Shown: one piece after another, positions 1-64,000 of the stretch
Layout of the letters: each line of letters starts with the position of its first letter
Numbering within the stretch: position 1 is the stretch's first letter
DNA from: Paenibacillus sp.
GTDB taxonomy: Bacteria; Bacillota; Bacilli; Paenibacillales; YIM-B00363
Assembly (NCBI RefSeq): GCF_035645195.1
Contig: NZ_DASQNA010000008.1
Location: 186,001-250,000, forward strand
Reading direction: 5' to 3'
Length of the DNA stretch: 64,000 bases
Made by a program: the position numbers and the translations under genes
The notes under the pieces: generated by a model
The model's input: only the letters and a program-made list of their open reading frames with translations
What the model was told of the DNA's origin: nothing
The model's database searches: none

Positions 1-456
1 CACTACACGAAGGAAGGCGACAAAATCGTTCCGACGGAGGAAGGCAAGCAGATCGCTTGGTCGGTGTACTACAAGCCGCTCGCGAGCCCCGACGAATGGT
101 ACCAAATGTACGGCGTGATGGCGGACTGGGCGGAGTTTTATTACCCGACCGAGCGGAACGCTTCCCGCGAAGACGTCGATCCCGTCTACTTTATGCCGCC
201 GCAGCCGGATTTGGTGGCGAAGCGGGTGCAGCTCAACACGAAGGTCGATACGTATTATACGGACGTCGTCACGGGCAAACAGAGCCTCGATACGTTCGAC
301 GCGTTCGCGCAGGATTGGCTGAAGAGCGGCGGGCAGGACATTCTCGACGGCTACAACAAGCTGTATCAAGAGCTCGGCTCGCCGAAATTCGAGTACAAGG
401 AATTCCCTCCGGGCGAGCTGTACACGGGCAAGCATTTGTTCGACGGCAAGAAGTAA
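1..456 (+). CDS. Extracellular solute-binding protein, C-terminal end (partial)
   Basis: The reading frame is open from the first base, so the gene begins upstream; 151 residues remain. The tail, with its aromatic and acidic segments (LASPDEWYQMYGVMADWAEF, LYQELGSPKFEYKEF), is like the C-terminus of LplA-type sugar-binding lipoproteins of Paenibacillus ABC importers, which end in a helical segment around 'NKLYQELG'. The family assignment is made from this pattern only, since the signal peptide and core lie outside the window. A strong terminator follows directly, so this is the last gene of an upstream operon, presumably permease-permease-binding protein. Confidence 0.7.
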   Translation, partial: HYTKEGDKIVPTEEGKQIAWSVYYKPLASPDEWYQMYGVMADWAEFYYPTERNASREDVDPVYFMPPQPDLVAKRVQLNTKVDTYYTDVVTGKQSLDTFDAFAQDWLKSGGQDILDGYNKLYQELGSPKFEYKEFPPGELYTGKHLFDGKK

Positions 457-462
457 TAAGCG

Positions 463-503
463 AAAAGCCGCATTCCCTAGTATCGGGAACGCGGCTTTTC
501 CTT
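463..503 (+). terminator. Rho-independent terminator of the upstream transporter operon
   Basis: An 11-bp stem GCCGCATTCCC / GGGAACGCGGC (one G-T pair) with a 6-base loop is flanked by AAAA on the left and TTTT on the right. It can work on both strands and so could also end the leftward sugar porter gene. Confidence 0.85.
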
Positions 504-521
504 TGAGAAAGGATTCGTTGA

Positions 522-1910
522 TTATGCCTTGCGGCTCCAAAGCGACTCTACGTCCTCGAGCGACTTTCCTTTCGTCTCGGGCACGAGCTTCCAAGAGAAG
601 AGGAGCGCGACGACGGACATGAAGGCGAACACCCAGAACGTGAGCGCGGGGCCCGCGAACGACAGCATCGGCGGGAACGACTGCGATACGATGTAGTCGG
701 CGATCCACAGCGCCATCGCTGCGATGGCGGTCGCCCGGCCGCGGTAGCGGTTCGGGAAAATTTCGGACAGCATGACCCAGACGACCGGACCGAGCGATAC
801 CGCGAACGCGGCGACGTACACGAGCACGAGCAGCAGCACGACCGTTCCGGACGTGTACCCGGTGTGGAACGCGGCGCCGATCCCGACGAGGCTCAGCGCC
901 ATGACCGACGTGCCGGCCAGCAGCAGCGCTTTCCGGCCGACCTTGTCGATCAGCCAGATGGAGAGAATCGTAAAGACGAAATTGACGAAGCCGACCATGA
1001 TCGTTTGGACGAGCGACGCGTTCGTTCCTGCGCCCGTCGCTTTGAAAATTTCCGGCGCGTAATACATGACGGCGTTGATGCCGGTCACCTGCTGCAGTAC
1101 CGCGAGGCCGACGCCGACGAGCAGCGCGAGCCGCAGCCCCGGACGGAACAAGTCGCGAAGCGGACCCGCCTCTTGCGCGAACGAAGCTTTGATGTCGAGC
1201 ACCTCTTGCTTCGCCGCATCTTCGCCGTGAATTTTCACCAGGATCGGCAGCGCTTCGGCGGGGCGGCCTTGCTTGATGAGCCAGCGAGGGCTTTCCGGCA
1301 CGAAGAAGAGCAGCGCGAGGAACGCGACGCCCGGCAAGACGCCGACGCCGAACATCCAGCGCCAGCCGTTCTCTACGTTCCAAGCGGCATCTCCAAGGCC
1401 GGCGATGTACGAGTTAACGAAATAGACGATGAAAATGCCGGTGACGACCGCGAGCTGGTTCAGCGCGACCAACCGGCCGCGGTGCTTCGCCGGCGCGACC
1501 TCCGCGTTGTACATCGGGCACAGGGTGGACGTAATGCCGATCCCGATGCCGCCGAGAATGCGGGAGAGCACGAACACGGAGAACGTTCCTGCGATCGCGG
1601 AGCCGAGCGAGCCGAGCACGAACAGAACGCCCGCGGCGAAAATGACTTTCTTCCGGCCGAATTTGTCGCCCAGGACGCCCGCGGACGCGGCGCCCCCGAT
1701 GCAGCCGACGATCAGGGAGGAGACGGCCCAGCCGACTTGGAACTCGTTGAGGGCGAATCGTTCCTGCATAAAGCCGATCGCGCCCGAAATGACGGCCGTG
1801 TCGAAACCGAATAATAATCCGCCGATGGCGGCGATACTGGAAATGAGCGTCACGAACTTCATGTTATGGGAACGAATGTCGTTCGTTGTTGCTGGAACCG
1901 ATGCTTGCAT
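522..1910 (-). CDS. MFS sugar:proton symporter (sugar porter family)
   Basis: A 462-residue, 12-helix major facilitator protein of the sugar porter family (XylE/AraE/IolT type), which brings a monosaccharide into the cell with a proton. Visible signatures are GFDTAVISGA in helix 1, the DKFGRKK loop after helix 2, PESPRWL after helix 6, VGRKALL in the second half, and the closing PETKGKSLE. Length is normal for the family. The ATG at 1910 follows AAAGGTGA at about 9 nt. It lies downstream of, and on the same strand as, the sugar sensor triad, with its own promoter, which suggests that it is the target of that system. The sugar (xylose, arabinose, glucose or inositol) cannot be told from sequence. 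Confidence 0.92.
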   Translation of the reverse strand: MQASVPATTNDIRSHNMKFVTLISSIAAIGGLLFGFDTAVISGAIGFMQERFALNEFQVGWAVSSLIVGCIGGAASAGVLGDKFGRKKVIFAAGVLFVLGSLGSAIAGTFSVFVLSRILGGIGIGITSTLCPMYNAEVAPAKHRGRLVALNQLAVVTGIFIVYFVNSYIAGLGDAAWNVENGWRWMFGVGVLPGVAFLALLFFVPESPRWLIKQGRPAEALPILVKIHGEDAAKQEVLDIKASFAQEAGPLRDLFRPGLRLALLVGVGLAVLQQVTGINAVMYYAPEIFKATGAGTNASLVQTIMVGFVNFVFTILSIWLIDKVGRKALLLAGTSVMALSLVGIGAAFHTGYTSGTVVLLLVLVYVAAFAVSLGPVVWVMLSEIFPNRYRGRATAIAAMALWIADYIVSQSFPPMLSFAGPALTFWVFAFMSVVALLFSWKLVPETKGKSLEDVESLWSRKA

Positions 1911-1971
1911 AACGTTCGATCACCTTTCGAGTAAGCCTGTATTTTGCCGTCCCTTCGGGAGCAGCGTTGCC

Positions 1972-1980
1972 ATTATAGCA
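1972..1980 (-). promoter_or_regulatory. Extended -10 promoter of the sugar porter gene
   Basis: On the minus strand the sequence reads TGCTATAAT, a perfect TATAAT with a TG extension, about 65 nt before the ATG. No good -35 is seen at the right distance, which fits a promoter that needs an activator, such as the nearby AraC-type response regulator. Confidence 0.5.
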
Positions 1981-2088
1981 TGGGGCCGCCTGCACTTATT
2001 CGTTGTATACCCGCACTTCCTTGATGCCATTAAATGTTCCGTTCGTTTGGCAAGCTTGCGAAAGATAGCATTTTTTCGAGATGGACAA

Positions 2089-2118
2089 CGAAAAAGTCCT
2101 TGCCGGCGGCAAGGACCC
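2089..2118 (-). terminator. Terminator of the sensor triad operon
   Basis: On the minus strand GTCCTTGCC-GCC-GGCAAGGAC is followed by TTTTT. It lies 10 to 35 nt past the response regulator stop and separates the regulator operon from the sugar porter gene. Confidence 0.9.
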
Positions 2119-2125
2119 AGGGTCG

Positions 2126-3472
2126 TTACGTTTGTTGGACCGTTCCTTTGTACTCGGAAGGCGTGGAGCCGGTCACTTTTTTAAAGACTCTGCTAAAATA
2201 GTTCGGATCTTTGTAACCGACCTCGTAGCACACTTCTTTCAAGCTGAGCTCGCCGGACGCGATCAGCTCCTTCGCTTTTTCGATCCGAAGCCGGGTCACG
2301 AAATCGGTGAAGCTTTCTCCGGTTTGCTGCTTGAACAGCTTGCTGAAATATTGCGGGTGCAGGTGTACGAAGCCCGCCGCGTCTTCGAGGGAAATGTCGG
2401 TCGTAAACCGTTCGGCGATATAGTCCTTCGCCCGGTCCAGCACCGTGACGGTGCGGCGCTCCCGTTCGTCCCGGATGCGCTGCAGCGCGGAGACGACGTA
2501 GCTCCGGCGTTCGGCGTCCTGGCCCGCGCTATGGGCGAGCTCCTCGGGCGGGCGTTCGCCGGGCTGCACGACTTCGTCGAACAATCGGACGCCGCCGGCG
2601 TCGCCGACGAACGTCGAAGCGAACACCGCCTCGAAATACGAAGTTCGGAAGCCTTCGGCTTCGCGCTGCGGCGCACCGACGCCGACGGACGCCGAGAAGC
2701 CGTATTGCCGCAGCAGAAATTCGTTCAGCCGGGCGCCGAACGTTCGCAGCTCTTCCTTCCCGCTCCTCGACGCCTCCTCCGACGGAAATCGGAAAAACAC
2801 GGTCATGTGCCAATCGATCAGCGAGCTGACGATGCAGGGGAGCGAGGAAGCTTTGGCGAAGCTTCGCACCGAATCGTAGATGCTCTTGCTATCGAGCTCG
2901 TACGCCTGCTTCGGGAACGCGGCGATGAGCGCGCAGCCCCGGTCGAGCGGGAACGACAGCCATTCCGTCAGCGTGTCGACGTCTTTGGCCTGCACCGGGT
3001 TCGCCATGATCGTGAACGCCAGCTCGTTCTCCACCATCGGCTCCAGCTGGGACACTTTGTGCAGCAGCTCCAGCTCTTGCTCCCGTCTCGATTTTTCCTG
3101 CTCGACCTGCGCCACCATGCGGCGCAGCGTCTCTTCGATCCGCTCTCGGGAAGCGGGCTTCACGAGAAATTCTTTGACGCCGAGGGATATCGCTTCCTGT
3201 GCGTAGGAAAAATAATCGTATGCGGTCACGAGCACCATTTGTACGTCCGGCAGCAGCGTTTTGATTTGGCGCAGCGCCGCAAGCCCCTGGATGCCGGGCA
3301 TGTTGATGTCCATGAACACGATGTGCGGCCGATGCTCTTCGGCGAGCGCGATCGCCGTCCGGCCGCTGTCCGCATGAATGATGCGGAAGGCGTCCGGCAT
3401 GGCGCTCCGCGCGATCCATTCTAATCCTTCCCTCTCCAGCGGCTCGTCATCCGCGATCAATAGTCGGTACAT
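2126..3472 (-). CDS. AraC-type response regulator (YesN family)
   Basis: 448 residues: an N-terminal receiver domain (about 1-120, acidic pocket ADDE at 7-10, phosphoacceptor D55 in MDINMP, conserved K in EFLVKPAS), a poorly conserved middle, and a C-terminal AraC double helix-turn-helix (about 345-445, ending YKDPNYFSRVFKKVTGSTPSEYK). Phosphorylated by the kinase encoded just upstream, it should activate sugar-uptake promoters. The ATG is preceded by AAAGGAGGAG, which lies inside the last codons of the kinase gene (26-nt overlap), so the two are translationally coupled. The obvious target is the neighbouring sugar porter; that is inference. Confidence 0.93.
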   Translation of the reverse strand: MYRLLIADDEPLEREGLEWIARSAMPDAFRIIHADSGRTAIALAEEHRPHIVFMDINMPGIQGLAALRQIKTLLPDVQMVLVTAYDYFSYAQEAISLGVKEFLVKPASRERIEETLRRMVAQVEQEKSRREQELELLHKVSQLEPMVENELAFTIMANPVQAKDVDTLTEWLSFPLDRGCALIAAFPKQAYELDSKSIYDSVRSFAKASSLPCIVSSLIDWHMTVFFRFPSEEASRSGKEELRTFGARLNEFLLRQYGFSASVGVGAPQREAEGFRTSYFEAVFASTFVGDAGGVRLFDEVVQPGERPPEELAHSAGQDAERRSYVVSALQRIRDERERRTVTVLDRAKDYIAERFTTDISLEDAAGFVHLHPQYFSKLFKQQTGESFTDFVTRLRIEKAKELIASGELSLKEVCYEVGYKDPNYFSRVFKKVTGSTPSEYKGTVQQT

Positions 3473-4895
3473 CGTCGTTCTCCTCCTTTCCGAGCGGTAA
3501 CTTCAAGGTAATGGACGTGCCGACGCCCTCGGCGCTTCGGATGTCGACGAAGTCGCTGCGGCCGGTGAACAGCTGCAGCCGCTTCAATACGTTGCGGACG
3601 CCAATGCCGGACGCGTTCCCTTCGGGCGTGTATTCCATCTTCATTAACGCGTTCGCGAGCTCCGGCGGCATGCCGACGCCGTTATCCTCGACGGTAATCC
3701 ACGCCTCGTCCCCGACCCGCCGCGCCCGCAGTTCGATCCGCGCGCCGGCTTCCTTCTTCTCGACGCCGTGCACGAACGCGTTCTCGACGATCGGCTGGAT
3801 TGTCAGCAGCGGAAGGGGCATGTCGAGCAGCGATTCGTCGACGTCGCTCGCGAACGCGATTTTGTCGCGGAACCGCGCCCGCTGAATCGCGATGTACTGC
3901 TGCACGTGCTCGACCTCTTCGCGCAGCGTCGCAGGGCGGTCTAAGCGGCGCAAATTGTACCGCAGCATATTCGACACGGCGACGATCAGGTCGCTCGACC
4001 GGCTTGCGCCTTCCAGCAGGGCGAGCTTCGAGATGACGTTCAGCGTATTGAACAAAAAATGCGGATGGATTTGGCTTTGGAGCGCCTGCAGCTCGAGCTC
4101 TTTGACCAGCCGATCCTTCTCCAACGATTCCTTCTCCGCCTCCATCAGCGCGACGACGTCCCGCTGCATGCGCAGGAACGTGTCCGTCAGCAGCGCGAAT
4201 TCGTCGTCCGTCCGTTCGCGGACGGGGGGAGGCTCGGCGCGTTTGCCTTTGGCGAAATCCGCGGCCATGCGGACGAGGCGGGACACCGGCGCCGTCACGC
4301 TGCGGGAGATCCACAGCGCCAGCATGACGCTGAGCAGCGCATTGATCGCGAACACGTATACGCCGTAGTCGTACAGCTTCGCGAGTTCCTGCTGGAGCTT
4401 CGCGAAGATCGGCACGTAGGCGCTCAGCTCCTCGTCGATCAATCGCTGCGCGTCTTCCTGCACGAACGCGAGCGTTCGTTCGACCGGCTCGTACAAGGCC
4501 AGCGCCTGCTCCGGCTGCAGCTCGAGGCTCGCCGCGGCGGCGTGCGACGATTGCGCCAGCAGGGTGTCCACGACGCCCAGGAAGCCGAGCCGGACCGCCT
4601 CGTCCGCGTAGCCCGGCGGCAGCCGCTCGAGTTGGGCGCGCCGGTCTTCGAGGTCGGCTCTCGTCGCCTCCGCTTCCTGCGCCCGACGCTCGGTCGGATT
4701 CGCGAAATACGCGTGCAGCGCCTGCACGTGGCTTTCCGCGCTGCGCGCGATTTGATTGTATAGCAGCGTGCGGTTCATCGTCGTCTCGTAGCTTGCTTGC
4801 GTTTCGTTCAGCGTATGGAACAAAAAGAATGCGACCGCATTCGTAAAGACGACGAGCAGCGGGAGAAACAGCATCAGCTTCGTGCGGATTTTCAT
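3447..4895 (-). CDS. Sensor histidine kinase (YesM/LytS-like)
   Basis: Two membrane helices (about 9-28 and 183-203) enclose a ~150-residue extracytoplasmic helical region, followed by HAMP (about 205-255), a His_kinase domain with phosphoacceptor H279 in QIHPHFLFNTLN, and a HATPase domain with the N box (ENAFVHG), DNGVGM and GIGVRN. I place the start at ATG 4895, not TTG 4901, because GGGAGG lies 9 nt before it; it then overlaps the stop of the upstream binding-protein gene as ATGA. The external part has no sign of a Cache domain, which fits a kinase that reads a separate binding protein. Confidence 0.92.
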   Translation of the reverse strand: MKIRTKLMLFLPLLVVFTNAVAFFLFHTLNETQASYETTMNRTLLYNQIARSAESHVQALHAYFANPTERRAQEAEATRADLEDRRAQLERLPPGYADEAVRLGFLGVVDTLLAQSSHAAAASLELQPEQALALYEPVERTLAFVQEDAQRLIDEELSAYVPIFAKLQQELAKLYDYGVYVFAINALLSVMLALWISRSVTAPVSRLVRMAADFAKGKRAEPPPVRERTDDEFALLTDTFLRMQRDVVALMEAEKESLEKDRLVKELELQALQSQIHPHFLFNTLNVISKLALLEGASRSSDLIVAVSNMLRYNLRRLDRPATLREEVEHVQQYIAIQRARFRDKIAFASDVDESLLDMPLPLLTIQPIVENAFVHGVEKKEAGARIELRARRVGDEAWITVEDNGVGMPPELANALMKMEYTPEGNASGIGVRNVLKRLQLFTGRSDFVDIRSAEGVGTSITLKLPLGKEENDDVPTIDRG

Positions 4896-5890
4896 GAACA
4901 ATGTCCTCCCGCGCCGCTCGGGTCGGCCGTCACGACGTCGGCTGCCGTATAGTTGTACTCGGGCAGCGGCTGTCCGGCGGCGCCTTGCCGCGCCAGCTCC
5001 ATGGCGAGCTCGCCCATGCGCGCGGGCTGCTGCTGAATCGTCGCGGCGATGCGGCAGCCCGCGATGCCGGCCATCGTCTCCGGCACGTCGTCGAATGCGT
5101 AAATGTTCGGCAGCGGCAAGCCGGCGCGTTCGGCGGCGTCGCCGATGCCGATGCCGTCTAAGGAGCTGAAGCCGACCATGAAGCCGATCTCCGGATGCTC
5201 GCGGAGCATCCGCTCCGCTTCCGCCGCCGCCCGCAGGCGGGAAATCGACGAAGCGGCGACGTCCGCGATGGCGAGCCCCGGGTAGCGGGCAATCGCCCGG
5301 CGGAACCCTTCGAGCCGCTGGATTTGGTTCGGCGCGCGTTCGTCGCCGATCAGCACGCCGACAGCGCCTCGCCCCCGCGACGCTTCCGCCACGAGCAGGC
5401 CGACCGTCTCGCCGGCCTGCTCATTGTTCGAGCCGACGTACGCCTGCCGCGCGCTCCCCGGTTCGTCGGTGTCGACCGTGATCACGACGATGCCGCGCCG
5501 GACGGCGTCGTCGATCAAGCGCCGAAACCGCTCGTCGCCGATCCCCTGCACGAGGATCGCGTCGGCGCCGCTCGCGATCGCTTTGTCGAGCAGCCGCAGC
5601 TGCTCTTCGGGGTCGATGCGCCGCGGCCCCGCGTATTCGAGCAGCCAGCCGCCCTGCGCGGCCGCCTCCCGCGCCCCCCGTTCGACGGCTCGCCAGAACG
5701 GGTTGTCCGCTTCCTGCGAGACGAGCACCGCCCGCGGGGCGCCGACGCTTTCGCCTTCGCCGCGGACCCCCACCAAGTCGCGCACGCTCCGCGCCGTCTC
5801 CGCGACCTGCGCGAGGCAGGCGGCGAGCGCCAGCAGAAGCGCGGCCAATCCGATATTCCATAGGAGTTTCGATTTCGATTTTGATGTCAT
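4892..5890 (-). CDS. Membrane-anchored periplasmic-binding-like sugar sensor
   Basis: 332 residues with a single N-terminal hydrophobic segment (about 9-28, WNIGLAALLLALAACLAQV) and then a full type I periplasmic-binding fold (Peripla_BP_4): VLVSQEADNPFWRAVERGA, DAILVQGIGDERF, VVITVDTDEPGS, AYVGSNNEQAGE, ERAPNQIQRLEGFR. It resembles ribose/xylose/galactose-binding proteins, but there is no ABC ATPase or permease beside it. It is followed with a 4-nt overlap by a histidine kinase. This is the arrangement of the XylFII-LytS-YesN type three-component sensors, in which the binding protein presents the sugar to the kinase. A cysteine (AAC) in the hydrophobic segment might be lipidated, but the lipobox is poor. 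Confidence 0.88.
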   Translation of the reverse strand: MTSKSKSKLLWNIGLAALLLALAACLAQVAETARSVRDLVGVRGEGESVGAPRAVLVSQEADNPFWRAVERGAREAAAQGGWLLEYAGPRRIDPEEQLRLLDKAIASGADAILVQGIGDERFRRLIDDAVRRGIVVITVDTDEPGSARQAYVGSNNEQAGETVGLLVAEASRGRGAVGVLIGDERAPNQIQRLEGFRRAIARYPGLAIADVAASSISRLRAAAEAERMLREHPEIGFMVGFSSLDGIGIGDAAERAGLPLPNIYAFDDVPETMAGIAGCRIAATIQQQPARMGELAMELARQGAAGQPLPEYNYTAADVVTADPSGAGGHCS

Positions 5891-5928
5891 GCGAACCCTC
5901 GACCGCTCCGTTTATAATAGAAAGCCTG

Positions 5929-5943
5929 CTTTACATTATACCA
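5929..5943 (-). promoter_or_regulatory. Promoter of the sensor triad (extended -10)
   Basis: On the minus strand the sequence reads TGGTATAAT (TG extension plus perfect TATAAT), about 45 nt upstream of the binding-protein ATG. There is no clear -35. Confidence 0.45.
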
Positions 5944-6030
5944 CCGGACGCGCCGACGGAAACGGCTCCCGCGCGTCGACGAAACCTTCTCGCGGCGTTC
6001 GGCGTCGATATAGGCGGGAGGTGATGGACG

Positions 6031-6561
6031 TTGAGAACGCGGAACGCCGCCGCGGCAGGCTTGCTGCTTGCGGCGCTGCTCGGGTGCGAGGATGCGTCGC
6101 TCTCCGGCGGTTCGCCCAGCGAGGAGAAGCCGGGCGCGGCGAAGGAAGCCGCTTCGCCCGTCGGCTCGGCGGACGAGGCCGAGGCGGAACGATTCGAGCT
6201 GCGAATATGGTCGCCGAACGCCGAGTTCAAGGCCGGGGAACCGTTCGAAGTCGCGGCGGAGCTCATCTATCGTTCCGACGAAGCCGTAACAATCATGCAT
6301 GCTTCGCCGCTCGCGCATTTTCAAATTTACGATTCGAACGACCAACCGCTGATCAAGACGTTCGTGACGGATCAAGTCGGGTTCATTGTGCCGCTGCGCC
6401 CGAACGAGCCGTACAACCCTGGTAAACAAACGCTGAAGGTCGATCGACCGGGAACGTACCGCATCGTGGCGACCGCGTCGTTCCGCCTGCGGGATGCGGA
6501 CGAGCAATGGAGGGAAGAGTTGAGAATCGTTTCGGCGCCGCTCGAGATCGTGGTAAAATAA
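6031..6561 (+). CDS. Hypothetical lipoprotein with Ig-like domain
   Basis: 176 residues. The N-terminus has a short lipoprotein signal (AGLLLAALLGC, cysteine about residue 19), then a linker rich in Ala, Gly and Glu (about 20-53), then a compact beta-type domain of about 120 residues (FELRIWSPNAEFKAGEPFEV to RIVSAPLEIVVK) with the look of BsuPI-like or other Ig-fold modules. The start is TTG, chosen because GGGAGGTGA sits 6 nt before it. It is transcribed divergently from the sugar sensor. Function unknown; it should sit on the outer face of the membrane. Confidence 0.75.
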   Translation: MRTRNAAAAGLLLAALLGCEDASLSGGSPSEEKPGAAKEAASPVGSADEAEAERFELRIWSPNAEFKAGEPFEVAAELIYRSDEAVTIMHASPLAHFQIYDSNDQPLIKTFVTDQVGFIVPLRPNEPYNPGKQTLKVDRPGTYRIVATASFRLRDADEQWREELRIVSAPLEIVVK

Positions 6562-6600
6562 CCAGTAATTCTATGTAGTCGAGAAGGGGAATGAGGCGTA

Positions 6601-7005
6601 ATGGTGCATTCCGGCACGATTCAGACGTCCCGACGGGACGAGATGATCGACATTACGGACCGCGTCGCCGACATCGTCCGGCGCGAGGGCGTCGTCGGCG
6701 GCCTGGCGGTCGTCTACTGTCCGCATACGACCGCGGGCATTACGATCAACGAAAACGCCGACCCCGACGTCGTGCGCGATATGCTCATGCGTTGGGACGA
6801 GGTGTACCCTTGGGAGCATCCGAAATACCGGCATATCGAGGGCAATTCGGCGTCGCATTTGAAGGCGAGCACGGTAGGCGCGTCGCAGACGGTCATCATC
6901 GAAGGCGGGCGGCTGCTGCTCGGGCGGTGGCAGGGCATTTATTTTTGCGAGTTCGACGGCCCGCGTCAGCGGACGTTCTACGTGAAAATCGTGCGGACGG
7001 AATAG
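6601..7005 (+). CDS. YjbQ/UPF0047 family protein
   Basis: 134 residues matching the small UPF0047 (YjbQ) family: [20 protein letters not shown], then the [20 protein letters not shown] block with conserved His, Asn and Ser, and the closing [17 protein letters not shown]. Some members have weak thiamine-phosphate synthase activity and can replace ThiE; the true role is unclear. It is full length, has a GAGG element just before the ATG, and is separated by only 39 nt from the lipoprotein gene, so the two may be co-transcribed. A terminator follows. Confidence 0.92.
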
Positions 7006-7067
7006 AGACGGGTTACAGACGAACCATGAACCAAGTCAACCAGCCGTCGAGATTGCCATTTGAATGG

Positions 7068-7096
7068 GAAAAACCACCCTTAGCGGGTGGTTTTCA
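7068..7096 (+). terminator. Bidirectional terminator between yjbQ-like and VOC genes
   Basis: AAAACCACCC-TTAGC-GGGTGGTTTT is a perfect stem with A-run and T-run flanks, between two convergent genes, so it can end both. Confidence 0.92.
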
Positions 7097-7102
7097 TATG
7101 GA

Positions 7103-7870
7103 TCAAGGAGTTTGCCGCACCATGATCCCGTTGCCGTACGGGTCATAGAACGTGAAGCATGCCGCGCCCAGCCGTTCTTCGATTCCGGTCACGTTCGATG
7201 CGTGTTTCGCGGACACGTGGGCTCTCGCCGCTTCGACATCCGGCGAATCGATCACCAGCGCCGGGGCGACGCGCAGGTCGAGCTGAAGCTTCTCGTAATG
7301 CACCTTGCCGGTCTGCGACAGCCGGTTATCGTCGACCAGCAGATCGGCGCCTTTCTCCATCGCAATGCCGTTCAACCCTTGCACGACCGGATCCGGCCGC
7401 ACGTCTTTCCGCAAAAAGCCGGCGTACCAGCTCTCCGTCTCGGCCGCATGGTCCGCATGCGCGATCACGCGGCTGATCCGTCGAAGCAGCGGGTGCGCAT
7501 CGCCTACAGGTTCCTGCGGCTGTTCGTGCGATACGGCCCAGCAGACCATGTTGCCGCCCACAGTGAAATGGGAGGCTTCGGAATAACGGTACAGCTCCCC
7601 GATGTGCATATATCCCATGCGGTTGCAGTAGTCGTACGATGCGTCGATATCGCGAACCGACTCGAACATGATCATCGGCGGGAACCCCCACATATTGCTG
7701 TCGAGAATGATCCCGGTGCCGTCGAACGATACTCCCCAGTAGATGCCGCCTCCCGTTTTGTTCGGCCGGATCGGCTGTTCGAACAAGTTCGCGTACCATT
7801 CAATGGACGCCTTCAAATCGGTTACGGGCAAAAATACGGTGTGCATGACGGGTTTGATCGGGTGTGTCAA
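7103..7870 (-). CDS. VOC superfamily protein (glyoxalase/dioxygenase-like, two modules)
   Basis: About 255 residues built as two vicinal-oxygen-chelate modules: the first starts MHTVFLPVTDLKASIEWYANLF, the second around RISRVIAHADHAAETESWYAGFL and ends FTFYDPYGNGIMVRQ, the usual closing beta strand of this fold. Such proteins are metal-dependent lyases, dioxygenases or resistance proteins; the substrate cannot be given. The GGAGAGGA element is 10 nt before the TTG at 7870 but only 1-2 nt before the GTG at 7879, so I prefer the TTG. It lies about 75 nt downstream of the sigma factor gene on the same strand and could be its co-transcribed target. Confidence 0.82.
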   Translation of the reverse strand: MTHPIKPVMHTVFLPVTDLKASIEWYANLFEQPIRPNKTGGGIYWGVSFDGTGIILDSNMWGFPPMIMFESVRDIDASYDYCNRMGYMHIGELYRYSEASHFTVGGNMVCWAVSHEQPQEPVGDAHPLLRRISRVIAHADHAAETESWYAGFLRKDVRPDPVVQGLNGIAMEKGADLLVDDNRLSQTGKVHYEKLQLDLRVAPALVIDSPDVEAARAHVSAKHASNVTGIEERLGAACFTFYDPYGNGIMVRQTP

Positions 7871-7954
7871 AGCCTGCACTTCCTCTCCAATAAGTTGACT
7901 TCAACACAAGGACACATCGAAACGGAAATCTCTATCAATCTACAACGAAAAAAA

Positions 7955-9493
7955 TTATAACCTCTCCATCGCGGCCTCCAGACGATCCGCCGCTTCCGCT
8001 TCAGCCTCCATCGCAGCGTGGAGACCTGCCGCCATTTGTTCCCGGTTCGACGTAACGCCGCCTATACCGAACGGGAAGGCAGGATACAGCTGCAGCAAAG
8101 CCTTGCAGACATGCTCGTACCATTGGCTAGCGTCCGCCAACAAAGACCGCGCTTCGCCGCGAATGTTCCGGTCCAGGGAGAGCTGCTCCAGATAACGGCA
8201 GGCATGTTCGCGGGCTTCCGTCAGGAGAGCTACTTGGTAGGCATGGCCAAGCGGGTCCAGACGGTTTTCCAAGACGGCGCTTCGCCACTCCCGGTAAGCA
8301 GCCTGTCCGAACGCAAAGCCGGGAATGCGGGGCTCTTCCCCCCGGATCTGCTTTACGATCCCGGCAAGGACGTTGCGTACGGAAACGAAAGCGCCCGTCC
8401 GTCGTTCCAGAACGGCTGCGAACAGCCCCGGACTTTCGGGACTTCTGCCTAGGCTCTCATACATATAGCGCTGCACGCCGGGGCGGTGGCTTCGGCCGAG
8501 CAGCACGCGCTCCGAGTCGTCGTACCCGTAAACTAATGCGAACTCGTTGATCGACAAATTCCATACGACGGCCGGCATGCCTGCCTCCACGGCATCATGG
8601 ATCAGCTGCAACACGCCGACTTGCTCCTCCGGCCGAAGCTGCTGTCTTCCGGGACGCCCGAAGCATCGGGCGCTCCAGCCGATCCGCTCCGCAGCGCCGT
8701 AGAAGGCGTAGCTCCAGTCGAACGTCGACAGCCCCCTCCAGCCGCATCCGGAGGAAATGCCGATTCGGAATGCGTCGCCCGTCGTCCCCATGACCGTCGT
8801 AAGCTGCTGCTCCGTATCGCCCCCATACCGCAGCGCTTCGAGCAATGCCACGGACATCAGCGCATATGGACGAGAAAAACGGGGTTCGTCGAGGACGATG
8901 CGGCCCGGTTTGCCATGGCGGAGGCGATCGGAGAGATAGCGGTCAACTTCCGTTCGGAAACGCTCCTCGTTCAGCTTCGAACGGGAACGGGAAATCAGGT
9001 TATAAACATTGCTTCGGGCGATGCCGAGCGATGCCGCGGTTTCATCCGGCTGAAGTCCATCTACCGCCGCGTCCATCACGCGTTTCGCGTTGCCGCGCAG
9101 CAGCGAAGACGAGCGGTCCGCCGCTTCGCGGCGCAGCTCGCGGTCGAGCAATCCCTGCTGCGGTTCGTCCGGACGGCTGCACGAATACGGATCGGCCGAC
9201 TCGGGCAGCTCGCCGAACGGCTTCGTCCGGTTCTCCGCGCCGCGCAGCATATTCATCGCCGTCCTGCGGACGAGCTTCCTCAGCCATGGGCGGAAGCGTT
9301 CCGGGTCCCGAAGGCCGGGAAGCTTGGCAGCCAGCCGCAGGAACGATTCCTGGACCGCATCCTCGGCCAGGTGGGCGTCCCGCATAATATCGCGGGCCCA
9401 CAGCGCCGCATCCTGCCTATACGCCGCAATCAACTGCGTCAGCGCGTCCCGATCGCCTGCGGCCGCGCGCGAAATCAAATTCTCTTGATTCAT
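7955..9493 (-). CDS. ECF sigma factor fused to a large papain-like (C39/BtrH-like) domain
   Basis: 512 residues. Residues about 1-170 are an ECF sigma factor: region 2 (AEDAVQESFLRLAAKLPGLR, RFRPWLRKLVRR) and region 4 (DGLQPDETAASLGIARSNVY, NLISRSRSKL). The remaining ~340 residues are unusual. They contain GISSGCGWRGLSTFDWSYAF, then AGMPAVVWNLSINEFALVYG, a strand pattern like C39/BtrH-type papain folds, with Phe/Glu where a catalytic His would be expected, and a helical end. There is no anti-sigma gene next to it, so the C-terminal domain may itself control the sigma part. I chose ATG 9493 because GACGAGG lies 8 nt upstream; the TTG at 9541 has no RBS. The fold call for the second half is a guess from pattern. 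Confidence 0.8.
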   Translation of the reverse strand: MNQENLISRAAAGDRDALTQLIAAYRQDAALWARDIMRDAHLAEDAVQESFLRLAAKLPGLRDPERFRPWLRKLVRRTAMNMLRGAENRTKPFGELPESADPYSCSRPDEPQQGLLDRELRREAADRSSSLLRGNAKRVMDAAVDGLQPDETAASLGIARSNVYNLISRSRSKLNEERFRTEVDRYLSDRLRHGKPGRIVLDEPRFSRPYALMSVALLEALRYGGDTEQQLTTVMGTTGDAFRIGISSGCGWRGLSTFDWSYAFYGAAERIGWSARCFGRPGRQQLRPEEQVGVLQLIHDAVEAGMPAVVWNLSINEFALVYGYDDSERVLLGRSHRPGVQRYMYESLGRSPESPGLFAAVLERRTGAFVSVRNVLAGIVKQIRGEEPRIPGFAFGQAAYREWRSAVLENRLDPLGHAYQVALLTEAREHACRYLEQLSLDRNIRGEARSLLADASQWYEHVCKALLQLYPAFPFGIGGVTSNREQMAAGLHAAMEAEAEAADRLEAAMERL

Positions 9494-9655
9494 GTGCCCA
9501 ACCTCGTCTCCGGCCCGTCCATGCGCAGCTTTGGTGATCAAATATAGCCACTATTTTTATTTTATTACAATATTCGAAACTAGCATATGTTTGCCTTTGG
9601 GCATTTGTGGTTAAATGAGGGGAAAAGCACAGCAAAAATACGGAGGGATGAATCT

Positions 9656-10480
9656 ATGGTTCGGGATATTGCGAAAGAGATCGAAAGCGCCGTCGTGCCG
9701 GAGGACGCGATCGCGGTATGGGCGCTCGGGCAGTGCGGCTTCGTGCTGAAAAGCGCCGCTTGCACGGTCGGCATCGACTTATACTTATCGGATTCGGTAT
9801 ACGAGAAATACGGGGCGCCCTGGTCGCGCACCGCGCCGCCGCCGATCGCCCCGGAGGCGCTGCCGCCGCTGGACGCCGTCCTGTGCACGCACCACCACGA
9901 CGACCATATGGACGACGCGACGCTGCGCGCCTTGCGGACGAAGGCATCGACGACGTTCGTCGCGCCGAGGGCGCACCTCTCGTTGATGCGGGACTTCGGG
10001 CTGGACGAGCGGCGGCTCGCCGGCATGAATCACGGGGAGACGCTGCGGCTGCCCGGCGTCGAAATCAAAGCGTTCGCCGCCATGCACGATACGTTCGAGC
10101 GGGATGAGGCGGGCAATCACCGCTTCCTCGGCTATACGTTCCGGTTCGGCGGCTTTACGGTGTACCACGCGGGCGATACGATCGGCTTCCCCGAGCTGCC
10201 GGAGTGGATTCGCCCCGAGAACGTCGATGCCGCGTTCGTGCCGATCAACGGCCGAGATTACCGGCGAACCGCCGCGAACATCGTCGGCAACATGAACTAC
10301 CGCGAAGCGGCCGACCTCGCGGCGGACATCGGCGCGGGCGTCGTCGTGCCGATGCATTACGGCATCTTCCGCCACAACGACGAAAATCCGGCGTACTTCG
10401 TCGATTACATCTACCAGACGTATCCGGAGCTGCCGTTCCGACTGCCGCGGCTTGGAGAGCGGTTTATCCTTTGGAAATAA
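9656..10480 (+). CDS. UlaG-like metallo-beta-lactamase fold hydrolase
   Basis: 274 residues from ATG 9656, which has CGGAGGGA 8 nt before it. The metal-binding motif is THHHDDHMDD (HxHxDH type), with further ligands in KAFAAMHDTF, VYHAGDTIGF and VVVPMHYGIF. The order and length fit the UlaG subfamily, whose founding member is the L-ascorbate-6-phosphate lactonase; many relatives have unknown substrates. It is a single gene in a divergent position to the sigma factor and upstream of the carbohydrate locus. A sugar-phosphate lactonase role is plausible but not shown. Confidence 0.85.
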   Translation: MVRDIAKEIESAVVPEDAIAVWALGQCGFVLKSAACTVGIDLYLSDSVYEKYGAPWSRTAPPPIAPEALPPLDAVLCTHHHDDHMDDATLRALRTKASTTFVAPRAHLSLMRDFGLDERRLAGMNHGETLRLPGVEIKAFAAMHDTFERDEAGNHRFLGYTFRFGGFTVYHAGDTIGFPELPEWIRPENVDAAFVPINGRDYRRTAANIVGNMNYREAADLAADIGAGVVVPMHYGIFRHNDENPAYFVDYIYQTYPELPFRLPRLGERFILWK

Positions 10481-10586
10481 AAACAGCGAGCTACTTTTTG
10501 TTGTTATCCTGCGTGTTAGGCGATAAAATATAATAAAATACAAGACTAAACGCCAATATTTAAAAAAACGCGAGGATGGGTGAGGG

Positions 10587-11917
10587 ATGAGGGGAAAACC
10601 ACTGCAGCGTTTGAAAGTAAGCGCTACCAAACGTTTTCTCGTCCTAGAGGACGGAACGCCGTTCTTTTGGCTGGGCGATACGGCGTGGGAGCTGTTTCAT
10701 AAGCTGAACCGGGACGATGCGGTCCATTATTTGCGGACGCGGGCGGAGCAGGGCTTCACCGTCGTGCAGGCGGTGGCGCTCGCGGAGTTCGAAGGGGCGA
10801 CGACGGACAACGCCCACGGCCGGCGGCCGCTGCGGACGAACGCGTCCGGCGCCGTCGACCCGGCGCTGCCGGACGTCGAAGGACCGTATTCGTATTGGGA
10901 CCATGTCGATTGGGTTTTGTCGGAGGCGGCGTCGCTCGGTCTGTACGTCGCGCTGCTGCCGACGTGGGGCGATAAATTTAACAAGCTCTGGGGGAAAGGG
11001 CCGGAACTGTTCACGCCGGAGAACGCCTTCGCGTACGGCCGCTGGCTCGGCGAGCGGTACCGGGACGCCGCGAACGTCGTCTGGGTGCTCGGCGGCGACC
11101 GGCCGCTGCAGACGCGGCGCCATTTCGAAATCGTGGACGCGATGGCGCGGGGCCTGAAAGAGGGGGACGGCGGCAGCCACTTGATGACGTTCCATCCGCA
11201 GGGCGCGCAGTCGTCCTCTCACCATATGCACGACGAAGATTGGCTCGATTTCAATATGATCCAATCCGGGCACGGCGAAGCGCAGATTACGAACTACAAG
11301 CGGGTGCTGGCCGATTACGAGCGGCAGCCCGTCAAGCCGACGCTGGACGGCGAGCCGTGCTACGAAGATATTCCGGTCGGCTTCCGGACGGAGAACGGCT
11401 ACTTCGACGAAGCGGACGTCCGCCGAGCGGCGTATTACGCGGTGCTGTCCGGCGCCCTCGGGCACACGTACGGCCACCACTCGGTCTGGTCGATGATGGA
11501 CGGACCCAGCGAAGGCCACGGACACTCGTTCCTGATGAGCTGGAAGCAGGCGCTGCGGCGCCCGGGGGCGGAGCGGATGCGGCACGTGCGCGCGCTCGCG
11601 GAGGCGCGCGGCTTCGGGCGGCTCGCGCCGCCCCGGACATGGTCGAGAACAACGACGCCGGCAACAACTATATGGCCGCGGCCCGCGCCGACGACCATGC
11701 GTACGTGTACACGCCGAACGGCGCGCCGATCGCGGCGAAGCTGGGGCGTCTGCCGGGCGGCCGGCTGACCGCCTCGTGGTTCGACCCGCGCTCCGGCGCC
11801 GCGGAGAGCATCGGGAGAATAGAGAACGCAGGCGTCCGACGCTTCGTGCCGCCGTCGTCCGGACGCGGCAGCGATTGGGTGCTCGTGCTGGAGGCGGGAT
11901 CATGTTCCGAGTCATGA
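10587..11917 (+). pseudogene. Apiosidase-like glycoside hydrolase (DUF4038), frameshifted near 11,630
   Basis: The frame from ATG 10587 gives a good DUF4038/apiosidase-like (beta/alpha)8 domain: FFWLGDTAWELFHKLNRDDA, GFTVVQAVAL, NVVWVLGGDRPL, KPTLDGEPCYEDI, HTYGHHSVWSMMDGP. At about residue 348 it turns into Arg/Thr-rich nonsense and stops at 11768. The expected C-terminal beta domain (APDMVENNDAGNNYMAAARA up to GSDWVLVLEAG) continues in another frame to TGA 11917. One missing base, probably in the C/G-rich stretch 11620-11640, would restore a 443-residue protein. Either a sequencing error or a real inactivation. The stop overlaps the next gene's ATG, as in a working operon, so error seems more likely. 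Confidence 0.85.
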
Positions 11918-13527
11918 TCGTCGAGGACGAGATGCTGGTCCGGCTCGGCCTCAAAAATTCGGTCGACTGGGCCAAATTCGACATGGAGGTCGTCGCCGAC
12001 TTCCCCGACGGCCAAGCGGCGTGGGAGTATTACCAGCGCGAGAAGCCGGACGTCGTCATCACGGACATCCGGATGCCGAAGATGGACGGGATGGAGCTGA
12101 TCGCGAACGTCCGCCGCGCGGACAAGGGGACGCGGCTCGTCGTGCTTTCGTGCCTCGAGGAGTTCGATCTCGCTCGCAAGGCGATGCAGCACGGAGTGTC
12201 CAGCTACATTCTGAAGCTGACGATGACCGAGGAGGAAATCGAGACCGTCCTCGAGGAAGTGCGGCGCGAGCTGCTCGCGCAAGGGCGGAGCGCGCCGGCC
12301 GAGGAAGGCGTCGGCACGCTGACGCGCCAAAACATGGATTTGCTCAAGGAGAAAGTGCTGAAGGACTTTCTCTTCTACAACATTTTCAGCGCGGAGGAAT
12401 TCGAGTTGTTCGTCGCGCGGAACGGCCTGCGCCTCACGCCGATTCGGCTCGTCGCCTGCGTGATGGAGATCGACCGGTTCCCGAAACTGAAGGAGAAATT
12501 TCGCGACGAGCACGGCCATTTGATCAAAATGACGCTGCTGAACATCCTCGCCGAAATTACGAGCGTCCATAAGCGAGGGGAATCGTTCCCTTTGGACGAA
12601 ACGCGGTATTTGCTGTTGTTCCACTTCGAGGACATGCATTCGGAGCAGACCGTCATGCAGGAGACGCGCGTCATCCTGAATCACGTGCAGGAAGTCATCC
12701 GCACCTATTTCAACGGATCCGTCTCCTTCGGGGTCAGCGGCATCCAAAGCGGCTTCAAGTCGCTGCCGAAGCTGTACGCGGAGGCCGGGAAGGCGCTCGA
12801 GCGGAAGTTTTGGACCGGGCCGGGCCATCTGCACCAGCCGGGCCAAACGGCGGATCACGCGCCGCTGTCCGCCCTGCTGTCGCGCATCCGGCGTTCGCCG
12901 GAGCTGCGGGCGCTGCTGTCGCCGATGAAGCAGAAGGAGCTCGACCAATTTCTCGACGTGTTCGAAGCGACGCTCTCGGAGGAGCGCAAATCGATCGAAA
13001 TTATGCTGTACCAGCTCGTGCAGTGGATCTCGACGAACGTCTACGACGACAATCAGAACGAATGGACGCTGCTCGTCAGCATTACCGACAAGCTGGAGCA
13101 ATGCGACAATTTGCCGGAAATGCTCGAGCAGACGGTAACGTTCCTGGAGGACATTACGGCGCAGGCGAGCAGCCACATGCATATGAGCAGCGAAATTACG
13201 AAGGCGATCCAATACATCAAGCGGCATTACGCGGAAAACATCAGCCTGCAGACGGTGGCCGACCACGTCAATTTGAGCCTCAGCTATTTGAGCAATTTGT
13301 TCAAGAAAGAGCTGCAAATTTCGTTCGTCGACTATTTGAACCGGTATCGGATCGAACGGGCGAAGGAGCTGCTCATCGGCACACAGATGAAATCGTACGA
13401 CATCGCGGTGCAGGTCGGCTTTTCGCCCGAATACACGTACTTTAGCAAGGTGTTCAAGAAGGTCACCGGGCTCAATCCGAACGAATACCGGCGGCAGTGG
13501 ATGTCGGCGCCCAGGAGCGAGACATGA
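11902..13527 (+). CDS. AraC-type response regulator (YesN family)
   Basis: 541 residues. Receiver domain at about 1-120 with VEDE, phosphoacceptor D55 in VITDIRMPKMDG and K in SYILKLTM; a long middle region (about 150-430); and a C-terminal AraC double HTH (ITKAIQYIKRHYAENISLQT to FSKVFKKVTGLNPNEYRRQW). The reading frame is open further upstream, but ATG 11902, with GGAGGCGGG 3 to 10 nt before it, begins exactly at the receiver domain. It overlaps the end of the upstream hydrolase gene by 16 nt and its stop overlaps the kinase start as ATGA. It probably controls the ABC transporter and hydrolase genes that follow. Confidence 0.93.
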   Translation: MFRVMIVEDEMLVRLGLKNSVDWAKFDMEVVADFPDGQAAWEYYQREKPDVVITDIRMPKMDGMELIANVRRADKGTRLVVLSCLEEFDLARKAMQHGVSSYILKLTMTEEEIETVLEEVRRELLAQGRSAPAEEGVGTLTRQNMDLLKEKVLKDFLFYNIFSAEEFELFVARNGLRLTPIRLVACVMEIDRFPKLKEKFRDEHGHLIKMTLLNILAEITSVHKRGESFPLDETRYLLLFHFEDMHSEQTVMQETRVILNHVQEVIRTYFNGSVSFGVSGIQSGFKSLPKLYAEAGKALERKFWTGPGHLHQPGQTADHAPLSALLSRIRRSPELRALLSPMKQKELDQFLDVFEATLSEERKSIEIMLYQLVQWISTNVYDDNQNEWTLLVSITDKLEQCDNLPEMLEQTVTFLEDITAQASSHMHMSSEITKAIQYIKRHYAENISLQTVADHVNLSLSYLSNLFKKELQISFVDYLNRYRIERAKELLIGTQMKSYDIAVQVGFSPEYTYFSKVFKKVTGLNPNEYRRQWMSAPRSET

Positions 13528-15338
13528 AACCGTTCGGCTGGTTCCAAAGCCTTCGTTCGCAGCTCATTTTATATTTCATGATCATTAGCTTGGTCGTGCT
13601 TTCGGGCGCGACCTACTATTTATATTCGTTCATGCTCGGCATGATCAAGGAGCAGAACGAGCGTCTGCTGTTCCAGCAATTTCAGCAGCTCGACCATAAC
13701 ATCGCCGGCCTGCTCGCGGACGTCGACCGGCTGCAGAAGATGTTCCTGCTCGAAGAAGAGATTCAGGATCTGCTGCTCAATTTGACCGAGAAGAGCGAGC
13801 TGGAATTTCTCAATTCCAAAAACATGCTGCACGAGCTGATCAAAAAATTCATCGACAATTACAATTTCGTCCATTCCATTTACATTACGGCGGAAAATCA
13901 AGGCGCGGTCGGCGGCAGCGGCAACACGACGCTCGTCCATCCCGTGGAAGAATGGGTGAAGGCGTTTTTCGCATCGGAGCCGTATCGGAGGTCGCTGTCG
14001 GAGTACCCGAACATCGTCGTCGAAGGCAACATGCGCAAATCGTTTTACAACCCGTACATGACCGGAAGCCGGGACGGCGCCGTCGTCAGCATTTTGCGAG
14101 GGACCCGGGCGATCTACGACCCGCGCGTCAGCGCGACGCTTATTTTCAATATCGACGAGCGGTACCTCGCCTCGATCTATTCGGCGTCGCTGTCCGCGGA
14201 AGACGGCGAAATGTACATCGTCGACGGGCGCGGGACGATCATTTCGAGCTCGCGGCCCGAGCGCGTCGGCACGGCGAGTCCGTATGTTCCGGGGCGGGGG
14301 GGAACGTTCGGCAGCTACGACGACAACAACGGCGACGCGCCGGTGCAAATCGTCTATTACAAGCTGCAGACGTCCGGCTGGTACGTGATGAAGGAAATTC
14401 CGCTAAATCCTTATTCGGCGCAAATTTACGCGGTGCAGCGCATCATCGTCCTCGTATTTTTGCTCAGCCTCCTGGTCATTTTGATCGTTTCGTACTTTTG
14501 GCTGAACAAAATGATTCGTCCCCTTCACCTCCTGTCCGGCAAAATGAAGGACATCGGCCGCGGGGAGCTCGGCGTCACGTTCCCGGAGGTGCCGAACAAC
14601 GAATTCGGCACGGTCATCCGGCGCTTCAACGAAATGTCGCTCAGCATCGTCGATCTGATCCAAAAGAACAACGCCATGCAGGAGCAGAAACGAGAGCTCG
14701 AAATCGAAGCGCTGCAGTACCAAATCAACCCGCATTTCCTGTACAACACGCTGAACATGATCCGCTGGATGGCGTCGATCATCAAGGCGGACAACATCGT
14801 CAACAGCATCGTGGCGCTCGGCAACATTCTGCGCGCGGCGTACGCCAGCAAAGATTCGATGTGCACGCTGCGGGACGAGCTCAGCTACTTGGAAAACTAC
14901 ATTAAAATCATCAACTGGCGGTTTAACAACGGGGTCGTGTTCGCGATTGAGGTCGAGCCGGACGAGCTGGACTGCCGCGTGCCGCGCTTCATCCTGCAGC
15001 CGCTCGTCGAAAACTCGATTCAATCCGGGCGGCAAATCGAGGAGCAGCGAATCGAAATTCGCGTCTGCGTCCGGCGGGAAGGGAACGAGCTTGCGATCAT
15101 CGTCCGCGATACGGGTCCCGGTCTTACGCCGGAGCTGCTGGAGTCGCTCAACGCGATGCTGGCCGGGGACGGATCCGGCGAACGGTCGGGCGAGATGGGC
15201 GAGACCGCCGGCGGCGTCGGGCTGCGCAACGTCAACAAGCGCATCCAGCTTTATTTCGGCGCGCAGTACGGACTGCGGTTCGAACCGAGGGAGAAGGGGG
15301 CGGAAGTGGTCGTCCGTCTTCCGGCGTCGACGTCTTGA
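13524..15338 (+). CDS. Sensor histidine kinase (YesM family) with extracellular Cache-like domain
   Basis: 604 residues. TM1 at about 12-37, a ~265-residue extracellular part that looks like a double Cache sensor (IYITAENQGAVGGSG, VVSILRGTRAIYDPRVSATL, EMYIVDGRGTIISSS, GWYVMKEIPL), TM2 at about 307-327, HAMP, His_kinase domain with H404 in YQINPHFLYNTLNMIRW, and HATPase (ENSIQSG, DTGPGL, GVGLRNVNKRIQLYFG). The start at 13524 is set by AGGAG 6 nt upstream and a 4-nt ATGA overlap with the response regulator. It should sense an extracellular sugar and signal to the partner regulator. A terminator closes the transcription unit. Confidence 0.93.
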   Translation: MKPFGWFQSLRSQLILYFMIISLVVLSGATYYLYSFMLGMIKEQNERLLFQQFQQLDHNIAGLLADVDRLQKMFLLEEEIQDLLLNLTEKSELEFLNSKNMLHELIKKFIDNYNFVHSIYITAENQGAVGGSGNTTLVHPVEEWVKAFFASEPYRRSLSEYPNIVVEGNMRKSFYNPYMTGSRDGAVVSILRGTRAIYDPRVSATLIFNIDERYLASIYSASLSAEDGEMYIVDGRGTIISSSRPERVGTASPYVPGRGGTFGSYDDNNGDAPVQIVYYKLQTSGWYVMKEIPLNPYSAQIYAVQRIIVLVFLLSLLVILIVSYFWLNKMIRPLHLLSGKMKDIGRGELGVTFPEVPNNEFGTVIRRFNEMSLSIVDLIQKNNAMQEQKRELEIEALQYQINPHFLYNTLNMIRWMASIIKADNIVNSIVALGNILRAAYASKDSMCTLRDELSYLENYIKIINWRFNNGVVFAIEVEPDELDCRVPRFILQPLVENSIQSGRQIEEQRIEIRVCVRREGNELAIIVRDTGPGLTPELLESLNAMLAGDGSGERSGEMGETAGGVGLRNVNKRIQLYFGAQYGLRFEPREKGAEVVVRLPASTS

Positions 15339-15357
15339 ATTTTTTTCAACTTTCGCA

Positions 15358-15384
15358 TGGGACAGCGGCAGCGCTGTCCTTTTC
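15358..15384 (+). terminator. Terminator after the YesN/YesM pair
   Basis: GGACAGCG-GCAG-CGCTGTCC followed by TTTT, about 20 nt past the kinase stop. The remaining ~180 nt to the permease gene must hold the ABC operon promoter; I see no clear sigma-A hexamers there, which fits activation by the response regulator. Confidence 0.8.
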
Positions 15385-15568
15385 CGTTCCGGCGCGCGGC
15401 GAGAAAGTTCAACTCAAACGAAAAATCGTTCAATTCGGGGAAGGGGCGGGTCCGGCGAGCCCCCGGATTTTTCAAATATGTCGTAAGATCGTTCATTCGG
15501 ACGGAGGGAATAAAGCGTTATCATGATCGTACAGGAGAGAAACAGACTGCATGAAAAGGAGAAAAACG

Positions 15569-16510
15569 ATGGAGATCACTTACGCAGCACAAACAGAGAA
15601 AGCGACGAAAAAGTCGAAGCTGTTTCGCAAAGACGGCGTGAAGCTGCTGCTGATGGCGCTGCCGTTCGTCGCGTTCGCGTTCGCGTTCAGCTACGTGCCG
15701 TTGTTCGGCTGGATTTACGCCTTTTTCGACTACCGGCCCGGCATTCCGCTCAGCAAGACGGAGTTTATCGGGCTCGAAAACTTCGCCGCCATGCTCACCG
15801 ACCCCCGCATGGGCCCCGTGCTGATCAACACGCTGGCGCTCAGCCTGCTGTCGATCGCGACGGCGCCGATCCCGATGCTGTTCGCGATCATGGTGTCCGA
15901 AGTGAAAAGCGAGTGGTTCAAGCGGCTCGTGCAGACGACCTCGACGCTGCCGCACTACATTAGCTGGATCATCGTATACTCGCTGGCGTTCGCCATGTTC
16001 AGCACCGAGGGGGCGGTCAATTCGATCCTCTTCAAGCTCGGCCTCAGCGACACGCCGGTTAACGTGTTAGGCAATTACGACCGCGTATGGACCGTCCAGA
16101 CGCTGCTCCTGCTGTGGAAAGGCGTCGGCTGGAGCGCCATTATCTATTTGGCCGCCATCGTCAGCATCGACAGCGAGCAGTACGACGCGGCGAAGGTCGA
16201 CGGCGCGGGGAGGCTGCGCACGATTTGGCATATTACGATTCCGAGCATCATGCCGACGTTCATCGTGCTGCTGCTGCTCTCGATCAGCAATCTGCTGTCC
16301 GCCGGCTTCGAGCAATATCTCGTCTTTACGAACGTCATCATCGCGGACCGCATCGAGGTGCTCGATCTGTACGTGTACCGTCTCGGTCTCGTCACCGGCG
16401 ATTACTCTTACTCCACGGCCGTCGGCATTTTCAAATCGGTCATCAGCGTGATCTTGCTCTTTACGGCCAACTTTTTGTCCCAAAAAATCCGCGGCCAAGG
16501 CATCATTTAA
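15569..16510 (+). CDS. Sugar ABC transporter permease (LplB/YteP-like)
   Basis: 313 residues with six membrane helices and the binding-protein-dependent transport EAA loop (EQYDAAKVDGAGRLRTIWHI), typical of CUT1-type permeases. Others marks are FSYVPLFGWIYAFFDY near the N-terminus and LPHYISWIIVYSLAF in the middle, both usual in the LplB/YteP group that pairs with YesM/YesN. I take ATG 15569 because AAAGGAG is 8 nt upstream; an ATG 18 nt earlier is possible. It works with the next permease and the binding lipoprotein. No ATPase gene is here; such systems share MsmX-type ATPases encoded elsewhere. Confidence 0.94.
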   Translation: MEITYAAQTEKATKKSKLFRKDGVKLLLMALPFVAFAFAFSYVPLFGWIYAFFDYRPGIPLSKTEFIGLENFAAMLTDPRMGPVLINTLALSLLSIATAPIPMLFAIMVSEVKSEWFKRLVQTTSTLPHYISWIIVYSLAFAMFSTEGAVNSILFKLGLSDTPVNVLGNYDRVWTVQTLLLLWKGVGWSAIIYLAAIVSIDSEQYDAAKVDGAGRLRTIWHITIPSIMPTFIVLLLLSISNLLSAGFEQYLVFTNVIIADRIEVLDLYVYRLGLVTGDYSYSTAVGIFKSVISVILLFTANFLSQKIRGQGII

Positions 16511-16529
16511 TGGGAAAGGAGCCACAAGC

Positions 16530-17450
16530 ATGAGCGCGCAAACGAGCGTCCAGCCGATCCGCCGCAGAAGGCCGATCGATTGGAAGGACTTCACATTCGA
16601 CAGTATCAATTATCTCTTTCTAACGCTGCTGGTTATCGTCACAATCTATCCATTCTATTACATTCTGATCTATTCGATCAGCGATTCGATCGAAGCGCAG
16701 AAAGGCGTCTACCTGTGGCCGGCCGGCTTTTCGCTGGAAGCGTACCAAACGACGATCGCGCTGCCGGGCATCCGGGACGCGGCCCTCGTCTCGCTGCTCC
16801 GCACCGTGTTCGGCACGCTCATTACGGTGTTTTGCTGCTCGTTCTTCGCGTATTTGATCACGAAGGACGAAATGCCGCTGCGCAAATACATTTACCGATT
16901 CGTGCTCGTCACGATGTATTTCAACGCCGGATTCATTCCGTGGTACCTCACGATGAAGGCGTACGGCTTGCAGAACAACTTCCTGCTGTACATTATTCCT
17001 TCCGCGCTTTCGGCGTTCAACGTCATCTTGATCAAGACGTTCATCGAGCAGCTGCCGGCGTCGCTCGAGGAATCGGCCAAAATCGACGGGGCGGGCTATT
17101 TCAAAATTTTCACGTACGTCATCTTCCCGCTGTCGATGCCGATCATCGCGACGATCGCCGTGTTCGCGGCGGTCGGCCAATGGAACACGTGGTTCGACAA
17201 CTTTTTCCTGGTGGAAAATCCGAAACTGCAGACGCTGCAGCTCGTGCTTTGGAATTTCTTGAACCAGTCGACGAACTTGTCCAACATGACGACAGAGCAG
17301 CTGACGCGAGGCGACATCGTGCGTTCGCTGACGCCGCAGTCGATCCGGATGACGATCACCATGCTCGTCACGCTGCCGATCGTGCTCGTGTACCCGCTCC
17401 TGCAGCGGTACTTCGTCAAAGGCATCATGCTGGGCGCGGTGAAAGGGTAA
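16530..17450 (+). CDS. Sugar ABC transporter permease (LplC/YcjP-like)
   Basis: 306 residues, six membrane helices, with the EAA loop ASLEESAKIDGAGYFKIFTY and the family ends (SINYLFLTLLVIVTIYPFYY at the start, RYFVKGIMLGAVKG at the C-terminus). It is the second subunit of the CUT1-type importer, 19 nt downstream of the first permease gene, with AAAGGAG 9 nt before the ATG. It should form a heterodimer channel with the upstream permease and receive oligosaccharides from the lipoprotein encoded next. Confidence 0.94.
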   Translation: MSAQTSVQPIRRRRPIDWKDFTFDSINYLFLTLLVIVTIYPFYYILIYSISDSIEAQKGVYLWPAGFSLEAYQTTIALPGIRDAALVSLLRTVFGTLITVFCCSFFAYLITKDEMPLRKYIYRFVLVTMYFNAGFIPWYLTMKAYGLQNNFLLYIIPSALSAFNVILIKTFIEQLPASLEESAKIDGAGYFKIFTYVIFPLSMPIIATIAVFAAVGQWNTWFDNFFLVENPKLQTLQLVLWNFLNQSTNLSNMTTEQLTRGDIVRSLTPQSIRMTITMLVTLPIVLVYPLLQRYFVKGIMLGAVKG

Positions 17451-17456
17451 GACGGA

Positions 17457-17483
17457 TTATCCGGCGTTCGCACCGCCGATAAT
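17457..17483 (+). promoter_or_regulatory. Stem-loop between permease and binding-protein genes
   Basis: ATTATCCGGCG-TTCGCAC-CGCCGATAAT forms a stem with one bulged base and no T-run. Structures in this position often protect or tune the mRNA of the binding protein, which is needed in excess over the permeases. Confidence 0.45.
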
Positions 17484-17520
17484 TATAGACTCACTTCAAT
17501 TAATTTGGGAGGGTACACAA

Positions 17521-19299
17521 ATGAGAAAAAAAGCGGCAAAGACGCTTGCCGTCCCCATGATGGCCGCGGCGCTGATGCTTTCGGCCTGCACGAACAACGG
17601 CGCGGGGTCGAACGAAGGCGGGACGAACCCGGAGCCGTCCGCGGCGAATCAAGGCGGGGAGCAGAGCGCGAGCGAAGGAACGAAAGAGGAGCTCGTCACG
17701 CTGCGGGTTCTCGTCATGGAAACCGGCACCAAATGGAACAAATATCCCGACAGCGCCGTCGCGAAAGATATCGCGGAGAAGATCGGCGTCAAAATCGAGT
17801 ATGTCGAAGCGGACGAGAACAAGTTTAACGTGCTGCTCGCCGGCGGCGACCTGCCGGATATCGTCCGAGCGGACGTCAACAAGTTCGAGAAGCAGCTGAT
17901 CGAAGGCGACTTGATCATCCCGATGGACGATATGCTCGCGGAGCACGGCAAAGACATTACGGCGAACATCGGCACGGTCGTTGAATACAGCAAGAAAAAC
18001 TGGAGCAACGATACAGGCAAGCTGTACTTCCTGCCGCCGCAGGTGCAGCCGAAGCCGGGCACGGCGATCTCGCCTATTACGATCGGACCGACGATTCGTT
18101 GGGATTGGTATAAGGAAATCGGCGCGCCGGAAATCAACACGATGGACGATCTGCTGAACGCCGTCGAACAAATCGTCAAAAATCATCCGAAGACCGAAGA
18201 CGGCAAGCCCGTATACGGCGTCTCGATGTGGCAGGATTGGGGCCTCTGGCCGTATTTGATCCCGCCGATTACGTTCACGGAGTTGACCGGCGTGACGAGC
18301 GATCTGACGGCGACGACGGTTGGCGGAAGCAAATTCATCAGCACGCTGACGGACGAATCGTCGAACTTCTGGACGGCGATGGAATTCTACAACAAAGCGC
18401 ATCGCCGGGGGCTCCTCGATCCGGACTCCCTCACGATGAAAAACAACGACTACATGGCGAAGGCGACGGCCGGCCAAATCGTCGTCGGTCCGGCGACGTG
18501 GGCGATGGGCGATTTCAACGCGCAGCATCCGGAAGGCGACCAAGGGTACATCGTCGTGCCGGCAGGCAAACTGGCTTGGACCGGCGGCGTCAATCCGCTC
18601 GGCTGGCAGGACAAAACGTACGCGATTTCGAAGAGCTCGAAGCATCCGGAGAAGGCGATGCAGTTCTTGAACTACATCTATTCCTACGAAGGCGCAAGAA
18701 CGATGTACAACGGCGTGGAAGGCACTCACTGGACGATGGTGGACGGCAAACCGACGCTCACCGAGGAGACGCTCGCGCTCAAAGCGAAGGGCGGCACCGA
18801 CTTCGAAGCGTCCGCGCTGTCGCTCGATCGCAACCTGATCGGTCTCGGCAACGCCGTCATTAATGCGAACGACAATCAGCCTGTCGACCTGTTCACGTCG
18901 GAAGAGGCGCTCGCGAAGGCGGCGACGCCGCTCGAGAAAGATTTCGCGGCGCACTACGGCGCGGAATACTCCGGTCAAGTGTTCAAGAAGCTGATCGAAG
19001 AAGGCAAGCTGAACACGTGGACGACGTGGATGAACGGCATGTCCGACGACGAGATCCTAAAGCGGAACACCGTGCCGGGCGTCACGCTCACGGAAGAACA
19101 AAAGAAAACGGAAGCGGCGCTCAAAGAGCTTGCGGCTCGCCAAGCGGCGAAGATCATCCTGTCCAAGGACGAAGCGGAGTTCGAGAAGAACAAGCAGGAA
19201 GCGATCGAGGCGTTCAAGAAAGGCGGCGCGGAAGAATTCACGAAATTCTACAACGAGGAAGTCGCCAAGCTTCGCGCGGCGCACGGATTGACCGACTAA
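17521..19299 (+). CDS. Sugar-binding lipoprotein of the ABC importer (LplA-like)
   Basis: 592 residues: lipoprotein signal with lipobox LSAC (cysteine about residue 23), a Gly/Asn/Glu-rich linker, then a large type II substrate-binding fold (LAGGDLPDIVRADVNKFEKQ, FLPPQVQPKPGTAISP, NGVEGTHWTMVDGKPTLTEE). The length and these segments fit the long LplA/YtcQ group of binding proteins found with YesM/YesN kinases. GGGAGGG lies 8 nt before the ATG. It captures an oligosaccharide outside the membrane and hands it to the two permeases just upstream; the cytosolic glycosidase follows, so the ligand is probably its substrate. Confidence 0.94.
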   Translation: MRKKAAKTLAVPMMAAALMLSACTNNGAGSNEGGTNPEPSAANQGGEQSASEGTKEELVTLRVLVMETGTKWNKYPDSAVAKDIAEKIGVKIEYVEADENKFNVLLAGGDLPDIVRADVNKFEKQLIEGDLIIPMDDMLAEHGKDITANIGTVVEYSKKNWSNDTGKLYFLPPQVQPKPGTAISPITIGPTIRWDWYKEIGAPEINTMDDLLNAVEQIVKNHPKTEDGKPVYGVSMWQDWGLWPYLIPPITFTELTGVTSDLTATTVGGSKFISTLTDESSNFWTAMEFYNKAHRRGLLDPDSLTMKNNDYMAKATAGQIVVGPATWAMGDFNAQHPEGDQGYIVVPAGKLAWTGGVNPLGWQDKTYAISKSSKHPEKAMQFLNYIYSYEGARTMYNGVEGTHWTMVDGKPTLTEETLALKAKGGTDFEASALSLDRNLIGLGNAVINANDNQPVDLFTSEEALAKAATPLEKDFAAHYGAEYSGQVFKKLIEEGKLNTWTTWMNGMSDDEILKRNTVPGVTLTEEQKKTEAALKELAARQAAKIILSKDEAEFEKNKQEAIEAFKKGGAEEFTKFYNEEVAKLRAAHGLTD

Positions 19300-19319
19300 T
19301 CTCCGCCGCAAGGCCGAAT

Positions 19320-19357
19320 CAACGAGCCAAAGCCAATCGACTTTGGCTCGTTTTTTC
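19320..19357 (+). terminator. Terminator after the ABC transporter operon
   Basis: AACGAGCCAAAG / CTTTGGCTCGTT stem with an 8-base loop and a run of six T. The downstream glycosidase is therefore partly uncoupled from transporter expression. Confidence 0.93.
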
Positions 19358-19406
19358 GTCCTGATCAGGGAAATTCAAGCGAAATAGGGAAAGGGAGGAA
19401 GTTCGA

Positions 19407-20999
19407 TTGACGCATGGGAACGTAACGACGGCGAAGGTGCGCGTCGATGGTAGCCGCGTGCTGCACGACGATTTTCTCGGGGTCGGGGTGAACGTCATTC
19501 CGGTCGCGTTCATGGCGAACAACGCGGCGCACGGGTACGAAGAAGCGCATTGGGAGATCGACCGCCAACGCATCGCGGCGCTGCGCCCGAAGGTGGCGCG
19601 CGTGTGGTTCCAGGTCGACTGGATGGAGCCCGAGAAGGGCGTATACGATTGGGAGCGTCCGCAGATGCAGGCGTTCCGCGCGTATTTGGACGCGTTCCGG
19701 GAGGCGGGCACCGAAGTCGAGCTCAATTTCGGCTGGAAGGTCGGGCGGGACATTCAGGAGTGGTTCGCCATCGAGGGGTGCGAAGGCCGGATCAGCGCGC
19801 CGCGCGATCTTGCGGCGTTCGCGGCTTCGTGCTCCGCCGCGCTGCGCGAGCTGATCGACCGCCGAGGGTACGACAATATCAAATACGTCGCCTTCTACAA
19901 CGAGCCGAACGGCCATTGGGATTTCGACGCCCCCGGGGACCCGCGGGAATATTACGCGAATATGCTGCGGACGGTGCACGAGAGGCTCGTCGCGGACGGC
20001 TTGCGGGAGCGGGTTCGCATTTGGGGACCTGAAGAGGTCGACATGACGTGGGCGCTGTATATGAAGGATCATGCGGACGAATGGATCGATGAATATACGT
20101 TCCATATTTACGGCGGCTCGTACGACGATTTGAGCGGCCAGATCGCGAAGCGGCGGGACTACGTCGCGCCGAAGCCGGTCGGCATGACCGAGTTCGGCTG
20201 GCCGCATCCGGAAGAGAGCGGATGGGATGCGGGCTACGCCAACTACGTCATTCAAGCGGCGAACGAGGGGCTGCACTCGGCGCTCATCTGGCAATTGAAC
20301 GGCGTCCGCTGCGAGGACCCGGACGAAGGCGTGAACACGAACGGCGTCTTCACGCTGTGGGACTCCGTCGCGGACGGCCTTGCGCCGAACCGCAGCTTCT
20401 ACGTCGCCTCGCTGCTGATGCGCTACATCCCGCCGCACAGCCAGGTGCTCGCGACGAGCGCGTCGTCGCCGGACGTCCGCGCTAGCGCGTTCCGATCGGC
20501 GGAGGGCGACGTGACGGTCGTCGTGGAGTGCAAGGACGGCGCCCGCGGCGTCGAGCTCGAGTTCGCGAACGCGCCGGTCGGGAAGACGTTCCATAAGTTC
20601 GTCTACACGGACGGGATCGCGCCCGAAGACAACGCGCTGCTGCCCGCTTGCGCGGGCCGGTTCGACGCGGAAGCGGGCGGCTTCGCGGACGAGGCGCCGG
20701 CCGGCGCCGGCTACGCGGTCGCGGTGTATACGACGCTGTCGCCGCTGACGCAGGTGGAGGTGACGCCCGCGCGGTCGTCGGCGGTCGCCGGGCGGACAGT
20801 GGCCCTCTCCGCGCGCGTCATCGACGGCGAGGGCGGCGTCCGCTGGAGCGTCGTCGGGGAAGGGAACGGCACGATCGACGCGGAGGGACGGTACGCGGCA
20901 CCCGAGGGCATCGCAGCGCCGAGGCTCGTCGCGGTCAAGGCGGAGAGCGCGTCCGGCTCGGCCGGGTGCGGCGTTGCGCTGATCACGGTGCTGCCGTAA
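19407..20999 (+). CDS. Cytosolic clan GH-A type glycoside hydrolase with C-terminal Ig-like domain
   Basis: 530 residues without a signal peptide. Residues about 10-420 form a (beta/alpha)8 glycosidase of the GH39/GH5/GH30-like clan A type: KVARVWFQVDW, probable acid/base E166 in FYNEPNG, and probable nucleophile E262 in GMTEFGW. Residues about 445-530 form a Big_2-like Ig module (TQVEVTPARSSAVAGRTVAL). The TTG start has AAGGGAGGAA 6 nt upstream. A clear paralogue is at 25794-30335, where the same core carries a signal peptide and extra modules. The position after an oligosaccharide importer suggests that it cleaves imported products. The exact GH family and linkage are not certain. Confidence 0.85.
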   Translation: MTHGNVTTAKVRVDGSRVLHDDFLGVGVNVIPVAFMANNAAHGYEEAHWEIDRQRIAALRPKVARVWFQVDWMEPEKGVYDWERPQMQAFRAYLDAFREAGTEVELNFGWKVGRDIQEWFAIEGCEGRISAPRDLAAFAASCSAALRELIDRRGYDNIKYVAFYNEPNGHWDFDAPGDPREYYANMLRTVHERLVADGLRERVRIWGPEEVDMTWALYMKDHADEWIDEYTFHIYGGSYDDLSGQIAKRRDYVAPKPVGMTEFGWPHPEESGWDAGYANYVIQAANEGLHSALIWQLNGVRCEDPDEGVNTNGVFTLWDSVADGLAPNRSFYVASLLMRYIPPHSQVLATSASSPDVRASAFRSAEGDVTVVVECKDGARGVELEFANAPVGKTFHKFVYTDGIAPEDNALLPACAGRFDAEAGGFADEAPAGAGYAVAVYTTLSPLTQVEVTPARSSAVAGRTVALSARVIDGEGGVRWSVVGEGNGTIDAEGRYAAPEGIAAPRLVAVKAESASGSAGCGVALITVLP

Positions 21000-21052
21000 C
21001 CGCGGGCCGCGGTACTTCCGCGGGGAGCGGCTTATCGGACGGCAAGGGGGAG

Positions 21053-21481
21053 TTGAAAATCTATACTTATTTGAACGAAGAGCGGATCGAGGAGGAAATC
21101 GACGAGGCGGAGCCGTCCGACGAAGGCGAAGCGCTGCTTCATAGGGTCGACGCGGCGATTCGCCGGTTGGACGTGGCCGAAGCGTCGATCAAAAGCGTGG
21201 CGAGGGTGCTGGATATGAACGCAGCGTATTTGGGGCGCTTGTTCAAAGCGAAATGCGGCGCATCCTTGAAGGACTATATCGCACGCGAACGGATGGAGAC
21301 GGCGAAGCGGCTGCTGCGGGAAACCGATTGGAAGGTGTACGAGATCGCCCGGCGCGTCGGATACTTGGAGGTCGATATGTTTTACAAACGGTTCAAGTTG
21401 TACACAGGCGTCAGCGCCAATCGATTCCGGGCGGAGGTTAGAGCCCGAGAAGAGGGAATGCGATGCCGCGCCAGCCGTTGA
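21053..21481 (+). CDS. Short AraC-type HTH protein, probable remnant of a larger regulator
   Basis: About 142 residues, nearly all of it an AraC double helix-turn-helix: SIKSVARVLDMNAAYLGRLF, KDYIARERMETAKRLLRETD, and IARRVGYLEVDMFYKRFKLY before TGVSANRFR. YesN-type regulators end this way, but the receiver and middle parts are missing, and the assumed TTG start is almost touching its GGGGG element. At the 3' end the sequence runs straight into the broken RCC1 gene on the other strand. It could still make a small DNA-binding protein, but a deletion remnant is at least as likely. Confidence 0.55.
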   Translation: MKIYTYLNEERIEEEIDEAEPSDEGEALLHRVDAAIRRLDVAEASIKSVARVLDMNAAYLGRLFKAKCGASLKDYIARERMETAKRLLRETDWKVYEIARRVGYLEVDMFYKRFKLYTGVSANRFRAEVRAREEGMRCRASR

Positions 21482-21780
21482 CGTCGCATTGGCCATATCG
21501 GTTATCGCCCGCGGCCGTGCCGTCCGAGACTAGACCGACTGGATGAGCGCAGCCCGCCGCAACCGCCGCGATTTTGCGCCAGCCGCTTACCTCGCAATAA
21601 CCATATGTGTTATCCCCCATAGCCATCACCGCGCTTCCGAGGTGAGCCGACCGTCTGACGATAACCGCAAGCTATGGCGGCTTTAGACCGTCGGTTCACC
21701 TGTAACGACGTTTCCATCGGTGCGAAGGTATCCATGGACTGCCCCTTGATCTTACCCGTATATATTCGTCGCCGGCAACG
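21438..21780 (-). pseudogene. Decayed RCC1-repeat gene
   Basis: The minus strand encodes GDNTYGYCEVSGWRKIAAVA, then AGCAHPVGLVSDGT and AAGDNRYGQCDVNGW, the typical repeat of bacterial RCC1/BLIP-II-like beta-propeller proteins. Upstream on the same strand further repeat pieces occur in other frames (GYLRTDGNVVTGEPT, SKAAIACGYRQTVG, then TSE), showing at least two frameshifts and a stop. About two and a half repeats remain; an intact propeller needs about seven. The fragment ends after GWRGIAF and abuts the AraC remnant, so the junction near 21440-21460 looks like a recombination or deletion point. Confidence 0.75.
21640..21701. repeat. Imperfect inverted repeat inside the RCC1 remnant
   Basis: A 19-base arm starting AGGTGAGCCGACCGTCT pairs with a later arm reading AGACCGTCGGTTCACCT, with two mismatches and a loop of about 24 bases. 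It lies within the decayed gene; it could be a by-product of repeat sequence or a hairpin that promoted rearrangement. Confidence 0.5.
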
Positions 21781-21922
21781 AACCTTGTTCGAATAAAAGG
21801 ATCGCCCTGCAAATCAGCCGGCTTGGAACGGTAGGGGGAGTTTGTACGTCTTACTTGTTAACATACTTAATCGGAAAAGGCGGTTCATAAGACACATGGG
21901 AGAACGAAAAGGGGATATGCAC

Positions 21923-22795
21923 ATGAACGAAAAGGAAATAATCGGCTTGCTTATTGAATCTGGATTAGGCGCTTTTGAGAATCAGATTCGTCCGCTCATC
22001 TTTCCGTCGTTCCAACTACATTTGCAACCGGAGTCAGATGACGCGATTCCCCTCGGCGCAAGTAAAGTCGGAGGGGCTCCAGACCTTCCGGACAACCTCG
22101 CATGGCCGAAATGGCGGGGCTACGAACAGTCGTTTATCGCCCAAATCAATCTCGCCGAAATTCCTTTACCGTCGCCGCTGCCTTCAAGAGGGTTGTTATC
22201 CTTTTTTTACGCCCTAGGTGCCATGTACGAGGAGGACGAAGACTTTTATACCGACCCCAAAACATGTCGAGTCGTCTTCACAAGCGCTGAAGATTTGGTG
22301 CGGCTTCAACGTACATCGGTACCTGTAGAGCTTGCTTCGGAGTCCATCATGAGACCGAACCGGATTTCGTTCGCGCCTCGTTTATGTGTTCCGACTTCGG
22401 AATCTGCGTATTTGGAAAGCATCGGATTAAGCTATGGAGCAGAAGGCTACGAGACATACTGGAGCGTCTTCCTTGAGCAGTTTCGCGAGCGGTGGCAACC
22501 TGACGAGTACATCCATCGCTTGCTTGGACACCCGGATCAAATACAGGGCGATATGCAAATTCACTGCGAGACGCTCGCTAAGGGACTATCGTGGGAGGAC
22601 TTAAGAAAAGCTGATGTCAGAAGGCAAGTTATAGAGTCCGCCGTAAAGTGGCGGCTATTGCTGCAGATCGATTCCGAGGAGGATAAGATTGGTAACATGT
22701 TCGGCGATGTCGGAAGGCTATACTTTTGGATTCACGAGAATGATCTTAAGTCCGAGCGTTTTGACCGCGTTATTTGCGAAATGCAATGCGGTTGA
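21923..22795 (+). CDS. YwqG/DUF1963 family protein
   Basis: 290 residues with the marks of DUF1963 (YwqG): GASKVGGAPDLPDNLAWPKW, then FIAQINLAEIP, RGLLSFFYALG, the LLGHPDQIQGDMQ block and RLLLQIDSEE, ending GDVGRLYFWIHENDL. Members are cytosolic and often stand near contact-dependent or polymorphic toxin genes as likely immunity or adaptor proteins, but the function is unproven. The start at 21923 is set by AAAGGGG about 8 nt upstream. Codon use is AT-richer than the flanking operons, in line with a transferred island. Confidence 0.88.
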   Translation: MNEKEIIGLLIESGLGAFENQIRPLIFPSFQLHLQPESDDAIPLGASKVGGAPDLPDNLAWPKWRGYEQSFIAQINLAEIPLPSPLPSRGLLSFFYALGAMYEEDEDFYTDPKTCRVVFTSAEDLVRLQRTSVPVELASESIMRPNRISFAPRLCVPTSESAYLESIGLSYGAEGYETYWSVFLEQFRERWQPDEYIHRLLGHPDQIQGDMQIHCETLAKGLSWEDLRKADVRRQVIESAVKWRLLLQIDSEEDKIGNMFGDVGRLYFWIHENDLKSERFDRVICEMQCG

Positions 22796-22859
22796 CCACT
22801 CGCCCATCTTATGCCGAAACGTCCATTACAAGTCAGGCAATGGTCGGAGAAGGGAGGGC

Positions 22860-23486
22860 AATGAGATCGAGAATTATTGGAATCACAATACAGCTTTTCA
22901 CGGAGAGTTAGTGGCCGACGCAAAGCTGCGCGGCGGACGGGTATTGGACATTGGGTGCGGCGATGGATTGCTGCTTCAACGCCTTGCGCCTTATGCCCAA
23001 GAAGTCGTGGGAATTGACCCTGACAAGGAAACCATTTTGCGAGCGCAAGCAAGACTTGCTGCGGTTACGAACGTGTCGTTCATCACCGGCGACTTCTTGG
23101 AGATGCCAGTTCCGTCTTTACATGAACGGTTTTCTACGGTCATCTGTGTAGCGACGTTACATCATATGGATTTGAGAAGCGCTTTGGACAAAATGGGCCA
23201 AGTTCTAGCGCCCGGCGGGCGGCTCTTGATCGTCGGATTAGCGGCTGACAAGTCTATTATCGATCTTGTAATCGCAGGAGTTGTTCTTGTACCGATCCGT
23301 CTCATGGATCGACTGCATGGCGGGATGCAAGATCCGGGCGTCCGAATGGCAGAGCCTAAAGAATCGTTAACTGAGATTCGCCAAGCGGCCCATGACATAT
23401 TGCCGGGAGCGACAATCCGACGGCGCTTCTATTACCGGTATTCCTTAGTGTGGGATAAGCCGAAGAGCGGTAACGAACCGCGCTAG
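22860..23486 (+). CDS. Class I SAM-dependent methyltransferase, start codon missing
   Basis: The frame encodes a complete small methyltransferase fold: IENYWNHNTAFHGELV, motif I VLDIGCGDG, motif II VVGIDPD, then ITGDFLEMP, VATLHHMD and VLAPGGRLLIVG. However, no ATG, GTG or TTG lies in frame near the expected start; the frame runs on into the end of the ywqG gene. An ATG at 22861 with GGGAGGG just before it is one frame off, so a small indel right after the start codon is likely. This is either a sequencing error or an early decay. The substrate is unknown. Confidence 0.65.
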   Translation, partial: NEIENYWNHNTAFHGELVADAKLRGGRVLDIGCGDGLLLQRLAPYAQEVVGIDPDKETILRAQARLAAVTNVSFITGDFLEMPVPSLHERFSTVICVATLHHMDLRSALDKMGQVLAPGGRLLIVGLAADKSIIDLVIAGVVLVPIRLMDRLHGGMQDPGVRMAEPKESLTEIRQAAHDILPGATIRRRFYYRYSLVWDKPKSGNEPR

Positions 23487-23551
23487 GCGATCACTATTTC
23501 GTCATGCTGCTAAAGCAACCGAGCAGCGTAAGGAATGGGGCATGTGCCAAG

Positions 23552-23998
23552 ATGACAATCATAAGGAAAGTGTTAATGACTGTATTTACGGCTTACGTGG
23601 TATTTTTGTTGGCGTCTTTTTTGTTCAAGGTGCCAATAAGCAAGTATTTGGTTGAGAGGCAACTATCCTCTTACTTGAACCAGGTGATTGAGCGGGATCC
23701 GGATGTCGCCTCAGAATTTTATCTGAGTCACACCGATCTAGCAACGATCGCACAACACGTGAAGGAAGGCGGATTCGAACTCCAATCGTTTAAGAACGTG
23801 GAGGGGGAATACGACGATGGGTGCGTATGTACAGGACATGTCGATTTAACTTTCGACAATGGTGGAGAAGCATTAACGGTTCGAGCAGTCTTTACGACCG
23901 GATCTCCTAGACAAGTTTGTGCTATTACGCCGTCAGGTCAAGAAGATATACCCGTTTTGACTAAATGGAATAAGTTTGCATGCGGAGGCGATTTTTGA
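23552..23998 (+). CDS. Hypothetical membrane-anchored protein
   Basis: 148 residues with one N-terminal membrane helix (VLMTVFTAYVVFLLASFLF, about 8-26) and a soluble part of about 120 residues with two cysteines in a CVC motif and others near the C-terminus (QVCAITP, FACGGDF). I do not recognise a family. The ATG at 23552 has AAGGAATGGGG further upstream than ideal. It stands in the AT-richer island, 65 nt after the methyltransferase frame. Confidence 0.55.
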   Translation: MTIIRKVLMTVFTAYVVFLLASFLFKVPISKYLVERQLSSYLNQVIERDPDVASEFYLSHTDLATIAQHVKEGGFELQSFKNVEGEYDDGCVCTGHVDLTFDNGGEALTVRAVFTTGSPRQVCAITPSGQEDIPVLTKWNKFACGGDF

Positions 23999-24015
23999 CG
24001 AGAGGGGAATAGCAT

Positions 24016-24249
24016 ATGGGAGATGGGACGATCTACAGTACAGAATATGTGCTCAATGATCCCGATGAGAACTTAGCCGCATATTTCGAAGATGATCGCT
24101 TCCGCCCTGGAAAGGTGTTCGAGCTCGGCTGTGGTCCCGTCCGGAATGCCATTTATCTTGCGGCACGCGGCTGCACTGTGGATTATTTTCGATTTTCATC
24201 GGAGTCAAACCAATGGGTTATACGTTTTACTTTGGTAAAACCTAAGTAA
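24016..24249 (+). pseudogene. Methyltransferase N-terminal fragment, cut off after motif I
   Basis: The first ~55 residues are the start of a class I methyltransferase (IYSTEYVLNDPDENLAAYFE, then KVFELGCGPVRNAIYLAARG and CTVD). Immediately after 'TVD' the frame becomes the reverse complement of the 3' end of the gene on the other strand (24183-24725), so the remaining ~150 residues are missing. The RBS (AGAGGGG) and start are intact. The break near 24180 is a clean deletion junction. Confidence 0.8.
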
Positions 24250-24725
24250 CTATATCGGATCGTCACCTCCTGAATCGGCTCTTTGTCGTACCGAACGATG
24301 ACTCCGTAATGGATAGGCGTAAGCTTCTTCGAATTCATCTTACCAGCAAAAATCGTTTGCATGTCTGTAGCGGATAGTTGCGGCCGGATCGATGCGGCAT
24401 TCAAGTCCATAACTTTCGTATTCGGGTCTGTCTCCGCTCCCAAAAATTGCACAAGGCGGCTTGAGTTAAAAGTGATGCCGAGTTGAACGTGATCCGGTAT
24501 CGCCGCACCATTCACCTTTACGCTTTGCAATTTGATATCCGACTTACTTCTATTTACAACTTGAATACTATACACTTTATTGCCGTTCGGGTCCGTATAT
24601 ATGGTCAAACCGTTACTGATTAATGGATCTGAGCGTAGATACCAGATGATAGTTGCTGTCACGAGAAGGATCATCAAAGCTCCAACCATGAGCAGCAGTC
24701 GATAGAAACGAATAGATTTTCTCAA
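24183..24725 (-). CDS. Hypothetical membrane-anchored protein
   Basis: 180 residues from TTG 24725, chosen because AAGGAG lies 8 nt upstream (the GTG at 24734 touches it). One N-terminal membrane helix (LLLMVGALMILLVTATIIWY, about 9-28) and an extracytoplasmic beta-rich part (LTIYTDPNGNKVYSIQVVNR, SVKVNGAAIPDHVQLGITF). I do not recognise the family. The 3' end abuts the truncated methyltransferase, and the last residues could have been altered by that junction. Confidence 0.6.
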   Translation of the reverse strand: MRKSIRFYRLLLMVGALMILLVTATIIWYLRSDPLISNGLTIYTDPNGNKVYSIQVVNRSKSDIKLQSVKVNGAAIPDHVQLGITFNSSRLVQFLGAETDPNTKVMDLNAASIRPQLSATDMQTIFAGKMNSKKLTPIHYGVIVRYDKEPIQEVTIRYSYLGFTKVKRITHWFDSDENRK

Positions 24726-24817
24726 ATAAGGCACTCCTTACATATTACCTCGCTTCGTATATACCGTATTTTTCCCCGAACTGTGTTATTCCGCCCCCCG
24801 AGGCATGGCCATAATAT

Positions 24818-25288
24818 TCAGTTAGTTATAAAACCATTAAACAACCAATGACCATCTTTACGGATAAAACTCATATAAAATGTGCTATGTGTGTCATCAA
24901 AGAAATGAGCAAAGCCTATTTGAAATTTTGTATCCGATTCAAGATAAGTCGAACTCCAATATTCGAGATTGCTTAAATTCACATTTTCAAGAAAATTAAC
25001 AGAGTTATCGTTGAAGTGTATTGTATCTTCTTCTCGACTAACCGTTACCCCCGGAGCTGAAACCGACTCCAGGTAATCGTAATCCTTGCGCTCCATCGCA
25101 TATATAATCTTAAAGGAAAGATTCATAGTTTCTCTAAGATCCATCATGAATGTGTCACTCGGTCTTTCATCTAGTTGAGCAAGCGGTTCCCCGGCCTGAT
25201 CCTCGTTATTTTGATCTACAGTAGAGTTAATTCCCGAACAAGCAACCATGAATAACAATGGGCATATTAACAAAAAAACCTTTGACAT
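24818..25288 (-). CDS. Small hypothetical lipoprotein
   Basis: 156 residues: signal peptide with lipobox MVAC (cysteine about residue 17), a short polar linker, and a compact domain (TMNLSFKIIYAMERKDYDYL, then FQIGFAHFFDDTHSTFYMSF) that ends GHWLFNGFITN, a closing pattern seen in NTF2-like or DUF4829-like secreted domains. GGGAGG is 5 nt before the ATG. The DNA is clearly AT-rich compared with both flanks. Function unknown. Confidence 0.65.
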   Translation of the reverse strand: MSKVFLLICPLLFMVACSGINSTVDQNNEDQAGEPLAQLDERPSDTFMMDLRETMNLSFKIIYAMERKDYDYLESVSAPGVTVSREEDTIHFNDNSVNFLENVNLSNLEYWSSTYLESDTKFQIGFAHFFDDTHSTFYMSFIRKDGHWLFNGFITN

Positions 25289-25375
25289 AGTCGCCTCCCA
25301 GTATTATGTAATATTCTATCATTTCACCATAAATTCATAAATGGTTAGGGTGAAAACGGATGCCGTAGTGATTTT

Positions 25376-25489
25376 ATGGGGAAATGGATTTCTTTAGATT
25401 ATAAAGGGTTAAGCGAGCAGGAAGTGAAACAGGCATTTGAGTCGTTAGGTTTTCAAGTATCCTGGGTCACAAGACAAGGTATTATCTAA
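25376..25489 (+). pseudogene. 37-codon fragment resembling a PASTA-like motif
   Basis: ATG at 25376 opens a 37-codon frame containing LDYKGLSEQEVKQAFESLGF, a pattern like the first half of a PASTA domain (penicillin-binding protein and Ser/Thr kinase associated). There is no RBS and no second half, so it is most likely a leftover gene piece. Confidence 0.3.
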
Positions 25490-25529
25490 AGTTTTAGCGC
25501 ATTTGCCGGGGGAAATCCAACACTTCAGC

Positions 25530-25552
25530 CACTCCAAGGAGTGGTTTTTTTA
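25530..25552 (+). terminator. Rho-independent terminator in the island
   Basis: CCACTCC-AA-GGAGTGG followed by seven T. It isolates the secreted glycosidase gene from read-through out of the island. Confidence 0.85.
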
Positions 25553-25776
25553 GTTTGATAAGACTCATTTGAACGACGCCGCGAACTTGTTCAAGTTGCC
25601 CAAATATTTTTCAACCCGCCGCGCCGGCGAATCGGTAAACAATTCAATCGTTTCCTAAGATCCTTCAAACTGGAAGCGGTTACGAGACGGTACGATGAGA
25701 GCGGGGAGGTGAAGGGGAATCGCAATCCGCAAGATCCGGAAACAACGGTCGAGCCACACCATTTTTCCAAAGAAAA
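25553..25776 (+). pseudogene. Non-functional coding remnant upstream of the secreted glycosidase
   Basis: Two overlapping frames without starts look like old coding DNA. One reads LNDAANLFKLPKYFSTRRAG, similar to the segment before the transmembrane end of bacteriocin-type ABC exporters; another is open for about 70 codons up to TGA 25776 (FNRFLRSFKLEAVTRRYDES). Neither is a gene as it stands. The promoter of the glycosidase gene should be in or near this stretch, but I see no good hexamers. Confidence 0.3.
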
Positions 25777-25793
25777 GGGATGATTAAGGAGAA

Positions 25794-28700
25794 ATGAACA
25801 GGATCCGTACGAGAAAAGCCACACTGAAAACGGCCGGCGCTCTCGCCTTGGCCGCCTCGCTGGTGCTGTCTTCATGGTCGACGTCGGCGCCGTCGGCGCT
25901 GGCCGAGGACAACGCCGGGACGGGCGCGGCCGTCGAAACCGCCGTCGTCCGCATCGATCCGAACGAGGTCGTGCAGTCCGACTTCCTCGGCGTCGGGGTC
26001 AACGTCATTCCGACGTCGCTTATGCAGGGGACGACGCGGCACGGTTACACGGAAGCTCATTGGGAAATGGACCGCAAACGGATCGCGACGGTGCAGCCGA
26101 AGGTCGCCCGCGTCTGGTTCCAGATCGACTGGATGGAATCGAGCAAAGGCGTGTATACGTGGGACAGTCCGGAGATGCTGGCGTTTTACAAATATTTGGA
26201 CGCGTTCAAGGAAGCCGGCACGGAAATCGAATTCAACATGGGCTGGAAAATCGGTTCGAAGGCGCATGAATGGTTCAACATTCCCGGCGTCGATCCGTGG
26301 ACGAGCGCGCCGGCCGATTTGGACGCGTACGCCGCGTCGACGTCGGCGGTGCTCCGCGAGCTGATCGACAATCGCGGATATGACAACATTAAATACTTAA
26401 CGTTCTACAACGAGCCGAACGGCAGCTGGGACTTCGAAGCGCCGGGCGATCAACAGGCGTACTATGCGGAGATGGTCCGGAAAGCGAGCGAGCGGCTCGC
26501 GCAGGACGGCCTTCGCGACCGGATCGAAATTTGGGGTCCGGAAGAAACGGGCGCGCCGGCTTGGACGCGGTATATGAAGGATCACGTCGACGAGCATATG
26601 GACGGGTACAGCTTCCACGTGTACGGCGAATCGTACGAAGGGTTGAAAGTGCAGTTCGCGACGCGGATCGATTACGTGAAGCCGAAGCCGGTCCATTTGA
26701 CCGAATTCGGTTGGGGCGACGACAATGCGAGCAACTGGGACGCGGGCTTCGCGAACTCGGTCATCGCTTCTGCTAATCTCGGCGTCAAGTCGGCGCTCAT
26801 TTGGCAGCTGAACGGCGTCTGGAGTCCTGATCCGTACGGCGGCACGAACGGCGTCTATACGATGTGGGATTCGCTTGTGCTCGGTATGACGCCGCGCAAG
26901 ACGTTCTACATCGGCGGGCTGCTGACGCGGTACATTCCGGAGCACAGCGAGGTGCTGAAGGTCGACGTCGGCTCTCCGAACGTGCGGGCCGCCGCGTTCC
27001 GGTCGCAGGACGGGAACTATACGATTCTGCTCGAAAGCAAGGCGGGCGCGCCGAAGGACGTCACGTTCGATTTCGGCGGCGTCGAGATCGGCAAGACGTT
27101 CCGCAAGCTGACGTACCAGGACGACGTCGAGCGAACCGGCAACGCGATTTTGCCGCCGGTGTCCGGCACCTTCGAAGCGGGAACGTCGTTCCGCGACGCC
27201 GGCATCGACGGCGAATATACGGTGGCGATCTATACGACGGCGCCGGCGCAGACGCAGGTCGAAGTGACGCCTCTGACGCCGACGGTTCGCTCGGGGGATA
27301 AAATCGAGTTCTCCGCGAACGTCATCGACGGCGGCGGCGGTGTAACGTGGAGCATCGTCGGCGAAAACAACGGGGCGATCAACAAAAACACGGGCGTCTA
27401 CCATGCGCCGCAGGTGGAGCATGAAACGTACATCGCCGTTCGAGCGACGAGCGAGCAAGATCCGTCGGCATCCGGCGTCGCGCTCGTAAAGGTGCTGCCA
27501 AAGTCGCTGCCGAACACGGCCGAAACGCCGACGTTCAGCCTGCAGCCGGGCGTGTACCCGTCCGCCGAGGCGCTCGTCCTGTCGACGACGACGCCGGGCG
27601 CGGACATTCGGTACACGACGGACGGCAGTACGCCGACCGAATCGTCGCCGCTGTATACGCGTCCGATCATCCTGAAGGACGGCTCGCTCGCGCTGTATAA
27701 AGCGAGAGCGTTCAAGGCGGGACTGAAGCCTTCGGGCAGCGTATCCGCGCTGTACCAAATCGGTCAAGTGAGCAACGGGCCGGACGGCTACGAGTTCTGC
27801 ATGTACGAAGGCGGCGAATGCTACTTCGAAGGCGAAGCGGTCGTCGCGTTCGGCGCCGACGGGTTGTTCAACTACGCGGTGCATACGGACGGCGTCGCCT
27901 GCTCGGCGGACGTGTTCGGCGACCCGAACCCGGGCGTGTCGAAGCGCTGCTTCTTTAGCTACGACATTCCGGACGAACTGCCGGTCGTGACGGTGTACAA
28001 TTCCGGCTTCGAGAAGCCGGCGACGACGTCGGCGCGTCCGGGGCCGATGACGAACGGCTGGGTGTTCAACAGCCGCACGGGCGTTCAGCACAATAACGGT
28101 CCGTTCCAAGCGACCCCGGCGCCGCAAGGCGTGCAGACCGGCTATTTGAAGACGGACGGCGGCGTGTCCGGCGTGCTGTACCAAGAAATCAACTTCAAGC
28201 CGGGCACCTATCAAATGGAGTTTAAAGCGGCGAAGCGGACCAGCTTCGGCGGGCTCCAGACGTTCGACGTCTATTTCGACGATACGGTCATCGGCTCGTA
28301 CGCGCCTTCCACGGGCGATTATGTGACGTTCCGGACGGAGCCGTTCGCGACGGAGGGCGGGCGTCATAAGATTTCGTTCGTCGCGACGACGACCGTCGGC
28401 GATAACACCGCGTTCCTCGACGACGTGCGCATCGGCTATCCGAAGGAGCCGTCCCAGCCGCATCTCGCGAACGCAAGCTTCGAGTCGCCTGCGGCGACCG
28501 AGGACGACCGCATCTTGACCGGCGTGACGGCGGGCTGGTCGTTCGACGAACGTTCCGGCGTCGTCCGTAACGGCAACGGCTTCGGCTCGCCGAACGCGCC
28601 GGTCGGCGTGCAGGCGGCGTACCTGATGGCGGAAGGCGGCGTCGGCGGCTCGTTCGCCCAGACGGCGTATTTCCCGGCGGGCACGTACGCGCTGCAGTTC

Positions 28701-30335
28701 CGGGCGGCGAACGGTTCGTCCGGCGCGCCGATGACAATCGCGGTGAAGGTCGGCGGCGACGTCGTCGGAACGTTCACCCCGACGGCGAGCGGGTATGCGT
28801 CTTACGAGACCGACTTCTTCACGGTGGAGGAAGGCGCGAAGGACGTAACGTTCGCGGCGATCTCTGGCGACGGGCTCGCGTTCGTCGACGGCGTCGCGAT
28901 CGAGCGGGTCGAGATTCCTTCCGTTGCGTCGCTCGCGAACGGCGGGTTCGAAACGCCTAGGGTGACGTCGAACAACGGCGTTCTCGTCGGCGGCACGGCG
29001 GGCTGGACGTTCAGCAATACGTCGGGCATCATCCGCAACGGCAGCGTGTTCGGCGCGCCGGACGCGCCGGAGGGGACGCAGGCGGGCTATTTGCAAACCG
29101 TGAACGGAACCGCCGGCGAGATGAAGCAGACGGCCGTGTTCCCGGCCGGCTCGTACGCAATTCAGTTCCAAGCGGCGAAACGGACGTCGTTCGGCGGACA
29201 GCAGTCGTTCTATGTATATTTCGACGACCAGCTGCTTGGATCGTTCACGCCGACGTCGGGCAATTATCAGACGTACGTGACGGACGGCTTCGTCGTCGAG
29301 GCGCCGGGCAAGCACACGATTCGGATCGCGGCGGCGACGACGACGGGCGACAATACGGCGTTCCTCGACGCGTTCGCCATCGTGCCGTATACGCCGCCGG
29401 CAGGGCCGACGATTCCGAACGGCAGCTTCGAAACGCCGGTCGTTACCGCGGGCAGCGGCGTGCAGGTCGGAGGCGCGGCGGACGGCTGGACGTTCAACAG
29501 CTACTCCGGCCTCGTGAAGAACGGCAGCGTGTTCGGCGAAGCGCCGGCGCCGTCCGGCATGCAGGCGGCGTACCTGAACACGAACGGCGGGCAGGGCGAA
29601 TTCAGCCGAACGGTCGATTTACCGGGCGGCACGTATGCGCTTACGTTCCAAGCGGCGCGCCGCGCGTTCGGCGGGCAGCAAACGTTCGACGTGCTGCTTG
29701 ACGGGCAATTGATCGGGTCCTACGCGCCGACGTCGACGACGTATGCCGCATTCCGCACGGATCCGTTCGAGATCGTCGCGGGGCAGCATACGATTACGTT
29801 CAAGGCGACGACGACGACCGGCGACAACACGGCGTTCCTCGACGCGATTGCCATCGGCGCGCCTGTATCGGAGGCGCCGGCGTTCGCGAACGCCGGGTTC
29901 GAGTCGCCGGAGGTATCGAACGTGCGCGGCAACTTCACGGACGGCTGGACGTTCAACACGCATGCGGGCATCCAGCGCAACGGCAGCGCCTTCGGCGCGG
30001 CGCCGGCGCCGGAAGGCGAGCAGACGGCGCTCATCCAAAGCAAGGACGGGACGCACGGGCAGTTCAGCCAGACGCTGTTCCTCCCGAAAGGGACGTACAA
30101 AATGAAGTTCCAAGCGGCGAAGCGCAATTTCGGCGGCCTGCAAACGATTGTCGTCAGCGCGGACGGCGCCGTTATTGGCACGATCACGCCAAATACGTCC
30201 GATTTCCAGACGTACGAGACGGACGCGTTCGTCGTGCCTTCGGGCGCGAGCCGGACGATTACGTTCGCGGGCACCGCGGCGCCGGGCGACAACACGGCGT
30301 TCCTCGACGCGATCGAGATCGTGCCGGTGCCGTAA
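25794..30335 (+). CDS. Secreted modular glycoside hydrolase with five C-terminal repeat modules
   Basis: 1513 residues. Signal peptide (1 to about 40, ending SALA). Catalytic (beta/alpha)8 domain at about 45-470, paralogous to the cytosolic enzyme at 19407, with probable acid/base E207 (FYNEPNG) and nucleophile E304 (LTEFGW). Ig-like Big_2 module about 487-565; chitobiase-like C-terminal module about 578-655 (DIRYTTDGSTPT); a four-cysteine segment about 660-730; then five tandem ~155-residue beta modules starting near 736, 893, 1049, 1209 and 1366, each beginning N-x-x-FE-x-P and containing GW-x-F and GDNTAFLD. These look like carbohydrate-binding modules. No LPXTG, SLH or other anchor is present. 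RBS AAGGAGAA. Confidence 0.9.
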   Translation: MNRIRTRKATLKTAGALALAASLVLSSWSTSAPSALAEDNAGTGAAVETAVVRIDPNEVVQSDFLGVGVNVIPTSLMQGTTRHGYTEAHWEMDRKRIATVQPKVARVWFQIDWMESSKGVYTWDSPEMLAFYKYLDAFKEAGTEIEFNMGWKIGSKAHEWFNIPGVDPWTSAPADLDAYAASTSAVLRELIDNRGYDNIKYLTFYNEPNGSWDFEAPGDQQAYYAEMVRKASERLAQDGLRDRIEIWGPEETGAPAWTRYMKDHVDEHMDGYSFHVYGESYEGLKVQFATRIDYVKPKPVHLTEFGWGDDNASNWDAGFANSVIASANLGVKSALIWQLNGVWSPDPYGGTNGVYTMWDSLVLGMTPRKTFYIGGLLTRYIPEHSEVLKVDVGSPNVRAAAFRSQDGNYTILLESKAGAPKDVTFDFGGVEIGKTFRKLTYQDDVERTGNAILPPVSGTFEAGTSFRDAGIDGEYTVAIYTTAPAQTQVEVTPLTPTVRSGDKIEFSANVIDGGGGVTWSIVGENNGAINKNTGVYHAPQVEHETYIAVRATSEQDPSASGVALVKVLPKSLPNTAETPTFSLQPGVYPSAEALVLSTTTPGADIRYTTDGSTPTESSPLYTRPIILKDGSLALYKARAFKAGLKPSGSVSALYQIGQVSNGPDGYEFCMYEGGECYFEGEAVVAFGADGLFNYAVHTDGVACSADVFGDPNPGVSKRCFFSYDIPDELPVVTVYNSGFEKPATTSARPGPMTNGWVFNSRTGVQHNNGPFQATPAPQGVQTGYLKTDGGVSGVLYQEINFKPGTYQMEFKAAKRTSFGGLQTFDVYFDDTVIGSYAPSTGDYVTFRTEPFATEGGRHKISFVATTTVGDNTAFLDDVRIGYPKEPSQPHLANASFESPAATEDDRILTGVTAGWSFDERSGVVRNGNGFGSPNAPVGVQAAYLMAEGGVGGSFAQTAYFPAGTYALQFRAANGSSGAPMTIAVKVGGDVVGTFTPTASGYASYETDFFTVEEGAKDVTFAAISGDGLAFVDGVAIERVEIPSVASLANGGFETPRVTSNNGVLVGGTAGWTFSNTSGIIRNGSVFGAPDAPEGTQAGYLQTVNGTAGEMKQTAVFPAGSYAIQFQAAKRTSFGGQQSFYVYFDDQLLGSFTPTSGNYQTYVTDGFVVEAPGKHTIRIAAATTTGDNTAFLDAFAIVPYTPPAGPTIPNGSFETPVVTAGSGVQVGGAADGWTFNSYSGLVKNGSVFGEAPAPSGMQAAYLNTNGGQGEFSRTVDLPGGTYALTFQAARRAFGGQQTFDVLLDGQLIGSYAPTSTTYAAFRTDPFEIVAGQHTITFKATTTTGDNTAFLDAIAIGAPVSEAPAFANAGFESPEVSNVRGNFTDGWTFNTHAGIQRNGSAFGAAPAPEGEQTALIQSKDGTHGQFSQTLFLPKGTYKMKFQAAKRNFGGLQTIVVSADGAVIGTITPNTSDFQTYETDAFVVPSGASRTITFAGTAAPGDNTAFLDAIEIVPVP
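27999..30332 (+). repeat. Five tandem ~155-residue coding repeats
   Basis: Repeat units begin at nucleotides 27999, 28470, 28938, 29418 and 29889, that is 471, 468, 480 and 471 apart, with a last unit of about 444. Shared landmarks per unit are NGSFETP-like start, GWTFN, RNGSVFG, APEGTQAGYL, GTYALTFQAA and GDNTAFLDA. Unit 2 is the most diverged (it lacks the FGG-Q-F core and GDNTAF has become GDGLAF). Confidence 0.9.
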
Positions 30336-30391
30336 GCCGCATGGCGCGGGCGAACCTGCGGTCTGACTAGGGAAGACCCCATATACCAATC

Positions 30392-30428
30392 GAAAGTCGC
30401 TCGTCCCTGCAGGGGCGGGCGGCTTTTC
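30392..30428 (+). terminator. Terminator after the secreted glycosidase
   Basis: A GC-rich stem AGTCGCTCGTCCC / GGGGCGGGCGGCT (several G-T pairs) with a TGCA loop and TTTT tail, 55 to 90 nt after the stop. Confidence 0.8.
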
Positions 30429-30458
30429 GGCCGATATCGGAGAGGAGACCATACTTTC

Positions 30459-32879
30459 ATGACACAACGAGATTTGCAGTTTTTAAGCTTTTGGGCGATT
30501 AACGACCCGCTCGAGCCGGACAGCCTGAAGGCGCAGCTGGACGAGATGCGAGCCGCGGGACTGAACGGCGTCGTGTTTCACCCGCGATATTACCCGAACC
30601 GGCCGGAATATATGGGCGAGGCGTACCTCGCCGCCGTGTCCGAGCTTATTTTGTACGCGAAGCGCATCGGCATGACGTTCTGGCTGTACGACGAGAACGG
30701 CTGGCCGTCCGGCACGGCCGGCGGCGCGGTGCTGGCGCGGCGCCCCGATCTGACGTGCCGATGGGTCGCTCTCGAGGCGGACGGCGCCGGCGGCTTCCGC
30801 CCCGTCTTCCGCGAGCGGCGCGCGCCGTCGTCCTTCGACCCGGAGGCGGTGTCGCTGTTCATGGACATTACGCACGAAGGGTATCGGCGCGGGCTCGATC
30901 CGGAGGCGTTCGCTTACGTCGAAGGCTTCTTCACGGACGAGGTCGGCTTTCTGGACGGACACGGGGCGACGGTGAAGGACGGTTCGCTGCCGTGGGACGA
31001 CCGGCTGCCCGAGCTGTATGCGGCGCGGTACGGAGAAGAGCTGCTGCCGCGGCTCCCGGCGTTGTTCGCAGACGGCGCGGACAGCGCAGACAGCGCGGAA
31101 GCGCGGGTGCGGTATTGGGAGCTGATTACCGATCTATTGGCGGAGTCGTTCTACCGTCCGATTCGGGAATGGTGCGCGCGTCACGGCAAACGGTTCACCG
31201 CGCATCTGAAGGCCGAGGAGCATCCGTTCTTCCAGCTGTCGTACAGCGGCTCCTGCTTCCGCGTCCTGCGCGAGGTGGAGACGCCGGCGATCGACGCGCT
31301 GGAGCGGTATCCGGGGAACCATTATTATCCCCGGATCGCGCATTCGATCGCGATGCAGCAAGGGCGCGAGCACGCGCTCGCCGAAGCGATGGGCGGCTCG
31401 GGCTGGGGCGTGTCGCCGGAGAGCTTCGTCGACTACTGCCTCTGGCTCGCGAGCCACGGCGTCGACCGCTTCGTGCTGCACCTGAACCAGTATCGGCTGA
31501 AATCGCAGGCGATCCGCGACTGGCCGCCGTCGATGCCGTGCCACTTGACGTGGCGGGAGGCGTTCCCGGCGGTCTTGGCGGATGTGCGCCGGCGGGCGGC
31601 GGCGCTGCCGGATTTGCGCGCCGAGCCGGAGCTGCTCGTCGTCGCCCCGACGCGCGGGGTGATGGCGGCGTTCGTCCCGTCGGAAGCGCACGGCATGAAC
31701 GAGCACGACGGCTCGCACTATCCGGATAACGCCGCGGGGCGGATCAACCGCGCGTTCCTCGAGCTGATCGACGCGTGTTATGCGTCCGGCGCGCATTACG
31801 AGCTGACCGAGGAACGCGAGGAGGCGGGCGCGCTGCGGGACGGCGCGCTGTGGATCGGGCGGCGCGCATATCGGCGCGTGCTGGTCGCGGACGGCTGCCG
31901 CTGGGCGGCGCCGGAGCGGCTCGACGCCCTGCGCGCGGCGGGCGTCGCGGTGTTCGCGGCCGCCGAGGCGGAGGCCGCGCTGCACGGGCCGCGGCGCGTG
32001 CGCGAAGCGGCCGCGGCTTCTGCGCCGGCGGGGCTGACGCCGGCGCAATCGTTGTGGCGCGCGGAGGCGCCCGCGCGCAATCAGCTGCCGCTCGCGTTCG
32101 AGCGAGCGGGCGAGCGGCTGCGCGCCGTCGTGCGGCGCGCGCCGGAGGCGGCGCTGGACGGCGCCGCGCTCGTGCTGCACGACCCGGTGGAAGCCGCGTA
32201 CGCGCAAGGGGAGCGCCTCTCGCTCGAACGGCGCGCCGACGGCCTCTTCGAGGCGCCCCTCCCGGCCGCGGCCGGGGCGGAAACGCTAACGATCGAGGTC
32301 GAGCCGCTTCCGGGCGGGGAGGGCGAGCCGTTCGCGTTCGTGCGCGGGCGGTTTACGGTCGCGAGCCGCTCGGGGTTCGCGCCGAAGGACGATCGGCAGC
32401 TCAAGTCGGCGGGGCCGTTCGAGCTGCGCGGCGAAGCGCCGCCGCTGGCGGAAGACGCCGTCACGTCAGGCTATCCGTTCGCAGGCGAGCCGATCGCGGC
32501 CGTCAAAACGTTCGAGTGCGAGCGGGCTGTCGAGGGACCGGCGCGGCTGCGATTGAACGGCGTTGAGGCGCAGGCGGCGCGCGTCTTCCTCGACGGCGTC
32601 GACGCCGGGTGGTGCTGGGGCCCGACTTGGTCGGTCGCGCTGCCGAACGGCCTCGCCGCCGGAGCTCACGAGCTGCGCGTCGAACTGATTCCGAGCACGT
32701 TCAATACGTTCGGGCCGCATCGGCATATCGATGGCGATCGCCATTTGACGAGCCCGGCGCAGTACGAGGGCGTCAAAAACTTCGCCGATCGGCCGGACGC
32801 CCCCGAACGGACGCACGGCGATTTTTGGCACTTCGTCCGGTTCGGCATCGCGGGAGACGTGACGATCGAACGCGAATAA
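30459..32879 (+). CDS. GH106-like glycoside hydrolase, probably cytosolic
   Basis: 806 residues without a signal peptide. The N-terminal half is a (beta/alpha)8-type domain: LSFWAINDPLEPDSLKAQLD, GLNGVVFHPR, MTFWLYDENGWPSGTAGG (the DENG-P-SG motif seen in GH106 alpha-L-rhamnosidases and relatives), FFTDEVGF, and GWGVSPESFVDYCLWLASHG. The C-terminal part carries beta domains ending in a galactose-binding-like segment (GVEAQAARVFLDGVDAGWCW and SFTFNTFGPHRH-like end). GAGAGGAGA precedes the ATG. It probably removes a side-chain sugar from oligosaccharides brought in or released by its neighbours; the linkage is not known. Confidence 0.75.
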   Translation: MTQRDLQFLSFWAINDPLEPDSLKAQLDEMRAAGLNGVVFHPRYYPNRPEYMGEAYLAAVSELILYAKRIGMTFWLYDENGWPSGTAGGAVLARRPDLTCRWVALEADGAGGFRPVFRERRAPSSFDPEAVSLFMDITHEGYRRGLDPEAFAYVEGFFTDEVGFLDGHGATVKDGSLPWDDRLPELYAARYGEELLPRLPALFADGADSADSAEARVRYWELITDLLAESFYRPIREWCARHGKRFTAHLKAEEHPFFQLSYSGSCFRVLREVETPAIDALERYPGNHYYPRIAHSIAMQQGREHALAEAMGGSGWGVSPESFVDYCLWLASHGVDRFVLHLNQYRLKSQAIRDWPPSMPCHLTWREAFPAVLADVRRRAAALPDLRAEPELLVVAPTRGVMAAFVPSEAHGMNEHDGSHYPDNAAGRINRAFLELIDACYASGAHYELTEEREEAGALRDGALWIGRRAYRRVLVADGCRWAAPERLDALRAAGVAVFAAAEAEAALHGPRRVREAAAASAPAGLTPAQSLWRAEAPARNQLPLAFERAGERLRAVVRRAPEAALDGAALVLHDPVEAAYAQGERLSLERRADGLFEAPLPAAAGAETLTIEVEPLPGGEGEPFAFVRGRFTVASRSGFAPKDDRQLKSAGPFELRGEAPPLAEDAVTSGYPFAGEPIAAVKTFECERAVEGPARLRLNGVEAQAARVFLDGVDAGWCWGPTWSVALPNGLAAGAHELRVELIPSTFNTFGPHRHIDGDRHLTSPAQYEGVKNFADRPDAPERTHGDFWHFVRFGIAGDVTIERE

Positions 32880-32933
32880 ACGAGTAAGGATTACGTGTAC
32901 ACGGGAATCAGGGGAAGCATCTAAGAAAACGAA

Positions 32934-32976
32934 ACGGCCTTCGTCCGATGAAATCGGGACGAAGGCCGCTTTTTTC
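32934..32976. terminator. Bidirectional terminator between the hydrolase and the efflux pump genes
   Basis: CGGCCTTCGTCC / GGACGAAGGCCG stem with TTTTTT on the right. It lies between convergent genes and just before the stop of the leftward MFS gene. Confidence 0.9.
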
Positions 32977-32981
32977 CGAAA

Positions 32982-34466
32982 TTACGCCTTGGCGAGCGCG
33001 GGAGCTTCCTCCTGCGGTTTCGTATTTTTAATGAAAAAAGACATCGCGAACGACACTACGGTCATCCACGTCGCAACGACGAACGCGTAGTTGATGCCGT
33101 GGACGGCGGCTTCCTGCGTCACCGCTAGCATGGCGGCCTGATCGTTCGGGTCGATGCCGCCCGCTGTGATCAGCTCCTTCCCTCGGGTCGCCGCCTCGTG
33201 CGTCATGATCGACACGAGCAGCGCCGTGCCGAGCGCGCCGGAGACGTTACGCAGCGTCTGCGACATCGCCGAGCCGTGGGCGCCCAGCCGCTGCGGCAGC
33301 TGGTTAAGGCCGGCGGTTTGGATCGGCATCATCATGAGCGACATGCCGAACATCCGGGCCGTGTACACCCACAGAATGTGCGTGTACGACGTGTCCAGCG
33401 TCAGCACGCTGAATTGGTACGTCGTTACGACGGTGATGCCGAGGCCGGCGACGGCGAGCCAGCGCGCGCCCACTTTGTCGAAGATGGCGCCCGTGATCGG
33501 GGACATGATCCCCATAAGGATGGCTCCGGGCAGCAGCAGCAGCCCCGATTCCATCGGCGTAAAACCGCGCAGCGTCTGCAAATAAATCGGCAGCAAAATC
33601 ATGCCGGAAAACATCGCCATCGTGGCGATCCCGTTGATGGCCGTCGTCAGCGAAAACATGCTGTACTTAAAGACGCGGAATTCGAGAATCGGCTTCTCCG
33701 TCGTGAGCTCGCGGCGGATGAACAACAGGAGCGAGACGACGCCGATCGCGAGGCTCGCGACGACGGGCGCGCTGCCCCAGCCGTCGTTGCCGGCGTCGCT
33801 GAAGCCGTAGAGCAAGCCGCCGAACCCGAGCGTCGACAGCAGCACTCCGGTTTTATCGAGCGGGGAGGGCTGCGACTTCGTTACGTTCCGCATGGCGTAA
33901 TAGCCGTAAAGAAACGCGAGAAGCGCCAGCGGAATGACGATGTAGAACAGCACGCGCCATGAATAATGTTCGACGATCCAGCCCGACAGCGTCGGTCCGA
34001 CGGCCGGGGCGAATATCATTGCGAGTCCCATCGTGCCCATCGCTTTGCCGCGCTCCGCGACGGGGAATATCGTCAGGACGACGACGGTCATGAGGGGCAT
34101 CATAATGCCCGCGCCGGCCGCCTGCACAAGTCGACCGGCCAGCAGCAGGCCGAACCCCGGCGAGACCGCGCATACGATCGTGCCCAGCAGGAAGAGCAGG
34201 GACGCCGAGTTGAACAGCGTGCGGGTCGTAAAGCGGCCGATCAAATACGCGCTGATCGGAACGAGCACGCCGTTGACGAGCATGTAGCCGGTCGTAAGCC
34301 ATTGCGCCGTATTCGCGCTGATGGCGAGGTTCTCCATCATCTTCGGAAGGGCTACGTTAAGCAGCGTCTGGCTTAACAGCGCGACGAAGGCGCCGATGAC
34401 CAGGGCGGCTAGGATCGGTCCGCGTTTCAACGGGGCGGCGGTTTCGTTAACGTTCGTCGTCGTCAA
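32982..34466 (-). CDS. DHA2 family MFS multidrug efflux transporter
   Basis: 494 residues with 14 predicted membrane helices, of the EmrB/QacA group: LSQTLLNVALPKMM in helix 1, WLTTGYMLVNGVLVPISAYL, GRLVQAAGAGIMMPLM (motif C-like), LGWSWIVEHYSWRVLFY-type region, and VVATWMTVVSFAMSFF at the end. It exports drugs or metabolites with proton exchange. The TTG start overlaps the marR gene by 20 nt, with GAGGAATGG about 9 nt before it, so translation is coupled to the repressor. The pair is transcribed from the promoter at about 34970. Confidence 0.93.
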   Translation of the reverse strand: MTTTNVNETAAPLKRGPILAALVIGAFVALLSQTLLNVALPKMMENLAISANTAQWLTTGYMLVNGVLVPISAYLIGRFTTRTLFNSASLLFLLGTIVCAVSPGFGLLLAGRLVQAAGAGIMMPLMTVVVLTIFPVAERGKAMGTMGLAMIFAPAVGPTLSGWIVEHYSWRVLFYIVIPLALLAFLYGYYAMRNVTKSQPSPLDKTGVLLSTLGFGGLLYGFSDAGNDGWGSAPVVASLAIGVVSLLLFIRRELTTEKPILEFRVFKYSMFSLTTAINGIATMAMFSGMILLPIYLQTLRGFTPMESGLLLLPGAILMGIMSPITGAIFDKVGARWLAVAGLGITVVTTYQFSVLTLDTSYTHILWVYTARMFGMSLMMMPIQTAGLNQLPQRLGAHGSAMSQTLRNVSGALGTALLVSIMTHEAATRGKELITAGGIDPNDQAAMLAVTQEAAVHGINYAFVVATWMTVVSFAMSFFIKNTKPQEEAPALAKA

Positions 34467-34917
34467 ATTGCCATTCCTCGCTTTCCGTTTTCAATAGGTG
34501 AACGATGCGTTCGTTCAGCGCGACGATGCGGTCGAGCTCTTCGTTCGAAAGCGCCAGCATCGGCGCCATCAGCTCGAGGCGAGCCGTTTGCGTCGCTGCT
34601 CGCACCTCCGCGCCTCGCGCGGTGAGGGACAACGAAACGGCGCGCCGGTCGTCGCGGCCCCGCTCCCGCGCGACGAGCCCGGCCTTCTCCATCCGGTCGA
34701 CGATGCCGCTTGCGGTGCTGCTGCCGAGGTGCAGGTGCTTCGCTAATTCGGCTAACGTAATGTGCGGGTGTTCGTCCAATACCCGCAGCACCAGCAGCTG
34801 TCCCGGCGTTAAACCGTAAGGCTGGGCCGCTTTCAAGAGCTTTTGAAAAAATAAATGATGCACTTCGCGGTACGAGTTCACTACCCGGTACATCCGTTGT
34901 TGTTCTTCGGGGGTCAT
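34447..34917 (-). CDS. MarR family transcriptional repressor
   Basis: 156 residues with a winged helix-turn-helix: GLTPGQLLVLRVLDEHPHIT, LAELAKHLHLGSSTASGIVD (recognition helix), RMEKAGLVARERGRDDRRAV (wing with the DxRxxx signature). Dimerisation helices lie at both ends. GAGGAG is 7 nt before the ATG. It is the first gene of a two-gene operon with the efflux pump; a perfect palindrome lies 20 to 34 nt upstream of its ATG, so autoregulation is very likely. The inducer is unknown, presumably a phenolic or drug-like ligand. Confidence 0.94.
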   Translation of the reverse strand: MTPEEQQRMYRVVNSYREVHHLFFQKLLKAAQPYGLTPGQLLVLRVLDEHPHITLAELAKHLHLGSSTASGIVDRMEKAGLVARERGRDDRRAVSLSLTARGAEVRAATQTARLELMAPMLALSNEELDRIVALNERIVHLLKTESEEWQFDDDER

Positions 34918-34937
34918 ACGGCACTCCTCACCTTTAA

Positions 34938-34951
34938 ATTTGCATGCAAAT
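34938..34951 (-). promoter_or_regulatory. Perfect 14-bp palindrome, probable MarR operator
   Basis: ATTTGCATGCAAAT is fully symmetrical and lies just downstream of the predicted transcription start. TTGCATGCAA-type sites are common for MarR repressors of efflux pumps. A weaker related half, TTCGTATGCGAA, follows at about 34954-34965 and would overlap the start point. Confidence 0.75.
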
Positions 34952-34967
34952 AATTCGTATGCGAAGG

Positions 34968-34996
34968 ATTATACGCCTGAAGGGGCTCATCGTCAA
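34968..34996 (-). promoter_or_regulatory. Sigma-A promoter of the marR-efflux operon
   Basis: On the minus strand: TTGACG, 17-bp spacer, TATAAT. This is the best promoter in the region, and the palindromic operator lies directly after it. Confidence 0.85.
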
Positions 34997-35140
34997 TCGA
35001 TTGGAAGCAAAACGCTGCGGGCACAGGTCGCCTCGCGTTCCGGCGTTGTCTCCGGCCGGGGGTTCGGGATACAATGAAGTCACGCAGCGAGAATGGACTA
35101 CCTATATAACTCATAGTTTGACATCGAAGGAGAGAGCATT

Positions 35141-36025
35141 ATGCGAATCGGCGCCATTGAGGCGGGGGGAACAAAGTTCGTTTGCGGCATCGGCAACGAA
35201 CACGGACAAATCGAGGATCGCGTCAGTTTTCCGACGGAAGGGCCGGAGGAGACGCTCCGGCGCGTGATCGACTATTTCCGGGGGAAGTCGGTCGAAGCGA
35301 TCGGCATCGGCACGTTCGGTCCGATCGACATCGACCCGGCCAGCGCGACGTACGGCTTCGTCACGACGACGCCGAAGCCCGGCTGGTCGAATTATGATTT
35401 CCTCGGCGCGATGAAGCGAGAATTCGACGTGCCTTACGGCTGGGATACCGACGTCAACGCCGCCGCGTTCGGCGAAGCGACATGGGGCGCGGCGCAAGGT
35501 CTCGACAGCTGCTTGTATTACACGATCGGCACCGGCGTCGGGGTCGGCGTATACGCCGAAGGGAAGCTCGTGCACGGACTCGTCCATCCGGAAGGGGGCC
35601 ACGTGCTGCCGCGCCGCCACCCGGACGATGCGTTCGCGGGGGTGTGTCCGTACCACGGCGATTGCTTGGAAGGGATGGCCGCCGGCCCCGCTCTCGAGAA
35701 GCGTTGGGGCGTCAAAGGCCATGAGCTTGGCGTAGACCATAAGGCTTGGGAAATCGAAGCGTTCTACATCGCGCAGGCGGTGGCGGGCGCCGTGCTGCTG
35801 CTGTCCCCGAAGAAGGTCATTTTGGGCGGCGGCGTCATGAAGCAGGAGCAATTGTTCCCGCTCATTCGCGCGGAGGTCGGTCGGCTGTTGAACGGCTACG
35901 TTCGGGCCGAAGCAATCGTCTCGAGCATCGACAGTTATATTGTGCCGCCGGGGCTCGGCGACAACGCAGGGTTGTGCGGCGCGCTGGCGCTCGGCCGGGC
36001 GGCGCTGGCGGGCGCGAATCGGTAA
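35141..36025 (+). CDS. ROK family fructokinase
   Basis: 294 residues. ATP-binding start IGAIEAGGTKFVCGIG, sugar-binding and catalytic segments GWDTDVNAAAFGEATWGAAQ, GTGVGVGVYAEGKLVHG, and the zinc-binding block HVLPRRHPDDAFAGVCPYHG followed by DCLEGMAAGPA, which is diagnostic for the GmuE/ScrK fructokinase branch of ROK proteins. It phosphorylates fructose (or a related ketose) to fructose 6-phosphate in the cytosol. GGAGAG lies about 6 nt before the ATG. It is followed by a carbohydrate deacetylase gene, so the two may form an operon. Confidence 0.92.
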   Translation: MRIGAIEAGGTKFVCGIGNEHGQIEDRVSFPTEGPEETLRRVIDYFRGKSVEAIGIGTFGPIDIDPASATYGFVTTTPKPGWSNYDFLGAMKREFDVPYGWDTDVNAAAFGEATWGAAQGLDSCLYYTIGTGVGVGVYAEGKLVHGLVHPEGGHVLPRRHPDDAFAGVCPYHGDCLEGMAAGPALEKRWGVKGHELGVDHKAWEIEAFYIAQAVAGAVLLLSPKKVILGGGVMKQEQLFPLIRAEVGRLLNGYVRAEAIVSSIDSYIVPPGLGDNAGLCGALALGRAALAGANR

Positions 36026-36090
36026 CGAAACGGATCGGCGGCTTTCGGCTCAGTCTTTTTCGAGATTTCGAGAACAGGGAGGCGAACGGC

Positions 36091-36996
36091 ATGAATACGG
36101 CGGAACGCTTAGGCTTCGGGCCGGAGGATCGTCTGCTCATCATTAACGCGGACGACTTCGGCATGTGCCATGCGACGAACGAGGGCATTTTTCGGCTGCT
36201 CGAGGAAGGGGCGGTCGACTCGGCGACGGTCATGATGCCGTGCGGCTGGTCGACGGAGGCGGTCCGCTGGAGCGCCTCGCACCCGCAGTTTAATGTAGGC
36301 GTCCATTTCACGCTTACGAGCGAATGGGAAGGGTACAAATGGGGACCGGTGCAGCGCGGGGGAGACGTCTCCTCGCTCGTCGTAACGGGAGGGTGGTTTC
36401 CGGCGGACGCGGCGGCCGTCGAACGGACTGCGGATCCGGCGCACGTGCGCGCGGAGCTGATCGCTCAATTGGAGGCGGCGACGGCGCTCGGGCTCGACCC
36501 TACGCACGTGGACAACCATATGGGCACCGTCTACGGTCTTGCGACGGGGCGCGACTTCCTTCGCGAGGTGTTCGAGGTGTGCGCCTCGTACCGGCTGCCG
36601 TTCCGTATCCCCCGCCGGGCGCCGCAGGATCGGGGCGCTCCGCCCGAGCTGCAGCGCAAGGCGGAGCAGCTCGGCATGTTCGCGGATTCGCTCGGCGTCG
36701 CGATTTTGGACGAGTTGGTCGGCCTGCCGTTCCATAAGCTGCCGGGCGAAACGTACGACAGCTTCAAACGGGACATGATCGCCCTGCTGCGGAACTTGCG
36801 TCCCGGCGTGAACGAGCTGATCATCCATCCGTCGCTCGTGACGGACGAGCTGAAGGCGATCAATCCGCATTGGGAAAAGCGCGGCTGGGAGATGGATATT
36901 TTCCGCGATCCCGAAGTGCTCGCCGCCATGAGCGAAGCCGGCATCCGGCGCACCCGCTGGTCGGAGCTGCGCGCGATGCAGCGCGGGGAGCGGTAA
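36091..36996 (+). CDS. YdjC/ChbG family carbohydrate deacetylase
   Basis: 301 residues. The family signature is clear: LLIINADDFGMCHATNEGIF (metal-binding DD), VGVHFTLTSEW (H of the first metal motif), DPTHVDNHMG (second metal motif HVDNH) and LIIHPSLVTDE near the end. These enzymes remove acetyl groups from N-acetylated di- or oligosaccharides such as chitobiose phosphate. The frame is open far upstream, but ATG 36091 with AGGGAGGCG about 8 nt before it starts exactly at the domain. It lies 65 nt after the fructokinase gene on the same strand. Confidence 0.92.
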   Translation: MNTAERLGFGPEDRLLIINADDFGMCHATNEGIFRLLEEGAVDSATVMMPCGWSTEAVRWSASHPQFNVGVHFTLTSEWEGYKWGPVQRGGDVSSLVVTGGWFPADAAAVERTADPAHVRAELIAQLEAATALGLDPTHVDNHMGTVYGLATGRDFLREVFEVCASYRLPFRIPRRAPQDRGAPPELQRKAEQLGMFADSLGVAILDELVGLPFHKLPGETYDSFKRDMIALLRNLRPGVNELIIHPSLVTDELKAINPHWEKRGWEMDIFRDPEVLAAMSEAGIRRTRWSELRAMQRGER

Positions 36997-37034
36997 CGAT
37001 CCCGGTTCGGCGGGGAGGCGGCTGGATCGCTGGA

Positions 37035-37625
37035 TTACCAGCCGAACCGCTCCGCCAGCCGCGCGCTGACGATGCCGTACGTCATGCCGGCCCTCGATAG
37101 CCGCGACCATACGTCCGGCAGCAGATCTTCGTTTTCTTGGTACACGTAATTGTTGACTCCGCCGCATGTTCTCGCGCCGAACGCCTCGCGCAGCCACGCG
37201 ATGCGGCGCTCGTATGCCGCCGTGTCGGGCTCGACGCTTCTCGGCATGACGCACACGTCTATAATGCGGCGCTCCGGCGGAACGCCGTACCGGTTGGCGA
37301 GGTCGAAGACGGCCGCGACGCTGTCTTCGTAACGCTGCGCCGCGGCCCCCGGCCGGAACGGCAGCAGCACGACCGCCTCGAACCGCCGCAGCGCGTCCGC
37401 GCCCAGCGCGGCCCACGCCGCCTCGTCCGCCGCGAGCGAATTCAGCGTCGGGCGGCGCACCGCCGCCGCCGCTTCCAGCGCCGCCTCCGCGTCGGCGGTT
37501 TCGATCCACACTTGTTCGGCCCCTTGGAGCTTCGGCAGCCAAGGGGCGTTTTTGTGCACGCGCACGCACGCGCCGTTCGCCGGGGTGTCTTCCTCCAACC
37601 GTTCGTAATACCGAATCGTTTGCAT
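37035..37625 (-). CDS. Conserved protein of unknown function, possibly a pterin-binding-like barrel
   Basis: 196 residues from ATG 37625, which has GAGGAGGAG 7 nt before it. The middle and end (AVFDLANRYGVPPERRIIDV, VMPRSVEPDTAAYERRIAWL, FGARTCGGVNNYVYQ) look like the late strands of a TIM barrel of the methyltetrahydrofolate:corrinoid methyltransferase/DHPS type, but the early strands are unusual and the length is short. No corrinoid genes are nearby. It is convergent with the deacetylase gene. I do not assign a function. Confidence 0.6.
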   Translation of the reverse strand: MQTIRYYERLEEDTPANGACVRVHKNAPWLPKLQGAEQVWIETADAEAALEAAAAVRRPTLNSLAADEAAWAALGADALRRFEAVVLLPFRPGAAAQRYEDSVAAVFDLANRYGVPPERRIIDVCVMPRSVEPDTAAYERRIAWLREAFGARTCGGVNNYVYQENEDLLPDVWSRLSRAGMTYGIVSARLAERFGW

Positions 37626-37784
37626 CGTTTTCTCCTCCTCTCGCCAACGTATCATATTTCGCCGAACTTTCCCACGCGTTCAGAGCCCGTCCATTTTCCA
37701 CTGCTTCCTAGCCCCCGTACGAAACATGTTCCAGCGCGGACCGGGAAATAATAAAGGCAGCAAAGGCAATTGGAGGGAAGCCTA

Positions 37785-38264
37785 GTGACCAGCGCGACGA
37801 AACGGCGTTTCGGCTTGACCGCGAAAGAATATCAGAAAATGGCGAAAGCAAAGGAACCGGCGCGGCCGGTGCTTCGCAATTGCTTCCGCGCCTTCGTGGC
37901 CGGCGGCACCATCTGCGTAATCGGGCAAATGATCACGACGTTGTTCGTTCATTATGCGGGCATGTCGAAGGAGCAGGCCGGCGTCCCGACCGTCGTCCTG
38001 CTGATTTTATTGTCGGTCGTGCTGACGAGCCTCGGCGTGTACGACAAAATCGCGCAGTGGGCCGGCGCGGGAACCGCGGTGCCCGTTACCGGCTTCGCGA
38101 ACTCGATGTCGTCGGCGGCGATCGAGCACCGGAGCGAAGGCATCGTGCTCGGCGTCGCGACGCGGATGTTCAAGCTGGCGGGCGCCGTCGTCGTCTTCGG
38201 CACCGTCTCCGCCTTCCTCGTGGCGTTCGTGCACTGGATTATCGGCACTGGGGGGCAGTCCTGA
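37785..38264 (+). CDS. spoVAC: Stage V sporulation protein AC
   Basis: 159 residues, a small membrane protein with about four helices: PVLRNCFRAFVAGGTICVIG, GVPTVVLLILLSVVLTSLGV, AGAGTAVPVTGFANSMSSAA, LAGAVVVFGTVSAFLVAFVH. SpoVAC forms the mechanosensitive channel in the spore inner membrane that passes dipicolinic acid. The GTG at 37785 is chosen because TTGGAGGG lies 7 nt upstream. The gene overlaps spoVAD (TGATG). Expression is expected in the forespore under sigma G, although I could not fix a convincing sigma G promoter. Confidence 0.96.
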   Translation: MTSATKRRFGLTAKEYQKMAKAKEPARPVLRNCFRAFVAGGTICVIGQMITTLFVHYAGMSKEQAGVPTVVLLILLSVVLTSLGVYDKIAQWAGAGTAVPVTGFANSMSSAAIEHRSEGIVLGVATRMFKLAGAVVVFGTVSAFLVAFVHWIIGTGGQS

Positions 38265-39277
38265 TGAAGCGAGGCAGGCAAACGTGGGTGTTCGACGAAA
38301 AGCCCGTCATTTTGTCGCGGGCGGCCGTCGTCGGTCCGCTCGAGGGCGAAGGGCCGTTGAAGGACGATTTCGACATCGTGCACGACGATCTGTTCGTCGG
38401 CGAGACGTCGTGGGAGAAGGCCGAGCGCAAAATGCTGGAGGAAGCGGCGCTGCTCGCGGTGCAGAAGGCGGGGGTCGCGATTGAGGACGTCGACTTGTTC
38501 ATCGGCGGCGATTTGCTGAACCAAATCGTGAGCGCCACGTTCGCGTCGCGGACGTTCGGCATCCCGTATCTCGGCGTGTTCGGCGCCTGCTCAACGTCGA
38601 TGGAAAGCCTCGCGCTCGCCGCGCTCGCCGTGTCGACCGGGCACGCGGATCGCGTGCTCGCCGGCACGAGCAGCCACAACTGCACGGCGGAGCGCCAATT
38701 CCGCTACCCGACGGAGTACGGCGCGCAGAAGCCGCCGTCGTCGCAAAACACCGTCACGGGGGCGGGGGCGGCGCTCGTCGCCCGCGGCGGCGAAGGGCCG
38801 CGCATCGCGGCCGCGACGATCGGCCGGGTCGTCGATCTCGGCATCACCGACCCGTTCAACATGGGGGCGGCGATGGCGCCGGCGGCGGTCGATACGATCC
38901 GCGCGCATTTGAGCGACATGGACGTGTCGCCAGGGTATTACGACTTGATCGTCACGGGGGACCTCGCGTCCGTCGGCGTGAGCATCGCCCGCGAGCTGTT
39001 CGAGCAGAACGGCGTGCCGATCGGCGAAACGACGTTCGACGATTGCGGGCTGCTCATGTACGACCGAGAACGCCAGGAGGTGTTCGCCGGTGGCAGCGGC
39101 TGCGCATGCTCCGCGACGGTGACGTACGGCCATCTGCTGAAGCGGCTCGAACGAGGCGAACTGAAGCGGATTCTCGTCGTCGCGACCGGATCGCTGCTGT
39201 CGCCGCTGACCGTGCAGCAGAAAGAAAGCATTCCTTGCATCGCCCACGCCGTGGCGATCGAGAGCGGAGGTGCGTGA
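38264..39277 (+). CDS. spoVAD: Stage V sporulation protein AD
   Basis: 337 residues with a thiolase-like fold: FLGVFGACSTSMESLALAAL-type active-site-like region (GVFGACSTSMES), THNCTAERQFRYPTEYG-type block (SSHNCTAERQFRYPTEYG), TVTGAGAALVA and VVATGSLLSP. SpoVAD binds dipicolinic acid and escorts it into the forespore; it is not a working ketoacyl synthase. The length matches the Bacillus protein. It starts inside the spoVAC stop codon (TGATG) and is followed 7 nt later by spoVAE. Confidence 0.97.
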   Translation: MKRGRQTWVFDEKPVILSRAAVVGPLEGEGPLKDDFDIVHDDLFVGETSWEKAERKMLEEAALLAVQKAGVAIEDVDLFIGGDLLNQIVSATFASRTFGIPYLGVFGACSTSMESLALAALAVSTGHADRVLAGTSSHNCTAERQFRYPTEYGAQKPPSSQNTVTGAGAALVARGGEGPRIAAATIGRVVDLGITDPFNMGAAMAPAAVDTIRAHLSDMDVSPGYYDLIVTGDLASVGVSIARELFEQNGVPIGETTFDDCGLLMYDRERQEVFAGGSGCACSATVTYGHLLKRLERGELKRILVVATGSLLSPLTVQQKESIPCIAHAVAIESGGA

Positions 39278-39284
39278 GAAGCGT

Positions 39285-39647
39285 ATGGAGACGTTGATGC
39301 CTTTCGTTTGGGCGTTCGTGGTCGGCGGCGCGATTTGCGTCGTGGGCCAGCTCATGTTCGACGTGCTGAAAATGACGCCGGCGCATACGATGGTCACGCT
39401 CGTCGTCATCGGCGCCGTCCTCGACGGGTTCGGATTGTACGACCCGCTCATCGAATTCGCCGGCGCCGGCGTGACGGTGCCGATCACGAGCTTCGGCAAC
39501 TCGCTGACGCACGGGGCGCTCACGGAGCTGGGCCAAAACGGCGCCGTCGGCCTCGTGAGCGGCATTTATCATTATACGAGCGCCGGCATTTCGGCCGCGA
39601 TCGTGTTTTCGTTCTTCGCGGCGCTGCTCGTTCGGCCGAAAGGCTGA
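39285..39647 (+). CDS. spoVAE: Stage V sporulation protein AE (SpoVAEb type)
   Basis: 120 residues, with about four membrane helices: LMPFVWAFVVGGAICVVGQL, VTLVVIGAVLDGFGLYDPLI, AGAGVTVPITSFGNSLTHGA, GISAAIVFSFFAALLVRP. It is a paralogue-like relative of SpoVAC and part of the same dipicolinate channel complex. GCGGAGG lies rather far (about 14 nt) from the ATG; GTG 39270 is an alternative. The operon ends here: no spoVAA, spoVAB, spoVAEa or spoVAF follows. Confidence 0.95.
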   Translation: METLMPFVWAFVVGGAICVVGQLMFDVLKMTPAHTMVTLVVIGAVLDGFGLYDPLIEFAGAGVTVPITSFGNSLTHGALTELGQNGAVGLVSGIYHYTSAGISAAIVFSFFAALLVRPKG

Positions 39648-39666
39648 GCCGCGCTGCTCCTGATTG

Positions 39667-39697
39667 CCCCGGGTCCGGGATGGGCCCGGGGTTTCTG
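39667..39697 (+). terminator. Probable terminator of the spoVA operon
   Basis: CCCCGGGTCC-GGGAT-GGGCCCGGGG followed by TTTCT, about 20 nt after the spoVAE stop. The stem is strong but the T-run is weak. Confidence 0.65.
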
Positions 39698-39702
39698 TGT
39701 GC

Positions 39703-40150
39703 CCTCGCACTGTCGCCGCCGTCTGCTCCAACCGCACACTTTTCGTGCTCATTCCCGCGAACCGCACAAAATGTGTGCTGTTCGTGCCGCTCCCCGCCGC
39801 GCCATCCGCTCCCGCACCCCCGCACCGTCGCCGCCGTCTGGCGCAACCGCACCATTTTCGTGCTCTTTCCCGCGAACCGCACATAATTTGTGCTGTGTAT
39901 GCCGCTCACCGCCGCGCCATCCGCGCCCGCACCCCCGCACCGTCGTCGCCGTCTGGCGCAACCGCACCATTTTCGTGCTCTTTCCCGCGAACCGCACAAA
40001 ATGTGTGCTGTTCGTGCCGCCCCTTGCCGCGCCATCCGCCCCCGAACCCCCGCATTGTCGCCGCTGTCCGGCGCAACCGCACACTTTTCGTGCTCTTTCC
40101 CGCGAACCGCAAAAAATTTGCGCTGTCAGTGCCGCTCCAAACGTTTGTCC
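39703..40150. repeat. Non-coding array of about four 115-bp tandem repeats
   Basis: Units start at about 39703, 39818, 39933 and 40048, a constant period of 115 bp; the last is shortened and diverged. Each unit carries a CCCCGCACCGTCGCCG-like start, GCGCAACCGCACCATTTTCG, TGCTCTTTCCCGCGAACCGC and a small hairpin GCACA-AAATG-TGTGC. The period is not a multiple of three, so the same peptide appears in rotating frames, which argues against coding. It fills most of the 620-nt gap between spoVAE and the moxR-like gene. The last ~115 nt before the ATG are AT-rich and must hold the promoter of the next operon. Confidence 0.9.
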
Positions 40151-40268
40151 ACGCCAAAAAGTTGCATGGAAATCGTTACAAAAAAAATTAGAGACTCTCA
40201 AGGTGTACGGGGTCCCCTTACTTTTAGTAATATGGAAGATATAGACGGAAATAGAGGAGGCACCGGAC

Positions 40269-41228
40269 ATGGATACGCGTTTGGAAAACGACGTTCGCAT
40301 CGTGGGAGACCTGAAGCGTAATTTGGAATCGTGCATCTACGGGAAGAGCGACGAAATCGATCTCATGCTGACGGCCTTGCTGGCCGGGGGGCATGTATTA
40401 TTAGAAGATGTCCCGGGAACGGGGAAAACGGTGTTGATCAAGGCGCTGGCGAAGTCGGTGCAAGCGCAGTTCCGGCGCATCCAGTGCAATCCCGACCTGC
40501 TGCCGACCGATATTACGGGCGTTTCGATATACCACCCCAAGACCGAGACGTTTGAATTTCGTCCCGGTCCTATCATGACGAACATCCTCCTCATCGACGA
40601 AATTAACCGCGCCACGACGAAAACCCAATCCGCCCTGCTAGAAGCCATGGAAGAGCATCACGTCACCGTAGACGGGGAGCCGCACACGCTGCCGCGGCCG
40701 TTCCTGCTGCTCGCGACGCAAAATCCGATCGACTTCGAAGGTACATACGTCCTGCCGGAAGCGCAGCTCGATCGGTTCATGCTGAAATTCGCGCTCGGCT
40801 ATCCGGACGAAGGGACGGAACTGCGCATGGCGCAGGTGCAGACGACCGTGCGCCCGCTGGAGGACTTGCAGCCCGTTATGGACGCGGGGCGGCTCATCGA
40901 GCTGCAGGAGCGGGTGAAAACGATTCACATGGAAGAAAGCGTGGCGCAGTATACGGTCGAGCTCGTGCGCCGGACGCGGGAGCATCGCCAGCTGCTGCTC
41001 GGCGCGAGCCCGCGGGCGACGCTCGCGCTCGTCAGCGCCGCCAAGGCGTACGCGTTCCTGCAGGGCCGCGATTTCGTCATTCCGGACGACGTCAAATGGC
41101 TCGTGCCGTACGTGCTCGGCCACAGGCTCGTGCTGGAGACGGAAGCGAGGATGGAAGGCGTGACGCTCGAGTCGATTTTCGAATCGATTTACCGGGACGT
41201 GAAGGTGCCGGTTCGATTGGAGCGATAA
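40269..41228 (+). CDS. MoxR family AAA+ ATPase
   Basis: 319 residues. Walker A PGTGKT at about 49-54 (LLEDVPGTGKTVLIKALAK), Walker B ILLIDEINRA, the MoxR signature QSALLEAMEEHHVTVDG, sensor 1 LLATQNPIDFEGTYVLPEAQ, and the C-terminal lid with RATLALVSAAKAYAFLQGRD. MoxR ATPases act as chaperone-like helpers for metal insertion or for VWA/DUF58 partner proteins. It is the first gene of a three-gene operon with a DUF58 protein and a membrane transglutaminase, a very common bacterial grouping. GAGGAGGC lies about 6 nt before the ATG. Confidence 0.95.
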   Translation: MDTRLENDVRIVGDLKRNLESCIYGKSDEIDLMLTALLAGGHVLLEDVPGTGKTVLIKALAKSVQAQFRRIQCNPDLLPTDITGVSIYHPKTETFEFRPGPIMTNILLIDEINRATTKTQSALLEAMEEHHVTVDGEPHTLPRPFLLLATQNPIDFEGTYVLPEAQLDRFMLKFALGYPDEGTELRMAQVQTTVRPLEDLQPVMDAGRLIELQERVKTIHMEESVAQYTVELVRRTREHRQLLLGASPRATLALVSAAKAYAFLQGRDFVIPDDVKWLVPYVLGHRLVLETEARMEGVTLESIFESIYRDVKVPVRLER

Positions 41229-41231
41229 GAT

Positions 41232-42473
41232 ATGCAGCGAGCCCCCAGAACGATGCGTTGGTCCGTGAAGGCATGGGGACTGGCGCTGTGCTTCGTCTCC
41301 TGCTTGTTTTTCGTCGCGTTCCAGGGCGGAAAGCTGTCGCTGATGCTGCTGATCATCATCTCGACTTTATCGGTATATTTGCTGCTCGGTCGGTGGAGCG
41401 GCATTTCCTCCGCGCGCGGCCGCAGGGAAATCGGCGGCGTCGCCGGCGGCGCCACGCTGCAGGCGGGCAGCGCGCTGCGGGCCAACATCCGCGTCGACAT
41501 TCCGGGCATTTGGCCGATTCCGTACGTGACGGTGAAAGACCGTCTCGCCAAAGTCGGCGGCGAAACGCAAACGTACGAAGGGACGTTCGTTCCCGACTGG
41601 AAGCGCCGCGGCGAGCTGACGTACGTCACGCCCCCGCTCGGCCGCGGCCTGTACAAGTTCGAGGCGGTCCAATGCGTGACGCAGGATATCTTCGGCCTGT
41701 TCGAGCACGCGGGCACGATCGAGATGCCGCTGACGTTCAGCGTCCTGCCGCGCACGGTGCGAATCCCCGAATGGCGGGAGCTTCGCACGCTGTTCAAGGG
41801 CCACCACCAGCAGTCCTCCGTGAACGGCTCCCAGCGCGAGACGACGCAAATCAACGGCGTCCGCGAATACATTTACGGCGACCGGCTGGCGAAGGTGCAT
41901 TGGAACGCGACGGCGCGGACCGGCCACTGGAAGTCGAAGGAGTTCGAGCGCGAATCGCTGCCGAAGCTGACGATCGTGCTCGACCGGCAGACGAACGCGT
42001 ACCGCACGAGCCAGCAGTTCGAGCTGGCCGTCTCGGTCGCCGCGTCGCTGCTGCAGTTTTCCGCTTCGCGCGGCATGGCGACGGGCTTCCTGTCTGTCGG
42101 CGGCGGGCGGGCGTTCTCCGCGCCGCCGGGCGGCTACGAGACGCGAAAGCGGATCGAGCAGCATCTGATCGAGGTGCAGCCGGACCCGAAAGGCGACCCG
42201 ATTCGCCTGCTGCGGGACCGCTCGCGCCTGCCGAGCACCGGCAGCCTCGTCGTTCTCGTCAGCCCGCAGCGCGGCGAATCGCTCATGAAGCTGCTCAAAT
42301 GGCTCGACGTGAACGGCGTCAGCGCCTGCCATATGTGGATTAACCCGGAGACGAATGCCGGCGCGGGCGGGAAGGACGATTGGGCCGCCGCGCTCCGTTC
42401 GGTCGGCGTCGCATCGTACAATATCCGCCAGCTGGAAGAGCTTCCACTCTTGTTGGGAGGGAAGAGCGGATGA
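41232..42473 (+). CDS. DUF58 domain membrane protein
   Basis: 413 residues: two membrane helices near the N-terminus (about 16-34 and 36-54), then a soluble part with a beta region (LRANIRVDIPGIWPIPYVTV, LTYVTPPLGRGLYKFEAVQC) and the DUF58 core with INGVREYIYGDRLAKVHWNA followed by LTIVLDRQTNAYR, which resembles a VWA fold. It is 3 nt after moxR and overlaps the transglutaminase gene by 4 nt (ATGA). DUF58 proteins are the usual partner of MoxR ATPases; the role is thought to be in cell envelope assembly but is not settled. Confidence 0.93.
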   Translation: MQRAPRTMRWSVKAWGLALCFVSCLFFVAFQGGKLSLMLLIIISTLSVYLLLGRWSGISSARGRREIGGVAGGATLQAGSALRANIRVDIPGIWPIPYVTVKDRLAKVGGETQTYEGTFVPDWKRRGELTYVTPPLGRGLYKFEAVQCVTQDIFGLFEHAGTIEMPLTFSVLPRTVRIPEWRELRTLFKGHHQQSSVNGSQRETTQINGVREYIYGDRLAKVHWNATARTGHWKSKEFERESLPKLTIVLDRQTNAYRTSQQFELAVSVAASLLQFSASRGMATGFLSVGGGRAFSAPPGGYETRKRIEQHLIEVQPDPKGDPIRLLRDRSRLPSTGSLVVLVSPQRGESLMKLLKWLDVNGVSACHMWINPETNAGAGGKDDWAAALRSVGVASYNIRQLEELPLLLGGKSG

Positions 42474-44698
42474 CCCAAAAGATTTCGTTCGTCGAAGCGG
42501 CGGTCCGCCGGTGGGCGGAGGATTGGCACGACAAGGCGATGCACTTATTTCTCGGCATTTTCTTGTATCAGTATGTCGTTTGGTTCGATTTTTATTGGCT
42601 GGAGGTAACGACGGCGATCGTCGGGTACTCGATGGCCGCCGCGCTCCTCGTCTTCTGGGCCGCGCCGAGGCCTGCGTGGCTTCGCGCGCTGCTGTCCGCG
42701 GCCGCCTGTTTTTACATTACCGCTCAAGCGATTCGGCCGGATCCGGTCGACAATGCGCCGGACCATCTGCTCGGCTGGGTGTTCGGCGCATTGGAATACG
42801 CGACGAGGCTGATGCCGTTCTTGTGGTTTTCGCTCGGGGCGTGGCTCGCGTACGAGGCGGTCCGCTGGTATATTACGACCAAATGGCGGCTGTTCGCCGT
42901 CATGGCGTCCAGCGTCGTCCTGTTTTCGATCGTCGACTCGTTCTCGTTGTTTCGGCTGTGGGAGCAGGTCGCGATCATAATCGGCTGCGGCCTGGTCATG
43001 CTTGTCGTGCATCACTTGAAGCAGCTGAAGACGAGGGATCCGGACGGCTACAGCAACTTGATGAGCTATCCGGTGCCGATCACGGTCATGATCATTACGA
43101 TCATCTCCGCGTCGCTGTCGCTAGGGATGCTCGCGCCGAGCATCCGCCCGATCATCATGGATCCGTACACCGCTTGGAAAACGTACCAAGGCGAGGTCGT
43201 GCCGGCGTTCAGCAGCGGGCCCGGCTTCGCGGCGCTCGCGCCCGCCAGCTCCTCGTCCGGCTATAGCCGCGACGACGCGAATCTCGGCGGCGCGTTCCGG
43301 TTCGACTACACGCCGGTGTTCACCGTCGACACGTCGAGGCGCAGCTACTGGCGCGGGGAAACGCGCGCCGTCTATAACGGCGCCGGCTGGGAGGAGAAAT
43401 CGTTCGACGACCGGGAACGGCTCGAGCCGCTCCGGCCGTCCGAGCCGCTGCTCGTCCCCCCGGAAGAGGGAGGCCTCGACACGATCGAGGTGACGCAAAC
43501 GTTCCGAGTCGTCGAAGGAAAGTCGTTCCCGGTGCTGTTCAGCGCGCCGTACGCGCAAACGGTGGAGCCCGGCGTCGTGAACGGCGAACCGGTCCGGTTC
43601 GGCCGCGCGTTTTGGGACATGTCGGATCAGTCGATGATTTGGGTCGAGCGCCCGAACAATCCGTACCCAGCTTCCTATAAGGTCACCTCGCTCATGCCCG
43701 TCATCGACGAGGAGAAGCTGAAGCAGGCGGCGCCCGTCTCCGACCCGAGGGAGTTCCGCGAATATTTGCAGCTGCCGGACACGCTTCCGGAGCGGGTCGC
43801 GGCGCTGGCGGCCGAAGTGACGAAGGAGGCGGCCAGCCCGTACGAGAAGGCAAAGGCGCTCGAGAAGTATCTCAGCATGACGTTCCCGTACACGAACGAG
43901 CCGGATTTGACGAAGCGGCAGAGCGCCGATTTCGTCGACAGCTTCTTGTTCGAGGTGCAGGAAGGATACTGCGACTACTTTTCGACGGCGATGGTCGTCA
44001 TGGCGCGGACGCTTGGCCTTCCCGCCCGCTGGGTGAAAGGCTACGTCCCCGGGCAATCGAACGCCGACATGATTTTCGAGCAGTATTTGCCCGGCGACGA
44101 GTTCGACATCGACGGACCCGGAATGTTCACGGTGCGAAATTCCGACGCGCATTCGTGGGCGGAGGTGTATTTCGAAGGGTATGGCTGGATTCCGTTCGAG
44201 CCGACGTCGGGCTTCGCGCTGCCGATCGTGCAGGTCGAGAACGAAACCGAAGTGACGCTGCCCGAACAATTGTCGGTCGAGACGGAATTGCCGGCGGATG
44301 AGACGGCGCAGCCGGAGAACGGCGTTCGCAGCTTGGTCGTCGCTTCGATCGTGTCGGCTGGCATCGCGGGCATGCTCGTGTTTTTCGCGGTCCGCTACCA
44401 ATGGCTGACGCTGCTTCGGACGCGCGGCTTCCGCAAGTCGCCGAATTACAACGTCAAGTTTTTGGCCGACATGGAACGGCTGCTCGCGCGCTTTAAGCGC
44501 AAAGGCCTCACGTGGTCGGAGCACGAGACGGTGCGCGAAATGATGTCGCGATGGATGCAGCAGCATACGTGGCTGAAAAAAGATTTGGAGGCGCTCCTGC
44601 TGACGTTCGAAAAAGCGAAATACAGCGGAAGCGGGCTGACGGAGGAAGAGTACAACAACGCGGAGCACCGCATCCGCAAGCTGCGCGAAAGCTTGTAG
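42470..44698 (+). CDS. Membrane transglutaminase-like protein (TgpA-type)
   Basis: 742 residues: several N-terminal membrane helices (about 25-220, DUF3488-like), an external region with a papain-like transglutaminase core (probable C501 in EGYCDYFSTAMVVMARTLGL, H561 in DAHSWAEVYF, and WIPFEPT in the position of the Asp motif), one C-terminal helix (about 620-640) and a cytoplasmic DUF4129-like tail (YNVKFLADMERLLARFKRKG). The start ATG 42470 overlaps the DUF58 stop. The Asp usual in the third motif is Glu here, as in related Bacilli proteins. Probably acts on envelope proteins outside the membrane. Confidence 0.92.
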   Translation: MTQKISFVEAAVRRWAEDWHDKAMHLFLGIFLYQYVVWFDFYWLEVTTAIVGYSMAAALLVFWAAPRPAWLRALLSAAACFYITAQAIRPDPVDNAPDHLLGWVFGALEYATRLMPFLWFSLGAWLAYEAVRWYITTKWRLFAVMASSVVLFSIVDSFSLFRLWEQVAIIIGCGLVMLVVHHLKQLKTRDPDGYSNLMSYPVPITVMIITIISASLSLGMLAPSIRPIIMDPYTAWKTYQGEVVPAFSSGPGFAALAPASSSSGYSRDDANLGGAFRFDYTPVFTVDTSRRSYWRGETRAVYNGAGWEEKSFDDRERLEPLRPSEPLLVPPEEGGLDTIEVTQTFRVVEGKSFPVLFSAPYAQTVEPGVVNGEPVRFGRAFWDMSDQSMIWVERPNNPYPASYKVTSLMPVIDEEKLKQAAPVSDPREFREYLQLPDTLPERVAALAAEVTKEAASPYEKAKALEKYLSMTFPYTNEPDLTKRQSADFVDSFLFEVQEGYCDYFSTAMVVMARTLGLPARWVKGYVPGQSNADMIFEQYLPGDEFDIDGPGMFTVRNSDAHSWAEVYFEGYGWIPFEPTSGFALPIVQVENETEVTLPEQLSVETELPADETAQPENGVRSLVVASIVSAGIAGMLVFFAVRYQWLTLLRTRGFRKSPNYNVKFLADMERLLARFKRKGLTWSEHETVREMMSRWMQQHTWLKKDLEALLLTFEKAKYSGSGLTEEEYNNAEHRIRKLRESL

Positions 44699-44708
44699 CT
44701 CAGCAACT

Positions 44709-44750
44709 GGAGCCGGTCGGGGCCGTCATGGGCCTTGGCCGGCTCCTTTT
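44709..44750 (+). terminator. Terminator after the moxR operon
   Basis: GGAGCCGGTC / GGCCGGCTCC with an 18-base partly structured loop and TTTT. Confidence 0.8.
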
Positions 44751-44778
44751 GGCGCGTCGGTGCAAATTATGGTATGAT
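44749..44778 (+). promoter_or_regulatory. Probable promoter of the yqeG operon
   Basis: TTGGCG, 18-bp spacer, TATGAT, ending about 35 nt before the TTG start of yqeG. Both hexamers are close to the sigma-A consensus. Confidence 0.55.
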
Positions 44779-44812
44779 TTGACCCAAGAAACGTTGTCGG
44801 AGGGAATGTACG

Positions 44813-45325
44813 TTGCTGCAAATGCTGCTGCCGAAACAAACGGTTCGCACGATTTACGATATCGACCTAGAGGCGCTGAAAGCGAGCGGCATCCGGGGGA
44901 TTATGACCGACCTCGACAACACGTTAGTCGGGGCGAAGGTGCCTCTGGCGACGCCGGAGCTGGTCCTATGGCTTGACGGCGTGCGCGAGCGCGGGTTCCA
45001 GGTTGTAGTCGTTTCCAATAATAACGAAGCTCGCGTGCGGGCGTTCGCGGAGCCGCTGCGGCTGCCATTCGTCTCGCGCGCCAAGAAACCGCTCAACGCG
45101 GCGTTCTCCAAAGCGCTGACCATGATGGGCTTACGCCCTCATGAAACGGCGATCGTCGGCGACCAGATGATGACGGACGTGCTCGGCGGCAACCGGCTAG
45201 GGTTGTATACGATACTCGTTGAGCCGATTGCGGCTTCCGACGAGGGCTGGGTGACGCGCAACGTCAACCGCAATTTGGAACGGGCGTTTATAACGAGACT
45301 TCGCAAGAAAGGGTGGCTCCCGTAA
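44813..45325 (+). CDS. yqeG: YqeG family HAD phosphatase
   Basis: 170 residues, HAD superfamily IIIA: motif I IMTDLDNTLVGA, motif II VVVSNNN, motif III KPLNAAFSKAL and motif IV IVGDQMMTDVLGG. It is the conserved first gene of the Bacillus yqeG-yqeH-aroE-nadD cluster. The natural substrate is unknown; phosphatidylglycerophosphate phosphatase activity has been shown for plant and fungal relatives. The TTG start has CGGAGGG 8 nt upstream. The yqeH gene follows without a gap. Confidence 0.95.
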   Translation: MLQMLLPKQTVRTIYDIDLEALKASGIRGIMTDLDNTLVGAKVPLATPELVLWLDGVRERGFQVVVVSNNNEARVRAFAEPLRLPFVSRAKKPLNAAFSKALTMMGLRPHETAIVGDQMMTDVLGGNRLGLYTILVEPIAASDEGWVTRNVNRNLERAFITRLRKKGWLP

Positions 45326-46450
45326 GTGGCAGAACCGAATCGAACGGTAGAAGGCCGCTGCTCCGGCTGCGGCGTAGCGGTGCAAAGCGAGAACAAGGGG
45401 GCGCTCGGCTACGTGCCGGCATCGGCCCTCGAACGCAGGCCCATCATATGCCAGCGCTGCTTCCGCATGAAGCATTACAATGAGGCGTCCAGCGTCACCC
45501 CGGATCAAGGCGAGTTCCTGCGCATGTTGAACGAGGTCGGCAATACGGACAGCCTCGTTGTCCATATTACGGACATTTTCGATTTCGAAGGTAGCTTAAT
45601 CGGGGGGCTGCAGCGTTTCGTTGGCAGCAATGAGGTCGTGCTCGTCGTGAACAAAATCGATCTTTTGCCGCCCGGCACGAACCCGAACCGGATTCGCAAC
45701 TGGGTGCAGAAGCGAGCGAAGGAGGAAGGGCTGCGCACGGTCGAGGTGGCGCTCGTCAGCGCGAAGCGGGGCACCGGGTTCGAGCGGCTCGTCGAAGCGA
45801 TCGAAGAGCATCGGCGCGGCCGCGACGTGTTCATCGTCGGCGCGACCAACGTCGGCAAGAGCTCGCTCGTCAACCGCTTGATCGCCGACTACAGCGATTT
45901 GGACGCCGAGGTGACGGTGTCGTCGTATCCGGGAACGACGCTCGATTTGATTCGCATCCCGCTCGACGACGGCTCGAACGTCATCGACACGCCGGGGATC
46001 GTTTACGAGTCGCGTCTCACGGAGCTGGTGCCCAAAGAATACCTCGGCATGATCGTGCCGCATAAGCCGGTCAAGCCGGCCACGTACCAGCTCGACTCGG
46101 CGCAGACGCTGTTCTTCGGCGCGCTCGCCCGCTTCGATTTCGTAGAAGGGGCGCATCAATCGTTCACCTGCTACGTCAGCCCGTCGCTCACGATCCATCG
46201 GACGAAGCTCGAGCGGGCGGACGCGTTGTACGCGTCGCACGCGGGCGAGCTGCTGCAGCCGCCGAGGAAAGAAGATATAGACGCGCTGCCGCCGTTTGCG
46301 AAGCATCGGTTCCGCATTAAGCCGGGGACGGATACGGACATTTATATTTCGGGGCTCGGCTGGATTCGAGCGCACGGGGAGACCGGCGCGATCGTGGACG
46401 TGCATGCGCCGAAGGGCGTCAAGGCGATCATTCGCGACGCGCTCATTTAA
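45326..46450 (+). CDS. yqeH: Ribosome biogenesis GTPase YqeH
   Basis: 374 residues. N-terminal zinc finger (CSGCG and ICQRC), then a circularly permuted GTPase: G4 VNKIDLLP, G5 SAKRGTGF, G1 GATNVGKSS, G3 DTPG, followed by a C-terminal RNA-binding part. YqeH is needed for 30S subunit assembly. The GTG start follows the yqeG stop at once (TAAGTG), and the RBS is inside yqeG (AAAGGGTGG). Length agrees with the Bacillus protein. Confidence 0.97.
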   Translation: MAEPNRTVEGRCSGCGVAVQSENKGALGYVPASALERRPIICQRCFRMKHYNEASSVTPDQGEFLRMLNEVGNTDSLVVHITDIFDFEGSLIGGLQRFVGSNEVVLVVNKIDLLPPGTNPNRIRNWVQKRAKEEGLRTVEVALVSAKRGTGFERLVEAIEEHRRGRDVFIVGATNVGKSSLVNRLIADYSDLDAEVTVSSYPGTTLDLIRIPLDDGSNVIDTPGIVYESRLTELVPKEYLGMIVPHKPVKPATYQLDSAQTLFFGALARFDFVEGAHQSFTCYVSPSLTIHRTKLERADALYASHAGELLQPPRKEDIDALPPFAKHRFRIKPGTDTDIYISGLGWIRAHGETGAIVDVHAPKGVKAIIRDALI

Positions 46451-46507
46451 GAGGTCCGCGGCGCATCGGTTTTCGCGCAAGGGATGGAAGCAAAGGGGAG
46501 AAGAGAG

Positions 46508-47404
46508 ATGGACAAGCAGGGGGAGGCGCGCGGCGTCTCGTTCGACAGCGCCACGCTGCTGTACGGCGTATTCGGCGATCCGGTGCGCCATTCGAAATCG
46601 CCGATCATGCTCGGCCGCGCGTTCGCGGAGACCGGAATGAACGCGGCGTACGTCGCGTTCCATGTCAAGCCGGAGGCGCTCGGGGACGCGATTCGCGGCG
46701 TCCGGGCGCTCGGCATCCGCGGCGTCAACGTAACGATTCCGCACAAGGTCGAAGTCATGAAATATCTCGACGACATCGACGAGACGGCGCGGGCCATCGG
46801 GGCGGTCAATACGGTCGTCAACCGGGACGGACGCTTGATCGGGTACAACACGGACGGCATCGGCTACGTCCGTTCGCTCAAAGAAGAGACGGGGGCGGCC
46901 GTCGCGGGCGCCCGGATCTTGATGCTCGGAGCCGGAGGTGCGTCCCGCGGCGTCGGGTACGCGCTCGCGAAGGAGTCGCCGGCGAAGCTGTATATCGCTA
47001 ACCGAACCGCGTCGAAGGCCGAGGAGCTCGCGAACGATTTGACCGCCGTCGCGGACGCGGTCGGAATCGGTTGGGACCGAATCGACCATATTATAGGCGA
47101 AGTGGATATTATCATTAACACGACCCCGATCGGCATGCATCCGAACGCGGACGACGTCCCGATCGACGTATCGGGCATTCGGAGAGGCGCCGTCGTCAGC
47201 GATTTGATTTACAACCCGCTGACGACGAAGCTGCTGCGCGAAGCCGAAGCGGCCGGCGCCGTCGTTCACGGCGGGCTCGGCATGTTCGTGTACCAGGGCG
47301 CCTACGCCTTCGAATATTGGACCGGCGAGCCGGCGCCCGCCGCGGCGATGCGCGAAGCGGTGCTCGAGGCGTTCGGCGCGCGGATCGAGGGGACGAAGGC
47401 GTGA
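46508..47404 (+). CDS. aroE: Shikimate dehydrogenase
   Basis: 298 residues. Substrate-binding start YGVFGDPVRHSKSP, catalytic VNVTIPHKVEVMKYLDD (Lys) and GYNTDGIGYV (Asp), then the NADP-binding LMLGAGGASRGVGYALAKE and NRTASKAEEL. It reduces 3-dehydroshikimate to shikimate in aromatic amino acid synthesis. ATG 46508 is chosen from AAAGGGGAG 7 nt upstream. The stop overlaps the GTG start of nadD (GTGA). In Bacillus a yhbY-like gene (yqeI) sits between these two; here it is absent. Confidence 0.97.
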   Translation: MDKQGEARGVSFDSATLLYGVFGDPVRHSKSPIMLGRAFAETGMNAAYVAFHVKPEALGDAIRGVRALGIRGVNVTIPHKVEVMKYLDDIDETARAIGAVNTVVNRDGRLIGYNTDGIGYVRSLKEETGAAVAGARILMLGAGGASRGVGYALAKESPAKLYIANRTASKAEELANDLTAVADAVGIGWDRIDHIIGEVDIIINTTPIGMHPNADDVPIDVSGIRRGAVVSDLIYNPLTTKLLREAEAAGAVVHGGLGMFVYQGAYAFEYWTGEPAPAAAMREAVLEAFGARIEGTKA

Positions 47405-47991
47405 CGCGGCGCGTCGGTTTGATGGGCGGCACGTTCGACCCGATCCATCTCGGCCATTTGGTCGCGGCGGAGCGGGCGAGGGAGGCGCTGTCGCTCGACG
47501 AGGTCCGTTTCATGCCCACGTACCGCCCGCCGCATAAGTCGACGTCCCCGGCGGCCGCGCCGGAACACCGGCGCGCGATGGTCGAGCTCGCGATTCACGG
47601 GCATCCGGCGTTCCGCCTCGAGCCGATCGAGCTCGAGCGCGGCGGCGTATCGTACGCCGTCGACACCGCGACCGCGCTGAAGGCGCGCGAGCCGGACGCC
47701 GAACTGTTCTGGATCATCGGCGGCGACATGGTGCTGTATTTGCCGAACTGGCACGACATCGAAGCGATCGCGCGGCAGGTGACGTTCCTTGGCCTCACCC
47801 GCCCCGGCTTTCCCGTCGATCGGGAAGCGATTCCGCCGTTCCTCCGGGAACGCGTCGTGCTCGCGGACATGCCCGCGCTCGATATTTCCTCCACCGACAT
47901 CCGCGAGCGAAGGAAGCGCGGGCAGTCGATCCGATACGTGGTGCCGGAAGCGGTCCGGCGATATATCGAGGAGAGGGGGCTGTACGCATGA
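47401..47991 (+). CDS. nadD: Nicotinate-nucleotide adenylyltransferase
   Basis: 196 residues of the nucleotidyltransferase family: GLMGGTFDPIHLGHLVAAER (with the HxGH motif), FMPTYRPPHK, ELFWIIGGDMVLYLPNW and the C-terminal ISSTDIRERRKRGQSIRYVV (ISSTxIR motif). It makes deamido-NAD from nicotinate mononucleotide and ATP. The GTG start overlaps the aroE stop, and its own stop overlaps yqeK as ATGA, so the three are translationally coupled. Confidence 0.97.
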   Translation: MTRRVGLMGGTFDPIHLGHLVAAERAREALSLDEVRFMPTYRPPHKSTSPAAAPEHRRAMVELAIHGHPAFRLEPIELERGGVSYAVDTATALKAREPDAELFWIIGGDMVLYLPNWHDIEAIARQVTFLGLTRPGFPVDREAIPPFLRERVVLADMPALDISSTDIRERRKRGQSIRYVVPEAVRRYIEERGLYA

Positions 47992-48581
47992 CGATGCGCA
48001 TGACCGTCGAGGAAGCGATGGCGCTCGTCGAGCGGGAGATGCCGGCGAAGCGGTGGAAGCATACGCTCGGCGTCGTCGAGTCGGCCGTAGCGCTCGCCGA
48101 ACGGTTCGGGGGCGATGCGGAGAAAGCGCGCGTCGCCGCGATTTTGCACGACGTGGCCAAGTTTTGGCCGGTGGATCGGCAGCGCGCCGCGATCGAAGAA
48201 GAAGGCGCGCCCGCCGGCCTCGACACGCTGCTTTACGACAAGGAGCTGTGGCATTCGCATGCGGGCGCCTACGCCGCGAAGCGCGATTTCGGCGTCGCGG
48301 ACGAAGAGGTGCTGGACGCGATCCGATACCATACGTCGGGCCGAGTCGGCATGACGAAGCTGGACAAAATTATTTGCCTCGCCGATTATATCGAACCCGG
48401 CCGGGATTTTCCCGGCGTGGACCGGCTGCGCGAGCTCGCGAAGACGAGCCTCGAGGAAGCGCTCGTCGCCGGCTTCGACGGCACGATCCGGTTTTTGCTC
48501 GAGCAAGGCAAACGCATTTACCCGTTGACGGTGCTCACCCGCAACGATTTAATAACTTACATTCGATCGGGAGGTTTTTGA
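47988..48581 (+). CDS. yqeK: HD domain hydrolase YqeK (symmetrical Ap4A hydrolase type)
   Basis: 197 residues. HD motifs: KRWKHTLGVVESAVALAERF (H), VAAILHDVAKFWP (HD), LWHSHAGAYAAKRDFGV (H) and ICLADYIEPGRD (D). YqeK proteins hydrolyse diadenosine tetraphosphate to two ADP. Gene order between nadD and rsfS is the same as in Bacillus. ATGA overlap with nadD; rsfS follows directly after the stop. Confidence 0.96.
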   Translation: MTMRMTVEEAMALVEREMPAKRWKHTLGVVESAVALAERFGGDAEKARVAAILHDVAKFWPVDRQRAAIEEEGAPAGLDTLLYDKELWHSHAGAYAAKRDFGVADEEVLDAIRYHTSGRVGMTKLDKIICLADYIEPGRDFPGVDRLRELAKTSLEEALVAGFDGTIRFLLEQGKRIYPLTVLTRNDLITYIRSGGF

Positions 48582-48929
48582 ATGACCGTATCCCCTGACG
48601 CATTGCTGCAAATTGCCGTGGAAGCGGCGGAAGACAAGAAAGCGCAAAACATCGTCGCGCTCGATTTGAAAGGCATTTCTCCGGTAGCCGACTATTACGT
48701 CATCTGCCACGGCAATTCGGACACGCAGGTGCAGTCCATCACGACGGAAATTCGCAAGAAGGCCGAGGAATCCGGCGTCCGCGTCCGCGGCGTCGAAGGG
48801 TTCGACACCGCGCGCTGGGTGCTGCTCGACATCGGCGACGTCGTCGTGCACGTGTTCCACCGCGAGGAGCGGGAGTATTACAACATCGAGCGGCTGTGGT
48901 CGGACGCGAAGTCCGTTGAGCTCGCATGA
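48582..48929 (+). CDS. rsfS: Ribosome silencing factor RsfS
   Basis: 115 residues, Iojap/RsfS family: DKKAQNIVALDLKGISPVAD, YYVICHGNSDTQVQSI, GVEGFDTARWVLLDIGDVVV, HVFHREEREYYNIERLW. It binds ribosomal protein L14 and blocks subunit joining when nutrients are low. GGGAGG is 7 nt before the ATG and the stop overlaps the following S1 gene as ATGA. Confidence 0.97.
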   Translation: MTVSPDALLQIAVEAAEDKKAQNIVALDLKGISPVADYYVICHGNSDTQVQSITTEIRKKAEESGVRVRGVEGFDTARWVLLDIGDVVVHVFHREEREYYNIERLWSDAKSVELA

Positions 48930-50065
48930 ACCGGATGAATCGTTCGGATCGCACGGGCCGCACGGATCGCCCGAACGGAGCGGGCCGCATGGATCGTCCG
49001 CAGCGCGCCGCCCGTCCGGGCGGCGACAATCGCGGGGGGCGCGCGGGTCGGCCGAGCGGCGCCGGGCGCGGGGAGCAGCGCTTCGACCGCCCGCAGCGCG
49101 AGCAGCGCGCCGCTCGCCCGGAACGCGCGCATGACGCCAACTTGGTACGCGTTCCGCCGCTGATGTCGGGGACGGTGCAGAAGCTTCGGGTCAAAGAAGA
49201 GACGTCTCACGGCTTCACGCTGACGAACGGGACGCAGGACGTGCTGCTGCCGTTCCCGGAGGCGCTCGGCCAACCGCTGAAAGCCGGCGTCGACGTGGAC
49301 GCGTATTTGTACCACGACAGCGAAGACCGGATGACGGCGACGCTGCGGGAGCCGCTCGCCAAGGTCGGCGACGTGGCGCGGCTGAAAGTCGCCGACATCC
49401 ATCCGACGCTCGGCTGCTTCCTCGACATCGGGCTCGTCCGGCACGTGCTGCTGCCGGCGAAGGAGCTGCCGAAGGAGCCGTCCGTGTTCCCGAAAGAAGG
49501 GGACGAAGTGTACGTGCTGCTCGACCGCGACAAGGAAGGCCGCTTGCTCGCCCGCGCCGTGAAGGAAGCGGATCTCGAGCGGTACGCCTTCAAGGCGCCG
49601 GAAGCTTGGCGCAACCGGTGGATGGACGCGTGGGTGTACCGGTCGCTGCAGACCGGCGCGCTCGTCGTCGTCGAAGGCGGCGTGCTCGGCTTCGGAGCGA
49701 TCGGGTTCATCCCGTCGCACGAGCGGACGAGGCCGCTGCGCGTTGGCGAGAAGGTGAACGCGCGCGTCACGTTCGTGCGCGAGGACGGGCACGTCAATCT
49801 ATCGATGCGCCAGCGCAAAGAGGTCGGCCGCAACGAAGACGCGGACAAGCTGCTGGCGGAGCTGCGCCGCCGCCCCGACGGCACGATGCCGTATTCGGAT
49901 GAATCGCCGTCGGAGGCGATCTCGAAGCGGTTCGGCATCAGCAAGTCCGCGTTCAAGCGGGCGATCGGCAAGCTGTACAAGGACGGGCTGATCGAGCAGA
50001 AGGGCAGCTGGACCCACTTGACCGAAAAAGGGAAGCAGGCGGCCGAAGGGGAGCCGCTGCAATGA
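48926..50065 (+). CDS. CvfB-like S1 RNA-binding protein with arginine-rich N-terminal tail
   Basis: 379 residues. Residues about 1-68 are a low-complexity basic tail rich in Arg, Gly, Pro and Asp (repeats like RTDRP, RMDRPQRAARPGG, RAGRPSGAGRG). From about residue 70 follow S1-like beta barrels and a winged-helix end as in CvfB/YitL: FLDIGLVRHVLLPAKELPKE, LGFGAIGFIPSHERTRPL, GHVNLSMRQRKEVG, AISKRFGISKSAFKRAIGKL. CvfB binds RNA and influences virulence gene expression in Staphylococcus. The gene is inserted in the yqe cluster between rsfS and yqeM with 4-nt overlaps on both sides, so it is fully part of the operon. The tail could bind RNA or ribosomes. Confidence 0.9.
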   Translation: MNRMNRSDRTGRTDRPNGAGRMDRPQRAARPGGDNRGGRAGRPSGAGRGEQRFDRPQREQRAARPERAHDANLVRVPPLMSGTVQKLRVKEETSHGFTLTNGTQDVLLPFPEALGQPLKAGVDVDAYLYHDSEDRMTATLREPLAKVGDVARLKVADIHPTLGCFLDIGLVRHVLLPAKELPKEPSVFPKEGDEVYVLLDRDKEGRLLARAVKEADLERYAFKAPEAWRNRWMDAWVYRSLQTGALVVVEGGVLGFGAIGFIPSHERTRPLRVGEKVNARVTFVREDGHVNLSMRQRKEVGRNEDADKLLAELRRRPDGTMPYSDESPSEAISKRFGISKSAFKRAIGKLYKDGLIEQKGSWTHLTEKGKQAAEGEPLQ

Positions 50066-50859
50066 CGACGCGCGCATCCGAAACGGCGGGACGCGCGCCG
50101 TACGGCGTGTTCGCGTACGTGTACGACCGGCTGATGGCCGACATGCCGTACGGGGAATGGCTCGGCTGGCTGGAGGAATATTGGACGGAGCGAGGCCGCC
50201 CCGAGACGGTCGTCGACCTCGGCTGCGGCACCGGCACGATCGCGATTCCGCTGGCGCAGGCGGGGCTGTCGGTCGTCGGCATCGATTTGTCCGGCGACAT
50301 GCTGGCGGTCGCGCGGCACAAGGAAGCGTCCGTCCGCTCCGAACTGCACGTGCCCGGCGAACTGCGCTGGGTAGAGGGCGATATGCGGGAGTGGGCGCTG
50401 CCCGAACCGGTCGACGCAGCGGTATCGCTGTGCGACTGCGTTAATTATTTGCTCACGGAAGAGGACGTCCTGCGCATGTTCCGGCGCACGTACGAGGGAC
50501 TGAAGCCCGGCGGCGCGCTGCTGTTCGATGCGCATCACGCGAATCGCCTCGAGGAGCTGGCGGCAACCGAGCCGTTCTGCCTTGACGAGGAGGACGTCTC
50601 TTACATATGGACGTGCGAGCTGGACGAAGCGTCCGCGACGATCGAGCACCGAGTGTCGTTCTTCCTGCCGGAGCCGGACGGGCGGTACGTTCGCGTCGTC
50701 GAGACGCATCGGCAGCGGGCGTACCCGGAAGCGACGCTGCGCCGGCTGCTCGCGGAAGCGGGCTTTACGGACGTCGAGACGTTCGCGGACTTCACCTTCG
50801 AGCCGGTGGACGACGAGGCGACGCTGCGGATGTTTTTCGCGGCGACGAAGCCGGGCTGA
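50062..50859 (+). CDS. yqeM: YqeM-type class I SAM-dependent methyltransferase
   Basis: 265 residues: YGVFAYVYDRLMADMPYGEW start typical for YqeM, motif I VVDLGCGTG, motif II VVGIDLSGDM, WVEGDMREWALPEPVDAAVS, and LKPGGALLFDAHHANRL. The substrate is not known. Position at the end of the yqeG-rsfS cluster is the same as in Bacillus, where comER follows; here comER has moved about 5 kb away. ATGA overlap with the S1 gene. A terminator follows. Confidence 0.92.
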   Translation: MTTRASETAGRAPYGVFAYVYDRLMADMPYGEWLGWLEEYWTERGRPETVVDLGCGTGTIAIPLAQAGLSVVGIDLSGDMLAVARHKEASVRSELHVPGELRWVEGDMREWALPEPVDAAVSLCDCVNYLLTEEDVLRMFRRTYEGLKPGGALLFDAHHANRLEELAATEPFCLDEEDVSYIWTCELDEASATIEHRVSFFLPEPDGRYVRVVETHRQRAYPEATLRRLLAEAGFTDVETFADFTFEPVDDEATLRMFFAATKPG

Positions 50860-50889
50860 CAGGACGAACGAAGTAAAAAAGAAAATCGA

Positions 50890-50941
50890 CGCGGCGGTCC
50901 GAAGTGCAGGCGAGTGATGCACCGGGCCGCCGCGTATTTTG
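50890..50941 (+). terminator. Terminator of the yqe operon
   Basis: CGCGGCGGTCCG / CGGGCCGCCGCG stem with a 21-base loop containing a second small hairpin (GTGCA...TGCAC), then TATTTT. Confidence 0.8.
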
Positions 50942-50969
50942 AATCGCGCGAATCGATCCCGGCGCGCCC

Positions 50970-50998
50970 TTACACGACTCGTCAGGTCTGGTATAATC
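50970..50998 (+). promoter_or_regulatory. Promoter of the GGDEF-EAL gene (extended -10)
   Basis: TGGTATAAT at about 50989-50997, a TG-extended perfect -10, with a weak TTACAC at a -35-like distance. Confidence 0.55.
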
Positions 50999-51053
50999 AA
51001 CTTCATCCATCCGGTCAATCCTTTACCAGAAAGCAAGGGAGCACACCACATCG

Positions 51054-53357
51054 ATGAAATCCCGGAACATGCCGGCATACCTTGCCATCACTCTCTATAT
51101 CGCCTTGTTCTATACATGGATTGCGGTTTTCCGCGATCACGAAGTGTTCTTGCGATGGGGGACGCATGTGTTATCCATCACGGGCGCAGGCATCAGCCTG
51201 TTCGTTTTGTACCGCACGTTTCTCGCGACGAGAACGAGAACACCGAGGGATAGTTTGTTTTGGCTGCTGTTATGCCTCGCTATGGGGACGTTCATCGCAG
51301 CGTCGTTCATTTTGCTTTGGACTCAGCTCATCCTCCGCATAGAAACCCCGTTTCCATACGTCACCGATTATCTTTGGGTTACAGAGTACGTCTTGCTTTT
51401 GGCGGCGTTGATCTACCGGTTCCTGCTGTATACGAGATCCGTCGTACGATTCGTTTTCGATATCCTCATTTTTATGGGCACGGCCGTTTCGTTAAGCGTT
51501 CATTTTTTGATCGCCCCGATTTTGAGCGCTTCGGAGCTGCCGTTTCGATATATCGTCATGTCTCTCGCGTATCCGACGCTCGATCTATGTTTGCTGTTCG
51601 TCACGATTAGCTTATATTATCTGTCTAAGCTTATGGAGGACAGGAGGGCGCTCGGACTCATTTTGATCGGCTTCGTCGTTCAAATTTTGGTCGACACCGC
51701 ACTCACATACATGCTGACGACGAACAATTACGCGACCGGGAGCTTCATCGATCCGCTCTGGCTGCTGCCTCCGTTCATGATGGGACTGGCGGGGCTGCAC
51801 ACGCAGCGCGTCATCCGCGCGGGCGCGAGCGGCGCCGACCGCTTCGGGCCGGAGGTGCTCGAACAGGGCGACGACAAATACAGCGTCCTGCCGTACATCA
51901 GCGCAGCCATATTGCTGGTCATCTCCATGATCGAGCAAAACGGGGAAATCGACGCGCTCGAATACGGGACGCTGCTCGTCGTGCTGCTTGTCTTCGTCCG
52001 TCAAATCGTCATTATGGAAAAAGGCGCCAGGCTGGTGAGGCGGCTGAACGAGCTCGTCTACCGCGATCCGTTGACCGGGATCAGCAACCGGATGTTTTTC
52101 CATCGGTCGCTGCAGGCGATGATCCGGTACGCCCGGGAACGCGCCGGCACGTTCGCGGTGCTCGTGGCGGACTTGGACAATTTCAAAAAAATCAACGACA
52201 CGCACGGCCACTTGGTCGGCGATAAGGTGTTGGTCGAATTCGCCGACCGGCTGCGCAAGGGGGCCGGCGACTCCGGCATCGCCTCGCGGATGGGCGGGGA
52301 CGAATTTACGCTCCTGCTGCCCGGCGCCTCGAGAGCGTCCGGCGTCGAGGCGGCCCGATCCATCATAAAGCAATTGGAACGGCCGTTCCGCATTGACGGA
52401 CATGAATTGACGGTGACGCCGAGCATCGGCGTGAGCATGTATCCGGAAGACGGCGAGACGATCGAGGAATTGCTGAAGCATGCCGATTTCGCTTTATACC
52501 TGGCGAAGGAGAAGGGCAAGAACAACGTCCAATGGTTTACGCGAGAGCTCAGCGAAGCGATGCAGCGGAAGCTGGAGTTGGAGGCCAGCCTTCGCGAGGC
52601 GCTGGAGAAGGGCGAGTTCGCGCTGTTTTATCAGCCGAAAGCGGCGATGGCGACGCGAGGCATCGTCGGCGCGGAAGCGCTCATCCGCTGGCGCCGCCCC
52701 GGGATCGGCCTCGTGCCGCCGATGGCGTTCATTCCGATCGCCGAGGAGTCGGATTTGATCGAGAGGATCGGCTGCTGGGTGATCCGGGAGGCGTGCCGGC
52801 AAACGAAAGCATGGCAGGAAGCCGGATTTCCGCCGTTCCGAATGTCGGTTAACGTGTCGGTGCGGCAATTCCGCCAAGAACGTTTCGTCGATTCGGTCGC
52901 GGAGGCGCTTTCGGACACGGGACTCGAACCGCATTGGCTAGAGCTCGAAATTACCGAAAGCGTAGTGCAAAACTTAAAGGAGTCCTTCGACGTACTGCAC
53001 CGGCTGAAAGCGCTCGGCGTGCACGTCTCGCTGGACGACTTCGGCACCGGATACTCCTCGCTGTCCATCCTCCGATGTTTGCCGATCGACACGATCAAAA
53101 TCGATAAATCGTTCGTCGACGATATGGCGGAAAAGGCGGGCCGAGCCGTCGTCAAGACGATTATCGAGATGGCGGACAATCTCGAGCTCGGCGTCGTGGC
53201 GGAAGGGGTCGAAACGGAAGCGCAGGCCGCGGCGCTCGAATCGCTCGGCTGTCCGGTCGCTCAGGGCTATTTGTACGGAAAACCGATGGAGGCGGCGGAG
53301 TTCGAACAGGCGCTCAAAGCGAGCGGTTCGTCCGTCGAAAGAAGCCGGGGACGGTAA
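51054..53357 (+). CDS. Membrane GGDEF-EAL protein (c-di-GMP turnover)
   Basis: 767 residues. About eight N-terminal membrane helices (1 to about 250, then a linking helix near 285-320), a GGDEF domain with an intact active site (SRMGGDEFTLLLPG) and an EAL domain with VGAEALIRW, ELEITESVV, SLDDFGTGYSS and VVAEGVETEAQAA all present. Both domains therefore look active, so the protein may make and break cyclic di-GMP, with the membrane part as a sensor. No obvious RBS stands at the usual distance of the ATG (AAGGGAG is about 15 nt away). It is a single gene between two housekeeping blocks. Confidence 0.92.
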   Translation: MKSRNMPAYLAITLYIALFYTWIAVFRDHEVFLRWGTHVLSITGAGISLFVLYRTFLATRTRTPRDSLFWLLLCLAMGTFIAASFILLWTQLILRIETPFPYVTDYLWVTEYVLLLAALIYRFLLYTRSVVRFVFDILIFMGTAVSLSVHFLIAPILSASELPFRYIVMSLAYPTLDLCLLFVTISLYYLSKLMEDRRALGLILIGFVVQILVDTALTYMLTTNNYATGSFIDPLWLLPPFMMGLAGLHTQRVIRAGASGADRFGPEVLEQGDDKYSVLPYISAAILLVISMIEQNGEIDALEYGTLLVVLLVFVRQIVIMEKGARLVRRLNELVYRDPLTGISNRMFFHRSLQAMIRYARERAGTFAVLVADLDNFKKINDTHGHLVGDKVLVEFADRLRKGAGDSGIASRMGGDEFTLLLPGASRASGVEAARSIIKQLERPFRIDGHELTVTPSIGVSMYPEDGETIEELLKHADFALYLAKEKGKNNVQWFTRELSEAMQRKLELEASLREALEKGEFALFYQPKAAMATRGIVGAEALIRWRRPGIGLVPPMAFIPIAEESDLIERIGCWVIREACRQTKAWQEAGFPPFRMSVNVSVRQFRQERFVDSVAEALSDTGLEPHWLELEITESVVQNLKESFDVLHRLKALGVHVSLDDFGTGYSSLSILRCLPIDTIKIDKSFVDDMAEKAGRAVVKTIIEMADNLELGVVAEGVETEAQAAALESLGCPVAQGYLYGKPMEAAEFEQALKASGSSVERSRGR

Positions 53358-53380
53358 CCGTCTCGGAAGGCCGGTCCTTC

Positions 53381-53410
53381 TTGACTTTCGGCGCCGTTCC
53401 TGCGTATAAT
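53381..53410 (+). promoter_or_regulatory. Sigma-A promoter of leuS
   Basis: TTGACT, 18-bp spacer, TATAAT. Transcription should begin near 53417 at the 5' end of the T-box leader. Confidence 0.8.
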
Positions 53411-53416
53411 TTGGGA

Positions 53417-53675
53417 AAATGCACAGATGGCGCATCGACAAGGAGCAGTACCCGTTATATTCCGTTTCGCAGAGAGCCGGCGCTTGTGGTGAAAGCCGGT
53501 ACGGATGGACGGCGAACTCGCCTTGGAGCACCGCGGGCCAAACCCGCGGCGAACACCTCGCGTTAAGAGGCAGAGGGAACGGACCGGGAAGCACCGCGGG
53601 CCGTTAACTAGGGTGGTACCACGGGAGAATGGCTCTCGTCCCTAGCGAATTCGCTAGGGGCGGGAGCTTTTTTAG
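53417..53675 (+). ncRNA. Leucine T-box riboswitch upstream of leuS
   Basis: The leader shows the expected order: AGTA loop-E motif (about 53447), the AGAGAGCC/GGTGAAAGCC apical parts of stem I, the 3' side of the specifier loop GAA followed by CTC (53517-53519, a leucine codon), CCTTGGAGC, and the T-box proper AGGGTGGTACCACGGG at 53610-53625. It ends in a terminator. Uncharged tRNA-Leu should pair with CTC and with the T-box bulge and let transcription continue into leuS. Confidence 0.95.
53632..53674 (+). terminator. T-box controlled terminator
   Basis: A long stem CTCGTCCCTAGCGAA / TTCGCTAGGGGCGGGAG with TTTTTT. The antiterminator formed by the T-box competes with its 5' arm. Confidence 0.93.
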
Positions 53676-53705
53676 CATTCCAAGAGTTGTAGGAGGACGC
53701 AGGTC

Positions 53706-56141
53706 ATGACAGAGACGGCTAGAGGCGGTTACGCGCCGCAAACGATCGAACCGAAATGGCAGCAATATTGGGACGAGCACAAGACGTTCAAAGTGCTGGA
53801 GGACCCGAACAAACCGAAGTTTTACGCGCTCGACATGTTCCCGTACCCGTCCGGGGAAGGGCTGCACGTCGGTCACCCGGAAGGCTACACGGCGACGGAT
53901 ATCGTATCGCGCTACAAGCGGATGCGCGGCTACGACGTGCTTCATCCGATGGGCTGGGACGCGTTCGGCCTGCCGGCTGAGCAGCACGCGCTGAACACGG
54001 GCAAACATCCGCGCGACATTACGTTCAAGAACATCGACAACTTCCGCCGGCAAATCAAGTCGCTCGGCTTCAGCTACGACTGGGACCGCGAGTTCAGCAC
54101 GACCGATCCGGATTACTACAAATGGACGCAGTGGATTTTCATTCAGCTCTATAAGCGCGGGCTCGCGTATGTGGCGGAGCTGCCGGTGAACTGGTGTCCG
54201 GCGCTCGGCACCGTGCTTGCGAACGAGGAAGTCATCGACGGCAAGAGCGAGCGCGGCGGCCATCCGGTCATCCGCAAGCCGATGCGCCAGTGGGTGCTTC
54301 GCATCACGGCGTACGCCGAACGTCTGCTCGAAGATTTGGAGGAGCTGGACTGGTCGGAGAGCATCAAGGAAATGCAGCGCAACTGGATCGGCAAGTCGGT
54401 CGGCGCCGAGGTGCGGTTCCCGATCGACGGGACGGACGACCAACTCGTCGTCTTTACGACGCGCCCGGATACGCTGTTCGGCGCGACGTACTGCGTGCTT
54501 GCGCCGGAGCATGAGCTCGTGGACAAGATCGCGACGGACGCGCAGCGCCAAGTCGTCGACGCTTACCGCGAAGCCGCGGCTCGCAAGAGCGATCTCGAGC
54601 GGACGGATCTCGCGAAGGAGAAGTCCGGCGTGTTCACCGGCGCGTACGCGGTCAATCCGGTGAATGGGGCGAAGGTGCCGATCTGGATCGCCGATTACGT
54701 GCTCGCCGGCTACGGCACGGGCGCGATCATGGCGGTGCCGGGCCATGACCAGCGCGACTGGGAATTCGCGAAGAAATTCGATCTTCCGATCCTTGAAGTA
54801 GTCAAGGGCGGCGATGTATCCGTCGAGGCGTACGCGGGCGACGGGGAGCATGTCAATTCCGATTTCCTGAACGGCCTCAACACGGAAGAGGCGATCGACC
54901 GGATGATCGAATGGCTTGCGAAGAACGGCAAAGGCGAGAAGAAGGTCACGTACCGTCTGCGCGACTGGCTGTTCTCCCGTCAACGGTACTGGGGCGAGCC
55001 CATTCCGATTCTGCATCTCGAGGACGGCACGATGAAGCCGGTGCCGGAATCCGAGCTGCCGCTGCTGCTCCCGGACGTGGACGAGATTAAGCCGTCGGGC
55101 ACCGGCGAATCGCCGCTCGCGAACGTCGAGGAGTGGGTGAACACGATCGACCCGGAGACGGGCATGAAGGCGCGCCGCGAGACGAACACGATGCCGCAGT
55201 GGGCCGGCAGCTGCTGGTACTATCTCCGGTTCATCGACCCGCATAACGACAAAGAGATTTGCTCGAAGGAGAAGCAAGAACAGTGGCTGCCGGTAGACTT
55301 GTACATCGGCGGCGCGGAGCACGCGGTGCTTCACCTGCTCTATGCGCGCTTCTGGCATAAGGTGCTGTACGATATCGGCGTCGTGTCGACGAAGGAGCCG
55401 TTCCACAAGCTCGTCAACCAAGGCATGATCCTCGGCGACAACGGCGAGAAGATGAGCAAGTCGCGCGGCAACGTCATCAACCCGGACGACATCGTGAAAA
55501 ACTACGGCGCGGATACGCTGCGCATGTACGAAATGTTCATGGGGCCGCTCGAAGCGACGAAGCCGTGGAACACGAACGGGGTCGAAGGCGTATACCGCTT
55601 CTTGAACCGCGTATGGCGGTTGTTCGTGACGGAAGAGGGAACGCTCCAGCCGAAAATTAAGCCGGACGGCGGCACCGACGCGTTCAAGCGCGTCTGGCAC
55701 CGGACGATCAAGAAGCTGACCGAGGATTACGAGGCGCTTCGTTTCAACACGGCGATTTCGCAAATGATGATTTTCGTCAACGAAGCGTACAAGCAGGACA
55801 CGCTGCCGCTCGAAGGCATGAAGCACTTCGTCCAAATGCTGTCCCCGATCGCGCCGCATATCGCGGAGGAGCTGTGGGAAAAGCTCGGCGGAACGGGCTC
55901 TGTCTCGTACGTGCCGTGGCCGGAATACGACGAAGCGTGGACGGTCGACGAAGAGGTCGAGATCGTCGTGCAGGTCAACGGCAAAATCGTCGAGCGGGCG
56001 AAGGTCGCGGCGGACGCCGACGAGCAGGCGCTCGAAGAGCTCGCCAAGTCGCTCGATAAAGTCAAAGAGGCGATGACCGGGAAACAAATCCGCAAAGTCA
56101 TCGCCGTGAAAGGCAAACTCGTCAATATCGTCGTCGGGTAA
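53706..56141 (+). CDS. leuS: Leucyl-tRNA synthetase
   Basis: 811 residues, class I synthetase. HIGH-like motif [12 protein letters not shown] near residue 58, the editing (CP1) domain with [20 protein letters not shown] and a Gly-rich [17 protein letters not shown], zinc-less insert, KMSKS motif in [16 protein letters not shown], and the anticodon-binding and C-terminal domains up to KLVNIVVG. It charges tRNA-Leu and edits misactivated norvaline or isoleucine. GGAGGACG is 8 nt before the ATG. The gene is controlled by the leucine T-box in its leader. Confidence 0.98.
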
Positions 56142-56144
56142 CGG

Positions 56145-56975
56145 TCAGGACTGAGGATTCAGGAACAGTCCTTCCACCTTATCCAACTCTTCTCTATATT
56201 TCTTGTGGGTCGTGCGAAGGAGCCGCTCGAACGTGCCGTCGAGGTCCAACGACAGCATGCGCAGCCCCTCCGCCGTAATCCCTCCGGGGACGGTCACTCT
56301 CTCCCGAAGCGATTCGGGAGAGAATCCGCCTTCCGTCAGCAAGAGACCGGTGCCGAGCACCATTTCCGACGCGAGCCGCGTCGCCTCCTCGCGAGGCAGA
56401 CCGGTATACGCGACGGCCGCCTGCACGAACTGCTCGACGAAAAACGCAAGAAACGCAGGACCGCAGCTGGACAAATCCGAACAAACCCGCGTATATTCCT
56501 CAGAAACGACAAGCGGCTTCGACATGCAACGCAGCAACCGTTCCAACGCTTCCACGTCTTCGGCATTCATTCGGCTTCCGTACATCGCAAGCGTAGCGCC
56601 GCTGCATGCGTAATTTGTAATGCTCGGTATGATTTTAGCGATTTTGCAAGGCATATGATCTTCCAAATGACGAATCAGAACGGGGCTTGTGATGGACACG
56701 ACGATTTGAGCCGGAGTTACGTACGGCCGGATTTCGTCGATGACGCATTTGAACTCCTTCGGCTTTATACATAAAAAGATGATATCGCAAATGTCCGCGA
56801 CCTCCCGATTGGTCGGTACGGCGCGAAGCCCAGGATGGGTTTCCGCGAGCCGTTCCGCCTTCGCGAAAGTCCGATTCGCCGCGACGATTTGCTCCGGATT
56901 GAGCGCGTTCGTTTTGATGAACGATTCGATCAGGATCGTGCCCATGCTGCCCGTGCCGATAAACCCGACGTTCAT
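56145..56975 (-). CDS. comER: ComER, P5C reductase-like protein
   Basis: 276 residues of the pyrroline-5-carboxylate reductase superfamily: MNVGFIGTGSMGTILIESFI (dinucleotide-binding GxGxxG), IIFLCIKPKEF, IVVSITSPV, and SSCGPAFLAFFVEQFVQAAV with the C-terminal VPGGITAEGL. ComER is transcribed divergently from comEA in Bacillus, exactly as here, and has been linked to sporulation and biofilm regulation rather than to proline synthesis. ATG 56975 is chosen because AGAGGAGGAA lies 7 nt before it. The 3' end meets leuS with only 3 nt between. Confidence 0.93.
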   Translation of the reverse strand: MNVGFIGTGSMGTILIESFIKTNALNPEQIVAANRTFAKAERLAETHPGLRAVPTNREVADICDIIFLCIKPKEFKCVIDEIRPYVTPAQIVVSITSPVLIRHLEDHMPCKIAKIIPSITNYACSGATLAMYGSRMNAEDVEALERLLRCMSKPLVVSEEYTRVCSDLSSCGPAFLAFFVEQFVQAAVAYTGLPREEATRLASEMVLGTGLLLTEGGFSPESLRERVTVPGGITAEGLRMLSLDLDGTFERLLRTTHKKYREELDKVEGLFLNPQS

Positions 56976-57107
56976 CGAAGTTCCTCCTCTGCCGAGCGCT
57001 TCGATTCGAAATCGATAGCGATGTGTCGTAATTTGTAAACTATATGAATCGTACGCACGTCTATATGCAGACGAAATGCGCAACAGCCTGCTTCGAGGTG
57101 GTTTTCC

Positions 57108-57731
57108 ATGTTCGCCCAGTACAAAAGTTTGACAATCGTTCTTGCGTTGGCAGGCGCTTATTTCTTATTGGCGTCCGCCTACGGCCGGGAAGGGGCGCCC
57201 GCGGAAGCGGCATGGCTCGACGCGAACGCGGAGATCGCGGCGTGGCTGGAAGCGGGGACGGAGCCGGCCGGTCCGGAGGCGGCGCCTCCGGACGGCGAGG
57301 CTGATGGCGCGGGGGCCGCGGCTTCGACGACGGGGGGGCCTGGCGCGGAGTCGGCGCCGCAAGCGGAAGGCCACGTATCGCCGGAGCCGCAGCCGGAGTC
57401 GCAGCCGGAGCCGCCGCTCGCGGAGTCGGCGCCGCCCGGCTCGTCCGCACCGTCCGGCGCGGCCGAGCCGTCGCTTCCCGCGAAGGAAGCCGCGCCGGCC
57501 GAGGCCGCGTCGAGCGGGCTCGTCGACGTGAACCGCGCGACGGCGGAGCAGCTCGACGCGCTGCCCGGCATCGGCCCGGCGAAGGCGGCGGCGATCGTCG
57601 CCTACCGCGAGGCGGAGGGGCCGTTCCGGCGCAAAGAAGACCTCTTGAACGTCAAAGGCATCGGTCCGTCCATCTTCGCGAAAATCGAAGCCGCGATCAC
57701 GGTCGCAGCCGAAGACGAGAGTGGAAAATAA
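57108..57731 (+). CDS. comEA: ComEA, DNA-uptake receptor (HhH protein), atypical N-terminus
   Basis: 207 residues. One N-terminal membrane helix (about 6-24), then about 105 residues of low-complexity Ala/Pro/Glu/Ser sequence (such as EPQPESQPEPPLAES), and a C-terminal double helix-hairpin-helix: VDVNRATAEQLDALPGIGPA, KAAAIVAYREAEGPFRRKED, LLNVKGIGPSIFAKIE. The HhH part binds double-stranded DNA at the cell surface. Bacillus ComEA has an SLBB domain between the helix and HhH; here a disordered linker takes its place. GAGGTGG is 6 nt before the ATG. Confidence 0.92.
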   Translation: MFAQYKSLTIVLALAGAYFLLASAYGREGAPAEAAWLDANAEIAAWLEAGTEPAGPEAAPPDGEADGAGAAASTTGGPGAESAPQAEGHVSPEPQPESQPEPPLAESAPPGSSAPSGAAEPSLPAKEAAPAEAASSGLVDVNRATAEQLDALPGIGPAKAAAIVAYREAEGPFRRKEDLLNVKGIGPSIFAKIEAAITVAAEDESGK

Positions 57732-57780
57732 TGCTTTTCATCTTATCGTCGATGTGCGAAAATTCTCGATAGTAAGCTAA

Positions 57781-59627
<1,847 letters not shown>

Positions 59628-59663
59628 AGGTTCGAGAAATTCATAAGTAGGCCATGAAGCACA

Positions 59664-59704
59664 TGCGCCGTTATCCGGAACGATTCCGGGTAACGGCGTA
59701 TTTT
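59664..59704 (+). terminator. Terminator-like hairpin between comEB and comEC
   Basis: CGCCGTTATCCGGAA-CGA-TTCCGGGTAACGGCG followed by TATTTT, just before the comEC RBS. Either an internal attenuator or the end of the comEB transcript. Confidence 0.7.
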
Positions 59705-59725
59705 CGTGCAAGGGAGGGGAGCGCG

Positions 59726-62188
59726 ATGATTTGGCGGAGACCGCTGCTGTGGGCGGTCGTGGCGTGGACGGCCGGTATGGCGGCCGCATCGGCGTACGCG
59801 CCCGGGTGGACGGCGGCCGGCGTCGCCGCTGCGGGCCTTGCGGCCGCCGCGGCGCAAGGAGGCAGCGTTCGGCGATCCGCGTCCGCCGCCTTGCTGGTCG
59901 CCGCCGCCTTCGCGGCCGGCGTCGTCCGATTCGAGCTCGCGGAGCGGAGCAACGTCTCCGCGATCGCGCCCCCGGACGGAGAAGGGAAGCCGGCGGTCAT
60001 CGCGGGCGTCATCGTCTCGAAGCCCGAGGTCGACGGCGATCGGCTCGCGTTCGATGTGGCCGCCGCCGCCGCAACGATCGAAGCGCGGGAGTCGGAGCTT
60101 TCCGGGGAGCGAATTCGCGTGTACGTCCGCCTGGAGACGGAAGCGGAGGCGGAGCGGGCGCGATCGCTGCGTCGGGGAGAGACGGCAGAGGTCGCCGGCG
60201 AGCTGAGATTGCCGTCCTCCGCGACGAACTTCGGGGGCTTCGATTACCGGTTGTATTTGGCGCGGCAGCATACGTTCTGGACGCTCCGGGCGGACGGGCT
60301 GGCCGCTTTGCGGCGGATCGGCGAAGCGGAAGGGGCGTTCGCGGCGAAAGCGCTCGACCGGGTCGACCGGGTGCGGGAGCATATGGGAGCACGGCTTGAG
60401 GCGCTGTTTACGGAGCCGACGGCCGGATTCATGAAGGGGCTGCTGCTCGGCGTAAGGGACGACCTCGATCCGGAGCAGTTTCAGGCGTTTTCGCAAATCG
60501 GCCTCACGCATATTTTGGCCATCTCCGGCCTTCACGTCGCGATTTACGTCGGCGCGCTGCTGTGGCTGCTCGGCAAGCTGCCGCTCTCGCGCGAGCGCAG
60601 GCTCGAGCTCGCGATGGCCGCCGTCCCGGTATACGTCGTTCTTACCGGCATGTCGCCGTCGGTCGTGCGGGCCGGCCTGATGGCGGCAATCGCGCTGTAC
60701 GCCGCCCGTAGACGGCTGCTGAAGGACGGACTCCACATATTAGCGGCGGCGGCGCTGCTGATGCTGCTGTGGGAACCGTATTATTTGTACAATGTAAGCT
60801 TTCAGTTATCGTTCGCGGTCACGGCCGGGCTCATCATCTTCACGCCGCGAGCGATGGAGCTGCTCCGAGCGATCCGTCCGCAGCCGCTGCGTTCCGCCGT
60901 CGCCGTGACGCTCGTCGCGCAGTGCGTGTCGTTCCCGTTGACGATTACATATTTCAACGGCTTCTCGTGGCTGTCGTTTCCCGCGAACTTCCTGCTGGTA
61001 CCGGCCTTCAGCTTCGCCGTCTTGCCGCTCGGCACGGCCGCGCTGCTGCTCGCGTACGTTGCTCCGCCGGTCGCCCCATGGGCCGCGTACCTCGCGGAGA
61101 AGCTGACGGCGCTGTGCTTTCTGGCGGTGGAACGGCTGAGCGGCTGGGAGTCGGCCTCCACCATCTGGGCGACGCCGCCGGCGTGGTGGATCGCAGCTTA
61201 TTACGCACTGCTGCTCGCCGCTACGAGCCCCGAGCTTCGGCGCCGCCCCGGCTTCGGCCGCTTCGCCGCCGCCGCATGCGCCGCCGCCTTGGCGGGCTTG
61301 CTGGCGTACGCGTACGCGCCGGATGCCCTCGACCGCGCCGGCTACGTCTCGTTCCTCGACGTCGGCCAAGGCGATGCGATATTGCTGCGCACGCCTTCCG
61401 GCGCGCATTGGCTCGTCGACGGCGGCGGCACGATTCGATTCGAGCGGCCGGGCGAAGAGTGGAGGCGGCGCAGCGACCCGTTCGAGGTAGGCGAGGACGT
61501 GCTCGTGCCGCTGCTCAAGCGAAGAGGCGTACAGTCGATCGACGCCTTGTTCGTGTCGCATGCGGACACCGATCATATCGGCGGGCTTTCAGCGGTGCTA
61601 GAGCATATCCCCGTGCGGCGCATCTTCTTTAACGGCACCGTTAAATCCGGCGAAGCGAGCGAGCGATTTTACCGAACCGCGCTGTCGCAGGGCGTACCGC
61701 TCATCCCGATGCATGCGGGGATGACGGTCGAAGCCGGAGGGGCGAAGGCGGTGGCGGTGTATCCGACGGAGCGAGGGCCGTTTCGCGTCGAAGAGGAGCA
61801 GAACGAAGCATCGCTCGTTCTGCTGGCGACGATGTACTCGCGAACGTTCCTGCTGACGGGCGATATCGGCGAAGCGGAGGAGCGGGAGATCGTGTCGGGC
61901 CGTTCCGCGGAAATCGGCGCCGGCTCCGCTCTCCCGCGCATCGACGTGTTGAAGGCGGCGCATCACGGAAGCAAATCGTCGACATTGCAGCGATGGCTGG
62001 ACGCATGGCGGCCGCGGGTCGCCGTCGTTTCCGCCGGGCGGAACAACATCTACGGCCACCCGCACCCATCCGTCCTGCAGCGGCTCGACGACAACGGCAT
62101 TCCGGCGCTGCGAACCGATCAGCACGGCGAAATTCAGTTCCGCGTCGAAGCGGACGCGTGGCAAGTTCGGACGAAGCTCCCGCGGTAA
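59726..62188 (+). CDS. comEC: ComEC/Rec2 DNA internalisation channel
   Basis: 820 residues. N-terminal membrane helices and OB-like region (about 1-230), Competence domain with LLLGVRDDLDPEQFQAFSQI and GLTHILAISGLHVAIYVGAL, about ten helices, then a C-terminal metallo-beta-lactamase fold: YVSFLDVGQGDAILLRTPSG, LFVSHADTDHIGGL, FLLTGDIGEAEE, LKAAHHGSKSS. ComEC passes single-stranded DNA through the membrane. ATG 59726 is chosen from AAGGGAGGGG 6 nt upstream. All metal-binding motifs are intact, so competence seems functional in this strain. Confidence 0.96.
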   Translation: MIWRRPLLWAVVAWTAGMAAASAYAPGWTAAGVAAAGLAAAAAQGGSVRRSASAALLVAAAFAAGVVRFELAERSNVSAIAPPDGEGKPAVIAGVIVSKPEVDGDRLAFDVAAAAATIEARESELSGERIRVYVRLETEAEAERARSLRRGETAEVAGELRLPSSATNFGGFDYRLYLARQHTFWTLRADGLAALRRIGEAEGAFAAKALDRVDRVREHMGARLEALFTEPTAGFMKGLLLGVRDDLDPEQFQAFSQIGLTHILAISGLHVAIYVGALLWLLGKLPLSRERRLELAMAAVPVYVVLTGMSPSVVRAGLMAAIALYAARRRLLKDGLHILAAAALLMLLWEPYYLYNVSFQLSFAVTAGLIIFTPRAMELLRAIRPQPLRSAVAVTLVAQCVSFPLTITYFNGFSWLSFPANFLLVPAFSFAVLPLGTAALLLAYVAPPVAPWAAYLAEKLTALCFLAVERLSGWESASTIWATPPAWWIAAYYALLLAATSPELRRRPGFGRFAAAACAAALAGLLAYAYAPDALDRAGYVSFLDVGQGDAILLRTPSGAHWLVDGGGTIRFERPGEEWRRRSDPFEVGEDVLVPLLKRRGVQSIDALFVSHADTDHIGGLSAVLEHIPVRRIFFNGTVKSGEASERFYRTALSQGVPLIPMHAGMTVEAGGAKAVAVYPTERGPFRVEEEQNEASLVLLATMYSRTFLLTGDIGEAEEREIVSGRSAEIGAGSALPRIDVLKAAHHGSKSSTLQRWLDAWRPRVAVVSAGRNNIYGHPHPSVLQRLDDNGIPALRTDQHGEIQFRVEADAWQVRTKLPR

Positions 62189-62239
62189 GCCGCGTAACCT
62201 TGCGCGCGCAGGCGCCGGCGGCGAACGAGAAGCAAGCGG

Positions 62240-63241
62240 TTATTGGCGAGATATGAGCGCTTCGCGATCGGCCGCGTGCGGGGGCTGCTCCATCCAGCCG
62301 AAATCGATCATCGTCCGCGCGCCGTCTTCCGCGTACTTGCCGACTTCGAGAATCAATCTCCCGTACATCGCGGCCAAATCGTGCCGCGGACTGACCGCCA
62401 GCGAATTGGCATAGGAACGGATGCGCATCGCAAACATGTCGAGCTTGTGGAACATCATCAGCTTTTCCGAGAACGGCGCGATCGTCGAATCGGTGACCAG
62501 ATGATTCAAGATCGGCGGCGACGGCAAATGCGCCTTGGACATGACGTCGCTGAAAATGGCGAAGTGCTTTGCCGCGATTTCGCCGCCGCGAACAAAATAG
62601 TTTCGGACTTCCGGCGTCTCGGCGACCTGAGCGAAACCGACTAAGACCGTCCGGCTCGTGGCGTTGTTCTCCAAATTGTCGTGCAAATGGGCGATCTCGA
62701 GCGCCTGAAGCGGTCGGATTTGCCCCAAGAAACCGCTGAGGTAGCTTTCACTCCGCGCGAAATCGACCTGGTCCGGAACCGGAATGAACGGAGGTTTCGA
62801 CAGATTGCTTTTATCTTCCAAAGCCGCATTAATGTCGATCATCAATTCGGCGGTGGAGCGCAGCACGTCAAAGTAAAATTCCCGAAGGTCTTTGCGGGTC
62901 ACGAGCGGAACGGCGATGCCGTAAATGCTGAGTCCCGCCTTCGCGACGTACTTTAAATAATGAAGGTAAAATTCGTCCCCGAACAGCCGGGGCGCGTCGA
63001 GATTGACGTCCTGCTCCGAGAAGCCGAACGGCACCGGGTGCCCTTCTTCCTTCAGGACGTCTTTGACCGTTTGCGTGAATCGGGTCGCAAGATCGTACGA
63101 CCGCTGAAGAATGTTCTTCACGTCTTCGTCTTCCACATGGCGAAGATAATAGCGCAACACGCAGACCGCCATGCTGTTGCCCATGTAGGTGGCCCAAAGC
63201 TTGCCCATCTCGGCGGATGTAAGTGGCTCTTTCGTCATCAT
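62240..63241 (-). CDS. DUF3231 family protein (tandem ferritin-like, spore-coat type)
   Basis: About 333 residues made of two similar helical halves: LTSAEMGKLWATYMGNSMAV, then VKDVLKEEGHPVPFGFSEQD in the first, and the second starting near YLSGFLGQIRPLQALEIAHL with VLVGFAQVAETPEVRNYFVR. This is DUF3231, a Bacilli family related to CotF-like coat proteins with a ferritin-like four-helix fold. The start may be ATG 63241 or 63238; a weak GCGGGG precedes it. ATG 63259 has no RBS. It is convergent with comEC. The role is not known; a coat or forespore protein is likely. Confidence 0.85.
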   Translation of the reverse strand: MMTKEPLTSAEMGKLWATYMGNSMAVCVLRYYLRHVEDEDVKNILQRSYDLATRFTQTVKDVLKEEGHPVPFGFSEQDVNLDAPRLFGDEFYLHYLKYVAKAGLSIYGIAVPLVTRKDLREFYFDVLRSTAELMIDINAALEDKSNLSKPPFIPVPDQVDFARSESYLSGFLGQIRPLQALEIAHLHDNLENNATSRTVLVGFAQVAETPEVRNYFVRGGEIAAKHFAIFSDVMSKAHLPSPPILNHLVTDSTIAPFSEKLMMFHKLDMFAMRIRSYANSLAVSPRHDLAAMYGRLILEVGKYAEDGARTMIDFGWMEQPPHAADREALISRQ

Positions 63242-63423
63242 CGGTAACCCCGCTCGCATCGTTGGATTTTCTTATAACTTCAACCAATTGCGCAAACATT
63301 ATGTACCGACTCCCGAACGTTCCGCGAAACACAGGTTGAAGCGCAGCGAAGGCATGAAGTAAAATCTCTGTAAACCCTTACAATATGATAAGGAAGGGTT
63401 TCGCGCGATAAGGGGGGCTGAGA

Positions 63424-64000
63424 GTGAACTTCGCGACCGTCAACGAGCGTCTAGCCCGTCTGAAGCAGTCTCCGGCGGATCGCGTCGAGGCGTATTTGCG
63501 TTTCCTCTGCGATCGATACGACGTCGGCCTCAATTTGCATGACATCGCCGGAATCAGCGAAATGGACGAAAGATTGTCCGTCGTCTTCGCCCCGTATTTG
63601 TACCACAACAACCCGTTTTGCAATTATTTGAAGAAAAACGAAGCGGCGTTCCGCTCGTGCGCGCGAAGCAAAAATGTGCTCTGCCGCATGTGTTCCCGAA
63701 CGGAGGAACCTTTCTACGGCTCGTGTTACATGGGCGTAGAAGAAATGCGCTTCCCGATCCGCTGGAACGGACGGCTGATCGCGTTTTTGTGCGTCGGGCA
63801 GTTTTGCTCCGACCCGCGGGCGGCGGACGAACGGCTGACCCGCCAAGCGGCGAAATACGGGCTGGACGCCGAAGAATTGAAAGATCGATACCGCGCGACG
63901 ACGAAACCGCTGACGCTCGACGTGGAGGAGCTGCATGCGCATGTCGGCATGCTGTCGGAGTACATCGCGCTGCTGTACGAGAAATTTTTGCTGACGGCGC
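63424..64000 (+). CDS. PocR-domain regulator, N-terminal part (runs off the window)
   Basis: The frame from GTG 63424 stays open to the end of the window (192 codons), with AAGGGGGG about 7 nt before it. The sequence has the PocR ligand-binding pattern: LCDRYDVGLNLHDIAGI, HNNPFCNYLKKNEAAFRSCA, LCRMCSRTEEPFYGSCYMGV (clustered cysteines), MRFPIRWNGRLIAFLCVGQF. Such domains usually precede an AraC-type DNA-binding domain or a histidine kinase; the end lies outside the window. TTGAAG and TAAAAT with an 18-bp spacer at 63336-63365 may be its promoter. Confidence 0.85.
   Translation, partial: MNFATVNERLARLKQSPADRVEAYLRFLCDRYDVGLNLHDIAGISEMDERLSVVFAPYLYHNNPFCNYLKKNEAAFRSCARSKNVLCRMCSRTEEPFYGSCYMGVEEMRFPIRWNGRLIAFLCVGQFCSDPRAADERLTRQAAKYGLDAEELKDRYRATTKPLTLDVEELHAHVGMLSEYIALLYEKFLLTA

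Follow-up and report, generated by a model that had tools for sequence, protein, structure and literature searches.

An ECF sigma factor fused to a BtrH-like pseudoenzyme domain in Paenibacillus, with sigma-linked relatives across Paenibacillales

The majority of ECF sigma factors are known to relay signals from the envelope, working via membrane anti-sigma factors. The stretch of Paenibacillus DNA analysed here (64,000 nucleotides, hereafter the window) encodes an ECF sigma factor with an extra C-terminal domain and no adjacent anti-sigma gene, which raises the question of what this domain, referred to below as the tail, is and how such a sigma factor could be controlled. The relevant features, all on the reverse strand, are as follows:

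7955..9493 (-): ECF sigma factor–BtrH-like pseudoenzyme fusion, 512 aa, ATG at 9493, stop at 7955
9236..9433 (-): sigma region 2, residues 21-86 (PF04542, 40.5 bits)
8972..9067 (-): C-terminal part of sigma region 4, residues 143-174 (PF08281, 20.5 bits, below the family cut-off)
7964..8860 (-): BtrH-like domain, residues 212-510 (hhalign, 276 columns)
8858-8860 (-): Leu212 codon, at the catalytic Cys position by residue alignment
8543-8545 (-): Glu317 codon, at the catalytic His position by residue alignment
7911..7937 (-): putative ECF promoter TGATAGA-N14-TGTGTC before the VOC gene, a single match in the genome
7103..7879 (-): two-domain VOC (glyoxalase/bleomycin-resistance superfamily) protein, start GTG 7879 or TTG 7870

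The 512-aa protein contains regions 2 and 4 and lacks region 3, as expected of an ECF sigma factor. The TIGR02937 sigma70-ECF model matched residues 16-176 above its cut-off (E = 3.3e-16), and Pfam placed Sigma70_r2 above its cut-off and Sigma70_r4_2 below (20.5 bits vs 25.7). The sigma part comprises residues ~1-180 and the tail domain approximately 300 residues, which bears out the ECF sigma factor with a long tail that the preliminary description had reported; the segment quoted there, PAVVWNLSINEFALVYGYDD, was confirmed in the protein and Glu317 was checked. Three named Paenibacillus species have this tail at 81-84% identity, and the open reading frame is therefore not a chance one. The sigma-tail gene is flanked upstream by a divergent metallo-beta-lactamase-fold gene and downstream by the co-directional VOC gene, in which Pfam sees the second of the two VOC domains, and then by a convergent UPF0047 gene. 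None of these flanking genes encodes an anti-sigma factor, in agreement with the preliminary description.

A search with the tail alone gave no Pfam or NCBIfam match up to E 1. Comparison with PDB sequences gave nothing better than E 0.7, a PDB search with the tail profile had a meaningless best E of 1.3 and the full protein had no match in PADLOC. The Pfam BtrH_N model (PF14399) recognised 0/21 tails at E ≤ 0.1. For a profile comparison, reference BtrH_N proteins were gathered from 60 related genomes and nine of them were aligned. When these nine were compared by hhalign with an alignment of 21 tails, the probability was 98.3% (E = 1.8e-14) over 276 columns spanning both halves; it was 98.0% with 102 fused and split tails and 97.7% with 27 homologs from outside the order. 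Controls reached at most 1.08% (50 column-shuffled alignments) and 0.78% (reversed alignment). On the strength of this profile similarity the tail is a divergent, full-length BtrH-type (papain-like) protein by common descent, and the BtrH-like origin first suggested for it is supported. The ~340 papain-like residues first proposed call for refinement: the papain-like part matches the BtrH_N model (134 positions) approximately in length, and what remains of the tail is a second half, probably helical, as in BtrH-type proteins. Structure prediction, which had been proposed as a check together with a fold search, gave low-confidence models only. AlphaFold, run on the tail and on the whole protein with six- and seven-row alignments, reached mean pLDDT values of 54.6 and 51.2, and Foldseek found no match to the tail model at E ≤ 0.001. 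The predicted secondary structure of the tail, alpha/beta and then all helical, agrees with the BtrH type, although this is weak evidence.

The preliminary description had proposed that the catalytic His was lost. Glu317 does occupy this position in the window protein, and Leu212 stands at the position of the catalytic Cys, so the alignment indicates that both catalytic positions are lost in the window tail. It should be noted that the equivalence of Glu and His rests on an ungapped alignment of E-F-x-x-x-Y-G with H-Y-A-V-L-Y-G, where hhalign places a gap. Across all 102 fused and split tails the Cys position was Ser, Thr, Ala, Leu or Phe and never Cys (Ser/Thr in 93/102), and the His position was Glu in 88/102. 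A further 27 tails, nearly all of them second and third copies within Paenibacillales, had Ser/Thr (n = 17) or a gap (n = 8) at the Cys position and Glu at the His position in 24 cases, while 26 tails from outside the order had Ser/Thr (n = 17) or a gap (n = 6) and Glu in 26/26. Such conservation is what would be expected if the tail were still an enzyme in which Ser/Thr and Glu have replaced Cys and His, its fusion coupling metabolism to transcription. We consider this very improbable, as Leu or Phe takes the Cys position in the clade of the window protein, which lacks the Ser/Thr common among its relatives, and as attachment to several types of regulator, described below, fits a regulatory module better.

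The window's own genome contains one tail copy. Tail matches were found in 7/8 genomes of the family (own genome included), with up to 8 per genome, and a profile of 21 tails (A1) matched 211/392 Paenibacillales genomes, about half of those sampled, in 37/49 genera. Regions of ~11 kb, shorter where a contig ended, were fetched for 100 loci, which were picked from ~150 matches listed and are mostly the best ones rather than a random sample. Nearly all of the inspected loci were wired to a sigma factor: the best tail per locus was fused to sigma in 50 and immediately followed a sigma gene of its own in 49, while at the last locus (L113) the contig begins too close to the tail to tell. This answers in the negative the earlier question of whether the tail always occurs fused to sigma domains, and the tail is also found on AraC and WYL regulators. 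For split pairs, an ATG start could be located for the tail in 42/49, 41 of these at −4 to +57 of the sigma stop and one at −283. Stop-codon readthrough from sigma into tail was considered for the split members and rejected because the two share a frame in 13/49 pairs, close to the third expected by chance. At L018 and L023 the sigma and tail open reading frames are in one frame with a single stop codon between them; the frame statistics suggest that these too are plain adjacent genes. In a FastTree phylogeny built from 156 tails, 102 of which were labelled, a single change suffices to explain the fused/split state; deep branches are weak in this tree, some long branches meet, and L146 and L152 were relabelled split with sigma read in another frame.

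One clade carries one or two extra tail homologs directly behind the sigma-tail gene (L063, L065-L068, L072, L080, L089, L101, L104, L128, L132, L133 and L147). These are either separate or joined in one protein of 800-900 aa, some with a LamG-like N-terminus, and a CxC..C motif was seen in the five last copies inspected. No relative of the tail was found in viral contigs. Twenty plasmid records matched, mostly via the sigma part, and one of these covers ≥ 80%, in a region of Paenibacillus cellulosilyticus without annotation.

Outside the order the domain is found on other regulators. In a sample of the phylum 33/398 genomes matched the tail profile, 28 of them outside Paenibacillales, and the sigma HMM detected none of its targets at the out-of-order loci examined, within flanks of at most 3 kb. 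Here the tail is C-terminal to an AraC-type HTH in L204 and L205 (confirmed by Pfam) and, as read by eye, to an AraC-like HTH in L208, L210, L211 and L212. In L186 it follows an HTH-WYL part (WYL E = 1.6e-16, HTH read by eye), and in L194, L196 and L200 separate tail genes lie beside AraC+GyrI regulators. That the domain recurs on transcription regulators of unrelated kinds is our chief reason for regarding it as a regulatory module.

The VOC gene adjoins the sigma-tail gene in 5/5 relatives examined (the flank of L009 covers 1.5 kb), and four other neighbours in the window were not found at the sigma-tail locus of these five. The sequence TGATAGA-N14-TGTGTC sits between the sigma-tail stop and the VOC start and is kept in L029, L030 and L031 as well as in the otherwise diverged spacer of L009. 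The wider pattern TGATAGA-N13..15-YGTGTC has a single match in the window's own 5.95-Mb genome, at the VOC gene, and occurs at the same place in G001, G005, G185 and G223, of which G185, G223 and G005 are where L029, L030 and L031 come from and so not extra cases. Across 8 genomes the pattern matched 9 times, with 5 of the matches at the VOC gene and 4 elsewhere (in G223, in G005 and one shared by G002/G003, none with a convincing gene behind it), and its backward control had 0. Because the pattern was drawn from the relatives which it matches, weight can be given only to its being unique and to its persistence in the L009 spacer. The region upstream of the sigma gene in the window showed no TGATAGA site. 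The VOC gene, named at the outset as a candidate target, is probably one. At L032:6019-7043, from a metagenome-assembled Paenibacillus, an ortholog of the window gene lacks most of the sigma part and has a frameshifted tail, which may be due to decay or to an assembly error; the VOC gene persists beside this broken copy, as does a variant of the promoter site with GGATAGA and CGTGTC at the same spot.

We lean towards the reading that the protein is a cytosolic ECF switch gated in cis by a dead BtrH-type effector-sensing domain, with the VOC gene as its main target. The BtrH-like domain would bind a cytosolic small-molecule ligand in or near the old active site. Without ligand it would hold the sigma part in the wrong state; with ligand the sigma part would join RNA polymerase and transcribe a very small regulon via TGATAGA-N14-TGTGTC. 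This regulon would here be essentially the adjacent double-VOC gene, as with ECF41 and its neighbours, and the VOC protein might bind or convert a related compound. The tail would then sense or inhibit, as was originally proposed, and would act much as GyrI-like domains do on AraC regulators. We infer ligand binding, the direction of control, the reading of this site by the sigma factor and the function of the VOC protein.

Related bipartite, promoter-like sites were also seen in other clades, mostly upstream of the sigma gene. The split clade has TGATAGA-N14-GGCATC in 30/49 (shuffle maximum 4). A TGTCAGAAA..AGTC site was present in 10/18 and a TCAGA..GCATC site in 6/15 (shuffle maximum 3 for both), TAAGA..GGCATC lies between tail and PQQ gene in 3/3 (shuffle maximum 2), and GTTCA..GGCATC in the clade with solute-binding proteins (SBPs) was found in 3/4, not above the shuffle maximum of 3. 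In the VOC-fused clade the sigma side lacks a clear site (3/8 vs a shuffle maximum of 2); read backwards by eye, its upstream region has TGTCAGG-N-GGCATC facing a divergent VOC-GyrI gene. A single promoter sequence for all clades is ruled out, the sites being clade-specific. Dyads in the regions behind the tail also exceed the shuffles (14 vs 4 in the split clade, 6 vs 3 in the tail23 clade), which may be due to related coding sequence; the shuffles, which ignore the kinship of the sequences, therefore overstate significance. The split-clade pattern had 13 matches in 15 genomes, with 10/15 having one, 9/13 lying just upstream of a tail match and 0 in the backward control. A lone TGATAGAT-N14-GGCATC is found at G000 C18:80565-80592 in the window's genome, whose single tail match belongs to another clade.

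We also scanned the partners of the tails. The scan covered 50 proteins: the window VOC, one tail fragment and the products of 48 genes called downstream of tails, some of them possibly miscalled. Pfam identified GyrI-like (n = 8), Glyoxalase (n = 5), solute-binding (n = 4), pentapeptide (n = 4) and PQQ propeller (n = 3) proteins, and the neighbour at L075 is 86% identical to the window VOC. As controls, 60 of 97 possible genes from the same loci were drawn and 50 scanned. Pfam matches among these included Glyoxalase (n = 3) and solute-binding (n = 2) among the families listed (25 of 112). By local HMMs GyrI, pentapeptide and PQQ were found in 0/50 controls, VOC in 7/50 partners vs 4/50 controls, and the sole control matching the SBP HMM was a sigma-SBP fusion. 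GyrI genes were enriched at positions +1 to +3 on the same strand (15/177 vs 5/474 elsewhere, P = 8e-6), by a local HMM which was partly drawn from the cases that it counts; three of the five cases elsewhere come from a single clade, in which they are divergent VOC-GyrI genes. When the six seed proteins of the HMM were set aside, the counts were 9 vs 5 (P = 0.003); the rows are not independent in either comparison. Enrichment of VOC near family members was not significant (14/177 vs 19/474, P = 0.07).

Fusions among these domains were also found. Single sigma-tail-VOC-VOC chains occur at L077, L143, L144 and L145 by a local two-domain HMM, with Pfam finding one VOC domain in L145. GyrI is fused to the tail at L123, to VOC at L143 and to pentapeptide and DinB domains at L153. 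At L157 VOC stands behind a LamG-like part, and a LamG-like part with two tails also occurs; LamG was identified by Pfam at L074 and, below the cut-off, at L068, the other LamG parts being read by eye. The PQQ partners carry lipoprotein-like N-termini.

SBP_bac_1-type neighbours were found at L138:3853-5091, L158:6085-7320, L160:3879-4982, L162:6189-7313 and L077:6869-8053. All five lack a hydrophobic N-terminus, with a maximum 15-residue hydropathy of −0.07 to 0.40 (the starts of those at L138 and L158 set to an internal Met) compared to 2.68 for a periplasmic binding protein encoded in the window, and the signal-less SBPs beside sigma-tail genes are presumably cytosolic, going by their N-termini. 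A 596-aa fusion of an ECF sigma factor (residues 5-173) and an SBP (residues 215-578), which has no tail, is encoded at L100:2368-4155 (+) beside a split sigma/tail pair; its relative in G185 is also 596 aa and 72% identical, and a third candidate of 607 aa in G005 is 29% identical to L100.

These partners are the basis of the strongest rival to the tail as sensor, namely that the tail is a protein-protein hub and that a partner (VOC pair, GyrI, LamG or signal-less SBP), as a separate chain or fused, binds the ligand and toggles the sigma factor via the tail, the VOC gene being both target and feedback sensor. Unrelated ligand-binding folds do swap at the same place, and fusions join them with one another and with the tail. 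In nine genomes, including G002 (the genome of L138), an SBP match follows the tail match at a distance of 32-86 bases, and the SBPs at the four fetched loci have no signal peptide. The existence of tail-less sigma-SBP fusions, two of them closely alike, argues that ligand-binding domains can be direct controllers of sigma factors here. However, several sigma-tail clades have no recognisable, conserved partner, and outside Paenibacillales, where partners were sought with GyrI and VOC HMMs, the domain sits directly on HTH regulators. We regard a hub as rather unlikely.

A wider form of the cis-gated switch would be a modular class in which a BtrH-fold pseudoenzyme gate, fused to or translated right after an ECF sigma factor, is combined with swappable drug- or sugar-binding domains (VOC pair, GyrI, LamG, pentapeptide, DinB and signal-less SBPs) that set the specificity. 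Each unit would have its own promoter and would mostly control itself and its partner. Such a class seems to us quite possible, if still somewhat doubtful. The roles of VOC, GyrI and pentapeptide proteins often involve antibiotics, so that self-protection against natural products is a fair guess as to the role, not a result.

The BtrH-like tail represents a large, little-described family which mixes sigma factors with ligand-binding domains in Paenibacillus-like bacteria. If the cis-gated switch is correct, an intracellular-ligand branch would be added to ECF signalling, many BtrH-like proteins that lack annotation and occur on sigma factors or on AraC and WYL regulators would gain a role, and sensor modules would be available which are testable with one promoter each. 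If the modular class is correct, sigma factors rather than repressors would sense intracellular antibiotics or sugars.

Saccharibacillus, which belongs to the Paenibacillaceae, is of relevance to the naming of the protein. The preliminary description had held that a C-terminal extension would in itself be a new type of sigma control; this did not stand, as at least 26 ECF groups have regulatory extensions (PMC8999054). One of them, ECF264, is listed under "Others" with the model WP_037286607.1 from Saccharibacillus sacchari (PMC8999054, Table 2), and the sigma-tail protein could be a member of a described group, perhaps this one. The listed extension and the source of the model member speak for this; the comparison is with a table row rather than with sequence, and the label would not explain the tail. 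We think such membership possible, with doubt the heavier side, and it is a matter of naming that is compatible with the mechanisms above. In the open literature searched, no paper came up that describes a sigma factor with a BtrH-like extension, and the main text of a classification of papain-like proteins which describes BtrH_N has no word beginning with "sigma" (PMC10318531).

Among the known systems, ECF41 (Ecf41Bli, SigJ) is similar in having no obvious anti-sigma factor and a fused C-terminal regulatory domain, with adjoining enzyme-like genes as the only detectable targets (PMC3426412). Its extension is SnoaL-like (PMC8999054), whereas the window tail is BtrH-like and has no SnoaL match in Pfam up to E 1, which sets it apart from both ECF41 and ECF56, defined by SnoaL-like extensions. 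ECF42 likewise combines a sigma factor with a long extension and a conserved associated small protein, but the extension is TPR and the partner YCII-related (PMC8999054), and the window tail has no TPR match in Pfam up to E 1. ECF238 (CorE) has a Cys-rich, metal-binding C-terminal domain; the tail, with four scattered Cys (250, 277, 432 and 463), does not show this feature. BtrH itself is an acyl carrier protein:aminoglycoside acyltransferase (PMC10318531). The tail resembles BtrH_N (PF14399) proteins by profile over both halves and differs in having Cys and His replaced, in being unseen by the Pfam model and in being linked to regulators. AraC+GyrI-like regulators also join an HTH to a small-molecule domain, and tail homologs are found beside them and on the same type of HTH; the window protein differs from these in that it carries a sigma factor in place of an HTH activator.
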